This document shows positions 1 to 58,493 of a stretch of DNA of 58,493 nucleotides, in pieces (the stretch's first letter is position 1; each line of letters opens with the position of its first letter). The notes under the pieces were generated by a model, which saw nothing but the letters and a program-made list of their open reading frames with translations, was not told the origin of the DNA and ran no database searches. Origin of the DNA: Burkholderiaceae bacterium (lineage in GTDB: Bacteria > Pseudomonadota > Gammaproteobacteria > Burkholderiales > Burkholderiaceae_C); assembly GCA_022702125.1 (NCBI GenBank), contig JAKOND010000024.1, forward strand, positions 1-58,493. The letters are read 5' to 3'. Position numbers and translations under genes: made by a program.

Positions 1-46
1 CGGCTCGACCGCGCCCGTGGCGCACGCATCCGAAAGGCGGCATGAC

Positions 47-805
47 ATGCAGGCGCGATCCACGGAACACTTCCTGCTGCAAACGCGCGGCCTCGCCTTG
101 CGGTTCGGCGGCATCGTCGCCGCCGACGGGATCGACTTCGACCTCAGGAGCGGCGAACGGCTGGCGGTCATCGGTGCCAACGGCGCCGGCAAGACGAAGT
201 TCATCAACATGGTGACGGGCTACATCAAGCCCACCAGCGGCGAGATCCGCTTCGAAGGCGCCGAGATCACCGGCCTGCATCCGCGCCAGATCGTGCGGCG
301 CGGGGTCGGGCGTTCGTTCCAGTTGCCGCAGCTCTTCCTGGAGCACACGGTGCGCGAGAGCGTCGAGCTCGCCGTCGCGGCGCGGCAAGGACGCATCGGC
401 TTCTGGAGCCCGATGGCGCGTTGCGTCGATCCGGCCGAGATCGACCATGTGCTCGAAGTCGTCGGCCTGGCCGCGCGGGCCGGCGACCCCTGCGACAGCC
501 TGCCGGAAGGCCACCGCAAGCTCCTCGACATCGCGATGGCGCTGGTGCTCCGGCCCAAGCTCCTCATCATGGACGAGCCGACGAGCGGCGTGGCCGCCGA
601 CGAGAAGCACCCCCTGATGGCCACCATCATGAAGGCGCTGGCCGAACGCAGCGTGACCGCGATGTTCGTGGAGCATGACGTGGACATCGTCCACGAGTAC
701 GCGACCCGCGTCGCCGCGTGGATCTCGGGTCGCATCGCGGCCGACGGGCCGCCCGACGTCGTGATGAACGATGCCGAAGTGCGTACCGTCGTTTTAGGGC
801 ATTGA
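47..805 (+). CDS. ABC transporter ATP-binding protein, LivG-like
   Basis: This is the nucleotide-binding subunit of a branched-chain-amino-acid-type (HAAT) ABC importer, acting on the cytoplasmic face of the inner membrane. Visible motifs are Walker A GANGAGKTK, Walker B LLIMDEPTSG and the switch region VEHDVD. The signature loop reads LPEGHRKLLDIA instead of LSGGQ, a variant I associate with a LivG-like subfamily. I chose the ATG at 47 because AAAGG lies 9 nt upstream; an in-frame GTG at 17 would add 10 residues. The next gene, a LivF-type ATPase, starts 4 nt after the stop. The permeases and binding protein presumably lie upstream, outside the window. The substrate cannot be read from this subunit; amino acids, amides or aromatic acids are all possible. 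Confidence 0.9.
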   Translation: MQARSTEHFLLQTRGLALRFGGIVAADGIDFDLRSGERLAVIGANGAGKTKFINMVTGYIKPTSGEIRFEGAEITGLHPRQIVRRGVGRSFQLPQLFLEHTVRESVELAVAARQGRIGFWSPMARCVDPAEIDHVLEVVGLAARAGDPCDSLPEGHRKLLDIAMALVLRPKLLIMDEPTSGVAADEKHPLMATIMKALAERSVTAMFVEHDVDIVHEYATRVAAWISGRIAADGPPDVVMNDAEVRTVVLGH

Positions 806-809
806 CGCC

Positions 810-1511
810 ATGTTGAGACTGAACCATCTCTGCGTCGACATCGCGGGCATTCCGGTGCTGCGGGGCGTGAGCGCGGAGCTCCGCTCCGGCGGCACCTATG
901 CCGTCGTCGGCCGCAACGGCGCCGGCAAGACCACGTTGCTGCGCGCCATCATGGGCTTCGCCGTGCCGCGCGGCGGCACCGTCGAGCTGGCGGGGCGTTC
1001 CCTGCTCGCCGAGCCGTCCCATCGGCGCGCCGGACTGGGCGTCGGCTACGCGCCCGAAGAGCGCGTGCTGTTCCCGACCATGACCGTGCGGGACAACCTG
1101 CGCCTGCCGTGCGAATCGCTGGGCATGAAGCCCGCCGAGATCGACGCGCGCATCGCCGAGGTGGTCGCGGTCGTGCCGCAGGTCGAGGGCATGCTGCCCC
1201 GTTCTGCCGCCGCGCTGTCGGGCGGGCAGGGCAAGATGGCCGCGCTCGCGCGGGCGCTGATGGTGGGGACGCGCCTCCTGATGGTCGACGAGCCGTTCCA
1301 GGGACTGGCCCCCGCGCTCGCCCGGCAGTACGCCGAAGCCCTGAGCCGGCTCTACGAGCTGCGGCCGGAACTGTGCCTCGTGATCACCGAATCGAACCGC
1401 GCGCTGCTCGACCGCGTGCAGTGCACGACGCTGACGCTGGAACGCGGCGAGCTCGCGATCGAAGCGTCCTCCACCCCACCGCAGAAGGAAACATCTCATG
1501 AGACAGCTTGA
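810..1511 (+). CDS. ABC transporter ATP-binding protein, LivF-like
   Basis: This is the second ATPase of the same HAAT-type importer (233 aa, usual LivF length). Motifs are Walker A GRNGAGKTTLL, signature LSGGQGKMAALARAL, Walker B LLMVDEPFQG, and a Pro-containing switch region typical of LivF (LVITESNRA). It pairs with the LivG-like protein just upstream to form the heterodimeric motor. Its last codons overlap the following SDR gene by 14 nt (ATG at 1498, stop at 1509-1511), so the three genes are one translationally coupled transcript. The transported compound is unknown, but the coupled dehydrogenase suggests a hydroxylated or keto carbon source. Confidence 0.91.
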   Translation: MLRLNHLCVDIAGIPVLRGVSAELRSGGTYAVVGRNGAGKTTLLRAIMGFAVPRGGTVELAGRSLLAEPSHRRAGLGVGYAPEERVLFPTMTVRDNLRLPCESLGMKPAEIDARIAEVVAVVPQVEGMLPRSAAALSGGQGKMAALARALMVGTRLLMVDEPFQGLAPALARQYAEALSRLYELRPELCLVITESNRALLDRVQCTTLTLERGELAIEASSTPPQKETSHETA

Positions 1512-2250
1512 AGGCAAGATCGCCATCGTCACCGGCGGCGCCGCCGGTTTCGGCGAAGGTATCGCGCGGCTCTACGTCGCCCAAGGCGCGCGCGTCGTCA
1601 TCGCCGACCTGCAGGCGGCGGCGGGCCGGGCCCTGGCCGCCGAACTGGGCGACGCCGCGCACTTCCAGCCGTGCGATGTCTCGAGCCGCGCCGATGTGGA
1701 AGCGCTGGTCGCGGCTTGCGTCGACCGCTTCGGCGCGCCGGACATCGTCGTCAACAACGCCGGGACCACGCACGACAACCAGCCGATGCTCGATGTCGAC
1801 GAGGCGACTTTCGATCGCATGTTCGCCGTCAACGTGAAGTCGATCTACCACATGGCGCAGGCGGTCGTCCCGTTGATGCGCGAGCGGCGCGGCGGGGTGA
1901 TCCTGAATGTCGGGTCCACGGCCGGCATCAGGCCGCGGCCGGGATTGACCTGGTACAACGGCAGCAAGGGTGCGGTGAACCTGCTGTCGAAGTCGATGGC
2001 GGTCGAGCTCGGCCCGGACGGCATCCGCGTCAACGCGATCTGCCCCGTGATGGGCGAAACCGGGCTCCTGGCCAAATTCATGGGTGTGCCCGACACGCCC
2101 GAGAACCGGGCGCGCTTCATCGCGACGATTCCGCTCGGCCGCCTGTGCAGGGCTTCCGATGTGGCCGCTGCAGCGGCGTACCTTGCCAGCGATGCGGCCG
2201 AATTCATCAGCGGCGTCGAGTTCCCCGTTGACGGCGGGCGCACCGTCTGA
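1498..2250 (+). CDS. SDR family NAD(P)-dependent oxidoreductase
   Basis: A classical short-chain dehydrogenase of 250 aa. It has the N-terminal nucleotide-binding motif TGGAAGFGEG (residues about 12-21), NNAG near residue 87, a catalytic Ser in VGSTAG and the YNGSK (YxxxK) pair near residue 153. The acid in ADLQ after beta-2 favours NAD(H). The start ATG lies inside the end of the LivF-like gene, so translation is coupled to the transporter. The likely role is oxidation or reduction of the imported compound or its breakdown product. Relatives include 3-oxoacyl-ACP-reductase-like and glucose/ribitol-dehydrogenase-like enzymes, and sequence alone does not choose between them. Confidence 0.9.
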   Translation: MRQLEGKIAIVTGGAAGFGEGIARLYVAQGARVVIADLQAAAGRALAAELGDAAHFQPCDVSSRADVEALVAACVDRFGAPDIVVNNAGTTHDNQPMLDVDEATFDRMFAVNVKSIYHMAQAVVPLMRERRGGVILNVGSTAGIRPRPGLTWYNGSKGAVNLLSKSMAVELGPDGIRVNAICPVMGETGLLAKFMGVPDTPENRARFIATIPLGRLCRASDVAAAAAYLASDAAEFISGVEFPVDGGRTV

Positions 2251-2574
2251 GGGTGTCCTGTCGGGCCATGCCCGGCATGGCCTCTTCCAGCCACCGATTC
2301 GCCCGGGCCGGCTTGCCTCCGGTTCGGGAAAGCTGGCTTGGGCACCGCGCGAAACCGCCACCGGTTTGCCGGACCGCGGCCCGCGATCGCCATGGCAAAC
2401 CGAAATCCCATTGCGTTCAGGCGCCGGGCATGCAGCGCCTGCTCCAGCGCATCGAATATGGAGTCCGTCCGCACCGAACCGCTCGCTCGCCGATGATTCT
2501 CCAGGGTTGCTCAAGCGGCAAGACTCATAAAATTACAATTTTGGCTCCTCGAATCGTCGCTCGGAGACAAGCGC
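2251..2574. other. intergenic, promoter region of the GAF histidine kinase
   Basis: No convincing gene is present. The most notable site is the AT-rich inverted repeat AAAATT-AC-AATTTT at 2529-2542 in otherwise GC-rich DNA, directly upstream of the kinase. It could be an operator or overlap a -10 element. GGAG at 2563-2566 is the kinase ribosome binding site. Confidence 0.5.
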
Positions 2575-3777
2575 GTGCTGACATTGCAGACTACCCAAGA
2601 CCCTATCCGCAATGCGATTGCGATCTTTGACGCCATGCCGACCCTGCCGGCGATCCTCAAGCTCCTGCGCGACCAGACCGACATGCGGTTCATCGGCATC
2701 GCCCGGGTCACCCCGGAACGCTGGGTGACCTGCGCGGTCCTCGACGACGCAGGCCTGGGGCTGAAGATCGGCGACGAACTCGACGTCAACACCACCTTGT
2801 GCAGGGCGCAGCTGGACCAGCCGCACACCATCGTCTTCGACGATGCCCGCGCGCACCCGGTCTACGTCAATCACCCGGCACCGCGCCTCTACGGTTTCCG
2901 CAGCCATATCTCGGTACCGATCTGCCTGGCGGACGGCAGCTACTTCGGCTCGCTCTGCGGCCTCGACCCCGACCCGCGCTTGATCGCCGACACCAGGGGC
3001 GCCGGCATGATGGAAAACATGGCGAGTCTGATCGGGCGCCTCATCGACGAAGCCCTGTCGCATGTGGCAACCGAGCGAGCGCTGGTCGCCGAGCGGGAGG
3101 TCGGCGATTCGAGAGAACAATTCATCGCCGTCGTAGCGCACGACCTGCGGAATCCCTTGGGAACGATGCACACCGCCGCCGAGATTCTCATGCGCGCCGA
3201 AGATGAGAAGAGCAACCGCATGGGCGATCGACTCCGCAGGAGCGCGGCCCGCATGACCGGGCTCGTCAACGATCTGGTCGATTTTTCGCGAGGCCGGGCA
3301 GGCAGGGCGATGCCGGTGGAACTCGCGCGGTCCGATGCCCTGGCACCAGCGCTCCAGGAGATCGTGGAAGAGGTCCGGCACCTCCATCCCGATCGGGACC
3401 TGCGCAGCCAGCTGCGTTTCGACCGATCGGTGGTCTGCGATCAATCACGGCTGCAGCAACTGCTGTCGAATCTTCTGAGCAATGCCTTGTCCTATGGTGC
3501 TCCGGACAAGCCCGTGGTGGTCGAGGCTTTCGAAGACGAGGGCATCGCGTCCATCGTGGTGACGAACTGGGGTCCGCCGATTTCCCCGGAATGCCTCGAC
3601 CGGATGTTCGATGCCTACTGGAGCGCCGATGCAACGCGGGCGACTCCCAATATGGGGTTGGGATTGCACATTTGCCAGCTTATCGCCCGGGCCCACCACG
3701 GCATTCTGCGAGTGTCCGCCTGCGCCGAGAGGGGGACGCGTTTCACCATCGAATGGCCGTCGGATTGCCGGGCTTAG
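2575..3777 (+). CDS. GAF domain sensor histidine kinase
   Basis: A soluble sensor kinase of 400 aa. Residues about 20-160 form a GAF-type sensor domain. The dimerisation/phosphoacceptor box is AHDLRNPL with His189, followed by an N-box (NLLSNALSYG) and the glycine-rich box MGLGLHICQLIARAHHG, so the ATPase domain looks intact. No membrane segment and no receiver domain are visible. The GTG start at 2575 is supported by GGAG 8 nt upstream. No response regulator gene adjoins it, so its partner must lie elsewhere. GAF domains of this group bind small molecules or bilins or sense redox state; no chromophore cysteine can be assigned with confidence. Convergent with the GMC gene downstream. Confidence 0.9.
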   Translation: MLTLQTTQDPIRNAIAIFDAMPTLPAILKLLRDQTDMRFIGIARVTPERWVTCAVLDDAGLGLKIGDELDVNTTLCRAQLDQPHTIVFDDARAHPVYVNHPAPRLYGFRSHISVPICLADGSYFGSLCGLDPDPRLIADTRGAGMMENMASLIGRLIDEALSHVATERALVAEREVGDSREQFIAVVAHDLRNPLGTMHTAAEILMRAEDEKSNRMGDRLRRSAARMTGLVNDLVDFSRGRAGRAMPVELARSDALAPALQEIVEEVRHLHPDRDLRSQLRFDRSVVCDQSRLQQLLSNLLSNALSYGAPDKPVVVEAFEDEGIASIVVTNWGPPISPECLDRMFDAYWSADATRATPNMGLGLHICQLIARAHHGILRVSACAERGTRFTIEWPSDCRA

Positions 3778-3897
3778 CGGGTCCGCGTCAATGCCGGGAT
3801 CGCGTTGGCGGGTCGTGCCGCTGCCATGGTCCGGAGCCCAGAGGAGATCCGACCGCCGCCGTCTGCGGGGCTTGGTGCCCGGCCGTGTCGGCGACTC

Positions 3898-5442
3898 TCA
3901 ACGGCCGAGGAAGCGATCGGCGGTGCGCAACGAGAGCGCCATGATCGTCAGCGCCGGGTTGGCGATCAACGCGCTCGGGAACACCGAGTTGTCGCAGATC
4001 CAGAGATTGTCGATGTCGAAGCTCCGGCCGTCCGGGTCCACCACCGCGGTGTCGCGGTCGATGCCCATGCGGCAGGCGCCGATGGTGTGCGCCGTGCGGG
4101 GCACCACGACCGTCTCGGTCGCGCCTGCGGCTTCCACGATCCGGCGCATCGTGTCGGTCGCGTGCCGGTCGATGGCCCGCTCGTTGTCGCCCGCGCTGAA
4201 CCGGACGACCGCCTTCGGCACCCCGAATTCGTCCGTTTCGTCCGAGAGTTCGAGCCGGTTGCCGTCCGACGGGAGGCATTCGGCATTGATGCCGACGCCG
4301 GCCATGAACCGGTAGCCGTCGAGCGCGTCCACCAGCGACCGGCCCCACAGGCCGGTGCCCCGGGCGAGGGAGGTGGCCAGCGTGCCGGGCATGGCGCCCA
4401 GGCTCTGGATCAGGTAGCCGCCCGCGAAGTCTGCGTCCCGTGGCCGCACCGTGTCCTCGGTGAGCAACGAGGAGGGATAGCCCCGGTATCCGCGCATTTC
4501 GCTGTCGAAGCGGCCCCAGACCTGCGTCGCGCCGTGCACGAGGAAGTTCCGGCCGACCTGTCCGCTCCCGTTGGCCAGGCCCGCATGGAGCAGGAGGCGC
4601 GGCGTCTCGACGCCGCCGGCGCAGACGAACAGGGCCGCGCAGCGCTGGCGGCGCTCCACGCCGCCCTGCCGGTACAGCACGCCGGTGACCCGGCCCGCCG
4701 CGTCCCGTTCGATCCCGTGGACCCGGCATTCGGGCCGGATCTCGGCGCCGTGGGCCACCGCCAGGGGCAGGTAGGTCGTGTCCATGCTGGCCTTGGAGCC
4801 GTTGCGGCACCCCTGGTGGCACGAGCCGCAGTTTACGCAGGCCTGGCGCAGTCCGCCGCCCTCCTGCCGCCAGTCCCGCGACACGAGGGCCGCGGGCGCG
4901 TCGGCGGTGCGGATCCCGAGGGCGTCGCAGCCCCGCGCCATCATGTCGGCCGAGGCGTTCCGCTTCGCGGGCGGCAGGGGATAGCGGCGCTCCGGATCCC
5001 AGGGATAGCGGGCCGGGCCGGACACGCCAATGAAGCGCTCGACCTTCTCGATGTAGCCGATGAGCTCGGCATGCGCGATCGGCCAGTCGTGACCCATGCC
5101 GGTCGAGGATTTCAGTTGCAGGTCACGCGGATCGGGACGCGGCGTGAAAGCGCCCCAGTGGAGGGTGGATCCCCCCACGCCGACGCCGCTGTTGTTGGGG
5201 CCGAAGGCCGTCGGTTCCGCGCCGCCGCTCAGGCGCTCCTCCATCCAGTTGATGTCGGTGCCCTCGGTCTCGTCGGGGGTGTGCTCGCCGGGCTCCCAGT
5301 TGCGGCCGGCTTCCAGCGCCACCACCCGCAGGCCCCGCGCCGCGAGGGTCGCGAGCAGCGGCGCTCCTCCGGCGCCCGTGCCGATCACCACCGCATCGAC
5401 GACCTCATTCTCGCCATGGCGGCGCATCGCATCGATATTCAT
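3898..5442 (-). CDS. GMC family FAD-dependent oxidoreductase with Cys4 motif
   Basis: A flavoprotein dehydrogenase of 514 aa, in the glucose-methanol-choline family that includes the catalytic subunits of gluconate and FAD-glucose dehydrogenases. It has the FAD-binding motif VVIGTGAGG (residues 18-26), a second FAD loop GVGVGGSTLHWG (about 86-97), and the C-terminal HTIGACRMG and ANPALTIMAL segments that carry the active-site His and Asn. Cysteines 202, 205, 208 and 212 form a C-x2-C-x2-C-x3-C cluster that could bind iron-sulphur. No signal peptide is seen. Its ATG overlaps the stop of the upstream hydrolase/subunit-3 fusion by 4 nt (ATGA), which implies coupled, near-equimolar synthesis. Substrate is probably a sugar, polyol or alcohol. 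Confidence 0.88.
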   Translation of the reverse strand: MNIDAMRRHGENEVVDAVVIGTGAGGAPLLATLAARGLRVVALEAGRNWEPGEHTPDETEGTDINWMEERLSGGAEPTAFGPNNSGVGVGGSTLHWGAFTPRPDPRDLQLKSSTGMGHDWPIAHAELIGYIEKVERFIGVSGPARYPWDPERRYPLPPAKRNASADMMARGCDALGIRTADAPAALVSRDWRQEGGGLRQACVNCGSCHQGCRNGSKASMDTTYLPLAVAHGAEIRPECRVHGIERDAAGRVTGVLYRQGGVERRQRCAALFVCAGGVETPRLLLHAGLANGSGQVGRNFLVHGATQVWGRFDSEMRGYRGYPSSLLTEDTVRPRDADFAGGYLIQSLGAMPGTLATSLARGTGLWGRSLVDALDGYRFMAGVGINAECLPSDGNRLELSDETDEFGVPKAVVRFSAGDNERAIDRHATDTMRRIVEAAGATETVVVPRTAHTIGACRMGIDRDTAVVDPDGRSFDIDNLWICDNSVFPSALIANPALTIMALSLRTADRFLGR

Positions 5443-6803
5443 CGCAGTACCTCCATCAGGGGTTCCCAGGCTTCTCTTTCATCGGCCGCCAGGCGCTCGA
5501 ATCCCTGCTTGCGGACGTCGTCCCCGCCGTTGGCGAAACCGTCGAAGCCGATCCGGGCCATGGTCGCGGGATGCGCCACCCAGAGGCGGACCGCGTCGGC
5601 GCGCAGGTCCTCGAACCAGCGCTGCATCTGCTGCGCGGAAAGGGTCTGCGCATCGGATTCGCCGCGTGCGATCCGCTCCAGCCGCGAGGCCTGCTCGTGC
5701 TCGGCGAGCGCTTCGAAACCCGCCAGACTGTCCAACGCTCCGGCGTACGCCTGCCGATCCGGGGGCAGGTCCTCGAAGCGCCAGCCGTCGCCCTTGCCGG
5801 CCGCGAGCTGCGCATCGATCCGCGCCGCCAGGTCGATCGCCGGGCCTGCCTGCGGCAGCACGCATCCGGCCACGGCGCGCAAAGTCCGCAGCTGCGCGGA
5901 CGACAGGGCCGCCGGCGCGTAGTCCGCGGGATCGGCCAGCACGCGGGCCGCCAGGGCGGCCCGCATCCGGCGGCTGACGCGCGCCGAAGCGATCAGCCGC
6001 GCGAACGCGCCGGGAACCGCGGGGCCGGTGCCGGCCGTCCGGTGCCAGAACCGCCCGATCGCATCGGCCACCGCCTGCGGCCGCTCCAACGGCAGCAGAT
6101 GGCCGGCGCCCGCTTCCACCGCGATCGTGGCGCGCGGATACACGACCGCGTTCGTGGCGCGCTGCCCCGCCTCGCCCAGGTCGCCGTCCTCGCCGCCGAC
6201 GACGATCGTCGCCGGCAGATCGAGCGTGCCGACCTCGCGGGACCAGTCTTCCAGGCTCCCGCGCTCCAGCCATGCCAGCCAGGCATGGCGGGACGCGCGC
6301 CGCAGATCGTCCAGCGCGAGGCGATCGTCCGCCGGCGCGAGCGGCCGGAGGCCGATGTTGTCGTCCACGAACGAGCGGGCGGCGGCTTCGTCGAGCGGGC
6401 CCGACGCGGCCCAACCGCGCATCTTCCGGCGCCGGTCCTCGTCCATCGGCTCGGGGGAGGGAGGGGACGCGGCGAGCAGCACCACGCCGGCGAGGCCGAA
6501 CAGGCCCGGCTCGCCGGCCAGCGTCCGCGACGCGATGATCGACGCGACCTTGCCGCCCATGCTATGGCCGACGAGGAGCCAGCGGGAGGGCGCTTTCGCC
6601 TTGATCGCCGCGACGGCATGATCGACCATCCCGGCGACGGTCAGGTCGGCGGCATCCCGCGCATCGCCGAAGCCGGGGAGGTCGATCGCGATGGCATCGA
6701 ATCCGGGATCGAAGCGGGCGATGACGCCGTCCCAGGCGCGCGCACTGCCGCCCAGCGCATGAAGCAGGAAAAGCGTGGGTCGGTCACTCGTCGTGGTTGT
6801 CAT
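5439..6803 (-). CDS. alpha/beta hydrolase fused to gluconate 2-dehydrogenase subunit 3-like domain
   Basis: A two-part protein of 454 aa. Residues 1-258 are an alpha/beta-hydrolase with oxyanion segment HALGGS, nucleophile elbow GHSMGG (Ser81), an acidic residue near 206 and catalytic His235 in GAGHLLPLE. Residues about 290-450 resemble the small subunit (Gluc_2DH_3 type) of membrane gluconate dehydrogenases: an Arg/Leu-rich helical start, a VLPQ segment, then a long helical region ending QGFERLAADEREAW. The start ATG at 6803 opens directly into the hydrolase fold; in-frame codons upstream do not look coding. There is no Tat signal, although the stand-alone small subunit usually carries one. 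Coupled by ATGA to the GMC gene. Assignment of the C-terminal domain is by pattern, not alignment. Confidence 0.8.
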   Translation of the reverse strand: MTTTTSDRPTLFLLHALGGSARAWDGVIARFDPGFDAIAIDLPGFGDARDAADLTVAGMVDHAVAAIKAKAPSRWLLVGHSMGGKVASIIASRTLAGEPGLFGLAGVVLLAASPPSPEPMDEDRRRKMRGWAASGPLDEAAARSFVDDNIGLRPLAPADDRLALDDLRRASRHAWLAWLERGSLEDWSREVGTLDLPATIVVGGEDGDLGEAGQRATNAVVYPRATIAVEAGAGHLLPLERPQAVADAIGRFWHRTAGTGPAVPGAFARLIASARVSRRMRAALAARVLADPADYAPAALSSAQLRTLRAVAGCVLPQAGPAIDLAARIDAQLAAGKGDGWRFEDLPPDRQAYAGALDSLAGFEALAEHEQASRLERIARGESDAQTLSAQQMQRWFEDLRADAVRLWVAHPATMARIGFDGFANGGDDVRKQGFERLAADEREAWEPLMEVLR

Positions 6804-6882
6804 GGTTTTGGATAGGGGAGGACGGGGGAAGAGACCGGGCGCGCGGGCATGGCGCGCGCCGCGGTCGGGGAGCGGCCTGTGT

Positions 6883-8685
6883 TCAGCAGGCCGGCTGCTG
6901 GGACAGGACGTCGAGCGCCATGATGTGCGCGAGGTGGGACAGTCCCTGCGGCAGATTGCCGAGGAAGCTCCCGCTCCGGGCATCGATCATCTCGGTGAAC
7001 ACGCCGGTTCCCCGGGCCAGCCGGTCCTGCGCCGCCAGGAGCATCCGGGTGCCGTGCTCGCGCTGACCCAGCAGCATGCGCGCCTCGGCGATCCAGAAGG
7101 TGCAGGCGATGAAGCAGCCTTCCTCCCGGTCCGCACCGCTGTACCGGTAGTGGAAGGCCCCGCAGGAGAGCTCGCGCTCCAGGGCGTCGAGGGTGGACTC
7201 CAGCCGCGCGCGTCCGTCGAAGCGGAAGCGCACCGCCAAGGCGAGCGACGCATCCAGTCGCCCCGAGCCGGGATAGAACTCGTAGGCCTGCAGGGCATCG
7301 GACCAGCAATGCGCCTGGATCCAGTCGGCGATGCGGTCGCGTTCACGGCACCAGCGGTCGCGGCAGGTGGTCGGCAGCTGCCCGCCGTCCGCCAGTTCCA
7401 CGGCCCGGGCGAGGGCCTGCCAACAGCTGATCTTGGAGTTGGTGTAGTGCCGCGGCTCGGGCAGTTCCCAGATGCCGGAATCCTTCTGGCGCCAGTTGTC
7501 CGCGCACTGGTCGGCCAGCCGCGAAAGCACGATCGCGCTGGAGGAATCCAGGATGTTGCCGCATTCGACGAATCGCGAGGCGGTTTCGAAGATGTCCCCG
7601 TAGACGCCCTGCTGACGCTGGTCGGTCGCTGCGTTGCCCGTCCGCACCGGCGGGGAATGCCGGTATCCCGGTACATCCATCTCGGTGACGGACGGCACCA
7701 CGTCGCCTTCCAGGGTGAAGCAGACCAGCGGTCCGTGCCGTTGCAGCCGCTTCAGGAGCCAGGTGAAGGCCGCCTTGGCTTCCCCGTGGGCACCGGCGGC
7801 CAGGAATGCCTTGACGGTATAGCCCGCATCGCGAACCCAGGCGTAGCGGTAGTCGTAGTTCTTGTCGCCGCCGATGCGTTCGGGCAGCGAAGTGGTGGCC
7901 GCCGCGGCGATGGCGCCCGTCGGCGAATACACCAGCAGCTTCAGCGCCAGGGCGCTGCGCAGGAACTCCTTCCGGTAGAGGCCGTCGTACCGGACGCCTT
8001 GCGTCCAGCGGCGCCATTCCGCATCGGAGGTATCGATGCGTTCGTCGATGTGCTGCAGGTCCGGAACGACCAGCGGCTCGTCCTCGCCCGCCACGATCGC
8101 CGCCAGCTGCCGGTCGCCCGCCCGCACCGTGACACGGCCCCGTACCCCCTCGTCGCTGCGGCTCACATCGAATCCGCTGCTGTGCAGGAAGACGCCCAGG
8201 ACGCGGTCCGCATGGAACACCGAATGCTTGCCGACGCAGGACTGGTAGGGGCTGACGGTATCGGCGCGCCGTCCGAACAGCACGTGGAGTTCGAAGTCGA
8301 TCTCGCCTTCCAGGCCCTCGATGCGCCGCGCCAGCTCGGCCCAGGGCAGGCGTCCCGCCGTCCCGCTGTTGAGCGATTCCACCAGGCGCGCGCGCCCTTG
8401 GGGCGTGGTGAAGACCGTCTCGCTCACGTTGCTGTCGGGCAGGTACCGCTGGACCGCCTCGAAGGGGCCGCGCGGTGCCAGGGAGAAATGCCCTCCCGCC
8501 TCGGGATCGAGCAGGCGGCTGAACAGGGGCGGGGAGTCGAGGTTGGGCACGCACCACCAGTCGATGGAGCCGTCCGCGCCGGTGACGACGACCGATCTTC
8601 CGTCGCCGAGCGCGTTGTAGTGCTCCAGAGGCAGGACCCCGTCCTTGCGCTCCGGACGGACAGGGCGTTCTTCGTCGCCGATCAT
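6883..8685 (-). CDS. glycoside hydrolase family 15 protein
   Basis: A 600-aa GH15 enzyme of the bacterial glucoamylase/trehalase-like type. The N-terminal beta-rich domain opens with ALGDGRSVVVTGADGSIDWW, and the (alpha/alpha)6 catalytic barrel contains YDYRYAWVRDAGYTVKAF and the tail motif RHYTNSKISCWQAL. There is no signal peptide, so it should act in the cytoplasm on glucans, maltooligosaccharides or trehalose-type disaccharides. It starts 16 nt after the upstream SDR stop and precedes the hydrolase/subunit-3 fusion by 79 nt, so it is probably the second gene of a four-gene operon. Members often accompany stress or trehalose genes in proteobacteria; a stress role here is inference. Confidence 0.9.
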   Translation of the reverse strand: MIGDEERPVRPERKDGVLPLEHYNALGDGRSVVVTGADGSIDWWCVPNLDSPPLFSRLLDPEAGGHFSLAPRGPFEAVQRYLPDSNVSETVFTTPQGRARLVESLNSGTAGRLPWAELARRIEGLEGEIDFELHVLFGRRADTVSPYQSCVGKHSVFHADRVLGVFLHSSGFDVSRSDEGVRGRVTVRAGDRQLAAIVAGEDEPLVVPDLQHIDERIDTSDAEWRRWTQGVRYDGLYRKEFLRSALALKLLVYSPTGAIAAAATTSLPERIGGDKNYDYRYAWVRDAGYTVKAFLAAGAHGEAKAAFTWLLKRLQRHGPLVCFTLEGDVVPSVTEMDVPGYRHSPPVRTGNAATDQRQQGVYGDIFETASRFVECGNILDSSSAIVLSRLADQCADNWRQKDSGIWELPEPRHYTNSKISCWQALARAVELADGGQLPTTCRDRWCRERDRIADWIQAHCWSDALQAYEFYPGSGRLDASLALAVRFRFDGRARLESTLDALERELSCGAFHYRYSGADREEGCFIACTFWIAEARMLLGQREHGTRMLLAAQDRLARGTGVFTEMIDARSGSFLGNLPQGLSHLAHIMALDVLSQQPAC

Positions 8686-8701
8686 CTGTTCGCGCCGGCG
8701 G

Positions 8702-9577
8702 TCAGGCCACGCCGGCGCCGCCCGTGACGCCGAAGACTTCCCCGCTGATATAGCTGCCTTCCTGGCTGGCCAGCAACACGTAGACGGGAGCGATCTCGAC
8801 CGGCTGGCCGGGACGGCCGTACTGGCTTTCCTCGCCGAACTTGGCGACCTTCTCCGGCGGCTGGCCGCCGGAGGACTGGAGCGGCGTCCAGAACGGCCCG
8901 GGCGCCACGACGTTGGCGCGGATGCCCTTCTTCAGCAGTTGCTTGGCCAGCGCTTTGGTGTACGCGACGATGCCCGCCTTGGTCGTGGCGTAGTCGAGCA
9001 GGATGGCCGAAGGCTCGTAGGCCTGGATGGAGGCGGTCGTGATGACGGCGGCGCCTGCGGGCAGATGCGGCACGGCCGCCTGGGCGATCCAGTGCATCGC
9101 GTAGAGGTTGGTCTTCATGGTCCGGTCGAAGTCTTCCGACGTGACCTGGGAGATGTCTTCGCGGTTCTGCTGCCGCCCGGCGTTGATGACCAGGATGTCC
9201 AGGCCGCCCAATCCTTCCACGGTCTTCTCCACCAGGCTGCGGCACCACGCCTCGTCCGTGATGTCGCCCGGCAGCGCGATCGCCTTGCGGCCCTCGGCTT
9301 CGATCAGCGCGATCACCTCCTGCGCTTCGTCTTCTTCCGCCGGCAGGTAGGAGATGGCGACATCGGCGCCTTCGCGGGCATATGCGATGGCCGCGGCGCG
9401 GCCGATGCCGCTGTCGCCGCCGGTGACGAGTGCCTTGCGGCCCGCGAGCTTGCCGGATCCCCGGTAGCTGGTTTCTCCGTGATCGGGCACGGGATCCATT
9501 TTCGACGCCTTGCCCGGGACGGGTTGCGGCTGGAGCGGGAAGGGAGGCCGGGGATACTGGCTGCGCGGATCCTGCAT
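8702..9577 (-). CDS. SDR family oxidoreductase, YghA-like
   Basis: A 291-aa short-chain dehydrogenase of the YghA/general-stress type. These have an N-terminal extension before the Rossmann fold; here it is Pro/Gln-rich and ends MDPVPDHGETSYRGSGKL. Then come VTGGDSGIGRAAAIAYAREGAD (nucleotide site), INAGRQQ, a Ser in TTASIQAY and the YATTK (YxxxK) catalytic pair. I chose the ATG at 9577 by comparison with the family. A TTG at 9595, six residues upstream with GGAGAAG in front, is a real alternative. It appears to be the first gene of the minus-strand operon running to the GMC gene, and likely reduces aldehydes or ketones. Confidence 0.9.
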   Translation of the reverse strand: MQDPRSQYPRPPFPLQPQPVPGKASKMDPVPDHGETSYRGSGKLAGRKALVTGGDSGIGRAAAIAYAREGADVAISYLPAEEDEAQEVIALIEAEGRKAIALPGDITDEAWCRSLVEKTVEGLGGLDILVINAGRQQNREDISQVTSEDFDRTMKTNLYAMHWIAQAAVPHLPAGAAVITTASIQAYEPSAILLDYATTKAGIVAYTKALAKQLLKKGIRANVVAPGPFWTPLQSSGGQPPEKVAKFGEESQYGRPGQPVEIAPVYVLLASQEGSYISGEVFGVTGGAGVA

Positions 9578-10048
9578 GGAAAGTCGGTCGGACAAGGTCT
9601 TCTCCGGGAAATTTGAACGATCCGGCGAGACTAGGGTTTCCGCTGCTCCGTCGATGGCGGCCAAACGTCTGTCTGCGCGTAGGACTCGTCTGCCCGTTGC
9701 GATCGCCACCGAAGGCGCGGACCGCGTCGGCGCATGGTCTTTCTCCGTTCGTACGTCCCGACCTGCCTTTCGCAGGCCCGTGCCGTCAACCGTCCGAAAT
9801 TCGGCACCGAGACCATTCCGGTCGCCATCGGTAAATAATCGACCGTCGTTAATCGTTTCAAGGCCCGAATATGCGCAGCGCGCGGTTTGAAAAACTCCAT
9901 CGGCCATCCTCCTCGGCGCCTCATTGAAAATCGTGTCGCGGTCCCGCGATTTTGGCAAACAAAGTGCTTGGATTCGAATGCATTTCAGCACGGTTTCCGA
10001 CGATCGCTCCCATAGACTCGTGCTTCCCCATCCGCCGAGAACGATTCA
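9578..10048. other. divergent intergenic region
   Basis: About 470 nt between the minus-strand SDR operon and the plus-strand HAD gene, less GC-rich than its flanks (for example AT-rich around 9830-9900). It must hold two divergent promoters. No open frame here has a plausible start and ribosome site. A TAGACT box at 10013-10018 is a possible -10 for the HAD gene, with no good -35. Confidence 0.4.
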
Positions 10049-10714
10049 ATGATCTTCAAGCCCAAATTCATCAGTTTCGATTGTTACGGCACACTCATCG
10101 ATTTTGAAATGGGTCCGACAGCCGCAAAGATTTTCCAGGACCGCGTCCCGTCCAAGAAAATGCAGGCGTTTCTCCAGAGCTTCAAGGCTCAACGCCTGAA
10201 TGAAGTGCTGGGCGCCTGGAAACCCTTCTTCGACGTGGTCGAGAACTCCATACGGCTCGCTTGCGAACAGCACGGCATCGAATTCCGTCCCGAAGACGCC
10301 CGAGCGTTGTACGCGGCGATTCCCACTTGGCAACCGCATCCGGGCGTCGTGGAAGTGCTCGCGGCCATCGCGCCGCATTTCCCGCTGGTCATCCTGTCGA
10401 ATTCGATGGTCGATCTGATTCCGCACAGCGTCAGGCATCTCCGGGCCCCTTTCCATGCGGTCTATACCGCGGAAGAAGCCCAGGCCTACAAGCCGCGCAT
10501 GGAAGCCTTCACGCACATGTTCGACCAGCTCGGCTGCGGTCCGGAAGACATGATGCATTGCTCCTCGAGCTTCCGGTACGACCTGATGACCGCGTCCGAT
10601 CTGGGATTCATGGCCAGGACCTTCATCGACCGGGGCCACGAACCATCATCAGAGCAGTACGGCGTCAGCCGGATCACCGACATCCGTCAGCTGCCAGGCC
10701 TGCTGGGCCTGTGA
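10049..10714 (+). CDS. HAD-superfamily hydrolase, haloacid dehalogenase type II
   Basis: A 221-aa cytoplasmic hydrolase of the L-2-haloacid-dehalogenase branch of the HAD superfamily. It has the nucleophile motif FDCYGTL (Asp11), motif II LSNS, motif III lysine in AYKPR and the acidic end motif SSSFRYD. Members hydrolyse 2-haloacids or phosphoesters through a covalent Asp intermediate, and family resemblance alone does not say which. It is the first gene of a plus-strand group with an APH-type kinase, a PLP enzyme and an Lrp regulator. In that setting phosphate chemistry is at least as likely as dehalogenation. A similar 221-aa paralog lies at 23587-24252. Confidence 0.85.
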   Translation: MIFKPKFISFDCYGTLIDFEMGPTAAKIFQDRVPSKKMQAFLQSFKAQRLNEVLGAWKPFFDVVENSIRLACEQHGIEFRPEDARALYAAIPTWQPHPGVVEVLAAIAPHFPLVILSNSMVDLIPHSVRHLRAPFHAVYTAEEAQAYKPRMEAFTHMFDQLGCGPEDMMHCSSSFRYDLMTASDLGFMARTFIDRGHEPSSEQYGVSRITDIRQLPGLLGL

Positions 10715-10743
10715 AGTCCACGCCCCTTCAGACGGAGCCGGCG

Positions 10744-11796
10744 ATGAGGATTCCACAGCATGGGGACACTGCGGCGCTCAGCACCGATGTCCCGAATTTC
10801 GATCCCGACCGCGTCGCGGCATTGGTGAGCCAGGTCTACGGCATCGATGCGCGCATCGAACCCCTCGCGGGGGAACGGGACCAGAACTGCTGCGTGCGCA
10901 CGGCCGACGGGATCCGCCGCGTCTTCAAGATCAGCAACCCGTCGGAACCCGCCGCGCTGGTGGACTTCCAGATCGCGGCCCTGGATCACATCGCCGCGCG
11001 CGCGCCCGACCTGGCGGTGCAACGGGTCGTGAAAACCCTGGACGGGGAACAGAGCGCATCCGTAGAACTCGATGACGGCCGATTCACGAAAATCCGAATG
11101 CTGACCTACCTGGACGGCATCCAGATCAAGCACACGCCGCGCACCGCCGCGCAGCGCCGGGCCATGGGCCGCGGACTGGCGCGGCTGAACCTGGCGATGC
11201 AGGACTTCTCGCATCCTGCGGCCTCGCACGACCTACTCTGGAATGCGTCCGCCGCGCATCGGCTCACCGAGCAACTCGCGGCGCTGTCGGGGGACGCCCG
11301 CTATCCGCTGGCGTGCGCCTTCATGGAAAACTTCGTCGAGAACGTCCAGCCGTACCTCCCGGCCGTGCGGGCGCAGGTCATCCACAACGACTACCACCTC
11401 TATAACGTGCTGGTCGATCCGGAGAAACAATCCGTGATCACCGGCATTATCGATTTCGGCGACATGCTGCACGCGCCATTGGTCGGCGAAGTCGCCACGG
11501 CGGCCGCATTCCATATGGCCGACAGTGACGATCCATTCGAAGGCCCCGCGCAATTCATCGGCGCCTATCACGCATTGCTTCCGCTGGACGACAGGGAATT
11601 GGATATCGTGGCCGACCTGATGGCGACACGGCACTTGATTACCGCGCTCATTTCCGAATGGCGCGCCGCGCGGTATCCGGAAAATCGGGCTTATATCATG
11701 CGGCACAACCCCGCCGCATGGGAGGCGCTCGCATACATGCACCGGCTGCCTCGAGAAGAAATACGAGACCGTCTATTAATCAATGTGAAAAAGTGA
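10744..11796 (+). CDS. APH-family kinase, amino-alcohol or hydroxylysine kinase-like
   Basis: A 350-aa protein of the choline/aminoglycoside phosphotransferase fold. The catalytic loop is VIHNDYHLYNVLV (HxDxxxxN) and the metal-binding loop is GIIDFGDM. The ATG at 10744 lies 29 nt after the HAD stop. The open frame extends upstream, but that part is antiparallel noise over the HAD gene. It sits 7 nt before a class-III PLP enzyme of the phospho-lyase type. Such kinase/phospho-lyase pairs act in ethanolamine or 5-hydroxylysine breakdown: the kinase phosphorylates the alcohol and the PLP enzyme eliminates phosphate and ammonia. That substrate assignment is inference from context. Confidence 0.78.
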   Translation: MRIPQHGDTAALSTDVPNFDPDRVAALVSQVYGIDARIEPLAGERDQNCCVRTADGIRRVFKISNPSEPAALVDFQIAALDHIAARAPDLAVQRVVKTLDGEQSASVELDDGRFTKIRMLTYLDGIQIKHTPRTAAQRRAMGRGLARLNLAMQDFSHPAASHDLLWNASAAHRLTEQLAALSGDARYPLACAFMENFVENVQPYLPAVRAQVIHNDYHLYNVLVDPEKQSVITGIIDFGDMLHAPLVGEVATAAAFHMADSDDPFEGPAQFIGAYHALLPLDDRELDIVADLMATRHLITALISEWRAARYPENRAYIMRHNPAAWEALAYMHRLPREEIRDRLLINVKK

Positions 11797-11803
11797 GCCG
11801 ACC

Positions 11804-13141
11804 GTGAAAACTACCGAAGACTTCAACATGGTGAACGCGTATATTCCCGGGCGCGCGACACTGGAGCCGGGAACCGAAGCGATGATCGGGCGCCGCAATG
11901 CCTTGCTGGGCCCCGCCTACCGCCTGATGTACGAGCATCCCCTGCACATCGTGCGGGGCGAAGGCGCTTGGTTGATCGATCCGCAGGGACGCCGCTACCT
12001 CGACGCCTACAACAACGTCACTTCGCTGGGGCATTGCCATCCGACGGTCACGGAAGCGATCTGCCGGCAGGTGCGGACGCTCGCGACCAACACCCGCTAC
12101 CTCCACGACTCGATCCTCGAACTGGCCGAGCGGCTGCTGGCGAGCGTGCCCGGCACCGACCTGGCCCACCTCATGCTGACCTGCACCGGCAGCGAAGCGA
12201 ACGACCTCGCCTACCGCATCGCCCAGGTGCGGACCGGCGGAACCGGCGTGATCGTCACCGACACGGCCTATCACGGCATCACCGACGCAGTCTCCAAGTT
12301 CTCGCCTTCGCTCGGCGCGAGCGTGGACCTGGGAGCGCATGTGCGCATGGTTCCCGCACCCCGCCAGTACCACGCCGGAGGCGCGGACCTTTCGGAGCGC
12401 TTCACCCGCGACGTGGAAGCCGCCATCGCCGACCTGAAGCGCCACGGCATCCGTCCGGCGGCGCTCATCGTGGATTCGGTGTTCACCAGCGACGGCATCC
12501 TGCCGAACGCGCCTGGCTTCCTGAAGGGCGCGGTCGAGGCGATGCAGCGCGCAGGAGGCGTCTTCATCGCCGACGAAGTGCAGCCGGGCTTCGGCCGGAC
12601 CGGGGAGCACCTGTGGGGCTTCCAGCGCCACGGCGTGCGTCCCGACATCGTGACGATGGGCAAGCCGATGGGCAACGGGCAACCCATCGCCGGGCTGCTG
12701 GCCACCGCCGACGTGCTGGCGGAATTCGGCAGGAACTCGCGCTACTTCAATACTTTCGCGGGTAATACCGTGTCCTGCGCCGCCGCCCTGGCCGTCCTGG
12801 ACGCGATCGAGCAGGAGCGCCTGGTCGCGAACGCGGCTGCCGTCGGCCGCGTGCTCTACGACGGCATCGCCGCCCTCGCGCGACGCCACGAGGCCATCGG
12901 CGACGTCCGTGGCGTGGGTCTCTTCGTCGGGGTGGAACTGGTGTCCGACCGGCACGCCAGGACCCCGAACCGGGCGCTCACCAGCCTGGTGGTCAACAAG
13001 ATGCGTGAGAAGGGCGTGCTGCTGAGCGCCTGCGCGACGGGCCACAACGTCCTGAAGATCCGTCCTCCGCTGGTGCTCTCGGCCCAGCAAGCCGCGATGG
13101 TGATCGCGGCGTTGGACGAATCGCTTTCGGAAGCGCGCTGA
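11804..13141 (+). CDS. class-III PLP enzyme, phospho-lyase/AGXT2-like
   Basis: A 445-aa fold-type-I PLP enzyme. The cofactor-binding acid is in FIADEVQPGFGRTG and the Schiff-base lysine in VTMGKPMGNGQP. The MGKPMGNG context is typical of the AGXT2L branch, which holds ethanolamine-phosphate and 5-phosphohydroxylysine phospho-lyases, rather than of ordinary omega-transaminases. The GTG at 11804, 7 nt after the kinase stop, is used here; an ATG at 11828 is an alternative. Expected chemistry is elimination of phosphate and ammonia from an O-phospho-amino-alcohol to give an aldehyde. A plain aminotransferase function cannot be excluded. Confidence 0.83.
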   Translation: MKTTEDFNMVNAYIPGRATLEPGTEAMIGRRNALLGPAYRLMYEHPLHIVRGEGAWLIDPQGRRYLDAYNNVTSLGHCHPTVTEAICRQVRTLATNTRYLHDSILELAERLLASVPGTDLAHLMLTCTGSEANDLAYRIAQVRTGGTGVIVTDTAYHGITDAVSKFSPSLGASVDLGAHVRMVPAPRQYHAGGADLSERFTRDVEAAIADLKRHGIRPAALIVDSVFTSDGILPNAPGFLKGAVEAMQRAGGVFIADEVQPGFGRTGEHLWGFQRHGVRPDIVTMGKPMGNGQPIAGLLATADVLAEFGRNSRYFNTFAGNTVSCAAALAVLDAIEQERLVANAAAVGRVLYDGIAALARRHEAIGDVRGVGLFVGVELVSDRHARTPNRALTSLVVNKMREKGVLLSACATGHNVLKIRPPLVLSAQQAAMVIAALDESLSEAR

Positions 13142-13175
13142 CCGCCGACGGTACTCAGGCGTATCCTGCCCGGGC

Positions 13176-13679
13176 ATGCAACCCACGATCCCCCTCGACC
13201 GGCTGGATTTCAGGATCCTGCTGTACCTCCAGCGCAAGGGGCATTGCTCGAACGTGGAGCTGGCCGATGCCGTCGGCCTCAGTCCGAGCCCGTGCCTGCT
13301 GCGCACCAAGCGCCTGCAGGAGTGCGGGATCATCCGCGGCCATCGCCTGGACATCGCCCTCGAAAAACTGGGAGACCATGTCGTCGTCTTCTGCGAACTG
13401 ACGCTGCAGAGCCACCAGATCGCGGATTTCAAGAAGTTCGAGCGGGAAGCCGGGCAGCACCCGGAAATCGTCGAGTGCTACAACGTGAGCGGCGGGTACG
13501 ACTACCTGCTCAAGGTGATCGCCCCGAGCGTGATGTACTTCCAGTCCCTCATGGATACGCTGATCGAAAGAAACGTCGGCATCCAGAAGTTCGCAAGCCG
13601 GATCGTTCTGCGCAAGCCCTTCGACCAGCGGGTGGAGCCGATCGAGGCCATCACGCTACGCAAGCGTTGGGGCGAATAG
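13176..13679 (+). CDS. Lrp/AsnC family transcriptional regulator
   Basis: A 167-aa regulator. The N-terminal winged helix-turn-helix (residues about 8-58) contains NVELADAVGLSPSPC, and a C-terminal RAM/AsnC ligand-binding domain (about 75-150) contains the conserved segment VSGGYDYLLKV. Regulators of this type sense amino acids and act on neighbouring genes. It follows the PLP enzyme by 34 nt and is a paralog of the regulator at 30000-30494; the LADAVGLSPSPCL core is identical. A TATCCT box at 13162-13167 lies 8 nt before its ATG, so it may also have its own promoter. Confidence 0.93.
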   Translation: MQPTIPLDRLDFRILLYLQRKGHCSNVELADAVGLSPSPCLLRTKRLQECGIIRGHRLDIALEKLGDHVVVFCELTLQSHQIADFKKFEREAGQHPEIVECYNVSGGYDYLLKVIAPSVMYFQSLMDTLIERNVGIQKFASRIVLRKPFDQRVEPIEAITLRKRWGE

Positions 13680-14088
13680 CTTTCCCGCCTGCGAAACGTG
13701 CAGGTCGCGCGGTCGCGGCAGTTTTTCCGGGGCCTGCGGCTCCTCTCCGGTCCGGTCCTTCGCGTAAATGGGTGGATTCATCGGCAACAGGATTCGCGGG
13801 CCGATTAAACGAAGGGTAATCACCAAAATCGTGCGGAAAACGCTCGCGCGGACTATTCCCGGTTAATCGTCGCACTTCTTCGGTGCTGTCGGTATGGATT
13901 GCTGTTGCGGCATGAAAAATTGCGCTTAAGTGCTTTTTCGGAGGAACGATTCAGGATCGGACCTGCCCTGGGGCGTGTTGAAATTATTCGTCTTTTTCGA
14001 TGCCGGACCGGTGAGGGGCATAAATCGACAGCACTGCAATGCCGTTCCAGCAACGGCATCGATGATTAACCTTTGAGGGGCGTTCGCG
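13680..14088. other. intergenic, long leader region of the porin gene
   Basis: About 410 nt without a gene and markedly richer in A/T than the coding sequence. It must carry the porin promoter and regulatory region. The only clear structural element is the hairpin annotated at 14039-14059. The ribosome binding site is GAGGGG at about 14075-14080. Confidence 0.5.
14039..14059 (+). promoter_or_regulatory. 8-bp perfect hairpin in the porin 5' leader
   Basis: ATGCCGTT (14039-14046), loop CCAGC, AACGGCAT (14052-14059). It ends about 15 nt before the Shine-Dalgarno sequence of the porin. It could be an operator dyad or a leader hairpin that affects mRNA stability or translation. It lacks a U-tract and is not a terminator. 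Confidence 0.5.
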
Positions 14089-15222
14089 ATGATGATGAAG
14101 AAGAGTTTGATTGCCGTGCTCGCGGCAGCGGGATCCGCAGCCGGCATGGCGCAGTCGTCGGTCACGCTGTTCGGCGTGGTCGATGCGGGCGTGGGCTCCT
14201 ACAAATCGACCGGCACGGGCCGCGTCACCGGCATGTTCAGCGGCGGCTACAGCACCCCGCGCCTGGGCTTCCGCGGCGTGGAAGACCTCGGCGGCGGCCT
14301 GTCGGCCGGCTTCTGGCTCGAAGGCCAGGTCAACCCCGACACCGGCACCGGTGCCAGCGCTGGCGCCTTCGCATTCACCCGCCGCTCCACCGTCAGCCTG
14401 ACCGGCCCGTTCGGTGAAGTGCGCCTGGGCCGCGATTTCGTCGCGTCCTATCCGATGACCTTCCTGTTCGACGTGTCCGAGCAGCGCGGCTTCAGCCAGG
14501 TCGAGATCCTGGGCATGAGCAGCGCCGGCGTCAGCGGCGTGAGCGCCTTCCGCGCCAGCAACAGCATTTCGTACTTCCTGCCCAACACCCTGGGCGGCTT
14601 CTACGGCCAGGCGCAGTACGCCTTCGGCGAGTCGCTCTCCACCACCGCCCCGGTCGCCAACGCCGCCGGCCTGAGCGCCAGCGCCGCGGCCGCCGCCACC
14701 AAGCGCACCGGCAACTACGCAGGCCTGCGCGGCGGCTACGCCAGCGGCCCGGTCAACGTCGCGGCCTCCTACGGCCAGTACTTCGATGCCACCCGCACCG
14801 TGGCCGGCTCGTCCTACGCGGGGGATTTCAAGGTCGCCAACGTGGGCGCGTCCTACGACTTCGGCTTCATCAAGCCGATGGGCTTCGTGCAGACCGACAA
14901 GATCGAAGGCCGGGCCGGCATCGCCGCGTTCCAGTTCAACACCTACGCCATCGGCGCCACCGCCCCGATCGGCGCCGGCCAGCTGCGCGTGCAGGCGTCG
15001 CACTACAAGCAGGACAACACCGCCAACGGCGCCAACAAGTACTCGGTGGGCTACGTCTACAACCTGTCGAAGCGCACCGCGCTCTACGGCGATGTCGCAC
15101 GCCTGAACAACAAGAACATCTCGACCTACCAGGTCGACGGCGTCAGCGGCCTGAGCATCGCCGCGCCGGTCGCCGGCGGCAATTCCACCGCCTTCGGCGT
15201 CGGCGTCAAGCACAGCTTCTGA
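14089..15222 (+). CDS. outer-membrane porin, Gram-negative general porin family
   Basis: A 377-aa 16-stranded trimeric porin of the Burkholderia/Neisseria type. The signal peptide is MMMKKSLIAVLAAAGSAAGMA with likely cleavage before QSSVTLFG. The mature start SVTLFGVVDAGVG and the C-terminal ...GVGVKHSF, with its final Phe for the BAM machinery, are diagnostic. It forms diffusion channels for small polar solutes. Three consecutive ATGs mark the start; I used the first, with GAGGGG about 9 nt upstream. It is monocistronic, with a strong terminator 37 nt after the stop. Located between two amine-catabolic groups, it could serve uptake of their substrates, but general porins are often unlinked to function. 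Confidence 0.95.
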   Translation: MMMKKSLIAVLAAAGSAAGMAQSSVTLFGVVDAGVGSYKSTGTGRVTGMFSGGYSTPRLGFRGVEDLGGGLSAGFWLEGQVNPDTGTGASAGAFAFTRRSTVSLTGPFGEVRLGRDFVASYPMTFLFDVSEQRGFSQVEILGMSSAGVSGVSAFRASNSISYFLPNTLGGFYGQAQYAFGESLSTTAPVANAAGLSASAAAAATKRTGNYAGLRGGYASGPVNVAASYGQYFDATRTVAGSSYAGDFKVANVGASYDFGFIKPMGFVQTDKIEGRAGIAAFQFNTYAIGATAPIGAGQLRVQASHYKQDNTANGANKYSVGYVYNLSKRTALYGDVARLNNKNISTYQVDGVSGLSIAAPVAGGNSTAFGVGVKHSF

Positions 15223-15258
15223 TCGAGTAGACCGAGCGGTTCCGATATTGCGAGTTTG

Positions 15259-15288
15259 GCGGGGCTCCGGAAGGGCCCCGCTTTTTTT
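15259..15288 (+). terminator. rho-independent terminator of the porin gene
   Basis: GCGGGGC (15259-15265) pairs with GCCCCGC (15275-15281) across a 9-nt loop and is followed by seven T residues (15282-15288), 37 nt after the porin stop codon. Confidence 0.92.
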
Positions 15289-15476
15289 ATGGAGAGTGAA
15301 TTGTTCCGGTCGCTTCATGCCATTCGGATGCGTCATTTCCGGAATCCGGGCCGCGGGTGTCGGCGCGCTTTCGGTTCCCAATGGGAGGGCGCGGCGGGAA
15401 TATTTGCCCGCCGTCCCGAAACATAATTCCGGATTAACTCAAGAACCGAATGGGATAATCCTCGAAACGCCGTCGA

Positions 15477-16952
15477 TCAAAGCTGTCCCTGGCAGACATA
15501 CTTGGTCTGCAGATAATCGTCCAGTCCGTGGACCGAACCTTCGCGGCCGTAGCCCGACTCCTTCACGCCGCCGAACGGCGCGGCTTCCGAAGCCAGCGCG
15601 CCTTCGTTGATGCCGACGAGGCCGGTCTCCAGCTGTTCGGCCAGGCGCCAGATGCGGCGCACATCGGTGGCGTAGAAATACGAGGCCAAGCCGAAAGGCG
15701 TGTCGTTGGCCGCGGCGACCACCTCGGCCTCCGTCTCGAAGCGCGTCACCGGCACGATCGGTCCGAAGGTTTCCTCGCAACTGCATTCCATGGTCTTGTC
15801 GGCATGGATCAGGACGGTCGGGGCGAAGTAGTTCGGCCCCAGCGCGTCCAGCTGCCGGCCGCCGACGCGCACTTCGGCGCCGCGGGCCACCGCGTCGCGC
15901 ACGTGGCGCTCGATCTTCGCGACCGCGCGGGCGTTGATCATCGGGCCGATCCGCGAGGCCGGATCGGTGGCCGGCCCGACTTTCAGCGCTCCCACCCGGG
16001 CCGCGAGCTTCTCCACGAAGGCATCGTGCACGCCGGCCTGCGCATAGACCCGGTTCGGGCTCACGCAGGTCTGGCCGCCGTTGCGGAACTTGGCGGCCAT
16101 CAGGCCCTCCACCGCAGCGTCGACATCCGCATCGTCGAAGACGATGAAGGGCGCGTTGCCGCCGAGTTCGAGCGAGAGCTTCTTGAGCGTATCCGCCGAG
16201 GCCCGGGCCAGGTGCTTGCCGACCGGGGTCGAGCCGGTGAAGCTGATCTTGCGCACCCGGGAATCGGCCAGCCAGACATCCACGACTTCCGGCGTGCGTT
16301 CGCGGGAGGCGGTGACGACGTTGAGCACGCCGGCCGGCACGCCGGCCTCCTCGGCCAGCGCCGCCAGCGCGAGCGAAGTCAGCGGGGTGTCCTCCGCGGG
16401 CTTGCAGACCACGGTGCAGCCGGCCGCGAGCGCGGGCGCGATCTTGCGGGCGATCATGGCCGCGGGAAAGTTCCATGGCGTGATCGCCGCGACCACGCCG
16501 ACGGGCTCCTTCAGCGCGAACATGCGCCGTCCCGGCACCGGGGCGGGGATGACGTCGCCGTTGACGCGGACGGATTCCTCGGCGAACCACTCGACGTAGC
16601 TGGCGGCGTAGGCGACTTCTCCCTTGCCTTCGGCGAGCGGCTTGCCCTGCTCGCGCGAGATCAGGCGGCCCAGGTCGTCCTGGTGCGCCAGCAGCAGGTC
16701 GTTCCAGCGCTTGAGGATCGAGGCGCGCTGCTTGGCCGGGAGCGCCCGCCAGGCCGGGAAGGCGGCATGGGCGGCTTCGACCGCGGCGCGCGCGTCGGCG
16801 GCGGTCGCATCGGGGACGCTGGCGAAGACCGTGTCCGTGGCGGGATCGGTCACGTCCAGGCGGCGCCCGTCGGCGGCGGCGCGCCAGGCGCCGGCGATGA
16901 GTTGCGCATCGCGCAGCAAGTCGCCGCGCTGCAGGGTCAGGGAAGTGTTCAT
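15477..16952 (-). CDS. gabD: NAD(P)-dependent succinate-semialdehyde dehydrogenase-like
   Basis: A 491-aa aldehyde dehydrogenase with catalytic Cys in GGQTCVSPNR, general-base Glu in SLELGGNAPF, the oxyanion Asn in TPWNFPAAM and the nucleotide site FTGSTPVGKHL. It most resembles the GabD family, which oxidises succinate semialdehyde to succinate, although related semialdehydes (glutarate, malonate) cannot be excluded. It is the last gene of a minus-strand operon with an ABC importer and a DAO-type oxidase, starting 67 nt after the ABC ATPase stop. In that setting it would take up the aldehyde made by oxidative deamination of a 4-carbon or longer amine. Confidence 0.88.
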   Translation of the reverse strand: MNTSLTLQRGDLLRDAQLIAGAWRAAADGRRLDVTDPATDTVFASVPDATAADARAAVEAAHAAFPAWRALPAKQRASILKRWNDLLLAHQDDLGRLISREQGKPLAEGKGEVAYAASYVEWFAEESVRVNGDVIPAPVPGRRMFALKEPVGVVAAITPWNFPAAMIARKIAPALAAGCTVVCKPAEDTPLTSLALAALAEEAGVPAGVLNVVTASRERTPEVVDVWLADSRVRKISFTGSTPVGKHLARASADTLKKLSLELGGNAPFIVFDDADVDAAVEGLMAAKFRNGGQTCVSPNRVYAQAGVHDAFVEKLAARVGALKVGPATDPASRIGPMINARAVAKIERHVRDAVARGAEVRVGGRQLDALGPNYFAPTVLIHADKTMECSCEETFGPIVPVTRFETEAEVVAAANDTPFGLASYFYATDVRRIWRLAEQLETGLVGINEGALASEAAPFGGVKESGYGREGSVHGLDDYLQTKYVCQGQL

Positions 16953-17019
16953 CGGATGCGGGGTCGTGGGGGAAATCGGCGGTCAGAGCGTCGGCGATGC
17001 GAGCGGCGATCCATCCGGA

Positions 17020-18645
17020 TCAATCGACGGGAGCCGGTGCGCGGTCCATCTCGTCGAGCCAGCCGCGGCGCAGTTCGGGAACCGAGCGGGCCAGCAGCTC
17101 GTAGTAGGGATGGTGCGGTCCGCGGTCGTAGTCGGCGCGCGCCACCTGCGCGAGCTTGCGGCCGTTCTGCATGACGACGATCTCGTCGCATACGGCGCGC
17201 ACGGTGTGCAGGTCGTGGCTGATGAAGAGGTACGACACCCCGAGCTCGCGCCGCAGCTCGGCGATCAGGTCGAGCACCGCAGCGCCCACCACGGTGTCGA
17301 GCGCCGAGGTGACCTCGTCGCACAGGATCAGGTCCGGCTCGGCCGCCAGCGCGCGCGCCAGGTTCACGCGCTGCTTCTGCCCGCCCGACAGGCCGCCGGG
17401 CAGGCGGCCGGCCACGGATCGCGGCAGCTGGACCAGGTCCAGCAGCTGGTGGATGCGCCGCCGCAGCGGATCGCCCCGCAGTCCCTTGTAGAACTGGAGC
17501 GGTCGCGCGAGGATGCGTTCGATGGTCTGCGACGGATTGAGCGCCGTGTCGGCCATCTGGAACACGATCTGGATCCGGCGCAATTCTTCCTTGCTGCGCT
17601 CGGCCAGCGTCGGTTTGAGTTCGCGGTTGTTGAAGAGCATGCTGCCGTGGCAAGGCTTGATCAACCCGGCGATGGCGCGCGCCAGGGTCGTCTTGCCGGA
17701 GCCCGATTCGCCGATGACGCCGATGGCCTGGCCGCGGTAGAGCTTGAGGTCGATGCCCTCCAGGATCAGCTTGGCAGGCCGGCCCTTGGCGTCCACCGGC
17801 CCGTAGCCGGCGCCGAGTTCGCGCACGTCGAGCAGGAGTTCGCTTTCGCCCGAGCACTGGCCGCTGGCGCGCGGTTCGGGGCGCGCGGCCGCCAGCAGGC
17901 TCCGGGTATAGCTGTGCGACGGTGCTTCGAGGATGCGCTCGGTCGGGGCGACCTCCTGCATCTTGCCGTTGCGCAGCACCAGGATATGGTCGGCCATCTG
18001 CGCCACCACCGCCAGGTCGTGGCTCACGTAGACCGCGGTGGCGCGGCGTTCGCGCACCACGCGGCGGAAGGCGCGCAGCACCTCGATCTGGGTGGTGACG
18101 TCGAGAGCGGTGGTGGGTTCGTCCAGGATCACCACGTCCGGATCGGCGATCAGCGCCATCGCGGCCATCAGCCGCTGGAGCTGGCCGCCGGAGACCTGGT
18201 GCGGATAGCGCGAGCCGATGTTCTCGGGATCGGGCAGGGCGAGCTCGCGGAAGAGTCCCACCGCCTTGGCCTCGGCTTCGGCCCGGCTGCAGATGCCGTG
18301 GATGCGGGCGGGCTCCACCGTCTGGTCCATGATGGTCCGCGACGGATTGAAGGAGGCGGCGGCGCTCTGCGCGATGTAGGCCACGGTGCGGCCCCGCAGC
18401 GCGCGCTGCCCGGCGGGAGGCAGGCCCAGCACCTCCGTGTCGCCGATGCGGACGCTGCCGCCGGAGATGCGGCAGCCGGTGCGCGCGTGACCCATCAAGG
18501 CGAGCGCGGTGGTGGTCTTGCCGGAGCCCGATTCCCCGATCAAGGCCAGCACTTCCCCGGGCTGGATGGCGAAGCTCAGACGGTCCACCAGCGTTTGCTC
18601 GCCGGCGGCGACGCAGAGGTTCTCGACGATGACCGACGCGCCCAT
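17020..18645 (-). CDS. ABC transporter dual ATP-binding protein, peptide/opine type
   Basis: A 541-aa protein carrying two complete ATPase domains (about 1-260 and 275-530), equal to fused DppD and DppF or GsiA. Walker A motifs are GESGSGKTTTALAL and GESGSGKTTLARAI; signatures are VSGGQLQRLMAA and LSGGQKQRVNLARAL; Walker B are VVILDEPTTAL and LILCDEVTSAL, both with catalytic Glu. It powers the two permeases encoded just upstream, which overlap it by one nucleotide at 18645. Substrates of this class are dipeptides, opines, nickel chelates or glutathione. The neighbouring oxidase and dehydrogenase favour an amine- or opine-like molecule. Confidence 0.92.
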   Translation of the reverse strand: MGASVIVENLCVAAGEQTLVDRLSFAIQPGEVLALIGESGSGKTTTALALMGHARTGCRISGGSVRIGDTEVLGLPPAGQRALRGRTVAYIAQSAAASFNPSRTIMDQTVEPARIHGICSRAEAEAKAVGLFRELALPDPENIGSRYPHQVSGGQLQRLMAAMALIADPDVVILDEPTTALDVTTQIEVLRAFRRVVRERRATAVYVSHDLAVVAQMADHILVLRNGKMQEVAPTERILEAPSHSYTRSLLAAARPEPRASGQCSGESELLLDVRELGAGYGPVDAKGRPAKLILEGIDLKLYRGQAIGVIGESGSGKTTLARAIAGLIKPCHGSMLFNNRELKPTLAERSKEELRRIQIVFQMADTALNPSQTIERILARPLQFYKGLRGDPLRRRIHQLLDLVQLPRSVAGRLPGGLSGGQKQRVNLARALAAEPDLILCDEVTSALDTVVGAAVLDLIAELRRELGVSYLFISHDLHTVRAVCDEIVVMQNGRKLAQVARADYDRGPHHPYYELLARSVPELRRGWLDEMDRAPAPVD

Positions 18646-19562
18646 CAGCGTGCTCCCCGTTCGCGGGCGACGCGGCCCGGCAGATTGTCGATGACCAGGT
18701 TCACCGCGATCGTGAGGCTCGCGATGGCCATGGCCGGAGCGATCACCGCGGCGCCGGCCTCCGGCAGCGCGCCGATGTTCTCGCGGACCAGCGACCCCCA
18801 GTCGGCGGCCGGCGGCTGGATGCCCAGGCCGAGGAAGCTCAGTCCCGCGAGCAGCAGCACGACGTAGACGAAGCGCAGGCCCAGGTCGGCCAGCATCGGG
18901 CCGACGATGTTGGGCAGGATCTCGCGCAGCATGATGTAGAGCCGGCCTTCGCCGCGGGTGCGGGCCACGGTGACGTAGTCCAGCGCGTTGATGTTGACCG
19001 CGAGGGAGCGCGCGATCCGGTAGGCGCCGGGTATGTAGATGATGGCGGCGGTGAGTACCAGCATGCCGATCGACGAGCCGAATCCCGCCACCATGATCAA
19101 CGCGAACATCTTGCTCGGGATGGCGGTCAGGGTGTCGATGGCCCGGCTCAGCGCGGTGTCGACGACGCCCTCGCTGGCTGCGGCGAGCAGCGCGAGCACA
19201 GTGCCGGTTCCGCTGGCGAGCAGGGTGGCGACGAGGGCGACGCCGACGGTGGAGCGCGCGCCGTCGATCACCCGCACCAGCATGTCGCGGCCGAGGTAGT
19301 CGGTGCCGAGCCAGTGCCTGGCGCTCATCGGGGCGAACACGGCCGCGCTGCCGCCGCTCGAGAATTGGCGCGAGAGGATCTCGGGTCCGACGAAGGCGGC
19401 CAGGATCCAGAACAGCAGGACCGCCAGGCCGAGCAGGCCGGTCCAGCCGAAGTGGCGGAACCGGCCGGGCGGCCGCCCGGATGGCGCCGCCGGGTGCGCC
19501 ACGGATGCGGTTGCGGGGGGGGCGAGCGTTTTCATGACGGGGGGGTCTTCGGTTTCAGCCAT
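18645..19562 (-). CDS. ABC transporter permease, DppC-like
   Basis: A 305-aa inner-membrane permease of the dipeptide/oligopeptide/nickel family. It has an N-terminal TM segment after a Pro/Ala-rich tail (LLGLAVLLFWILAAFVGP), the DppC-type periplasmic segment HWLGTDYLGRDMLVRVI, and the EAA coupling loop DYVTVARTRGEGRLYIMLREILPNI reaching the ATPase. The ATG at 19562 overlaps the DppB-type gene by 8 nt; an in-frame ATG at 19535 would remove nine residues and the overlap. It forms the heterodimeric channel with the 19555-20511 product. Confidence 0.91.
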   Translation of the reverse strand: MAETEDPPVMKTLAPPATASVAHPAAPSGRPPGRFRHFGWTGLLGLAVLLFWILAAFVGPEILSRQFSSGGSAAVFAPMSARHWLGTDYLGRDMLVRVIDGARSTVGVALVATLLASGTGTVLALLAAASEGVVDTALSRAIDTLTAIPSKMFALIMVAGFGSSIGMLVLTAAIIYIPGAYRIARSLAVNINALDYVTVARTRGEGRLYIMLREILPNIVGPMLADLGLRFVYVVLLLAGLSFLGLGIQPPAADWGSLVRENIGALPEAGAAVIAPAMAIASLTIAVNLVIDNLPGRVARERGAR

Positions 19563-20511
19563 GGCGCAGCCGCGGATTGGCCAGGATGCCGCACACGTCG
19601 GCGAAGGTCACCAGGATCAGGTATCCCGCGCAGAAGATCATGGTGCAGGTCTGGACCAGCGGCATGTCGCGCTGGGCCACGCCGTCCACCATCAGCTTGG
19701 CGATGCCGGGGTAGTTGAAGATGGTCTCGACGATGATCACGCCGCCCAGCAGGTAGGACAGGCTGAGCGCCACGGCGTTGGCGATCGGCCCGATCGCGTT
19801 GGGCAGCGCGTGCGCCAGCACCATGCGCGCCGGCGACGCGCCCTTGAGACGCACCATCTCGATGTACGGCGCCTCGAGCTGGTCGATGACCGCGGCGCGC
19901 GTCATGCGCATCATCTGGGCGATGATCACGCAGCACAGGCTCAGCACCGGCATCGCGAAGGCGCGCAGCACTTCGCCGACGGAATCGACGTCGCTGACGT
20001 AGGAGAGGGCGGGCAGCCAGCGCAGCTTGACGGCGAACACCAGGACCGCGAGCGTGGCGATCAGGAATTCCGGGACCGAGACGACGCCCACCGCGGCGGT
20101 GGAGGCGATCCGGTCGAACCAGGATCCCCGCCAAACCGCCGAGAGGATGCCCAGCGCGAGAGCGATCGGCACCGAGAACAGCGCCGTCACGGCCGCGAGC
20201 AGCAGCGAGTTGGGCAGGCGGCTGCCCACCAGGTCGCCGACCGGCATCTGCGTGGTGGCCGAGGTCCCCAGGTCGCCCCGGAGCAGCCCGCCCAGCCAGT
20301 GGAGATAGCGCTGCGGGGCCGGCACGTCCAGGCCGAGCTGGGCGCGCAGCGCCGCCAGGGATTCGGCGGTCGCGTCCTGGCCGAGCTGCTCCTGCGCGGC
20401 GTCGCCCGGCAGCACCGAGGTGATCGCGAACACGATCGCCGATACCACCAGCAGCGAGGCCAGCGCCAGACCCAGTCGCTGGAGCAGGAGCTTGGGGATG
20501 ACGGAGTTCAT
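19555..20511 (-). CDS. ABC transporter permease, DppB-like
   Basis: A 318-aa permease with six predicted TM helices. It starts with the typical DppB opening (LLLQRLGLALASLLVVSAIVFAIT), has the family motif RLPNSLLLAAVTAL, and carries an EAA loop (APYIEMVRLKGASPARMVLAHALPNAI). It pairs with the DppC-type subunit whose gene overlaps its end by 8 nt. It begins 34 nt after the substrate-binding protein stop, in the same operon. Confidence 0.92.
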   Translation of the reverse strand: MNSVIPKLLLQRLGLALASLLVVSAIVFAITSVLPGDAAQEQLGQDATAESLAALRAQLGLDVPAPQRYLHWLGGLLRGDLGTSATTQMPVGDLVGSRLPNSLLLAAVTALFSVPIALALGILSAVWRGSWFDRIASTAAVGVVSVPEFLIATLAVLVFAVKLRWLPALSYVSDVDSVGEVLRAFAMPVLSLCCVIIAQMMRMTRAAVIDQLEAPYIEMVRLKGASPARMVLAHALPNAIGPIANAVALSLSYLLGGVIIVETIFNYPGIAKLMVDGVAQRDMPLVQTCTMIFCAGYLILVTFADVCGILANPRLRHG

Positions 20512-20545
20512 GCGGCGATCCTCGGTATGGGGCGGTGCCGGCGCA

Positions 20546-22162
20546 TCAGGCGTCGAGCCAGATGTGTTCGGCGAAGGAATAGCCCATCAGGCCGCCCAGC
20601 GGGATCGGCGAAAGGCCTTTCACCTTGGTGCTGTGGCCGTCGATGCTCGACAGGAACAGCGGGATGCCGACGCCCGCCTCGTTGTGGATCATCTGCTGCA
20701 TGTCGGCGTACATCTGCTTGCGCTTGCCGAAATCGGTCTCGCCGCGGGCGGCCAGCAGCAGGTCGTCGAACTTCGGGTTCTTGAAGCGCGATCCGTTCCA
20801 GGGCGCGTCGGACTTGAAGAACTGGGTGAGCAGCACATCGGCGTTCGGGCGCGGATTGACGTTGCCGAAGCCGACCGGGCTGTTGAGCCAGTGGCTGGAC
20901 CAGTAGCCGTCGGCCGGCATGCGCTTGACGTCCAGGTCGAGGCCGATGCGTTGCGCGCTCTGCTGCATCAGCAGTGCGAACTCCGTGGAATACATGGCCG
21001 CCGGCGAGGTGACCACCGGCACCCTGCCGGTGATGCCGGATTTCTGCAGATGGAACTTCGCCTTGTCGAGGTCGAAGGGGCGCTGCGGCAGCTTGGCGTA
21101 GAAGCGGTTGGTCGGGTCGATCGGCTGGTCGTTGCCCAGCACCGCGAAGTCCAGCGCGATGGCCTTCTTCATCTGCTCTCGGTCGAGCAGATGTTTCATG
21201 GCCAGCGCGAAGTCGGGATTCGCGCCAGGACCGGTGTCCTTGCGCATGATCAGGTCGGTGTATTGGCCCGACTGCGTCAGCATGATCCCGAAGCCCGGCG
21301 TGGATTTCACGCGTTCGACCGAGCGCGGGTTGACCGACGCGACGAGGTCCATGCCTCCCGAGAGGAGGGCGTTCAGACGCGCGTTTTCGTCACCGATCCC
21401 GACGAATTCGATCTCGTCGAGGTAAGGCCTTCCCGGCTTCCAATAGGCATCGTTGCGCACCACCAGCGAACGGATGCCCGGCTTGAACTCTTTCAGCTTG
21501 TAAGGGCCCGTGCCGATACCGGAGGCGAAATCGGTGGTGCCGTCCTTGACGATCTGGAAATGGAAAGTTCCCAAGATGACCGGCAGGTCGGCGTTCGGCG
21601 AATTCAGCACCACGGTCACTTCGTTCGGGCCGCTGGCGGTGACGCTCTCGATCTGGTCCGCCAAGATCTTCGCCTTGGAGGCGGTGGCGGGATTCTTGTG
21701 GCGCATGATCGAGTACACGACGTCTGCGGGAGCCAGCGACTTGCCGTCGTGGAACACCACCCCCTTGCGCAAGGCGAAGATCCAGGTCTTCGCATCCTGC
21801 GTCGTGAACGATTCGGCCAGTGCCGGCTGCGGCGCCAGGCTCGCATCCAGCGAGGTGAGTCCGTTGTAGAGCATGGTGCAGCGCGAGTAGTCGGTCTGGT
21901 TCGACTGCTTGGCCGGATCGAGCGTGTCCGAGGCCGCGGCGGTCGCTCCGGCCACGCGGATGCGCCCGCCGCGGCGCGGGGTCTGCGCATGCGCGGACAG
22001 CGCCAAGGTCGAGAGGCCGCCGGCCAAACCGGCCTGCATGCCGCCCGCCATCAGCATCCCGAGGATGTCGCGCCGGGTGGCGCCCTGCTTCAGCGATTCC
22101 ATGACGCGCAGGCTCTCCCGGGGGCCGACGATCTTATCAAAGCTCTTGCTGGTGTCGTTCAT
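20546..22162 (-). CDS. ABC transporter substrate-binding protein, Tat-type signal
   Basis: A 538-aa periplasmic binding protein of the SBP_bac_5 (peptide/opine/nickel) family, with the typical segments FALRKGVVFHDGKSLAPADVVYS and GTGPYKLKEF. The N-terminus holds a twin-arginine-like motif TRRDIL (about residues 29-34) ahead of a hydrophobic stretch ending AHAQ, so export by Tat rather than Sec is likely. Tat export of SBPs is uncommon and suggests folding, or ligand or metal binding, before export. It is the receptor of the importer encoded just downstream and follows the oxidase gene by 79 nt. The ligand cannot be deduced from sequence. Confidence 0.92.
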   Translation of the reverse strand: MNDTSKSFDKIVGPRESLRVMESLKQGATRRDILGMLMAGGMQAGLAGGLSTLALSAHAQTPRRGGRIRVAGATAAASDTLDPAKQSNQTDYSRCTMLYNGLTSLDASLAPQPALAESFTTQDAKTWIFALRKGVVFHDGKSLAPADVVYSIMRHKNPATASKAKILADQIESVTASGPNEVTVVLNSPNADLPVILGTFHFQIVKDGTTDFASGIGTGPYKLKEFKPGIRSLVVRNDAYWKPGRPYLDEIEFVGIGDENARLNALLSGGMDLVASVNPRSVERVKSTPGFGIMLTQSGQYTDLIMRKDTGPGANPDFALAMKHLLDREQMKKAIALDFAVLGNDQPIDPTNRFYAKLPQRPFDLDKAKFHLQKSGITGRVPVVTSPAAMYSTEFALLMQQSAQRIGLDLDVKRMPADGYWSSHWLNSPVGFGNVNPRPNADVLLTQFFKSDAPWNGSRFKNPKFDDLLLAARGETDFGKRKQMYADMQQMIHNEAGVGIPLFLSSIDGHSTKVKGLSPIPLGGLMGYSFAEHIWLDA

Positions 22163-22241
22163 GGCGGACGTCTCTTCCTAACGGTTTTCGGGGTGGGTGG
22201 GGAAAGGGTTGCGGGATCGGTTGGCAGGGGCGGGGCGCCGC

Positions 22242-23534
22242 TCAGGCCAGCTTGTCCTTGAGCTTGTAGTAGAGGCCGACGGCCGGGAGGAACCAGGGGG
22301 CGCCGAAGTGGCCCGGGATGGCGGGCCAGTCGCGGCCCTCCCAGGGGTTCGCGTTCGGTTCGCCGGCCATCAGGGCGGCCATGCGCTCGCCCATGTGAAC
22401 CGACATCTGCGTGCCGTGGCCGCTGTAGCCCATGCTGTAGTAGAGGCCGTCGCGCTCGCCGGCGTGCGGCAGGCGGTCCTGCGTCGCGTCCACCAGGCCG
22501 CCCCAGCAGTAGTCGAGGCGGACCGCGCCGAGCTGGGGGAAGGTTTCGGCGAGGCCGGCCCGCAGGATCTCGCCGCTGGCGGCGTCAGATTGCGGGCTGG
22601 AGATGGCGAACCGCGCCCGCCCGCCGAACACCAGCCGGTGGTCCGCGGTGAGCCGGAAATAGTGGTGGATGTTGGCCACCGTGGTGTAGGTGCGGCGCGC
22701 TGCGAGCAGCGCCTGCGCGCGTTCGGCCCCCAGCGGCTCGGTCACCACGATGAAGCTGCCGATCGGCACGATGCGCCGGCGCAGCCAACCGAAGCTGCCG
22801 TAGCCGCCGTGCCGCGTCGCGCCGGTGGCCAGCAGGAGCTGATCGGCCTCGACGGTGCCGCGGCCGGTCGCGAGGCGGTGCGCATGGCCGGTGCCGATGC
22901 GCTGGATGCGGCGCACTTCGGTGCCGGTGTGGATCTCCGCGCCGCGGCGTTCGGCCGCGGCCGCGAGACCGTGGGCGAAGCGGCCCATGTGCATCTGGCC
23001 GCTGCGCTTGTAGAGCAGGCCTCCGTGGAAGCGTCCGCTCTGGACCTCGGCCCGCACGCGCGCGGCGTCCAGGATCTCGACGTCGGTGTCGACGCCGTCG
23101 TCGATCAGGCGCTGCGCGCTGCGCCGCAGCGCCTCCAGGTGCTGGGGCCGGGTCGCGAGCTTGAGCTTGCCGTGGCGCAGGAAATCGCAGTCGATGGACT
23201 CTTCGCGCACCAGGCGCTCGACCGTGTCGACCGACGCGTCGTAGGCGTGGTACCAGCCGCGCGCACGGGCCGCGCCGACCTTGGCCGCGACATCGGCGTA
23301 GTCCATCGCGAGACCGTTGTTGACATGGCCGCCGTTGCGGCCCGAGGCCTCGGCGGCCACGCGCGGGCCCGCTTCCAGCACCGCGACCCGCGCGCCCCGC
23401 TTCGCGAAGGCCAGCGCCGCCGAAAGGCCGGTGAAGCCGCCTCCGACGATCGCGACATCCACCCGCGCGGGCAGTTCGCGCACCGGCGGCACGAAGGCGT
23501 CGGCGGATTCGGTCCAGTAGCTCTCGAGTTTCAT
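22242..23534 (-). CDS. FAD-dependent amine oxidase, DAO/PuuB-like
   Basis: A 430-aa flavoprotein of the D-amino-acid-oxidase fold, closest by pattern to gamma-glutamylputrescine oxidase PuuB. It starts with the typical SYWTESA segment, then VAIVGGGFTGLSAALAFAKRGARVAVLEA (FAD dinucleotide site, residues about 27-55), ASGRNGGHVNNG, and ends with the FAD-tail motif GYSGHGTQMSVHMGERMA. It oxidises a secondary or primary amine to an imine/aldehyde with release of peroxide or transfer to quinone. It lies between the HAD gene and the ABC importer, and the operon ends in a semialdehyde dehydrogenase, which fits oxidation of the imported compound followed by aldehyde removal. No glutamine-synthetase-like PuuA is in the window. 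Confidence 0.88.
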   Translation of the reverse strand: MKLESYWTESADAFVPPVRELPARVDVAIVGGGFTGLSAALAFAKRGARVAVLEAGPRVAAEASGRNGGHVNNGLAMDYADVAAKVGAARARGWYHAYDASVDTVERLVREESIDCDFLRHGKLKLATRPQHLEALRRSAQRLIDDGVDTDVEILDAARVRAEVQSGRFHGGLLYKRSGQMHMGRFAHGLAAAAERRGAEIHTGTEVRRIQRIGTGHAHRLATGRGTVEADQLLLATGATRHGGYGSFGWLRRRIVPIGSFIVVTEPLGAERAQALLAARRTYTTVANIHHYFRLTADHRLVFGGRARFAISSPQSDAASGEILRAGLAETFPQLGAVRLDYCWGGLVDATQDRLPHAGERDGLYYSMGYSGHGTQMSVHMGERMAALMAGEPNANPWEGRDWPAIPGHFGAPWFLPAVGLYYKLKDKLA

Positions 23535-23586
23535 GCGGGGTCCGTGGGTCCGTGGGTGCGTGGCGCTTGGCGGGGGTGCGGGAGGA

Positions 23587-24252
23587 TCAGAGGCCGACGA
23601 CGCTCGGCAGGCCGCCGATGTCCTGGATCTCGGTGTAGCGGTAGGCCGGGTTGCCCGGGCCGTGGCCGCGGTTGACGAACACCTTGTGGACGATGCCGAT
23701 GTCGTCGGCGGACATCAGGTCGTAGCGCAGGCTGGAGGACACGTGCAGCACGTCCTCGGGGTTGCAGCCCAGCGAGTCGAGCATGTATTCGAACGCCTTC
23801 AGGCGCGGCTTGTAGGCTTGCGCCTGCTGGGCCGTGTAGACGCGGTGGAAGGGCGCGCCGAGCATGGCGACGTTCTTCTGGATCTGGCTGTCGTCGGCGT
23901 TCGACAGGATGACCAGCGGGATCTCCTTGGCGACCTTGGCGAGACCCGCGGGCACGTCGGCGTGCGGATCCCAGGTGGGCACGGCGTCGTAGTAGGTCTG
24001 GCCATCGCTGTCCAGGTACTGGATCTTCCATTTCTTGCACAGGCGGCGCACCGCGTTCTTCAGCACCGTCTCGTAGGGCTTCCAGTCGCCCAGGACTTCG
24101 TCGAAACGGTAGGCGGTGAAGTCGTTGATGAACTCGGGCATGCGATCCGCGGGAATACGGTCGGCGAAGAGCGTCTTCGTCAGCTCGGCCATGCGGAACC
24201 GCGTCAGGGTGCCGTAGCAGTCGAAAGTCACGTACTTGGGGCGGAAAGCCAT
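23587..24252 (-). CDS. HAD-superfamily hydrolase, haloacid dehalogenase type II
   Basis: A 221-aa paralog of the HAD protein at 10049-10714, with nucleophile motif FDCYGTL (Asp11), LSNA, AYKPR and SSSLRYD. The conserved set supports L-2-haloacid-dehalogenase-type folding; whether the substrate is a haloacid or a phosphoester is open. It is the first gene of the seven-gene minus-strand operon, followed after 52 nt by the amine oxidase. Two such paralogs in amine-catabolism groups argue that this subfamily has a role tied to amine or amino-acid breakdown. Confidence 0.85.
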   Translation of the reverse strand: MAFRPKYVTFDCYGTLTRFRMAELTKTLFADRIPADRMPEFINDFTAYRFDEVLGDWKPYETVLKNAVRRLCKKWKIQYLDSDGQTYYDAVPTWDPHADVPAGLAKVAKEIPLVILSNADDSQIQKNVAMLGAPFHRVYTAQQAQAYKPRLKAFEYMLDSLGCNPEDVLHVSSSLRYDLMSADDIGIVHKVFVNRGHGPGNPAYRYTEIQDIGGLPSVVGL

Positions 24253-24901
24253 GTCTCGGATCCTTGGATAAAACCGGTTACCGACCGGGGCGGGCCGCAG
24301 TGCTACGGGGTTCGTGCGACAGCTTCATGGAAAGGCGATTGCAACATGCAGATCGCTGCGGTCCGTTGGGAAAAACGGGTCGCAGCGCGACGAAGCTGCG
24401 GTTTGGAGGTGCGGCAGCGGCATGCCATGCGGTCTGCTTTGGCGGGGTGCGCGCATGCACCGCGCTGCAGCATGCGGGGCGCGGGAAGCACGTTTTTGGA
24501 GCGCGGTTCTGGGCGTTCATGGCGGGGCTCGGTGCGGTGGGTGAAGCCGGAAACGGCTCGGAGGCGCAGGGTGGTCGATGCTAGGCAGGTGGCTGCGGCA
24601 TTTGTGCTGGAGTGCGCGGGGGCCGCAGCAGCGAATTGCGAAACCTCCGGCCGAGGCAGCCGAAGCTTGCGATTTACGTAGCAACCCTGATTCGAGATGG
24701 CGCACCGGATCGATGTCGGCCAAGATGAATGCGCTCCGTTTCCCCGCTCCGTTTTTCTCGAAAGGCACTCCCCGTGAGCTCGTTTCTTCCAGAGGCCCGC
24801 GCTGCGGGCCGCAGCGCCCCCTGCACGCCGATCGCGGCATCCCGCGCAGTGCGTGCGAAGGATTCCGCCGTCGCCGAGAACGCCTCGGCTTGAGGTCGGC
24901 C
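24253..24901. other. divergent control region of the amine-catabolic cluster
   Basis: About 650 nt between the minus-strand oxidase/ABC operon and the plus-strand GhrA gene. Frames here have no coding character. It holds several dyads: GGTGC(24446-24450)/GCACC(24457-24461), GGCCCGC-GCT-GCGGGCC at 24794-24810, and CGCA-N12-TGCG at 24381-24400, preceded on the minus strand by CCAAAC and loosely like the element at 25842-25936. GAGG at 24892-24895 is the ghrA ribosome binding site. Confidence 0.5.
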
Positions 24902-25831
24902 ATGGATGTCTTCCTCTACAAATCCGACCCGGTGCGCGGACAGGCCTGGGCCGAGGTGTTCCGCCGGCGCGCCCCGCACCTCGACTTCCGGATCTGGCCC
25001 GACGTCGGCGATCCCGAACGCGTGCGTTTCCTCGCCGCCTGGGAGCCGCCGGCCGACCTGGCGACGCGTTTCCCGCGCCTGGAAGTGCTGTTTTCTTCGG
25101 GCGCCGGTGTCGATCAGTTCGATTTCGGGGCGCTCCCGCCCGACCTGCCGGTGGTGCGCATGGTCGAGCCCGGCATCGTGCGCGGCATGGTCGAGTACGT
25201 GACGCACGCGGTGCTCGCGCTGCACCGCGATATGCCGCAGTACCGGCGCCAGCAGCGCGAGGGCGTCTGGAAGCCCCTGCCGGTGCGCACCGCAGGCGAA
25301 CGGCGCATCGGCGTGCTGGGGCTGGGCTCGCTCGGTCAGGCGGTCCTGGCGCAACTCGTCGCAATGGGCTTCGACTGCGCCGGATGGAGCCGTTCGCGCC
25401 GGACGGTCGCAGGCGTGGCGACCTACGCGGGCGCGGAGGAAATGGATGGATTCCTGGCGCGCACCGAAGTGCTGGTCTGCCTGCTGCCGCTGACCGGCGA
25501 GACCCGCGGCTTCCTCGATGCGCGGCTCTTCGGAGGGCTGCCGCGCGGCGCCGCGCTGGTGCATGCCGGGCGCGGACCGCAACTGGTCGAGGCCGACCTG
25601 CTCGCCGCGCTGGAATCCGGCCAACTGGCCGAAGCGATGGTCGACGTGACCGATCCCGAGCCGCTGCCGGCGTCGCATCCTTTCTGGACGCATCCCCGGA
25701 TCCAGCTCACGCCGCACATCGCGAGCATGACGCAGCCGCTGACCGCGGCCGAGGCCGTGATCGACAACCTGCGCCGCCTCGGGTCCCGTGAGCCGATGGT
25801 CGGCCTGGTGGACCGCGCGCGGGGCTACTGA
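24902..25831 (+). CDS. ghrA: glyoxylate/hydroxypyruvate reductase A, D-2-hydroxyacid dehydrogenase
   Basis: A 309-aa D-2-hydroxyacid dehydrogenase of the GhrA type. The NAD(P)-binding motif is GVLGLGSLGQAV (about 138-149). Catalytic Arg is in HAGRGPQL, the acid in the DPEPLP segment, and His in LTPHIASMT. The ATG at 24902 has GAGG 6 nt upstream; the longer open frame is non-coding. It reduces glyoxylate or hydroxypyruvate to glycolate or glycerate. As the first gene of the plus-strand series it could remove a glyoxylate or 2-keto-acid product of amine oxidation. Confidence 0.9.
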   Translation: MDVFLYKSDPVRGQAWAEVFRRRAPHLDFRIWPDVGDPERVRFLAAWEPPADLATRFPRLEVLFSSGAGVDQFDFGALPPDLPVVRMVEPGIVRGMVEYVTHAVLALHRDMPQYRRQQREGVWKPLPVRTAGERRIGVLGLGSLGQAVLAQLVAMGFDCAGWSRSRRTVAGVATYAGAEEMDGFLARTEVLVCLLPLTGETRGFLDARLFGGLPRGAALVHAGRGPQLVEADLLAALESGQLAEAMVDVTDPEPLPASHPFWTHPRIQLTPHIASMTQPLTAAEAVIDNLRRLGSREPMVGLVDRARGY

Positions 25832-25841
25832 AGCCCCCGCG

Positions 25842-25936
25842 CCAAACGATCTGCTGTCAAGGCGCCAACAACCGCAGGCTGCTCCGTGCGGCCACCCCAA
25901 AGCAGCATTCGGGCAGGGGCTCCGGAAATTAAGCTG
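25842..25936 (+). promoter_or_regulatory. 95-bp conserved upstream element, copy A
   Basis: Aligns without gaps to copy B at 28395-28489, with 72 of 95 positions identical by hand count. Conserved blocks are AACGATCTGC, the dyad CGCA(25873-25876)-N10-TGCG(25887-25890), ACCCCAAAGC (25894-25903) and CGGAAATTAAGCTG (25923-25936). The last block probably contains the -10 region. It lies 87 nt upstream of the FAD oxidase start at 26024. The dyad size suits an Lrp/AsnC dimer, and such a regulator is encoded at 30000-30494. Confidence 0.7.
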
Positions 25937-26023
25937 TGATGACACGCCAAAGGCGGTCCGGCGGCTGCGCCATGTCGCTGCGGCCGCCCGGAGCATGCAT
26001 ACCCGAATTCCCGAGACGTCCCC

Positions 26024-27349
26024 ATGTCCCCTCCGCTGACCCGCATCCAGACCTCAACCCAGCTTCCGGCATCCGCCGACGTCGTCGTGATCGGCGGCGG
26101 CATCATCGGCATCTTCACCGCCTACTACCTCGCCAAGCGCGGCGTCTCGGTGGCCTTGGTCGAGAAGGGCGTGATCGGCGGCGAGCAATCCAGCCGCAAC
26201 TGGGGCTGGTGCCGCCAGCAGAACCGGGACGAGCGCGAGCTGCCGCTGGCCAGCAAGAGCCTGGATCTCTGGGAGCGCTTCGGAGCGGAGAGCGGCGAGG
26301 ACACGGGCTTCCGCCGCTGCGGGCTGTTCTACCTCAGCAATGACGACGACGAGCTGGCGCGCTGGGCCAAATGGCGCGAATTCGCCCGCACCGTGGGCGT
26401 GACCACCCACATGCTCGATGGCCGCCAGGCCACCGAGCGCGGCAAGGTGACCGGCCGCGCCTGGAAGGGCGGCGTCTTCTCGCCGACCGACGGCACCGCC
26501 GATCCCGGATTGGCCGCGCCGGCGGTGGCGGCGGCGGTGATGAAGCTCGGCGGCAGCGTCCACCAGAACTGCGCGGCGCGCGGCCTCGAGCTGGAAGGCG
26601 GGCGGGTCGGCGGCGTGGTGACGGAGGCGGGCGTCATCAAGACCAGGATCGCCGTCCTGGCGGGCGGCGCGTGGGCCTCCTCCTTCTGCCGCCAGCTCGG
26701 TGTCCGCTTTCCCCAGGCCTCGATCCGCCAGTCCATCCTCAGCGTGGCGCCGGTGGACCACGACTTGCCCGACGTGCTGTACGCCGACGGCGTGTCGATC
26801 ACGCGCCGGAGGGACGGACGGTTCGCCCTGGCGATCACCGGACGCGCCCGCGTCGACCCCACGCCGCAATTCGTGCGCTACGCGCCCCAGTTCATCCCGA
26901 TGTTCGCGAAGCGCTGGCGCAACCTGATGCCGGGCGGCCTGCAGGGCGTGCGCAGCGGGCACGAGACGCTGCGGAAGTGGCGGCTCGATGCGCCCACGCC
27001 CATGGAGCGGATGCGCGTGCTGGATCCACGCCCGGACATGCCGACCATCCAGCAGACCCGCCGCCGCGTCATCGAACTGGTGCCCGAGCTCGCGCAGTCG
27101 CGGATCACGGATGCCTGGGCCGGGTTCGTGGACAGCACGCCCGACGGCGTGCCCGGCATCGGCGAAGTGGACGGCATCCCGGGCTTCGTCCTGGCCGCGG
27201 GATTCTCGGGGCACGGCTTCGGCATCGGCCCCGGCGCGGGCCACCTGATCGCCGACATCGTCAGCGGCGTCTCGCCGATCGAGGATCCCGAGCCGTACCA
27301 CCCTTCCCGTTTCAACGGCCCCTCGTGGGGAAAGGTCGCCGATTTCTGA
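26024..27349 (+). CDS. FAD-dependent oxidoreductase, DAO family
   Basis: A 441-aa flavoprotein of the DadA/DAO fold. The dinucleotide site is VVVIGGGIIGIFTAYYLAKRG (about 20-40), followed by SSRNWGWCRQQNRDERELPLA, a hallmark of one branch of amine/amino-acid dehydrogenases. The C-terminal FAD motif is AAGFSGHGFGIGPGAGHLIAD. It oxidises a primary or secondary amine or D-amino acid, passing electrons to oxygen or quinone. It belongs to a different branch from the PuuB-like enzyme at 22242-23534, so the cluster may oxidise two successive C-N bonds. Its promoter region carries conserved element A, and a double GNAT gene follows after 57 nt. Confidence 0.88.
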   Translation: MSPPLTRIQTSTQLPASADVVVIGGGIIGIFTAYYLAKRGVSVALVEKGVIGGEQSSRNWGWCRQQNRDERELPLASKSLDLWERFGAESGEDTGFRRCGLFYLSNDDDELARWAKWREFARTVGVTTHMLDGRQATERGKVTGRAWKGGVFSPTDGTADPGLAAPAVAAAVMKLGGSVHQNCAARGLELEGGRVGGVVTEAGVIKTRIAVLAGGAWASSFCRQLGVRFPQASIRQSILSVAPVDHDLPDVLYADGVSITRRRDGRFALAITGRARVDPTPQFVRYAPQFIPMFAKRWRNLMPGGLQGVRSGHETLRKWRLDAPTPMERMRVLDPRPDMPTIQQTRRRVIELVPELAQSRITDAWAGFVDSTPDGVPGIGEVDGIPGFVLAAGFSGHGFGIGPGAGHLIADIVSGVSPIEDPEPYHPSRFNGPSWGKVADF

Positions 27350-27406
27350 GCGCCGTCCGCGAGCGAACTCGTCCCTCCATCCACCAGTCCTCCAGAAAGC
27401 ATTCCC

Positions 27407-28285
27407 ATGACCCCACTCCTCGCCGAAACGCCCGCTGCCGGCAGCGCAGCGCTGCGGCCGATGACGGCCGCCGATTTGGAGCCGTCGCATGCCTTGTCGG
27501 CCGAACTGCGCTGGCCGCACCGTCCCGTCGATTGGGCGCAGACCTTCGCCCATGCCGAAGGCTTCGTGGCCGAGATCGACGGCCGGGTCGTCGCGACCGC
27601 CCAGCGCTGGCGCTGGGGCGACCGCCACGCCAGCATCGGCCTGGTGATCGTCTCGCCGGCCTGCCGGGGCCGGCGCATCGGCAACCGCCTGATGACCGCG
27701 CTCCTCGACGGCCTCGAAGGCTGCACCGTGCTGCTGCACGCCACGCCCGAGGGCCGGGGCCTCTACGAACGCCTGGGTTTCGCGCGCATCGGCGAACTGA
27801 GCCAGCATCAGGGGACCGCGCAGTCCGTCGCGCCGGTCGCGCTGCCGGCCGGCTGCCGGCTGCGCCCCGCCGGCGCCAACGAATTGCCCGCGCTGCAGGC
27901 GCTCGACGCCGAGGCGCGCGGCATGCCCCGCCAGGCCTTGATCGCCGACCTGCTCGGCAGCGCCGAGTCGTGCGTGGTGTTCGACCGGGACAACGAGCCC
28001 CGCGGCTTCGCGATGCTCCGCCGCTTCGGCCGCGGCCACGTGATCGGGCCGGTGGTGGCGCCCGATGCCGAGTGCGCGAAGGCGCTGATCGCGCATCTGG
28101 TGAGCACGAACGCCGGCAACTTCACCCGCATCGACATCGACAAGGCCAGCGACCTGATGGGTTGGCTCGAGTCGACCGGCTTGCCGTCGGTGGACGAGCC
28201 GACCACGATGCTGCGCGGCGAGCTGCCGGCGCCCGCGCCCGGCGGCGCCAGGCTCTTCGCGATCGTGACGCAGGCGCTGGGCTGA
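27407..28285 (+). CDS. tandem GNAT N-acetyltransferase
   Basis: A 292-aa protein with an N-terminal GNAT domain (about 15-140). Its acetyl-CoA loop reads VSPACRGRRIGNRLM, a Q/RxxGxG/A-type motif, and its beta-bulge region ends in LYERLGF. A second, more divergent GNAT-like half (about 148-290) corresponds to the C-terminal domain often called Acetyltransf_18. Such proteins acetylate amines or amino acids with acetyl-CoA. The gene lies between the FAD oxidase and the aminotransferase and is likely cotranscribed with the oxidase. With the M20 deacylase downstream it could form an acetyl protection/deprotection pair, but this is inference. Confidence 0.83.
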   Translation: MTPLLAETPAAGSAALRPMTAADLEPSHALSAELRWPHRPVDWAQTFAHAEGFVAEIDGRVVATAQRWRWGDRHASIGLVIVSPACRGRRIGNRLMTALLDGLEGCTVLLHATPEGRGLYERLGFARIGELSQHQGTAQSVAPVALPAGCRLRPAGANELPALQALDAEARGMPRQALIADLLGSAESCVVFDRDNEPRGFAMLRRFGRGHVIGPVVAPDAECAKALIAHLVSTNAGNFTRIDIDKASDLMGWLESTGLPSVDEPTTMLRGELPAPAPGGARLFAIVTQALG

Positions 28286-28394
28286 AGCCCGCCGCCATGC
28301 GCGCCGACCGTGCCAGCGCTCCTGGGGCATCCGCCGCCTCGGGGCACGCCGTCCGGCGCGGCGGACACCGATCCGATCCGATTGCGCGGGCAGG

Positions 28395-28489
28395 CCGAAC
28401 GATCTGCCGTCCGCGCTCCGACAAACGCAGTCCGCTGCGTGCGATGACCCCAAAGCGGCACCCGGTCCACGGCATCGGAAATTAAGCTG
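28395..28489 (+). promoter_or_regulatory. 95-bp conserved upstream element, copy B
   Basis: Second copy of the element at 25842-25936, with the same spacing of every block: CGCA(28426-28429)-N10-TGCG(28440-28443), ACCCCAAAGC (28447-28456), CGGAAATTAAGCTG (28476-28489). It ends 42 nt upstream of the aminotransferase start at 28532, which fits a promoter with its upstream activator or repressor site. Confidence 0.7.
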
Positions 28490-28531
28490 GCAGTCATCTT
28501 CCTTCCCATCTTCCCTCCACGTCCTGCTGCC

Positions 28532-29935
28532 ATGACCCATCCCATCGCCCTCCCTGCCCATGCCGCGCTCGAAGCCGTCGACCGCGCGCACCTGATCCAT
28601 CCGGTCGCGCCCTGGCGCGCGCACGAGGAGCGCGGTCCGATCCTGCTCGCCTCCGGCCGCGGATCCTGGCTCACCGATGCCCAGGGCCACGAGCTGCTGG
28701 ATGCCTTCGCCGGCCTGTGGTGCGTCAACGTGGGCTACGGCCAGGAAAGCGTGGTGCAGGCGGCGGCGGAGCAGATGCGCACGCTGCCCTACGCCACCGG
28801 CTATTTCCACTTCGGCAGCGAACCCGCGATCCGCCTGGCCGAGAAGCTGGTGCAGATCACGCCCGCATCGCTGACCCGGGTCTACCTGACCCTGGGCGGT
28901 TCGGAGGCGGTGGACGCGGCAGTCCGCTTCGTCGTGCAGTACCACAACGCCCTGGGCAGGCCGTCCAAAAAGCATTTCATCTCGCTGGAGCGCGGCTACC
29001 ACGGCTCCTCCTCGACCGGCGCGGGCCTGACCGCGCTGCCGGTTTTCCACCGCGGCTTCGACCTGCCGCTGCCGACGCAGCATTACATCCCTTCGCCCAA
29101 CCCCTATCGCCATGCCGACGGCGGCGATCCGCAGTCGCTGATCGCCGCGTCGGTGGCGGCGCTCCGCGCCAAGGTCGCCGAACTCGGCGCCGAGAATGTG
29201 GCTGCCTTCTTCTGCGAGCCGATCCAAGGTTCGGGCGGCGTTATCGTGCCGCCCCAGGGCTGGCTCAAGGCCATGCGCGATGCGGCGCGCGAACTCGACA
29301 TCCTGTTCGTGGTGGACGAGGTCATCACCGGCTTCGGCCGTACCGGCCCGATGTTCGCGTGCGAGGCCGAAGACGTCGAGCCCGACCTGCTGACCATGGC
29401 CAAGGGCCTGACCGCCGGCTACGTGCCGATGGGCGCGACCATGATGAGCGAGCGGGTCTACGCCGCCATCGCCGATGGCGCGCCGCCCGGCATGCCGATC
29501 GGCCACGGCGCGACCTACTCGGGCCATCCGGTGAGCGCCGCGGTGGCGCTGGAAGTCCTGCGCCTCTACCAGGAAGGCGGGGTGCTGGCCAACGGGCAGC
29601 GCGTGGCCGCCCACTTCGCGGCCGGACTCGACGCGCTGCGCGCGCACCCGCTGGTCGGCGACGCGCGCCACCGCGGCCTGCTCGGCGCGCTGGAACTGGT
29701 GAGCGACAAGGCGTCGAAGCGCGGTTTCGACACCGCGCTCGGGCTGTCGGACCGCATCTTCCGCACCGGCTACCGCAACGGGCTGGTGTTCCGCTCCTTC
29801 GGCGACCACATCCTGGGCTTCGCGCCGGCGCTGACTTTCACCGAGGACGAATTCGCGCAGATGTTCGCCCGCCTGCGCAAGACGCTCGACGAGGTACTCG
29901 ACATGCCCGACGTCCGGGCCGCGATGGCCGCCTGA
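28532..29935 (+). CDS. class-III aminotransferase, putrescine/omega-amine type
   Basis: A 467-aa PLP enzyme. It has the N-terminal segment typical of omega-transaminases (HLIHPVAPWR), the phosphate-cup region GSEAVDAAVRF, the cofactor acid in FVVDEVITGFGRTG and the Schiff-base Lys in LTMAKGLTAGYVPMGA. The AKGLTAGY context is that of omega-amino-acid/putrescine:pyruvate transaminases (SpuC-like), and differs from the MGKPMGNG enzyme at 11804. It would transfer the amino group of an amine or omega-amino acid to pyruvate, giving an aldehyde for the dehydrogenase at 32186. It is controlled by element B, and an Lrp regulator follows 64 nt later. Confidence 0.88.
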   Translation: MTHPIALPAHAALEAVDRAHLIHPVAPWRAHEERGPILLASGRGSWLTDAQGHELLDAFAGLWCVNVGYGQESVVQAAAEQMRTLPYATGYFHFGSEPAIRLAEKLVQITPASLTRVYLTLGGSEAVDAAVRFVVQYHNALGRPSKKHFISLERGYHGSSSTGAGLTALPVFHRGFDLPLPTQHYIPSPNPYRHADGGDPQSLIAASVAALRAKVAELGAENVAAFFCEPIQGSGGVIVPPQGWLKAMRDAARELDILFVVDEVITGFGRTGPMFACEAEDVEPDLLTMAKGLTAGYVPMGATMMSERVYAAIADGAPPGMPIGHGATYSGHPVSAAVALEVLRLYQEGGVLANGQRVAAHFAAGLDALRAHPLVGDARHRGLLGALELVSDKASKRGFDTALGLSDRIFRTGYRNGLVFRSFGDHILGFAPALTFTEDEFAQMFARLRKTLDEVLDMPDVRAAMAA

Positions 29936-29999
29936 AGCCCTGGCCGGACAGCCTGGAAACCGAGCAGAATCCTGCCCTCACCAATCGGGGCCCCCTGTG

Positions 30000-30494
30000 A
30001 TGTCAGAAGCATTGAAGATCGATCGGCTCGACCTGCGAATCCTGTCGCAGCTCCAGCGTAACGGCCGGATGACCAACGTGGACCTGGCCGACGCCGTCGG
30101 CCTGTCGCCCAGCCCCTGCCTCATCCGCGTCAAGCGGCTGGAGCAGGCCGGCTACATCGCGGGCTACGGGGCGCACCTGCGGCTGGAGCGCCTCGGCGAC
30201 ACGCTGACCGTGTTCACCGAGGTCACGCTGACCGACCATCACCGGGAAGATTTCCATCGGTTCGAGACCGCGATCCGCGACGTCGACGAGGTGCTCGAAT
30301 GCCACCTGGTCAGCGGTGGGTACGACTACCTCCTTCGTTTCCTGACCCGCGGGGTGAACCACTACCAGGAAGTGATCGAAGGGCTGCTCGAGCGCAACAT
30401 CGGCATCGCCAAGTACTTCAGCTACATCGTCATCAAATCGCCGTTCATCAAGACGCACTGCTCGATCGACAAGTTGTTCGTGCATCCCCGCTGA
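30000..30494 (+). CDS. Lrp/AsnC family transcriptional regulator
   Basis: A regulator of about 164 aa with an N-terminal winged helix (NVDLADAVGLSPSPCL) and a C-terminal RAM domain (LVSGGYDYLLRF). It closely resembles the regulator at 13176-13679. A GTG immediately precedes the ATG at 30000 and could be the start instead. Its position inside the amine-catabolic series makes it the leading candidate to bind the two 95-bp elements upstream of the oxidase and aminotransferase genes. A small amino acid or the pathway amine is the probable ligand. Confidence 0.93.
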   Translation: MSEALKIDRLDLRILSQLQRNGRMTNVDLADAVGLSPSPCLIRVKRLEQAGYIAGYGAHLRLERLGDTLTVFTEVTLTDHHREDFHRFETAIRDVDEVLECHLVSGGYDYLLRFLTRGVNHYQEVIEGLLERNIGIAKYFSYIVIKSPFIKTHCSIDKLFVHPR

Positions 30495-30884
30495 GGGCAG
30501 GTGCACGACAGTCCCGCGTCGCCGACCGGGGAGGCTCGGGCGCCGGACACGAACCGGCCCGCGATGGGTCGGCGGCCGCGCGGCCCGGATGGCGTCCCCG
30601 CCTTCCTCGCTCGTTTCGCGCGCTTCGCACACTCCGCACTGCCGAGGCGCTGCGGCGGAGGAGGGTGACCGCATTCTCGGCGCGCGCGGTCCTGCCCCCC
30701 GGCCGGCGAAGAACAAAATGGCGGCGGCATGGCCACAACGACACGATATGCCGGGCGGCGCGTCGAATTCGCATCCTGCCGGGCCGGTGCGGTCGGTAAG
30801 CTTTCTTCCCTGTCGTCCTGCGGCGGGCGGTGTCGGAAATCCTGTCCGGAACCCTGTCGCGGGACCCGAACATGGAGAATTTCG
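30495..30884. other. intergenic before the M20 hydrolase gene
   Basis: About 390 nt with no supported gene. GGAG at 30874-30877 is the ribosome binding site of the following gene. GGTAAGCT at about 30796-30803 partly resembles the AAATTAAGCT block of elements A and B, but the other blocks are absent. Confidence 0.45.
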
Positions 30885-32141
30885 ATGGAATCGCTGCCAG
30901 TCGCACCGATGCGGCAACCGGAAACCGCGCCGGTTTCCTTTGAAGACATCGAGCAGCCGATCGCCGACCTGCTGCCGGACCTGGTCGCGCTGCGCCGAAA
31001 CCTGCATGCCCATCCCGAACTCGCTTTCCAGGAGCACCGGACGGCCGGCATCGTCGCGGAATCGCTCCGGCAACTGGGGCTGGAGGTGCACACGGGCATC
31101 GGCGGCACCGGCGTGGTGGGCGTGCTGCGTTGCGGCGACGGCACCCGCAGCGTCGGGCTGCGAGCCGACATGGACGCGCTGCCGATGACGTCCGCGAACG
31201 CGCTCGCCCATTCCAGCCGCCATCCGGGCATCCACCACGGCTGCGGCCACGACGGCCACACCGCCATGCTGCTCGGCGCCGCCCGGCAGCTCGCGCGGAC
31301 CCGGCGGTTCGACGGCACGGTGAACTTCGTCTTCCAGCCGGCCGAGGAAGGCAAGGGCGGCGCGCGGGCGATGATCGAGGACGGGCTGTTCGAGCGTTTC
31401 CCCTGCGATGCCGTCTACGCGGCGCACAACTGGCCGGACCTTCCCCTGGGCCAGGCCCAGACCCGGACCGGCCCCATCATGGCGGCGGCCGATCGCTTCG
31501 ACATCGTGCTGCGGGGACGCGGAGGCCATGCGGCGCAGCCGCACCACACGCCCGACGCGATCCTGGCCGCGAGCCAACTGGTGGCGCAACTGCACACCAT
31601 CGTCTCGCGGCGCATCGATCCTTCCGAGTCGGCCGTGCTGTCGGTGACCCGCATCGAAGGCGGCCACAGCCACAACATCCTGCCAGCCGAGGTCGCGATC
31701 ACCGGTACGGTCCGCAGCTTCGATGCGGCGTCGCAGGATCGCATCGAGGCTGCCTTGCGCGAAACCGCCGCGGGCGTCGCCCTGGCGTCCGGGACGCGGA
31801 TCGAGGTGAACTACCTCCGCTACTACCCCGCCACGCACAACACGGCCGCCGAGGCCGGATGCGCGCTCGCGGCGGCGCGCGCCGTAGGCCTGGACGCCCG
31901 GCCGGCCCCACGGCCGGCCTTCACCTCCGAAGACTTCTCCTTCATGCTGCAGAAGCGTCCGGGCGCCTACCTCTGGCTCGGTCAGGGCCGTGGCGACCCG
32001 CATGCGGTCGGCGAGGCGCCGCTGCACCATCCGTGCTACGAGTTCAATGATGCGGCCCTGCCGCTGGGCATCCGGTGGTTCTGCGAGGTCGCCGAGCGTG
32101 CGCTGCGCGTCCCTGGCATGTCCGACGCCCGGCTGGCCTGA
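30885..32141 (+). CDS. M20 family amidohydrolase, HipO/IAA-amino-acid hydrolase type
   Basis: A 418-aa dinuclear metallohydrolase of the M20D branch. The segments LHAHPELAFQEH, ADMDALP, HHGCGHDGHTAML, QPAEEGKGG and the final HHPCYEFND supply the expected metal ligands and the catalytic Glu of the EE pair. The dimerisation domain lies at about 200-310 (GRGGHAAQPH). It removes an acyl group from an N-acyl amino acid or amine, as in hippurate or N-acetyl-diamino-acid hydrolysis. The ATG at 30885 with GGAG 7 nt upstream is preferred over in-frame codons farther upstream. In context it would free the amine for transamination or oxidation. Confidence 0.9.
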   Translation: MESLPVAPMRQPETAPVSFEDIEQPIADLLPDLVALRRNLHAHPELAFQEHRTAGIVAESLRQLGLEVHTGIGGTGVVGVLRCGDGTRSVGLRADMDALPMTSANALAHSSRHPGIHHGCGHDGHTAMLLGAARQLARTRRFDGTVNFVFQPAEEGKGGARAMIEDGLFERFPCDAVYAAHNWPDLPLGQAQTRTGPIMAAADRFDIVLRGRGGHAAQPHHTPDAILAASQLVAQLHTIVSRRIDPSESAVLSVTRIEGGHSHNILPAEVAITGTVRSFDAASQDRIEAALRETAAGVALASGTRIEVNYLRYYPATHNTAAEAGCALAAARAVGLDARPAPRPAFTSEDFSFMLQKRPGAYLWLGQGRGDPHAVGEAPLHHPCYEFNDAALPLGIRWFCEVAERALRVPGMSDARLA

Positions 32142-32185
32142 TTCGACGGCCGACCCACTCCCTTCCCACCCTCCGGGTCTTTTCC

Positions 32186-33658
32186 ATGAGCATTCCCTTT
32201 CTCGATCGCCTGCGCAGCGCCGGCCGGCTGGACCAACTCTTCATCGACGGCCAGTGGACTGCCCCCCGGGGCACGACGCGCATGCCCGTCGTCGATCCCT
32301 CGACGGAGGAGGCGGTGGCGGAGGTCGCCCTGGGCAATGCCCAGGACGTCGACCGCGCCGTGGCCGCGGCGCGGCGCGCCTTCGCGGATTGGTCGTGCTG
32401 CGATCCGAAGGAGCGCGCCGAGAAGATCGGCCGCCTCCATGCCCTGGTCCTGGAGCGCGCCGAGACCTTCGCGCAGGCCATTTCTCTGGAGATGGGCGCC
32501 GCGATCGCCACCGCGCGCTCTGCGCAGGTCCCGGTCGCCGCGGAGCATCTGCGCGTCGCACGCGACCTGGCGCGCGACTACGCCTTCATGGTGCGACGCG
32601 ACGGCATGGCCATCGTGCGCGAGCCCATCGGCGTGTGCAGCCTGATCACTCCCTGGAACTGGCCGCTCTACCAGATCACCGCCAAGGTCGGCCCGAGCCT
32701 TGCGGCCGGCTGCACCGTCGTGCTCAAGCCGAGCGAGCTGTCGCCGTTCAGCGCGATCCTGTTCGCCGAGGCGGTCCAGGACGCCGGTTTTCCGGACGGT
32801 GTCTTCAACCTCGTGGCGGGCGAAGGGCACGACGTGGGCGCCGCGATGTCCTCGCATCCCGATGTCGACATGGTCTCGATCACCGGATCGACCCGTGCGG
32901 GCATCCTGGTGGCGCAGGCCGCGGCGCCCACGGTCAAGCGCGTCGCCCAGGAACTGGGCGGCAAGTCGCCGAACGTCATCCTGCCGGATGCGGACCTCGC
33001 GCGCGCGGTGCCCGCCGGGGTCGCGGCCGGGATGCGCAATGTCGGCCAATCGTGCAGCGCGCCGACCCGCATGGTCGTCCCGCGCGAGCGCCTCGCCGAG
33101 GTGGAACGGCTCGCGGTCGAGGCGGTGTCCCGGCTCGTGGTCGCCGATCCGCGTTCGGAATCGGCCACCCACGGCCCGGTGGCCAACCGCGCGCAGTTCG
33201 TCCGGGTGCAGGAGATGGTCGAGGCCGGCATCGCCGAAGGCGCCCGGCTGCTGTGCGGCGGATCCGGCCGTCCGGACGGCCTGGCGCGAGGCTTCTACGT
33301 ACGTCCGACCGTGTTCTCGGATGTGCATACCAGGATGCGGATCGCGCAAGAAGAGATCTTCGGCCCGGTCCTCTGCATCATCCCCTACGACACCGTGGAA
33401 GAGGCGGTCGCCATCGCGAACGACACGGTCTACGGCCTGGGCGCCCATGTCCAGGGCGAGGACCTGGGCGCCGCGCGCGCCGTCGCCGCACGGATTCGCT
33501 CCGGCCAGGTGCACATCAACAACCCGGCCTGGAACCCCCACGCGCCGTTCGGCGGCTACAAGCGCTCGGGCAACGGCCGCGAATACGGCGTGGAGGGCCT
33601 GCAGGAATACCTGGAAACCAAGGCCATCCTCGGATACGAAGCAAAGGAGAGCGCATGA
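32186..33658 (+). CDS. aldehyde dehydrogenase family protein
   Basis: A 490-aa NAD(P)-dependent aldehyde dehydrogenase. Catalytic Cys is in NVGQSCSAPTR, general-base Glu in AQELGGKSPN, oxyanion Asn in TPWNWPLYQ, and the coenzyme site is ITGSTRAGILVAQ. It is in the broad betaine-aldehyde/gamma-aminobutyraldehyde-type group. It is distinct from the GabD-like enzyme at 15477-16952, so the cluster encodes two aldehyde-oxidising steps. The start at 32186 is 44 nt after the M20 stop. The stop overlaps the bicupin start (ATGA), which indicates tight coupling with that protein. Confidence 0.9.
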   Translation: MSIPFLDRLRSAGRLDQLFIDGQWTAPRGTTRMPVVDPSTEEAVAEVALGNAQDVDRAVAAARRAFADWSCCDPKERAEKIGRLHALVLERAETFAQAISLEMGAAIATARSAQVPVAAEHLRVARDLARDYAFMVRRDGMAIVREPIGVCSLITPWNWPLYQITAKVGPSLAAGCTVVLKPSELSPFSAILFAEAVQDAGFPDGVFNLVAGEGHDVGAAMSSHPDVDMVSITGSTRAGILVAQAAAPTVKRVAQELGGKSPNVILPDADLARAVPAGVAAGMRNVGQSCSAPTRMVVPRERLAEVERLAVEAVSRLVVADPRSESATHGPVANRAQFVRVQEMVEAGIAEGARLLCGGSGRPDGLARGFYVRPTVFSDVHTRMRIAQEEIFGPVLCIIPYDTVEEAVAIANDTVYGLGAHVQGEDLGAARAVAARIRSGQVHINNPAWNPHAPFGGYKRSGNGREYGVEGLQEYLETKAILGYEAKESA

Positions 33659-34371
33659 CTGATCTGGTAATGCTGCACCGCGCAGGCGATGCACCGTTGA
33701 ATACTGTTTTCCGCCCGGGCGGCTTCGGGCCGGACGATCCGCTGGCGCCGTACCGCGAACTCGCCGGGGAAGGACTCCCCTCGGTAGCGGCCGGCCGCGT
33801 GCGGTTCCAGGGCGACATCCATGTCGCGGAGTTCCCGCACATCGAAACCCTGGTGGTGGTCGGGGGCCTGCTGACGCTCGTCGCGGCGGATGCGCAACCC
33901 CTGGTGCTCGGCATCGGGGAGGGTGCCGTCATCGGCCGCGGCGCGGACGTGCGGATCCAGGCGGATGCGCCCGCGACCTTCGTGTTCTACGTGTCCACCG
34001 GCAGCGACGCCGGCCCGGGCGGCGTCACCGCGCTGAAGGCGGACGCGAACTTCAAGCCTTCCGCTTCGACGCTGCCTCCGGAAGTGCTGATCGGGCCGGC
34101 GCCGGAATGCCGCAGCGACAACGTCTTCACCGACGAAGCCCGCGGCTACTTGGCCGGCGCCTGGGACTCGACGCCCTACAAGCGGATCGTCCGCGCGCAC
34201 CGCATCCACGAGTTCATGTACATCGTGAACGGGAGCGTCCGCTTCGAGAAGCCCGACGGCTCCTCCGAGACGGCGGACGCCGGAGACGCCCTCTTCGTGC
34301 CGCAATCCGCTCCGATCGGATGGGAAAGCCGGGAGCGCGTCGCTAAGTTCTACGTGGTGCAGCCCGCCTGA
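33655..34371 (+). CDS. bicupin protein, Cupin_3/DUF861-like
   Basis: A 238-aa protein with two cupin-like halves (about 25-105 and 145-238). The second contains HRIHEFMYIVNGSVRFEKPDG and DAGDALFVPQSAPIGWES, the usual cupin motif pair, with His and Glu that could bind a metal. The first half has fewer candidate ligands (HVAEFPHIETLVVVGG). Proteins of this type include ureidoglycine aminohydrolase-like enzymes and uncharacterised partners of amine-oxidation genes. The start codon overlaps the dehydrogenase stop by 4 nt. Its role is unknown; it may be a small-molecule hydrolase/isomerase or a ligand-binding protein. It is the last gene of the catabolic series. Confidence 0.8.
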   Translation: MTDLVMLHRAGDAPLNTVFRPGGFGPDDPLAPYRELAGEGLPSVAAGRVRFQGDIHVAEFPHIETLVVVGGLLTLVAADAQPLVLGIGEGAVIGRGADVRIQADAPATFVFYVSTGSDAGPGGVTALKADANFKPSASTLPPEVLIGPAPECRSDNVFTDEARGYLAGAWDSTPYKRIVRAHRIHEFMYIVNGSVRFEKPDGSSETADAGDALFVPQSAPIGWESRERVAKFYVVQPA

Positions 34372-34572
34372 TTCCGGCTGCTGGCCGTAGGAGGCGATCC
34401 ATCCGTCTTTCCTGCCTGGGGGCTTTCCGGCTCCATCGGCCGAAAACCGGAATGCACGATGACGAAGCGCAGGCATGGCGATGGCCGGATCGACACGATC
34501 GATCGCGGCGGCAGAACTGCGGCGTCGATGCCGCAGCACATCCCGGTGCGGCACCGATCTGACCGATGCCGC

Positions 34573-34692
34573 ATGGCGATCCCCTTTGCTACCGGCGGAG
34601 CCACCGACGTCCTGGGACGCGATGCCGGCCAAGCGCTGGGGCGGGCCTTCGCTGCGGACAACCTGGGCGGCTGGGGGCAGGAGTTCCAGCGC
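34573..34692 (+). pseudogene. remnant of a Bug/TctC-type tripartite transporter receptor
   Basis: A 40-codon stretch reads MAIPFATGGATDVLGRDAGQ and continues with ALGRAFAADNLGGWGQEFQR. It matches the conserved N-terminal part of mature Bug (Bordetella uptake gene) receptors, which have VPF-x-x-GGxTDxxAR, then QxLGxxxGQxxVVDNRGGAGG. No signal peptide precedes it, the bases around it are in no consistent frame, and nothing downstream continues the fold. It is a decayed gene fragment beside a tRNA. Confidence 0.6.
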
Positions 34693-34913
34693 TCGGCATC
34701 GTGGCTCGTTCGCGGGTCGTCGGCATGCTTCAGCCGAGCGCCGTGGAACGCAGCGAAAGATGCGTGCTGGAGCGTTTGGCTAGCTCCGGCATCTCCCGCA
34801 TTGAGGAAGACAGGTCTGGCCCTCCTGGCTCACCACGGCAGCAAGGGAGAGCCTAGAAGGAAGGAACAGGGTTTTGGAAAAGATCTCTAGAAGTCTTGCA
34901 GGCAGGCATGCGG

Positions 34914-34952
34914 CCAAAGAAAAAGCACCTGGCGATTTCTCGCCAAGTGCTT
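34914..34952 (-). terminator. rho-independent terminator downstream of tRNA-Lys
   Basis: Read on the minus strand: AAGCACTTGGCG (34952-34941), loop AGAAAT, CGCCAGGTGCTT (34934-34923), then TTTTCTTT. The 12-bp stem has one G-T wobble. It lies 20 nt beyond the encoded CCA of the tRNA. Confidence 0.85.
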
Positions 34953-34971
34953 GATATGACTGTCAAATGAG

Positions 34972-35047
34972 TGGTGGGCCCTGAGTGACTCGAACACTCG
35001 ACCTACGGATTAAGAGTCCGCTGCTCTACCAACTGAGCTAAGAGCCC
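34972..35047 (-). tRNA. tRNA-Lys (anticodon CUU)
   Basis: A 76-nt cloverleaf. The acceptor stem opens with GGGCTCT and closes with AGGGCCC, the D-arm contains AGCTCAGTTGGTAGAGC, the anticodon arm is GCGGA-CTCTTAA-TCCGT with anticodon CTT, the T-loop contains TTCGAGT, and CCA is encoded. It reads AAG lysine codons. It is transcribed away from uvrD and toward the accessory region, with a terminator just after it. Confidence 0.95.
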
Positions 35048-35207
35048 ACTGAAACCGGTTGCCGTGTTCAGCAGAGCCTCGAATTCTAGCGGAAATTTTG
35101 GGGATTGCAAAAAAATCGATGCATCTCGTGACGCCCCGATGCTTTGCGCCGGAAACCGGAGCAGGTTGCGGGAGTCCTTGCGGCCGGATGCGGCAGGGGG
35201 CACTTCC

Positions 35208-35213
35208 TACAAT
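35208..35213 (+). promoter_or_regulatory. TACAAT -10 box immediately before the uvrD start
   Basis: TACAAT followed by exactly 6 nt and then the ATG at 35220, so transcription would begin at or next to the start codon. No convincing -35 element is visible and no Shine-Dalgarno precedes the ATG. Confidence 0.6.
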
Positions 35214-35219
35214 CGCGGG

Positions 35220-37697
<2,478 letters not shown>

Positions 37698-37817
37698 CGT
37701 CGCGACCGGCCGGGCCGTGCCCGCCGGTCGCCGGATCGCCGGCGCGGCCGCACGGCCTCGTGCTATTCATTCGATAGCTGCCAACCAAGGCGAGACCTGG
37801 GCAGGACGCGGATTCTT

Positions 37818-38666
37818 TTACTGCTTTTCCGGGGCCGGCGGCGCCGGTTCGGCCTGCTCGAAGCAGTCCTGGTAGGTGAACCACAGCGAGGCGAAGAACA
37901 TCGTCATCATCGCCAGCGCGCCGCCGGCGACCAGGCCGGTCAGCAGCGCGGCGCCCATCGGCGAATCGGACACCACGCCCACGCTCGCCAGCAGCACGCC
38001 GACCAGCGCCAGCGCCAGGCTGCCGACCGCGAACACGCCGGCCCAGGCCAGGCCGAACAGCGTGAAGGCGCCCATGTTGCGGATGCAGGCCACCACGCTG
38101 AAGAACATGCTCTTGACCGGCGGCACCGCATGCCAGTGCGCCAGCGCCGGCGAATGCCAGAACAGCAGCGACAGCGGCAGCCACAGGCCCATCACCAGCC
38201 ACATCGCGCCCATGAAGGCGTCGGACTGGATCGTCTCGCGCGGCACCGGGGTGCCCAGCAGGTAGGCGCGCGCGAAGTCGCCGCCGTCCACCAGGGCCGA
38301 ACCGGCCACCGCGACCAGGAAGGCGGCCGCATAGCTGCCGCCCAGCGTCAGCATCGCGCCGCGCTGCGGGCCGCGCAGGCCGACGAAGAGCGTGGCCGGA
38401 TGCACCCGCGCGCCGGCTGCCGCGTCGCGGGTGGCGGCCATCATGCCCAGCGTCAGGGCCGGCAGCGCCGCCAGCACCAGCACCGTGCCCAGCACCGGCA
38501 CCAGCGCCAGCAGCGGCGTCAGCAGCAGGAACATCGTCAGCAGCACGCCGAAGCCCAGCGGCTGGCGCAGGAAGACGCGGATGCCGGCGGCCACCCAGCG
38601 CAGCCCGGCGCGGGCGGGGACGACGCGCAGCCGCAGCGGACCGGGGGAAGGGGACGCGTCGTTCAT
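37818..38666 (-). CDS. BPSS1780 family membrane protein
   Basis: A 282-aa integral membrane protein with about six hydrophobic helices. It has the family opening VVPARAGLRWVAAGIRVFLRQPLGF, then LPALTLGMMAATRDAAAG, and a C-terminal helix MMTMFFASLWFTYQDCFEQ. The function is unknown. The gene is conserved next to thrB and polA in Burkholderiales. It starts 61 nt after the thrB stop in the same direction, so it is probably cotranscribed with DUF2782 and thrB. Confidence 0.85.
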   Translation of the reverse strand: MNDASPSPGPLRLRVVPARAGLRWVAAGIRVFLRQPLGFGVLLTMFLLLTPLLALVPVLGTVLVLAALPALTLGMMAATRDAAAGARVHPATLFVGLRGPQRGAMLTLGGSYAAAFLVAVAGSALVDGGDFARAYLLGTPVPRETIQSDAFMGAMWLVMGLWLPLSLLFWHSPALAHWHAVPPVKSMFFSVVACIRNMGAFTLFGLAWAGVFAVGSLALALVGVLLASVGVVSDSPMGAALLTGLVAGGALAMMTMFFASLWFTYQDCFEQAEPAPPAPEKQ

Positions 38667-38727
38667 GCGGTGACCTTCGTGCTGCGCACTGCGGTGCGGG
38701 CCCCCTTCGGGGCGGCCGGGCGGGGGC

Positions 38728-39714
38728 TCATGCGGTCACCGCCAGGCAGGATTCCGCGCGGTCGCGCAGCACCCGTTCGAAATGCGTCGGGTCGTGCGGC
38801 ACCAGCATCGAGGCTTCGCGCGGCAGGTGGAAATCCCACAGGCGCGAGATCCAGAAGCGCAGCGCCGCGGCGCGCAGCATCGCCGGCAGCAGCGCGCGCT
38901 CGGCGGCTTCCAGCGGGCGCACCGCGGCGTACGCGGCGAGCAGCGCGTCGGCGCGCACCGGTTCGTGGCGGCCGGTGGCATGCACGATCGCCCAGTCGTT
39001 GAGGCAGACCGCCAGGTCGAACAGCCAGCTGTCGATGCCGGCGAAATAGAAGTCGAAGATGCCGGTGAGCGTCTCGCCGTCGAACATCGCGTTGTCGCGG
39101 AACAGGTCGGCATGCACCGGCCCGCGCGGCAGCGCGGCGTGGTCGGCCGAGGCGGCGACGTGGTTCTGGTAGGCCAGTTCGGATTGCAGCAGCGCCGCCT
39201 GGGGTGCCGCCAGGTGCGGCAGCACCACCGGCGCGGTGGCGTTCCACCACGGCAGGCCGCGCAGGTTGGGCTGCCGGCCCTCGAAGTCGCGGCCGGCCAA
39301 GTGCATGCGGGCCAGCATCGCGCCGACGGCGGCGCAGTGCGCGGCCGTCGGGGCCAGCTCGCTCGCGCCGGACAGCCGGTCGACCACCGCGGCGGGCTTG
39401 TCGCAGACGCTGTGCAGCAGCCGGCCGCGGCTGTCGGCGGCCGGCGCGGGCACCGGGATGCCGCGCTCGGCCAGGTGGCGCATCAGCTCCAGGTAGAAGG
39501 GCAGCTGCTCGGCGGTCAGGCGCTCGAACAGGGTCAGCACGTACTTGCCTTGCCGGCCTTCGGCGCCGTCGGTGCCGGCCTGCCAGGTGGTGGCGAAGTA
39601 GTTGGTGTTCTCGATGCCGCCCTGGATGCCGCGCAACTCCAGGAGTTCGCCCAGGCCCAGGCGGCGCAACAGGCGACGGGCTTCGTCGGGCGGGACTTCG
39701 GTGAAAACTGCCAT
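38728..39714 (-). CDS. thrB: homoserine kinase, APH-fold type
   Basis: A 328-aa homoserine kinase of the ThrB type found in proteobacteria, with the aminoglycoside-phosphotransferase fold rather than GHMP. It opens MAVFTEV, has GGIENTNYFATT in the nucleotide lobe, a catalytic loop GPVHADLFRDNAMF and the metal loop GIFDFYFAG. It makes O-phosphohomoserine for threonine synthesis. The ATG at 39714 is fixed by the conserved N-terminus; the reading frame stays open upstream but is non-coding. Lies downstream of the DUF2782 gene (125 nt). Confidence 0.92.
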   Translation of the reverse strand: MAVFTEVPPDEARRLLRRLGLGELLELRGIQGGIENTNYFATTWQAGTDGAEGRQGKYVLTLFERLTAEQLPFYLELMRHLAERGIPVPAPAADSRGRLLHSVCDKPAAVVDRLSGASELAPTAAHCAAVGAMLARMHLAGRDFEGRQPNLRGLPWWNATAPVVLPHLAAPQAALLQSELAYQNHVAASADHAALPRGPVHADLFRDNAMFDGETLTGIFDFYFAGIDSWLFDLAVCLNDWAIVHATGRHEPVRADALLAAYAAVRPLEAAERALLPAMLRAAALRFWISRLWDFHLPREASMLVPHDPTHFERVLRDRAESCLAVTA

Positions 39715-39839
39715 GGGTCGGAAACGGGGAGCGGGGCGGGACGGGAAGGAGGAGGCGGGGCAGGCACGGGGCCGGCGGCCGGCACGCGGGACGGCCGCGC
39801 GCGGGCCGCTGCCGTGCGGCGGCGCGGGCGGCGCGGGGC

Positions 39840-40232
39840 TCAGAAGCCCATGACGCGCCAGGTGCGCTGGCCGGCGTCGGGGCCGGTGCCGCCGTCGCGC
39901 GGCGCGGGCTTCTGCCGGGTGCCGTCGGTCGGGCTGATGTCGTAGGGCGCGGTGGTGCCGACCTTGGGCTGCACGGTGATGCTCTGGGTCTGGCCGCCGT
40001 AGCGCACCTCGTCGACCCGGCTGCCGCCGTCCTCGACGGTGATGCGCTCGATGCGGCGCTCGGGCCGGCCGCCGGTGGCCGAGGGCTGCGCCTGCTCGGG
40101 CAGGGCCGCCGGGGCCTGCGCCCAGGCGGCGCCGCAGGCCAGCAGCAGGACGGCCGCCGCGGCGGCGGGCCGCCGGTGCGACGCGCGGCGTTGCAGGGGC
40201 GGGAAGGACGGGGAGGTGGGGGCGGCGGGCAT
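39840..40232 (-). CDS. DUF2782 domain-containing exported protein
   Basis: A 130-aa small exported protein. The signal peptide has a positively charged start (QRRASHRR), a hydrophobic core (AAAAAVLLLACGAAWA) and likely cleavage after AQA. The mature domain contains ERRIERITVEDGGSRVDEVRYGGQTQSITVQP and ends RTWRVMGF, the pattern of the short DUF2782 family found before thrB in beta- and gammaproteobacteria. Function unknown; probably periplasmic. It diverges from polA across 150 nt. Its -10 box TACAAT ends 6 nt before the ATG. Confidence 0.88.
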   Translation of the reverse strand: MPAAPTSPSFPPLQRRASHRRPAAAAAVLLLACGAAWAQAPAALPEQAQPSATGGRPERRIERITVEDGGSRVDEVRYGGQTQSITVQPKVGTTAPYDISPTDGTRQKPAPRDGGTGPDAGQRTWRVMGF

Positions 40233-40238
40233 GGGCGG

Positions 40239-40244
40239 ATTGTA
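40239..40244 (-). promoter_or_regulatory. TACAAT -10 box before the DUF2782 gene
   Basis: Minus-strand TACAAT, then CCGCCC, then the ATG at 40232. The spacing of 6 nt is identical to that at uvrD and polA. No clear -35. Confidence 0.6.
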
Positions 40245-40370
40245 GGTGCACGGTCCTTGGCCGCGACGGGGCGGGGGGCATGCGCGGCCCGCCCGCGGAC
40301 CCGCGCGCCGGACCCTCGCCGACGCCGCGGGAACGACGCGCGAACGACGCGCGGATGCCGGGCGCGCAGG

Positions 40371-40376
40371 CACAAT
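40371..40376 (+). promoter_or_regulatory. CACAAT -10 box before polA
   Basis: CACAAT followed by 6 nt (TGCCCC) and the polA ATG at 40383. There is no Shine-Dalgarno sequence, so the transcript is probably leaderless. No clear -35. Confidence 0.55.
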
Positions 40377-40382
40377 TGCCCC

Positions 40383-43300
40383 ATGAGCGAGCACCCCGAC
40401 ACCGATTCCTCCGCCGGTCCCGGCACCGACCTTCCCGCGCCCCCCGCCGGCGCCGCGCCCGCGGCGTCCGTTTCCCCGGCGGTGGCCGCCGCGGTCGAGA
40501 TCGCGGCCGGGGTGGCCGAGGCCGCCGCCGCGCGCAGGAAGCTGCTGCTGGTCGACGGCTCCAGCTACCTCTACCGCGCCTTCCACGCCATGCCCGACCT
40601 GCGGGCGGTGCCGGGCGATCCGGACAGCCCCGCCACCGGCGCCATCCGCGGCATGATCACCATGCTGCAGTCGCTGCGCCGCGAGGTGCCGGCCGATTAC
40701 GCGGCCTGCGTGTTCGATGCCTCGGGCCCGACCTTCCGCGACGACTGGTACCCCGAGTACAAGGCCAACCGCTCGGCCATGCCCGACGACCTGCGCAGCC
40801 AGATCGAGCCGGTGCACGAGGCGGTGCGGCTGATGGGCTGGCAGGTGCTGGTGGTGCCGGGCGTGGAGGCCGACGACGTGATCGGCACGCTCGCCCGCGC
40901 CGCCGCCCGGCAGGACGTGGAAGTGATCGTCTCCAGCGGCGACAAGGACCTGAGCCAGCTGGTGGACGCGCACATCACCATCATCGACACCATGAACGGC
41001 AAGAAGCGCGACGTCGCCGGGGTCGAGGCCGAGTTCGGCGTGCCGCCCTCGATGATGATCGACTACCAGACCCTGGTCGGCGACGCGGTGGACAACGTGC
41101 CGGGCGTGCCCAAGGTCGGCCCCAAGACCGCCGCCAAGTGGCTGCAGGAATACGGCTCGCTCGACGCGCTAATGGCTAGCGCCGACCGGATCAAGGGCGT
41201 GGCCGGCGAGAACCTGCGCGCCGCCGCCGACTGGCTGCCGCAGGGGCGTCGGCTGGTGACCATCCGCACCGATTGCGACCTGGACGGCCACGTGCCCGGC
41301 CTGCCGGCGCTCGACGCGCTGGCCGTCGGCACGGAAGACTTCGCCGCGCTCGCCGTCTTCTGCGAGCGCTATGGTTTCAAGAGCATGCTGCGCACGTTCG
41401 CCGCGGGTCCGGCGGCCGATACGGCGCAGGCCCCCGCCGCGCCGGCCGCCAAGCGCGCCGGCCCGCGCAAGCCGCGCGGCGCGGGCGGGGTCGCCGCGCC
41501 CGCGGGCGAGGCGGCGCCCGGCCTGTTCGATGCCGACGGCGCGCCCACCGCCGGCGCGGTCGCCGACGCCGACCGGCCGCCCACGCCCGGCCTGGCCGCC
41601 GGCCGCTACGCGACGGTCCTGACCTGGGAGGCCTTCGACGACTGGCTGGCCCGGGCCGAGGCGGCCGACCTGGTCGCGGTGGACACCGAGACCAATTCGC
41701 TCGACGCGCTGCGCGCCGAGATCATCGGCGTGAGCCTGAGCGTCGTGGCCGGTGAGGGGGCGTACATCCCGCTCGCCCACGACTACGCTGGCGCGCCGGC
41801 GCAGCTGCCGCGCGACGAGGCGCTGGCCCGACTCAAGCCCTGGCTGGAGGACGGCGGCCGCGCCAAGCTGGGCCAGCACGTCAAGTACGACCGCCACGTC
41901 TTCGCCAACCACGGCATCGAGGTGCGGGGCTTCGCGCACGACACGATGCTGCAGAGCTACGTGCTGGAGGTCCACAAGCCGCACGGCCTGTCGAGCCTGG
42001 CCGAGCGCCACCTGGGCCGCAGCGGCATCACGTACGAGGACCTGTGCGGCAAGGGCGCGCACCAGATCCCGTTCAGCCAGGTGGCGATCGACCTGGCGAC
42101 CGAGTACGCCTGCGAGGACTCCGACCAGACGCTGGCGGTGCACGAGGTGCTCTGGCCGCAGCTGGAGGCCGACGAGAAGCTGCGCGACATCTACCGGCTG
42201 GAGATCGCCAGCAGCGAGGTGCTCTACCGCATCGAGCGCAACGGCGTGCTGATCGACGCCGAGGTGCTGGCGCGGCAGAGCCTGGACCTGGGCGAGCGCA
42301 TCGTCGCGCTGGAGCAGCAGGCGCACGAGCTGGCCGGCCAGCCCTTCAACCTGGGCAGCCCGAAGCAGATCGGCGAGATCTTCTTCACGAAGCTGGGCCT
42401 GCCGGTGGTCAAGAAGACCCCGAGCGGCGCGCCCAGCACCGACGAGGAGGTGCTGGAGAAGCTGGCCGAGGACTACCCGCTGCCGGCGCGGCTGCTGGAG
42501 TACCGCGGCCTGTCGAAGCTCAAGGGCACCTACACCGACAAGCTCGGCATGCTCGCCAACCCGCGCAGCGGGCGGGTCCACACCCACTACGCGCAGGCGG
42601 TGGCGGTGACCGGCCGGCTGTCGAGCAACGAGCCCAACCTGCAGAACATCCCGATCCGCACGCCCGAGGGCCGGCGGGTGCGCGAGGCCTTCGTCGCGCC
42701 GGCGGGCAGCGTCATCGCCAGCGCCGACTACAGCCAGGTCGAGCTGCGCATCATGGCGCACATCAGCGGCGACGAATCGCTGCTGCGCGCCTTCACCGAG
42801 GGCATGGACGTGCACCGCGCCACCGCGGCCGAGGTCTTCGGCGTCGCGCCGGAGCAGGTCGCGAGCGAGCAGCGCCGCTACGCCAAGGTGATCAACTTCG
42901 GGCTGATCTACGGCATGAGCAGCTTCGGGCTGGCCCGGCAGCTCGCGATCGACAACAACGCGGCGCGCAACTACATCGACCGGTACTTCCAGCGCTACCC
43001 GGGCGTCAAGCGCTACATGGACGAGACCCGCGCGCAGGCCAAGGAGCGGGGCTACGTCGAGACAGTCTTCGGCCGCCGGCTCTACCTGCCCGAGATCAAC
43101 TCGCCCAACGGCCCGCGCCGCGGCGCCGCCGAGCGCGCCGCCATCAACGCGCCGATGCAGGGCACCGCCGCCGACCTGATCAAGATGGCGATGGTCCAGA
43201 TCCAGGACACGATCGACGCCGAGAAGCGCGCCACCAAGGTGGTGATGCAGGTGCACGACGAACTGGTGTTCGAGGTGCCCGAGGCCGAGGTGGAGTGGGT

Positions 43301-43400
43301 GCGCGCCGAGATGCCGCGCCTCATGGCCGGCGTGGCGGAACTGCGGGTGCCGCTGCTCGCCGAGATCGGCGTGGGGCCGAACTGGGACCGCGCGCATTGA
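40383..43400 (+). CDS. polA: DNA polymerase I
   Basis: A 1005-aa family-A polymerase, longer than E. coli Pol I (928). Residues 1-52 are an Ala/Pro-rich extension. Residues 53 to about 345 are the 5' nuclease (KLLLVDGSSYLYRAFHAM, SGDKDLSQLV, GVPKVGPKTAAKWL). A low-complexity linker (about 345-400, with KRAGPRKPRG) joins the DEDD exonuclease, where DTET, the Asp of KYDRHVF and the YxxxD of YACED are all present, so proofreading should work. The polymerase domain holds SADYSQVELRIMAHIS (motif A), RRYAKVINFGLIYGMSSFGLA (motif B) and QVHDELVFEV (motif C). It acts in Okazaki-fragment maturation and repair. The ATG at 40383 is preferred over upstream in-frame codons. Confidence 0.95.
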   Translation: MSEHPDTDSSAGPGTDLPAPPAGAAPAASVSPAVAAAVEIAAGVAEAAAARRKLLLVDGSSYLYRAFHAMPDLRAVPGDPDSPATGAIRGMITMLQSLRREVPADYAACVFDASGPTFRDDWYPEYKANRSAMPDDLRSQIEPVHEAVRLMGWQVLVVPGVEADDVIGTLARAAARQDVEVIVSSGDKDLSQLVDAHITIIDTMNGKKRDVAGVEAEFGVPPSMMIDYQTLVGDAVDNVPGVPKVGPKTAAKWLQEYGSLDALMASADRIKGVAGENLRAAADWLPQGRRLVTIRTDCDLDGHVPGLPALDALAVGTEDFAALAVFCERYGFKSMLRTFAAGPAADTAQAPAAPAAKRAGPRKPRGAGGVAAPAGEAAPGLFDADGAPTAGAVADADRPPTPGLAAGRYATVLTWEAFDDWLARAEAADLVAVDTETNSLDALRAEIIGVSLSVVAGEGAYIPLAHDYAGAPAQLPRDEALARLKPWLEDGGRAKLGQHVKYDRHVFANHGIEVRGFAHDTMLQSYVLEVHKPHGLSSLAERHLGRSGITYEDLCGKGAHQIPFSQVAIDLATEYACEDSDQTLAVHEVLWPQLEADEKLRDIYRLEIASSEVLYRIERNGVLIDAEVLARQSLDLGERIVALEQQAHELAGQPFNLGSPKQIGEIFFTKLGLPVVKKTPSGAPSTDEEVLEKLAEDYPLPARLLEYRGLSKLKGTYTDKLGMLANPRSGRVHTHYAQAVAVTGRLSSNEPNLQNIPIRTPEGRRVREAFVAPAGSVIASADYSQVELRIMAHISGDESLLRAFTEGMDVHRATAAEVFGVAPEQVASEQRRYAKVINFGLIYGMSSFGLARQLAIDNNAARNYIDRYFQRYPGVKRYMDETRAQAKERGYVETVFGRRLYLPEINSPNGPRRGAAERAAINAPMQGTAADLIKMAMVQIQDTIDAEKRATKVVMQVHDELVFEVPEAEVEWVRAEMPRLMAGVAELRVPLLAEIGVGPNWDRAH

Positions 43401-43511
43401 ATCCGCGCCCGTGTCCGCAAACGGCGGCCGCCGGGCGCGCCGCCGTTCCCGCAGGCCGCGCGGGCAGTCCCTGCGGCCCCCGCCGCATGCGCCGAAGGGT
43501 CCGGTGACGCC

Positions 43512-44297
43512 ATGCGCCGCCTGCTGCTCCTGACCGGTCCCCACCGCACGCCGGCGATCAACCGGATGCTCGGCGGCGTACTGGCCTTCAACGCGGGCGC
43601 GCTCAACGCGGGCGGCTTCCTGGCGCTGCACATGTACACCTCGCACATGAGCGGCTTCGCGTCGATGCTGGCGGACAACCTCTTCGACGGCAATCCGGCG
43701 CTGCTGCTGGCGGCGCTGGGCGCGCTGCTGTCCTTCGTCAGCGGCGCCGGGGTCGCGGCCATCCTGATCAACTGGGGCTGGCAGCACCGCCTGCGCAGCG
43801 CCTTCGCGCTGCCGCTGCTGATGGAGGCGGTACTGATCCTCGCCTTCGGCGTCACCGGCGACGCCACGCTGCGCCGCAGCACGCCCTTCGCGGTGCCCTT
43901 CACCGTGCTGCTGCTGGCTTTCACCATGGGGCTGCAGAACGCGATGGCGGCCAAGCTGTCCCGGGGCCAGATCCGCACCACCCATGTCACCGGCACCGTC
44001 ACCGACCTGGGCATCGAGCTGGGCAAGATGCTCTACTGGAACCGGATGGGCACGCCGCCCGAGTCGCGCGTGCGCGCCAACCGGCTGAAGCTGCGGCTCC
44101 ACGGCATCCTGCTGGGCATGTTCGTGATGGGAGGCGTGGTGGGCGCGGCGGGCTTCCGCAAGGTGGGCTTCGGCTGGGTCATCCCGCTGGCGCTGCTGCT
44201 GCTGCTGCTGTGCCTGCCGCCGATGCTGCACGACCTGCGCCGCATCGCGATGCGCCGGTGGTCGGCGGCGCGCCAGCAGCCCGGAATCCGCCGTTAG
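43512..44297 (+). CDS. YoaK/DUF1275 family membrane protein
   Basis: A 261-aa inner-membrane protein with about six TM helices. Family marks are [16 protein letters not shown] near the start, the [15 protein letters not shown] segment, and [35 protein letters not shown] in the centre, where an N-A-x-x-K...RTTHVTG signature is usual. Function unknown; a transporter-like role has been suggested for the family. The stop TAG interleaves with the bioB stop on the other strand (3-nt overlap). Confidence 0.88.
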
Positions 44298-45379
44298 GCG
44301 CTCCGGCGCCCGCGCAGTCCCAGACGGCGCAGCAGGGCCGCATCGGCCTCCACGTCCGGATTGCCGGTGACCAGCAGCTTGTCGCCGTAGAAGATCGAAT
44401 TCGCGCCGGCCAGGAAGCACATCGCCTGCACCGCGTCCCCCATCTGCTGCCGGCCCGCGGACAGGCGCACCCGGGCATCGGGCATGGTGATGCGCGCCAC
44501 CGCGATCACGCGCACGAAATCGAACGGATCGATCGGCGGGGCATCGGCCAGCGGGGTGCCCGGCACCCGCACCAGGCTGTTGATCGGCACCGATTCGGGG
44601 TACGGGTCCAGGTTCGCGAGCTGGGCGATCAGGCCGGCCCGGTGCGCCGGCGTCTCGCCCATGCCGACGATGCCGCCGCAGCACACGGAGATGCCGGCCG
44701 CGCGCACGCTGGCCAGGGTGTCGAGCCGGTCCTGGTAGCCGCGGGTGCCGACGATCTCGCCGTAGTAGTCGGGCGCGGTGTCGAGGTTGTGGTTGTAGTA
44801 ATCCAGTCCGGCGTCGCGCAACCTGACCGCCTGGTGCGGCTCCAGCATGCCGAGCGTGGCGCAGGTCTGCAGGCCCAGGCCCTTGACCGCTTCGACCAGC
44901 TCCGCGATCTTCTCGACGTCGCGGTCCTTGGGCGCGCGCCAGGCGGCGCCCATGCAGAAGCGCGTGGCGCCCGCGTCGCGGGCGGCGGCGGCGGCCCGCA
45001 GCACGGCGTCCACCTCCATCAGCTTCTGCGCCTTCACGCCGGTGTCGAACTCCGCGGACTGGGGGCAGTAGCCGCAGTTCTCCGGACAGCCGCCGGTCTT
45101 GACCGAGAGCAGGGTGGCGAGCTCGATGTCGCCGTCGGGCCAGTGGCGGCGGTGCACCGTCTGGGCCTCGAAGAGCAGATCGGCCAGGGGCAGGTCCAGG
45201 AGCGCCTGCACCGCCTCGACCGTCCAGCGCGCCGACGGTGCGGTGCGCGGCGACGCGGGCCGCTGCCACTGGATCGGGACGCCTCCGGACAGGGACTCCG
45301 GTGCGGTTGCCGGCGCCGGGGATGCGGACCCGGGCATCGCGCCGGGGCCTTGGAGGAGGGGGGCTTCGTTCTTTCCCAT
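44294..45379 (-). CDS. bioB: biotin synthase
   Basis: A 361-aa radical-SAM enzyme that inserts sulphur into dethiobiotin. The 4Fe-4S/SAM motif is [10 protein letters not shown], with downstream [28 protein letters not shown] and RLSAGRQQM; Cys in CATLGM and CCGG and the Arg of RLSAGR correspond to the 2Fe-2S ligands. The N-terminus is extended by about 40 Pro/Ala-rich residues. The ATG at 45379 is supported by an AAGAAAG stretch about 10 nt upstream. No other bio gene is in the window, so it stands alone, downstream of the channel gene. Confidence 0.95.
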
Positions 45380-45441
45380 GCTGTCTTTCTTGCGGAGAGC
45401 GGGCCAAACGGCGGTCGCGGTCGGGCCGGCCGGGCACGGAC

Positions 45442-46326
45442 TCAGGACGAGGCGTCGTCCGGCAACGGCGCGCCGCATTGCATGCAGTAATGCGCGGCCT
45501 GCGGATGGCCTCCGGTGCCGCAGGCCGCGCATTCTCGCACCGTGGCGCCGCCGTCCGCGCCCGTCCCGGGCGGCACCAGGTAGATCCGCCGCGCGGTCAT
45601 CTCGGCGGTGACGATGCCGGTGGGCACCGCCAGCGTGCCCCAGCCCAGCAGCATCATGGCCGAGGAGATCAGCCGGCCCAGGCCGGTCTTGGGCGCGATG
45701 TCGCCGAAGCCGACGGTGGTCATGGTGGTGATGGCCCAGTAGATGCCGGTCGGGATGTTGGTGAAGCCGTGCTCCGGACCTTCCACCACGTACATCACCG
45801 TGCCGGCGATCAGCACGATCATCAGCACCGCCGACAGGAACACCAGCACCTTGCGCCGGCTGTGCCGCAGCGCCTGGCCCAGCGCCTGGTACTCCTGCAG
45901 GTAGGCGGTGAGCTTGAAGATCCGGAAGATGCGCAGCAGCCGCAGCACCCGCACGTCGATCAGCGCATGCAGCTCGGGGAAGAGCAGTGCCAGGTAGGTG
46001 GGCAGCAGCGCCAGCAGATCGACGATGCCGAAGAAGCTCAGCGCGTAGCGCAGCGGCCGCTGGACGCTGCACAGCCGGGCCAGGTACTCGAGCGTGAAGA
46101 CGGCGGTGAAGAACCATTCGAAGCGCCCGAACGCCGCATGGTGGCGCGCATGCAGCGGCGCCACGCTGTCGGCCACCACCACCCCTACGCTCAGCAGGAT
46201 GGCCGCGATCAGCGCGATGTCGAACAGCCGCCCGGCGCGGGTGTCCGACTCGAACACCACGCGGTAGACCCCGAGGCGCCAACCGCGCGACGGGCGGCCC
46301 AGAAGCTCGTCGGATTCCGTCGCCAT
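45442..46326 (-). CDS. voltage-gated-type potassium channel with C-terminal zinc-ribbon-like knuckle
   Basis: A 294-aa six-TM ion channel. S1 is [20 protein letters not shown]4 is basic ([17 protein letters not shown]), and the pore helix and selectivity filter are [15 protein letters not shown], the canonical K+ filter. S6 follows ([21 protein letters not shown]). After S6 a short cytoplasmic tail holds [20 protein letters not shown], two CxxC pairs that would form a zinc knuckle. It probably sets membrane potential or responds to stress. It starts 27 nt after the epimerase-like gene and precedes bioB, all on the minus strand. Confidence 0.9.
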
Positions 46327-46353
46327 GGCGGATCGTCTTCCGGGCGCCCGCCG

Positions 46354-47256
46354 CTACTTCCAGGCCAGCGTCAGCAGCTCGCGGTAGTGCGTCGGCGCGC
46401 GGCCGGTGACCGAGGCGATGCCTTCGCCGCGCACCACGTTGTCGGTCGCCAGCATCGCCAGCGTGTCGCTGCACCAAGGCACGCCGGGCAGCCGGTCGCC
46501 GACCCGCGCGCTGGTTTCGGCCACCCGGTCGGACAGCCGCACCACCCGCGCGGCCGGCAGGCCGAGCTGGTAGCGCAGGCTGGCGATGAACTCGGCCACC
46601 GTCAGCGATTCCGGCCCGCCGCACTCGACGATGCCGCGCACCCCGTCGGCCCGGTCGAGCAGCGACGCCACCGCGTCGGCCACGTCGTGCACCGACACCG
46701 GCTGGATGCGGGCGTCGAGCAGCCTGCCGGGCAGCGGCAGGATCGGCAGCCGCGCCAGGGCGACGAAGAGCGCGCTGCTGGCGCCGCCGCGGCCGAAGAC
46801 GATGCTGGGCCGCAGCGATACCGCGTCGAGGTCGTCGTCCTCGTCGAGCGCCAGCAGGTGCGATTCGGCGGCGCGCTTGGTCTCGGCGTAGCGGCTCGCG
46901 CTGTCGTCGATGCCGAGGGCGGCGATGTGGACGACGCGCCGCACCCCGGCGTCGGCGCAGGCGTCGAACAGCGCGATCGGGGTGCGGGCGTGCACCGCGT
47001 CGATCGGCCGCGCGGGCGTGTCGCGCAGCACGCCGACCGCGTTGACCACCGCGTCGATGCCGTGCAGCCGCGGCAGCCAGGTGGCGGCCTGGGTGTCGCG
47101 CGCGAAATCGACCACCGCCACCGGGTCGGTGGCGGTATGGGCGGCACGGCGCGACCGGGCCGATACGGCGGCGGTGACCCGGTGGCCCTCGCGGCGCAGG
47201 GCTTTTTCCAGGTGGCGGCCGATGAAGCCATCGGCTCCGCAGAGCAGGATGTGCAT
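46354..47256 (-). CDS. NAD(P)-binding epimerase/dehydratase-like protein
   Basis: A 300-aa extended-SDR/NmrA-like protein. It opens with the Rossmann motif [13 protein letters not shown] (residues 4-16), has a central VVHIAALG strand and the YAETKRAAE segment containing a YxxxK pair, and continues as the complex-I-assembly/nucleoside-diphosphate-sugar-epimerase type ([18 protein letters not shown]). It may bind NADPH as a structural or regulatory cofactor. The ATG at 47256 has GGAGATCG just upstream. It is the first gene of a minus-strand series leading to the channel and bioB. Confidence 0.85.
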
Positions 47257-47522
47257 GGTTCGATCTCCGATTTCGTCAGGGGCCGCCGGGAACGGCGGCG
47301 AAGGCATCTGCAATGGGTCCCGTGCAGTGTGTGCGGTGCGGGCCACGGTCCGGCAACCGTTTGTGCCGCCGGGCGGAAAAACGCCGCACGGACACCGTGC
47401 AACACATGGGCGCCGGCTTGTCCCTAGACTCGGTGCCGCGTCGCTGCCAGCGCCGTCCGGATGCCATGCGTCCGCCCCCCACGCCCCATGCGTCCGTTCC
47501 CCCCGCCTCCAGGAGACTTCCC

Positions 47523-48419
47523 ATGCATACCGACGACCTCCGCGCCGACTTCGACTCCCTGCTGCCCGGGCGCAGCACCGACAGCGGGGCCAGCCGCCGC
47601 ACCGCGCTGAAGGTGGCGCTGGGCGCGGGCTACGCCGCCGCCGCCCTGCCCATCGCCGCCCAGACCGCCATCTCCACCGCTTCCGAGGGCCTGCGCGCCG
47701 GACCGGTCACCTACCGGGTCGCGGGTTTCGACGTGCCGGCCTACATGGCCGCGCCCGAGAACCGCACCGGCGCTCCGGTGATGCTGGTGATCCAGGAGAT
47801 CTTCGGCGTGCACGAGTACATCGCCGACGTCTGCCGCCGTTTCGCCCGCGCCGGCTACTTCGCCATCGCGCCCGAGCTGTTCGCGCGCCAGGGCGACCCC
47901 AAGGGCTACACCGACATCGCCAAGCTGCAGTCCGAACTGGTGTCCAAGGTGCCGGACGCGCAGGTCATGGCCGACCTCGACGGCGCGCTCCAGTACGCGG
48001 CGTCGCAGGGCGGCGATGTCTCGCGCGCCGGCATCAACGGCTTCTGCTGGGGCGGCCGCATCGTGTGGCTGTACGCCGCGCAGGGGCCGGTCAAGGCCGG
48101 CGTCGCCTGGTACGGCCGGCTGGTGGGCAACGCCACCGCCAATACGCCGCGCCATCCGGTGGACGTGGCCGCCGGTTTGCGCGCGCCGGTGCTGGGCCTG
48201 TACGGCGGACAGGATTCCGGCATCCCGCTTGACACTATTGATAAGATGAAATCATCTTTGGCGGACGGCACCCCCGCCGCCAAGGCTTCGCAGTTCGTGG
48301 TCTATCCCGAAGCGGGCCATGCCTTCCACGCCGACTACCGCCCCAGCTACCGCAAGGCCGCGGCCGAGGACGGCTGGGCCCGCGCCCTGGCCTGGTTCGC
48401 GTCCCACGGCGTCGCCTGA
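47523..48419 (+). CDS. dienelactone hydrolase family protein, Tat signal
   Basis: A 298-aa alpha/beta hydrolase. The N-terminus has a twin-arginine signal (SRRTALKVALGAGYAAAALPIAAQ, RR at about residues 24-25), so the enzyme is probably exported folded to the periplasm. The mature part has EIFGVHEYIADVCRR, the Cys nucleophile in NGFCWGGR, an Asp in YGGQDSGIP and His in EAGHAFHADY, the Cys-Asp-His triad of dienelactone hydrolases. The ATG at 47523 has AGGAG about 10 nt upstream. No catechol-pathway gene adjoins it, so the substrate may be another lactone or ester. Confidence 0.9.
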   Translation: MHTDDLRADFDSLLPGRSTDSGASRRTALKVALGAGYAAAALPIAAQTAISTASEGLRAGPVTYRVAGFDVPAYMAAPENRTGAPVMLVIQEIFGVHEYIADVCRRFARAGYFAIAPELFARQGDPKGYTDIAKLQSELVSKVPDAQVMADLDGALQYAASQGGDVSRAGINGFCWGGRIVWLYAAQGPVKAGVAWYGRLVGNATANTPRHPVDVAAGLRAPVLGLYGGQDSGIPLDTIDKMKSSLADGTPAAKASQFVVYPEAGHAFHADYRPSYRKAAAEDGWARALAWFASHGVA

Positions 48420-48615
48420 TCCGGGCGCGCCGCCGCCGGCGCACCGCCGGGACGGGCCACGACATTGCGCATCCGCGTCTCGCGGCCACCGCGTCCGATC
48501 GTGCCGCCCGCATCGCCGGGCGGCTTTTCCCGCGCGGTGCCACGGGGCATCCGTCCGATGGACGGCACGAGGCGCACGCCGGTGCGGCGCCGAGCGCACG
48601 AGAGTTAGGTGATCG

Positions 48616-49599
48616 ATGATCCTGTTGGCAATCATTGCGGGCACGCTGGCCTGCGGCGTGGGAAGCGTCTGGGTGGCGGCGGCGCTGCTGCGCCTCGGCG
48701 CGGACGGGCGCCAGGGCGGCGGCGCGCAGCACCTGCTGAGCCTGGCGGCCGGGGCGCTGCTGGCCACCGCCTTCATGCACCTGCTGCCCGAGGCCTTCGA
48801 GTCGGTGGGCGGCCCGATCGGGGTGCACCACCTGTTCGGCGCGCTGCTGCTGGGGATCGTGTTCTTCTTCCTGCTGGACAAGGCCGAGCTCTGGCACCAC
48901 GGCCACGAGCACCATGGCGCGGGGGCGGCGGGGCACGGGCGTCACCACGGACACGGCCACGGCCCTGGCGACGGGCACGCGCACGGCCACGACCACGATC
49001 ACGATCACGGCCGTCCGCCGACCGCCGGCGGCTGGGCGGTGCTGACCGGCGACTCGGTGCACTGCATCGGCGACGGCATCCTGATCGCCTCGGCCTTCTC
49101 GGCCAACCTGTGGCTGGGCACGGTCGCGGCGCTGGCGGTGCTGGCGCACGAGGTGCCGCACCACATGGGCGACCTGATCGTGCTCCGCCAGAGCAGCTCC
49201 GACCGCCGCACCGCGCTGCTGAAGGTGTCGCTCGCCGGCGCCACCACCACCCTCGGCGGCATCGCCGGCTATTTCCTGGTGGAGCAGCTGCACGACTGGC
49301 TGCCGCTCTTCCTGGTGGTGGCGTCGAGCAGCTTCGTCTACGTGGCGCTGGCCGACCTGATCCCCCAGCTGCAGCGCCGCCTCTCGACCCGCCAGACCCT
49401 GACCCAGATCGCCTGGCTGACCGCGGGCATCCTGCTGGTCACGGCGGTGAGTTCGCTGGCGCACGGCGGGCACGGGCACGACGATCGCGCGGGTCACGAC
49501 CACGGGCATGACCACGGGCATGACCACGGGCATGACCACGGGCACGGACCCGCCCGGGAGGCGGAGCGGGTTCCCGCGTCCGCGCCGGCCGGCCGCTGA
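48616..49599 (+). CDS. ZIP family metal transporter, His-rich
   Basis: A 327-aa inner-membrane divalent-metal transporter of the ZIP family. Conserved TM-IV and TM-V motifs are HCIGDGILIA and AHEVPHHMGD, the metal-transport path. Between TM III and IV lies a long His/Gly/Asp loop (about 95-135), and a second His-rich tail (about 280-315) comes from a 12-bp DNA repeat. These would bind zinc or another divalent metal in the cytoplasm or periplasm. It imports Zn(II), Fe(II) or a related ion. Monocistronic by position, convergent with the LytTR gene downstream. Confidence 0.92.
   Translation: MILLAIIAGTLACGVGSVWVAAALLRLGADGRQGGGAQHLLSLAAGALLATAFMHLLPEAFESVGGPIGVHHLFGALLLGIVFFFLLDKAELWHHGHEHHGAGAAGHGRHHGHGHGPGDGHAHGHDHDHDHGRPPTAGGWAVLTGDSVHCIGDGILIASAFSANLWLGTVAALAVLAHEVPHHMGDLIVLRQSSSDRRTALLKVSLAGATTTLGGIAGYFLVEQLHDWLPLFLVVASSSFVYVALADLIPQLQRRLSTRQTLTQIAWLTAGILLVTAVSSLAHGGHGHDDRAGHDHGHDHGHDHGHDHGHGPAREAERVPASAPAGR
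49498..49545 (+). repeat. 12-bp tandem repeat, four units, in the ZIP gene
   Basis: Units GACCACGGGCAT at 49498, 49510 and 49522 and GACCACGGGCAC at 49534 encode Asp-His-Gly-His four times. Unit number can change by slippage and would alter the metal-binding tail. Confidence 0.9.
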
Positions 49600-49605
49600 G
49601 GCCCC

Positions 49606-50358
49606 TCAGCCGGCGAGCGCCTCGCGCACCGCGGCGGCCTGCCGGCGCGACACCGGCAGCAGCTCGGGCAGGCCGTGCAGCCGCACCGCCCAGCTCTCGC
49701 CGTCCTCGCTGTCGAAGTAATGCTTCTCCAGGGCGCGGATCGCATGGCGCGCCACCAGCGCATTGCGGTGGATGCGCAGGAAGCGCGCGCCGAAGCGCAT
49801 CTCCAGGTCGCTCAGCGAACCGTCCAGGATATGGCTCGCGGCGCGGGTCCGCACCGTGACGTACTTCAGCTCCGCCTTGAAATACAGCACCTCCGCCACC
49901 GGCACGCGCAGCGTGCGGCCGCGCTCCTGGATCACCAGCGCATCCTGCGGCGGCATGGCCGCGTCGGGGGCGCCGTCCTGCGGCTGGCTGCGCGCCGCCT
50001 TCTGCAGCGCCTGCACCAGCCTCTCCAGCCGCACCGGCTTGGTCAGGTAGTCGATGGCGTCGAGTTCGAAAGCGGTCACCGCATGGCCCGCGTTGGCGGT
50101 CACGAAGACCACCGCCGGCGGCCGGGGCCGCGCGCGCAGCGAACGGGCCAGGGCGAGGCCGTCGGTGCCGGGCATGTGGATGTCGAGCAGCACCAGGTCC
50201 ACCGGCGCGCCGGCCAGCAGCGCGCGGGCCGCGTCGGCGGTGCCGGCTTCGTAGACCATGGTGACCGGCGGCGCGCCGGGCACCGCGGCGCAGTCCGACA
50301 GCAGGGTCTGCAGGCGCTGTCGCGCGAGGGGCTCGTCGTCTACCAGGAGGATGTGCAT
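49606..50358 (-). CDS. LytTR-type response regulator, AlgR-like
   Basis: A 250-aa regulator. The receiver (1 to about 120) has the DDE acidic pocket and phosphoacceptor Asp59 in VLLDIHMPG, with Lys in LTKPVRL. The C-terminal LytTR DNA-binding domain (about 145-248) contains EVLYFKAELKYVTVRT, HRNALVARHAI and LPVSRRQ. It lies downstream of the matching membrane kinase, 67 nt apart, the pair being the AlgZ/AlgR arrangement next to argH. In relatives it controls surface polymers, motility or virulence; targets here are unknown. Confidence 0.92.
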   Translation of the reverse strand: MHILLVDDEPLARQRLQTLLSDCAAVPGAPPVTMVYEAGTADAARALLAGAPVDLVLLDIHMPGTDGLALARSLRARPRPPAVVFVTANAGHAVTAFELDAIDYLTKPVRLERLVQALQKAARSQPQDGAPDAAMPPQDALVIQERGRTLRVPVAEVLYFKAELKYVTVRTRAASHILDGSLSDLEMRFGARFLRIHRNALVARHAIRALEKHYFDSEDGESWAVRLHGLPELLPVSRRQAAAVREALAG

Positions 50359-50425
50359 GGTCGCGGAGGGGCAGGGCGGGTGGATGGGGCGCGCGGCGGG
50401 CGCCGGGCGACGGGTCGGGCGCTCG

Positions 50426-51583
50426 TCAGCCGGCGTCCAGCGGGATCTGCAGGCGGACGCAGTAGGTGCCGTCGCGCGGGCCGGCCTGCATCCGGGCCTC
50501 GACATCGTGCAGCAATTGCAGCCGGTCGCGCACATTGTCCAGGGCAATGCCATGGCCGCGTTGCGGCGCCGCATCGTCCGCGGGCGCGCCGTCCGGTCCG
50601 GGCGGCGGCGGAGCGGGCAGGGTGTTCTCGATCTTGACCACCACCACCGCGCCGCGCCGCTCGGTCGAGACCAGGATGCGGCCGCCCTCGGCGCTGGGCT
50701 CGACCCCGTGCACCACCGCGTTCTCCACCAGCGGCTGCAGCAGCAGCGGCGGCAGGCGGGCGGCGCCGGCCGCGGGGTCGAGCGCCCAGCGCACCCGCAG
50801 CCGCTCGCCGAAGCGCACCTGCTCGATCGCCAGGTAGTGCTGCGCCAGCAGGATCTCCTGCGCCAGCGTGGTGGACTGGCCCGGGTCGGCCAGCGCATGG
50901 CGGAACAGGTCGCTCAGGTCCTCCAGCAGCGCCTCGGCCCGGGCCGGCTCGGCGCGCACCAGGGCGATGGCGCTGTTGAGGGTGTTGAACAGGAAGTGCG
51001 GCCGGATGCGGGCCTGCAGCTCGGCCAGCCGCGCGGCGGCGGCGGCCGGCATGCGGCCGCGCGCCCGCAACGCCAGCAGCGACGCCATCGCCAGCGCCAG
51101 CAGCGCGCCCGCGCAGGCCGACGCCAGCCAGGGCTGGGCCGCGGCGTCGGCCAGCCCGTCGCCCACCGGCAGGGCGCGCGCCAGCGTCCGCAGCGCGCAG
51201 CCGCACAGGCCCGCCAGCGCGCCGAGCGCGGTGGCCGCCGCCACCTGCGGCCCGGGCGCGGCCCGCGCCAGCACCCGCCGGGCCCCGCAGGCTGCCAGCA
51301 GCCACAGGAGCGTCGCCGGCAGCATCACCGCGGTGAGCTGGGTCCACTGCGCCAGCCAGGCCAGCGGCGTGGCCGCGAAGAACATGGCCGCGATCGCCGC
51401 GACCAGCTCCACCAGGCCTACCGCCCGCAGCACCACGCCGGGATGGCAGGCATCGAGCACCGGCAGCGCCGCCGGCGCGCGGGCACCGGCCGGCTGCGGG
51501 GCGCGGCCGGGCGCGGTTCGCGGGGCCGGAGCGTCGGCGGCGGGCGGGACCGATAAAATTTGCGCGTCTTTCACAGCAGGCAT
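50426..51583 (-). CDS. LytS/AlgZ-type sensor histidine kinase
   Basis: A 385-aa membrane kinase. After a Pro/Ala-rich N-terminus (1-45), about four TM helices (about 50-170) precede a His_kinase domain with [16 protein letters not shown] (His196 phosphoacceptor) and an ATPase domain ([17 protein letters not shown], then [17 protein letters not shown]). It phosphorylates the regulator encoded just downstream. The start ATG at 51583 faces argH: the argH -10 candidate falls inside this coding region, so transcripts of the two genes overlap head to head. Confidence 0.91.
51554..51559 (+). promoter_or_regulatory. TAAAAT -10 candidate for argH, inside the kinase gene
   Basis: Plus-strand TAAAAT in the only A/T-rich stretch upstream of argH. 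The start site would be near 51566, giving a leader of about 70 nt antisense to the first codons of the AlgZ-type kinase. No good -35 is seen. Confidence 0.4.
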
Positions 51584-51636
51584 CCGGGGCGGCGCGATCG
51601 CGCTTCGGGTGTTGTCACCGGATCATTGTCCCCCCC

Positions 51637-53091
<1,455 letters not shown>

Positions 53092-53163
53092 CCGGCGCGC
53101 CGGGCGCGCCATGACCCGCGGCCGGGGCCGCGGAACGATCCACCGACCCGAGGCGTTGAGGAC

Positions 53164-53838
53164 ATGAGACTGCTCATCGTGGAGGACGACCCCGGCCTCG
53201 GGGAGGCGCTGTCGGCGGGCCTGCGCCAGCTCGGGCACGTGGTGGACTGGTTCGCCGACGGGAAGCAGGCCGACGCCGCGTTCGACGGCAACCATTTCGA
53301 CGCCGTCGTCCTCGACCTCGGTCTGCCGAACGGCGACGGCTTGCTCTGGCTGCAGCGCTGGCGTGCGCGGTCCGTCCGCAGCCCGGTCCTCATCCTCACC
53401 GCGCGCGACGAGGTCGAGCAGCGCGTCCGGGGCCTCGACGCGGGCGCCGACGACTACCTGGTCAAGCCGATCGCCATCGACGAGCTGGCCGCGCGCATCC
53501 GGGCCTTCGTGCGCCGCTCGGCCGGCCACGCCCAGGCCCTGTGGCAGCACGGGGCGCTGCGCTACGACCCCGCCCGCAAGACCGTCGCCTGGAGGGGCAA
53601 CCCGGTCGAGCTGACCGGCCGGGAGATCGCCCTGCTGGAGGCGTTCCTGACCGAGCCCGGGCGCGTGCTGTCGAAGTCGTACCTGCAGAACAAGCTCTAC
53701 GACTGGGACGGCAGCGGCCCGGAGAGCAACACGCTGGAGGTCTACATCTACAACCTGCGGCGCAAGATCGCGCCGGAGGTCGTGCGCACCATCCGCGGCG
53801 TCGGCTACGCGCTCGGCAGCGGGGAGCCGGCCCCGTGA
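53164..53838 (+). CDS. OmpR/PhoB-family response regulator
   Basis: A 224-aa regulator of the QseB/PmrA/TctD branch. The receiver (1 to about 118) has acids at 8-9, phosphoacceptor Asp51 in VVLDLGLPNGDG and Lys in DYLVKPI. A C-terminal winged helix (about 127-220) contains LTGREIALLEAFL and the ESNTLEVYIYNLRRKI recognition helix. Its stop overlaps the kinase GTG start (GTGA), so it is coupled with the following sensor kinase. Signal unknown; members sense metals, cationic peptides, carboxylates or hormones. Confidence 0.93.
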   Translation: MRLLIVEDDPGLGEALSAGLRQLGHVVDWFADGKQADAAFDGNHFDAVVLDLGLPNGDGLLWLQRWRARSVRSPVLILTARDEVEQRVRGLDAGADDYLVKPIAIDELAARIRAFVRRSAGHAQALWQHGALRYDPARKTVAWRGNPVELTGREIALLEAFLTEPGRVLSKSYLQNKLYDWDGSGPESNTLEVYIYNLRRKIAPEVVRTIRGVGYALGSGEPAP

Positions 53839-55211
53839 GCCTGCAGCGCCGGCTCATGCTCTACCTGCTGGCGTGCGCGCCGGTGGTGTGGTGCATCGCG
53901 CTGGCCATCACCGCGCACCGGGCGAGCCACGAGATCCACGAGCTCTACGACACCGAGCTCATCCGGCTGGCGCGCCAGGTCCAGTCCACGCTGCCGGAAG
54001 CCCCCAGCGCCGCGCTGACCCCCCTGCGCATGCTGCTGCCGAAGAAGGGCGAGCGCGGCGCGGGCGAGGCCGACCTGCGGGACCTCGCGATCGCGGTCTG
54101 GGACCGCCAGGGCCGCCTGACGCTGGCCGACCGCGAGGGGGTCGAGATCGAGCGGCTGCCCGACGCCTCGGGCTTCGTCGACGCGGTCATCGGCAGGCAG
54201 CCGTGGCGGATCTACTACCTGCAGTCGCCCACCGGCCAGTGGCTGGTCGCGGCGGGGCAGAAATCGCACGAGCGCGACGAACTGATCTACGCGCTCACCT
54301 TCAGCCAGCTCCTGCCGTGGGTCATCGTGCTGCCGGTGCTGCTCGCGGTCATGGCGTGGGCGGTGCGGCGGGCGCTCTCGCCCCTGTACCGGCTGACCCG
54401 CGACCTCGCGTCGCGCAAGGCGGACGACCTGCTGCCGGTGCCGGACGTCCGGGCGCCGAGCGAGCTGCGGCCGCTCGTCGGCGCGATGAACGGGCTCTTC
54501 TCCCGGATCGAGGCCCTGCTGCAGCGCGAGCGCCGCTTCACCGCCGACGCGGCGCACGAGCTGCGCACGCCGCTGGCCGTCCTGCTGGCGCAGTGGGACG
54601 TGGTGCGCCGCACCCGCGACCCGCGGGAGCGCGAGCAGGCCGAGGCGCGCTTCAGCGCCGGCCTGCAGCGCATGGACCGCCTGGTCACGCAGATGCTCGC
54701 GCTGTCCCGGGCGGACACGGCGCGCATGCCCGATCCGGTCCCGATCGACTGGACGCGCGTGGTCGAGGAGGCGGTCAACGGGTGCCTGGCCATCGCCGAG
54801 CGCCGCGGGATCGCGCTCGCCTGCGACTGGCCGGAGGACGGCGTGCCGCCGCTGCCGCTCGAAGGCGACGCGGGCCTGATGGCGGTGCTGCTGCGCAACC
54901 TGCTGGACAACGGCGCCCGCTACGCGCCGGAAGGCACGGCGGTGACGATCCGCCTCGGCCCCGACCGCCTGGAGGTCGACAACCCCGGGCCCGGCCTGAC
55001 GCCGGCGCAGCGCGCGGCGATGGGCCGGCGCTTCTCCCGGGCGGACGGGCAGGCCGAGAGCGGCAGCGGGCTCGGGGTGTCGATCGTGCAGCGCATCGCC
55101 GAGCTGCACGGCCTGGGCCTGTCGTACGGCACGCTGGCGGACGGCACCGGGGTGCGCGCCGTCCTCGCGCGCCGCGACGGCGCGGCGCCGGGCGGGCGGC
55201 TCAGCGCCTGA
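53835..55211 (+). CDS. sensor histidine kinase, partner of the OmpR-type regulator
   Basis: A 458-aa inner-membrane kinase. TM1 is at about 7-28 and TM2 at about 158-177, bracketing a periplasmic domain of about 130 residues of the 2CSK_N type found in TctE/QseC-like kinases. A HAMP-like segment follows (about 180-230), then the H-box DAAHELRTPLAVL (His241), N-box NLLDNGARYAPEG and glycine box SGLGVSIVQRIAELH. GTG at 53835 overlaps the regulator stop by 4 nt. Its last 11 nt overlap the convergent TPR gene. Regulator-kinase coupling implies a fixed ratio; the ligand is unknown. Confidence 0.92.
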   Translation: MSLQRRLMLYLLACAPVVWCIALAITAHRASHEIHELYDTELIRLARQVQSTLPEAPSAALTPLRMLLPKKGERGAGEADLRDLAIAVWDRQGRLTLADREGVEIERLPDASGFVDAVIGRQPWRIYYLQSPTGQWLVAAGQKSHERDELIYALTFSQLLPWVIVLPVLLAVMAWAVRRALSPLYRLTRDLASRKADDLLPVPDVRAPSELRPLVGAMNGLFSRIEALLQRERRFTADAAHELRTPLAVLLAQWDVVRRTRDPREREQAEARFSAGLQRMDRLVTQMLALSRADTARMPDPVPIDWTRVVEEAVNGCLAIAERRGIALACDWPEDGVPPLPLEGDAGLMAVLLRNLLDNGARYAPEGTAVTIRLGPDRLEVDNPGPGLTPAQRAAMGRRFSRADGQAESGSGLGVSIVQRIAELHGLGLSYGTLADGTGVRAVLARRDGAAPGGRLSA

Positions 55212-55929
55212 CCTTGTCCAGCAGGGCGCGGGCTTCCTCGCGCCGGCCCGCATCGGCGATCTGGCGGCCGGGCCGGGGCGGCGCGTTTACCGCTTTCTCC
55301 AGGTACGGCACCGCCTCGTCCGGGCGCTTGGTTTCCACCAGGTATTCGCCGTAGAAGAAGTTCGGGTCGATGCCGCGCGGATTGAGCGACAGGGCCTTCT
55401 GCAGCAGTTCCCGCGCCTTGTCCTTGTCGCCGAAGGCGACGGGCCAGCCGGGCACCTTGTAGTACAGCACGCCCAGGCTGTTGTAGGCCGAGCCGTCGAG
55501 CGCCGCGCCGTCGATGCGGATGGCGTTCTCGTAGAGCGTCCTGGCCTGCTTGACCAGGCCCAGCGCGCCCAGCCCGCCCTTCTCGCCCGCGAGCGAGCTG
55601 ACGACGATGCCCTCCCAGACCAGCGGCGCGGCCTGGTTGGGGTGGGCCTCGCTGATGCCGTGCGCCTTGGCGGCCAGCGCCTCGAAGCGCTTCTCGCGTT
55701 CGGCCGCCGGGGTCTGGTAGCGGATGACTTCCCAGTCGTGCTGCAGCTCGGCGACCGCGTCGTCCGCGCCGGCCGCCCGGGCCCAGGGGCTGGCGCCCAG
55801 GGCCGCGGCCATGCCGAGCGCGGACAGCCCGCGGGTCAGGAGGGCGCGCCGCGTCGTGCGGGCCGGCCGGCCCGCGACGGTCTCGGCGCGGAAGGAGGGA
55901 AGGGACGGCCGGGGGGATTCGTGGTGCAT
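55201..55929 (-). CDS. Tat-exported TPR-like protein
   Basis: A 242-aa protein with an N-terminal twin-arginine signal (TTRRALLTRGLSALGMAAALGASPWARA) and helical repeats resembling TPRs: AYNSLGVLYYKVPGWP, ARELLQKALSLNPRGIDPNFFYGEYLVE and EAVPYLEKAVNAP. It is probably periplasmic and holds or organises a partner protein. It is the last gene of the minus-strand series that starts with the AMP-ligase, 53 nt after the SDR stop. The function is unknown. Confidence 0.82.
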   Translation of the reverse strand: MHHESPRPSLPSFRAETVAGRPARTTRRALLTRGLSALGMAAALGASPWARAAGADDAVAELQHDWEVIRYQTPAAEREKRFEALAAKAHGISEAHPNQAAPLVWEGIVVSSLAGEKGGLGALGLVKQARTLYENAIRIDGAALDGSAYNSLGVLYYKVPGWPVAFGDKDKARELLQKALSLNPRGIDPNFFYGEYLVETKRPDEAVPYLEKAVNAPPRPGRQIADAGRREEARALLDKVRR

Positions 55930-55982
55930 GGAAAGGACTCGCGTCGGAAAGTGGTGTCGGGGGGAGGGCAGCGGGGACCGGT

Positions 55983-56765
55983 TCAGCCCAGGTGGGCGCG
56001 GTGCTTGGCGAATGCGCCGTCGAGCAGGGTCGGCGCCAGCCCGTTGAGGCGGACCGCCAGCTTCTCCGGGAAGCCCAGGAAGCGTTCGGCGCCGCGGCCC
56101 TCCAGCAGGCCCAGCAGGGCCCGGGCCACGGCCTCGGGCGGGTCCGACCGCATGTCCGTGGCCTCGTTGTAGGCGACGGCTTCGGGCGAATTGAAGGCGG
56201 TGCGGGTGCTGCGCGGCCCCAGGTACTTCACCGCGACGGCGGTGTCGAGCAGTTCCCGGCGCAGCGCTTCGGCGAAGCCGCGCAGGCCGAACTTGCTGGC
56301 GCCGTACACGCTGTAGCCCGGCAGGCCCAGGCGGCCCAGCACCGAGCCCATGCAGATGACCTGCGCCGCCGGCTGGGCCAGCAGGTGGGGCAGCAGGGCC
56401 TGGGTCAGCAGCACCGGCGCGACCAGGTTCGTGCCCAGCACCCGGGCGCTGTGCTCCAGGGTGTCGTCCGCCAGCCGGCCGAAGCGGGCCATGCCGGCGT
56501 TGTGCACCACCACGTTGCAGCCCCACTCCTGCGCGGCCAGGGCCAGCGCCGCGATCCGGGCGGGCGATTCGAGGTCGACTTCCCGCCACACCGCGCGGTC
56601 CTCGCCCGCGCGCGTCCGCAGTTCCTGCGTCTGCGCCGCCAGCCGGGCCGGGTCGCGGCCGGCCAGCATCACGCGGGCGCCGGCATCCGCCAGCGCCGCG
56701 GCCACGACCCGGCCGATGCCGCCGCTGGCGCCGGTGAGCAGCACGCGCGCGTCGCGGGCCTTCAC
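55983..56765 (-). CDS. SDR family oxidoreductase
   Basis: A 260-aa short-chain dehydrogenase. The nucleotide motif is LLTGASGGIGRVVA, and it has HNAGMA, a catalytic Ser in CMGSVLG and the YGASK (YxxxK) pair. The C-terminal third is longer than a minimal SDR and contains GPRSTRTAFNSPE and a basic tail. The start overlaps the stop of the diiron-like gene by 4 nt (ATGA). It likely reduces or oxidises a product of the ligase and diiron steps. Confidence 0.88.
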   Translation of the reverse strand: MKARDARVLLTGASGGIGRVVAAALADAGARVMLAGRDPARLAAQTQELRTRAGEDRAVWREVDLESPARIAALALAAQEWGCNVVVHNAGMARFGRLADDTLEHSARVLGTNLVAPVLLTQALLPHLLAQPAAQVICMGSVLGRLGLPGYSVYGASKFGLRGFAEALRRELLDTAVAVKYLGPRSTRTAFNSPEAVAYNEATDMRSDPPEAVARALLGLLEGRGAERFLGFPEKLAVRLNGLAPTLLDGAFAKHRAHLG

Positions 56766-57454
56766 GGCCGGGCCTCCGCCGGTGCCTGCGCGGGCGCGGG
56801 CGCGGCCGGCAGGGGCAGGCCGCGGAACACGTCGCCGTAGAGGCGGTAGAACACGCGGGCGGCATGCACGATGGCGGCCCGGTCCTCCGCGCCGGGGATC
56901 CGGTCCATCAGTTCCTGGAAGTGCGCCACGTGCTCCTGGTCGAGCGTTCCGTGCGAGCGCAGGTAGCTGAAGGCCGCGTTCGGCAGCCGGAGCCGCTGCT
57001 GGATCCTGTCGGCGGCCATCAGCGCCAGCGAGACGCTGGTCCCCTCCAGCACATGCACCATGCCGAAGAAGCCCAGCGGGTTGCCGCGCGCGATGGTGTC
57101 GTAGGCGTAGGCCACCATCACCTCGGTCGCCATGCCGGGCGGACCGTCGCGGACCGCGTCGGCATCGCCGCCGGCCGCGGCGATGTCATTGAGGATCCAC
57201 TGGTCGTGGTCGATCTCCTCCTCGGCGTATTCGTCGAGCGGGCCGGCCAGCCACAGGTTGCGCTGCGGCAGCGCGGCCTTGCAGGCGCGCATCAGGGGCA
57301 CGGTGTGGCGGACATGGTGGTAGGCCTCCTGCAGGAATGCCAGGTAGCTGGGCAGGGACACGTCGCCGCGCAGGCAACCCTGGATGATGGGCGCGGACAG
57401 CAGGCCCATGCGGGCCTGCGCGGTCTCGGCGACGAGGTATGCGTGAAAACTCAT
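56762..57454 (-). CDS. haem-oxygenase-like (TenA/HDO-fold) putative iron-dependent oxidase
   Basis: A 230-aa all-helical protein of the TenA/haem-oxygenase-like superfamily. Candidate metal ligands recur on successive helices: LQEAYHHVRHT (helix 1), YAEEEIDHDQW (helix 2), HVLEGTS (central) and LRSHGTLDQEHVAHF (late), matching the E/H-E-x2-H pattern of haem-oxygenase-like diiron oxidases. Relatives convert fatty acids or amino acids by oxygen insertion or C-C cleavage; thiaminase TenA lacks this metal set. It overlaps both neighbours by ATGA, so it acts with an AMP-forming ligase and an SDR. Substrate unknown; ligand assignment is by eye. Confidence 0.75.
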   Translation of the reverse strand: MSFHAYLVAETAQARMGLLSAPIIQGCLRGDVSLPSYLAFLQEAYHHVRHTVPLMRACKAALPQRNLWLAGPLDEYAEEEIDHDQWILNDIAAAGGDADAVRDGPPGMATEVMVAYAYDTIARGNPLGFFGMVHVLEGTSVSLALMAADRIQQRLRLPNAAFSYLRSHGTLDQEHVAHFQELMDRIPGAEDRAAIVHAARVFYRLYGDVFRGLPLPAAPAPAQAPAEARP

Positions 57455-58493
57455 GGGGACTCCTGGGGTGGGTCGGTCGCGGCCCCGGGGGCCGTCGACG
57501 GGGGGAACAGATCGGAATGGGCATCGCGGATCGCCTCGCGGCGCGGGCGGCCGTTGGCGGTCGCTAGGCCCGAGGCGGCATCGAACGCCGCGGCGGCCCG
57601 CACCCAGTGGCGGATGCGCGCGTAGTCGGGCAGCGAGGCGTTGGCGGCATCGACGGCCGACTGCAGCGCGGCGTCGGGCAGGTCGGGCCGGCCGGGCCAC
57701 AGCACGGCGCCCAGGGCGGGCCGGCCGTCGCCGAAGACCACCGCCTGGGCGATGCCGGGTTCCTCGCGCAGGGCCGTTTCGACCCATTCGGGCGACACGT
57801 TGCGGCCGTAGGCGGTGATCAGCAGGTTGGTGCGGCGGCCTTCGATGTGCAGGAAGCCGTCCGCGTCGATGCGGCCGATGTCGCCGGTGGGGAACCATGC
57901 GGCGTCGGCGTCGGCCGGCGCGTCGGGCGCGCCGAGGTAGCCGGAGAAGAGACTGCCGCCCACCTCGATGCCGCCGTCGCCCGCGATGCGCAGCCGCGCG
58001 TGCGGCAGCGCGCGGCCGGCGCTGCCGGGGCGGTCGGCGCCGGGCAGGTTGAGCGCCTGGACCGACGCGCCCTCCGACAGGCCGTAGCCTTCGTAGGCCG
58101 GGATGCCGGCGGCGCGCGCCGCGTGCAGCAGCCGGGCGCCCACCGCGGCGCCCCCCACCGCGACCAGGCGCAGGCAGCCGGGCGCCCGCTGGCCGGTCGC
58201 GGCCAGGAATCCGGTCCAGGCTCGCAGCATCTGCGGCAGGAGGATGACGCTGTGGGGCTGCCACTGCGCGACGGCGGCGTGGAACCGCGCCGGATCGAAG
58301 CGCGACGAGCCCTGCAGGCCGACCTGCTCCAGCGGCGGCACGACGCAGCTCGCCCCCTGGCCCAGCGGCGCCATCACGCCGGCGATGTTCTCCAGCAGCA
58401 CGGCCAGGGGCAGGGCGCACAGGTGCCGCCCGATGCCGAGCGGCTCCATCGCCTGCCGCAGGCCCGATGCCACCGCTTCCATCGACCGGGCCG
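57451..58493 (-). CDS. AMP-dependent synthetase/ligase, truncated by the window edge
   Basis: The C-terminal 350 or so residues of an ANL-superfamily enzyme, whose start lies to the right of the window. Visible are a substrate-pocket region (GYGLSEGASVQALNLP), the hinge-containing TGDIGRIDADGFLHIEGRRTNLLITAYGRN, where Asp and Arg of the A7/A8 motifs are intact, and SPEWVE at the start of the C-terminal domain. The usual catalytic Lys near the C-terminus is not obvious; the end (GLATANGRPRREAI) has only an Arg-rich match to the A10 region. It activates a carboxylate as an acyl-AMP and, if CoA-dependent, an acyl-CoA. It is the first visible gene of the coupled operon. Confidence 0.85.
   Translation of the reverse strand, partial: ARSMEAVASGLRQAMEPLGIGRHLCALPLAVLLENIAGVMAPLGQGASCVVPPLEQVGLQGSSRFDPARFHAAVAQWQPHSVILLPQMLRAWTGFLAATGQRAPGCLRLVAVGGAAVGARLLHAARAAGIPAYEGYGLSEGASVQALNLPGADRPGSAGRALPHARLRIAGDGGIEVGGSLFSGYLGAPDAPADADAAWFPTGDIGRIDADGFLHIEGRRTNLLITAYGRNVSPEWVETALREEPGIAQAVVFGDGRPALGAVLWPGRPDLPDAALQSAVDAANASLPDYARIRHWVRAAAAFDAASGLATANGRPRREAIRDAHSDLFPPSTAPGAATDPPQESP

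What the first reader, a model, noticed from the sequence alone, without database searches (positions are those of the whole stretch)
5439..6803. Alpha/beta hydrolase fused to a gluconate-dehydrogenase subunit-3-like domain, coupled to a GMC enzyme
One 454-aa chain has a complete Ser81/His235 hydrolase followed by about 160 residues like the small subunit that normally carries the Tat signal for GMC dehydrogenases. Here the signal is missing and a hydrolase occupies its place, while the GMC gene follows with an ATGA overlap. This suggests a cytoplasmic complex that hydrolyses an ester or lactone and oxidises the product in one assembly, for example a sugar lactone or glycosyl ester; the GH15 gene is in the same operon.
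Basis: partly seen in the sequence, partly recalled or inferred. Interest (0 to 1): 0.7.

Follow-up and report, generated by a model that had tools for sequence, protein, structure and literature searches.

The report
Hydrolase fused to GMC small subunit
A bacterial gene joins a serine hydrolase to the small partner subunit of a sugar-oxidising flavin enzyme encoded next to it; the fusion is real and recurs in distant bacteria, and probably makes one soluble two-step enzyme complex whose substrate is still unknown.

Summary
The gene at 5439-6803 (minus strand, 454 aa) has an intact alpha/beta hydrolase (S81/D206/H235) and a C-terminal Gluconate_2-dh3 domain (PF13618 over cut-off; profile-profile E 5.6e-26 to stand-alone cytoplasmic-type small subunits, 1.7e-7 to Tat-exported ones). 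It is no frameshift: I found the same fusion in 15 other loci (Comamonadaceae, Sphingomonas, Brevundimonas, Methylobacterium, Microlunatus, Curtobacterium). In all 15 junctions checked, the window's included, an NTGA overlap leads into a GMC gene 62-87% identical to the window's. Deinococcus encodes the three parts as separate genes in one operon, which links them independently of the fusion. The GMC is nearest to fructose and FAD-glucose dehydrogenases, with the His/Asn pair. Its clade carries a fourth cysteine (CxxCxxCxxxC against CxxxxxCxxxC), which suggests a changed Fe-S cluster. GH15 linkage is recurrent but varies in order and strand. Best model: a cytoplasmic complex in which the GMC enzyme oxidises a sugar to a lactone and the tethered hydrolase opens it. 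Architecture is shown; complex formation, reaction order and substrate are inferred.

The parts
5439..6803 (-). Fusion protein, 454 aa: alpha/beta hydrolase + Gluconate_2-dh3 domain
   Evidence: AlphaFold2 model mean pLDDT 88, pTM 0.88
6036..6803 (-). Hydrolase domain (about residues 1-256); S81, D206, H235; clade signature SPPSPEPMDEDRR at residues 113-125
   Evidence: same signature type SPPxPEPM in the separate Deinococcus hydrolases
5439..5957 (-). Gluconate_2-dh3 (small/gamma-subunit-like) domain, about residues 283-454; the conserved C-terminal tail (421-446) has low confidence in the monomer model
3898..5442 (-). GMC oxidoreductase, 514 aa; H95 (aligned with the FAD-linked His of FAD-GDH), C202/C205/C208/C212, catalytic pair H452/N495, all invariant in the nine-sequence alignment
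   Evidence: residue roles by comparison with published BcGDH (PMC6719666)
5439..5442 (-). ATGA stop/start overlap between fusion and GMC genes
   Evidence: 15 of 15 junctions checked are NTGA
6883..8685 (-). GH15 glycoside hydrolase (trehalase-like), 79 bp upstream on the same strand; recurrently linked
8702..9595 (-). SDR oxidoreductase (start inferred from relatives; the open frame runs to 9991), 16 bp upstream of GH15; same SDR linked in several fused loci

Best explanation
The gene encodes a bifunctional subunit. Its C-terminal Gluconate_2-dh3 domain binds the co-translated GMC dehydrogenase beside the Fe-S cluster, as the gamma subunit does in FAD-glucose dehydrogenase, and so tethers a serine hydrolase to that enzyme in the cytoplasm. 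Most likely the GMC enzyme oxidises a hydroxyl of a free sugar released in the cell by a linked glycosidase (GH15 here, GH1 in Deinococcus) to a lactone, passes electrons through FAD and the Fe-S cluster to an unidentified acceptor, and the tethered hydrolase opens the lactone to the acid, making the step irreversible. Shown by sequence: architecture, active-site residues, recurrence, fixed pairing. Inferred: complex formation (likely), localisation (likely), lactone formation and order of steps (moderate), substrate identity (weak).
For: Domain calls; profile-profile match to stand-alone small subunits, 99.7%, E 5.6e-26, and to Tat-type gamma subunits, 93.8%, E 1.7e-7. Triad invariant in 18/18. 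Same fusion in 15 other loci, NTGA overlap in 15/15 junctions checked. The fused-type GMC forms one clade (99/98) with Deinococcus as its nearest neighbours (100/100). Deinococcus operons encode gamma, GMC and an SPPxPEPM hydrolase separately; in D. psychrotolerans the three genes overlap directly. The GMC profile's best solved relatives are fructose dehydrogenase 7w2j and FAD-glucose dehydrogenase 6a2u/8hdd; FAD-GDH works with a small subunit that packs next to its Fe-S cluster and oxidises the first hydroxyl of glucose (PMC6719666). Among named families the hydrolase scores best against 3-oxoadipate enol-lactonase models, though below their cut-offs. Glycosidases are repeatedly linked.
Against: No complex was modelled (only single chains were run). 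Foldseek of the isolated C-terminal domain found nothing in PDB, nor did a sequence profile, so its relation to the solved gamma subunit rests on Pfam and profile-profile comparison. Enol-lactonase models are matched far below cut-off, so 'lactonase' is only a lean. Stand-alone SPPxPEPM hydrolases exist with no GMC gene in the stretch read around them (Nocardioides, Roseomonas, Microvirga), so the hydrolase can probably act without it. No electron acceptor gene is evident near the locus.
Confidence: 0.45

Rival explanations
1. Hydrolyse first, oxidise second: the hydrolase frees an alcohol or sugar from an ester or lactone and passes it to the GMC enzyme.
For: Intact triad and cap; GMC enzymes oxidise alcohols; the fusion would serve channelling in either order.
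Against: The closest solved GMC relatives act on free sugars (PMC6719666), giving lactones or ketones; linked glycosidases already provide free sugars.
Confidence: 0.25
2. The GMC enzyme oxidises an intact glycoside or disaccharide at a secondary hydroxyl (glucoside-3-dehydrogenase-like), Gfo/Idh/MocA or SDR partners and GH enzymes process the keto-sugar, and the hydrolase clears an ester or lactone side product.
For: Gfo/Idh/MocA and GH1 genes lie inside two Deinococcus operons; an SDR gene follows the GMC gene directly in Sphingomonas.
Against: Those genes are absent from the D. psychrotolerans three-gene operon and from most fused loci; the role for a serine hydrolase is unclear.
Confidence: 0.15
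3. The hydrolase acts on an unrelated substrate; the fusion merely stabilises the small subunit or co-regulates a general stress locus (Dps, SDR and GH15 neighbours).
For: Dps lies divergently upstream in Sphingomonas loci; GMC-free hydrolases survive in Roseomonas, Nocardioides and Microvirga.
Against: Hydrolase, gamma and GMC co-occur in the separate Deinococcus operons; triad conserved throughout.
Confidence: 0.12
4. Artefact: frameshift or assembly join of two genes.
For: None found.
Against: Same open fusion in 15 other loci, including complete plasmids.
Confidence: 0.01

Closest known systems
FAD-dependent glucose dehydrogenase alpha/gamma pair of Burkholderia cepacia (PDB 6A2U, 8GRJ)
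   Same: GMC catalytic subunit with Fe-S cysteines, His/Asn pair, and a small partner subunit
   Different: gamma carries a Tat signal and no hydrolase, and a cytochrome c subunit takes the electrons; here there is no Tat signal, no cytochrome gene seen nearby, a fused hydrolase and a fourth cysteine
Fructose dehydrogenase FdhL/FdhS (PDB 7W2J)
   Same: best-scoring solved relative of the GMC protein; C-x5-C-x3-C motif
   Different: exported membrane-bound heterotrimer (from general knowledge); no hydrolase
Uncharacterised YihY-like / gluconate 2-dehydrogenase subunit 3 / GMC operons (L045, L046, L060-L063, L097, L098)
   Same: small subunit without Tat signal followed by GMC, often near GH15
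   Different: no hydrolase; GMC only about 40-43% identical; three cysteines (CxxxxxCxxxC)
Deinococcus gamma / GMC / alpha-beta hydrolase operons (L093-L095)
   Same: all three components, same hydrolase signature SPPxPEPM, GMC about 51% identical
   Different: three separate genes; GMC has three cysteines; GH1 and Gfo/Idh/MocA added in two of three species
3-oxoadipate enol-lactonase PcaD / PcaDC
   Same: best-scoring named models for the hydrolase domain
   Different: far below the curated cut-offs; different fusion partner; no protocatechuate genes adjacent in the annotated loci

Membership tests
Gluconate_2-dh3 (PF13618) small-subunit family | Profile match over gathering score | tested here: met
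   28.7 bits whole protein, 31.7 for the domain alone, cut-off 23.4; four fused relatives 27.9-49.6 bits
Gluconate_2-dh3 (PF13618) small-subunit family | Encoded next to a GMC or FAD dehydrogenase | tested here: met
   GMC overlaps at 3898-5442; same at 15 of 15 junctions checked
Tat hitchhiker gamma subunit | N-terminal twin-arginine signal | tested here: not met
   N-terminus MTTTTSDRPTLF; nearest unfused relatives also lack it; canonical ones have an invariant RR
FAD-GDH/FDH catalytic subunit | GMC fold, Fe-S cysteines C-x5-C-x3-C, His/Asn pair, FAD-linking His | tested here: met
   C202/C208/C212 match the Cys212/218/222 spacing (PMC6719666); H452/N495 and H95 invariant; by sequence only
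FAD-GDH/FDH complex | Multi-heme cytochrome c subunit | tested here: not met
   none seen among annotated or Pfam-scanned neighbours of fused loci
Alpha/beta hydrolase (PF12697/PF00561) | Fold and Ser-Asp-His triad | tested here: met
3-oxoadipate enol-lactonase (PcaD) | Score over TIGR02427 cut-off | tested here: not met
   55.8 bits against 255.85
FAD-GDH-like enzyme | Glucose oxidation at C1 | not testable with these tools
   needs assay

The most novel reading that the evidence does not exclude
A cytoplasmic oxidase-lactonase assembly in which the Tat-hitchhiker subunit family has been turned into a scaffold that tethers a hydrolase to a GMC enzyme, whose ancestral 3Fe-4S site has become a four-cysteine, probably 4Fe-4S, site feeding a new cytoplasmic electron acceptor.
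Probability: 0.35. Interest if true: 0.65.

Novelty: new variant of a known kind. Interest (0 to 1): 0.45.

Why it matters
FAD-GDH-type enzymes are used in glucose sensors, and their small subunit is described as a Tat hitchhiker and Fe-S protector. A lineage whose small subunits carry no export signal, and in one branch carry a second catalytic domain, suggests that the subunit's primary role need not be export. It also offers a soluble enzyme with a different cysteine set and a built-in hydrolase. The fused, split and hydrolase-free versions give natural comparisons for testing what the tethering does.

Tried and rejected
Frameshift/assembly artefact: rejected by 15 relatives. Hydrolase replaced a Tat signal: rejected, since the nearest unfused subunits have none. 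EcfG-type stress promoters (GGAAC-N15-19-[CG]GTT) upstream of the gene: no consistent site (the one just upstream in Curtobacterium is a palindrome in an actinobacterium). PDB fold search with the C-terminal domain model and PDB profile searches with the small-subunit alignments gave nothing. Literature searches for this fusion or for GMC plus gluconate 2-dehydrogenase subunit 3 found no paper; the library lacks most subscription journals. A fixed GH15-fusion-GMC operon: rejected, as order and strand vary between loci.

Full report
OBSERVATION. The minus-strand gene 5439-6803 encodes 454 residues. Pfam finds Abhydrolase_6 (E 3.7e-20, residues 11-248) and Gluconate_2-dh3 (28.7 bits, cut-off 23.4, residues 303-415); the C-terminal part alone scores 31.7 bits. 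The AlphaFold2 model is confident over both domains (mean pLDDT 88, pTM 0.88), except for the N-terminus and the last 30 residues or so. The hydrolase domain matches many alpha/beta hydrolase structures.

An alignment of nine such domains matches stand-alone cytoplasmic-type small subunits with probability 99.7% and E 5.6e-26, and Tat-exported gamma subunits with 93.8% and E 1.7e-7. Those stand-alone proteins score 69.5-97.8 bits with PF13618. The solved-structure searches by sequence or fold did not pick up the small subunit. That fits the report that gamma had no structural neighbours in a DALI search (PMC6719666), but leaves a direct structural check open.

THE FUSION IS REAL AND RECURRENT. 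A scan of one genome per species found it in Xenophilus, Xylophilus, Microlunatus, Curtobacterium, Sphingomonas and Brevundimonas; whole-genome searches added three loci elsewhere in the phylum, and the plasmid collection four more, including Methylobacterium bullatum and a leaf Comamonadaceae. Counting the window there are 16 loci. In 15 of 15 junctions checked the fusion's stop codon overlaps the GMC start as NTGA. It is rare: in the window's own family, of 151 genomes searched only the window and one other had it.

ACTIVE SITES. S81, D206 and H235 are invariant in 16 fused and two stand-alone relatives; D208 is not, so D206 is the likely acid. A signature SPPSPEPMDEDRR follows the strand before the cap. 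In the nine-sequence GMC alignment C202, C205, C208, C212, H95, H452 and N495 are invariant. Published FAD-GDH binds its 3Fe-4S cluster with Cys212, Cys218 and Cys222, a C-x5-C-x3-C spacing, and uses a His/Asn pair (PMC6719666); C202, C208 and C212 fit that spacing. C205 is extra: every fused-clade GMC checked has CxxCGxCHQGC, while the unfused ones have CxYRGxCxxGC and Deinococcus CxNRGFCQAGC. A switch to a four-cysteine cluster is an inference from this.

THE UNFUSED VERSION. In Deinococcus psychrotolerans a small subunit, a GMC and an alpha/beta hydrolase are three consecutive overlapping genes; D. gobiensis and D. actinosclerus have the same three with Gfo/Idh/MocA and GH1 genes between GMC and hydrolase. 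These hydrolases carry the SPPxPEPM signature and the small subunits match the domain profile with 80-91 bits; with Pfam's own PF13618 model they stay just below the cut-off. The GMC proteins are the nearest neighbours of the fused clade (100/100 support; the tree tool warns that long branches meet there). The link between the three activities therefore does not depend on the fusion. In the hydrolase tree the GMC-free hydrolases of Roseomonas and Nocardioides sit inside the fused group, which suggests secondary loss; the Microvirga hydrolase was not placed in the tree.

The nearest stand-alone small subunits (YihY-like/gamma/GMC operons and Deinococcus) have no Tat signal, so the hydrolase was added to a type that already lacked one. 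GH15 linkage is recurrent: a window-type GH15 is near the fusion in 7 of 16 loci, and a 59% identical one lies beside the Roseomonas hydrolase, but order and strand vary. It was not seen in the two actinobacterial and several other loci.

MECHANISM. Shown: domains, residues, pairing, recurrence. Likely: a cytoplasmic heterodimer, since both proteins lack signals and the domain is homologous to a subunit that binds GMC beside the Fe-S cluster. The conserved but, in the monomer model, unstructured tail (421-446) would then fold onto the GMC, as the gamma C-terminal loop does in FAD-GDH (PMC6719666). Moderate: the GMC makes a sugar lactone and the hydrolase opens it. FAD-GDH oxidises the first hydroxyl of glucose, glycosidases are linked, and the hydrolase's best named models are enol-lactonases, though far below their cut-offs. 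The opposite order remains possible. The electron acceptor is unknown.

NOVELTY. I found no paper describing this fusion, in a library that lacks most subscription journals. It is a new variant of the FAD-GDH/FDH-type alpha-gamma pair, not a new kind of system.

Noticed in passing
L093-L095 (Deinococcus plasmids): Separate gamma, GMC and hydrolase genes in one operon; in D. actinosclerus the GMC is annotated as 'ribonuclease BN', and the gamma subunits of two species as hypothetical.
   Followed up: yes
L045:3043-4029, L046:4892-5908 and relatives in L060-L063: A conserved protein (YihY/BrkB-like by eye, no Pfam hit at E 1e-4 for the one tested) precedes the Tat-less small subunit and GMC in many unfused loci, often with GH15 and a TPP enzyme nearby.
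   Followed up: partly
L066:6167-6766, L068:6232-6801, L008:5099-5743: A Dps/ferritin-like gene lies divergently upstream of the fusion in several Sphingomonas loci, which hints at stress regulation; no EcfG-type promoter found.
   Followed up: partly
L010 about 5760-5952: A TatA-like short ORF (by eye) lies just upstream of the stand-alone hydrolase in Nocardioides alkalitolerans.
   Followed up: no
window 10049-13141 (+): HAD-like gene (by eye), APH-family kinase and class-III aminotransferase in a row: resembles a hydroxylysine or ethanolamine-phosphate type kinase/phospho-lyase set (from memory, untested).
   Followed up: no
window 2575-3777 (+): GAF-domain histidine kinase convergent with the GMC gene; a sensor kinase is also near the fusion in L003 and L058.
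   Followed up: no
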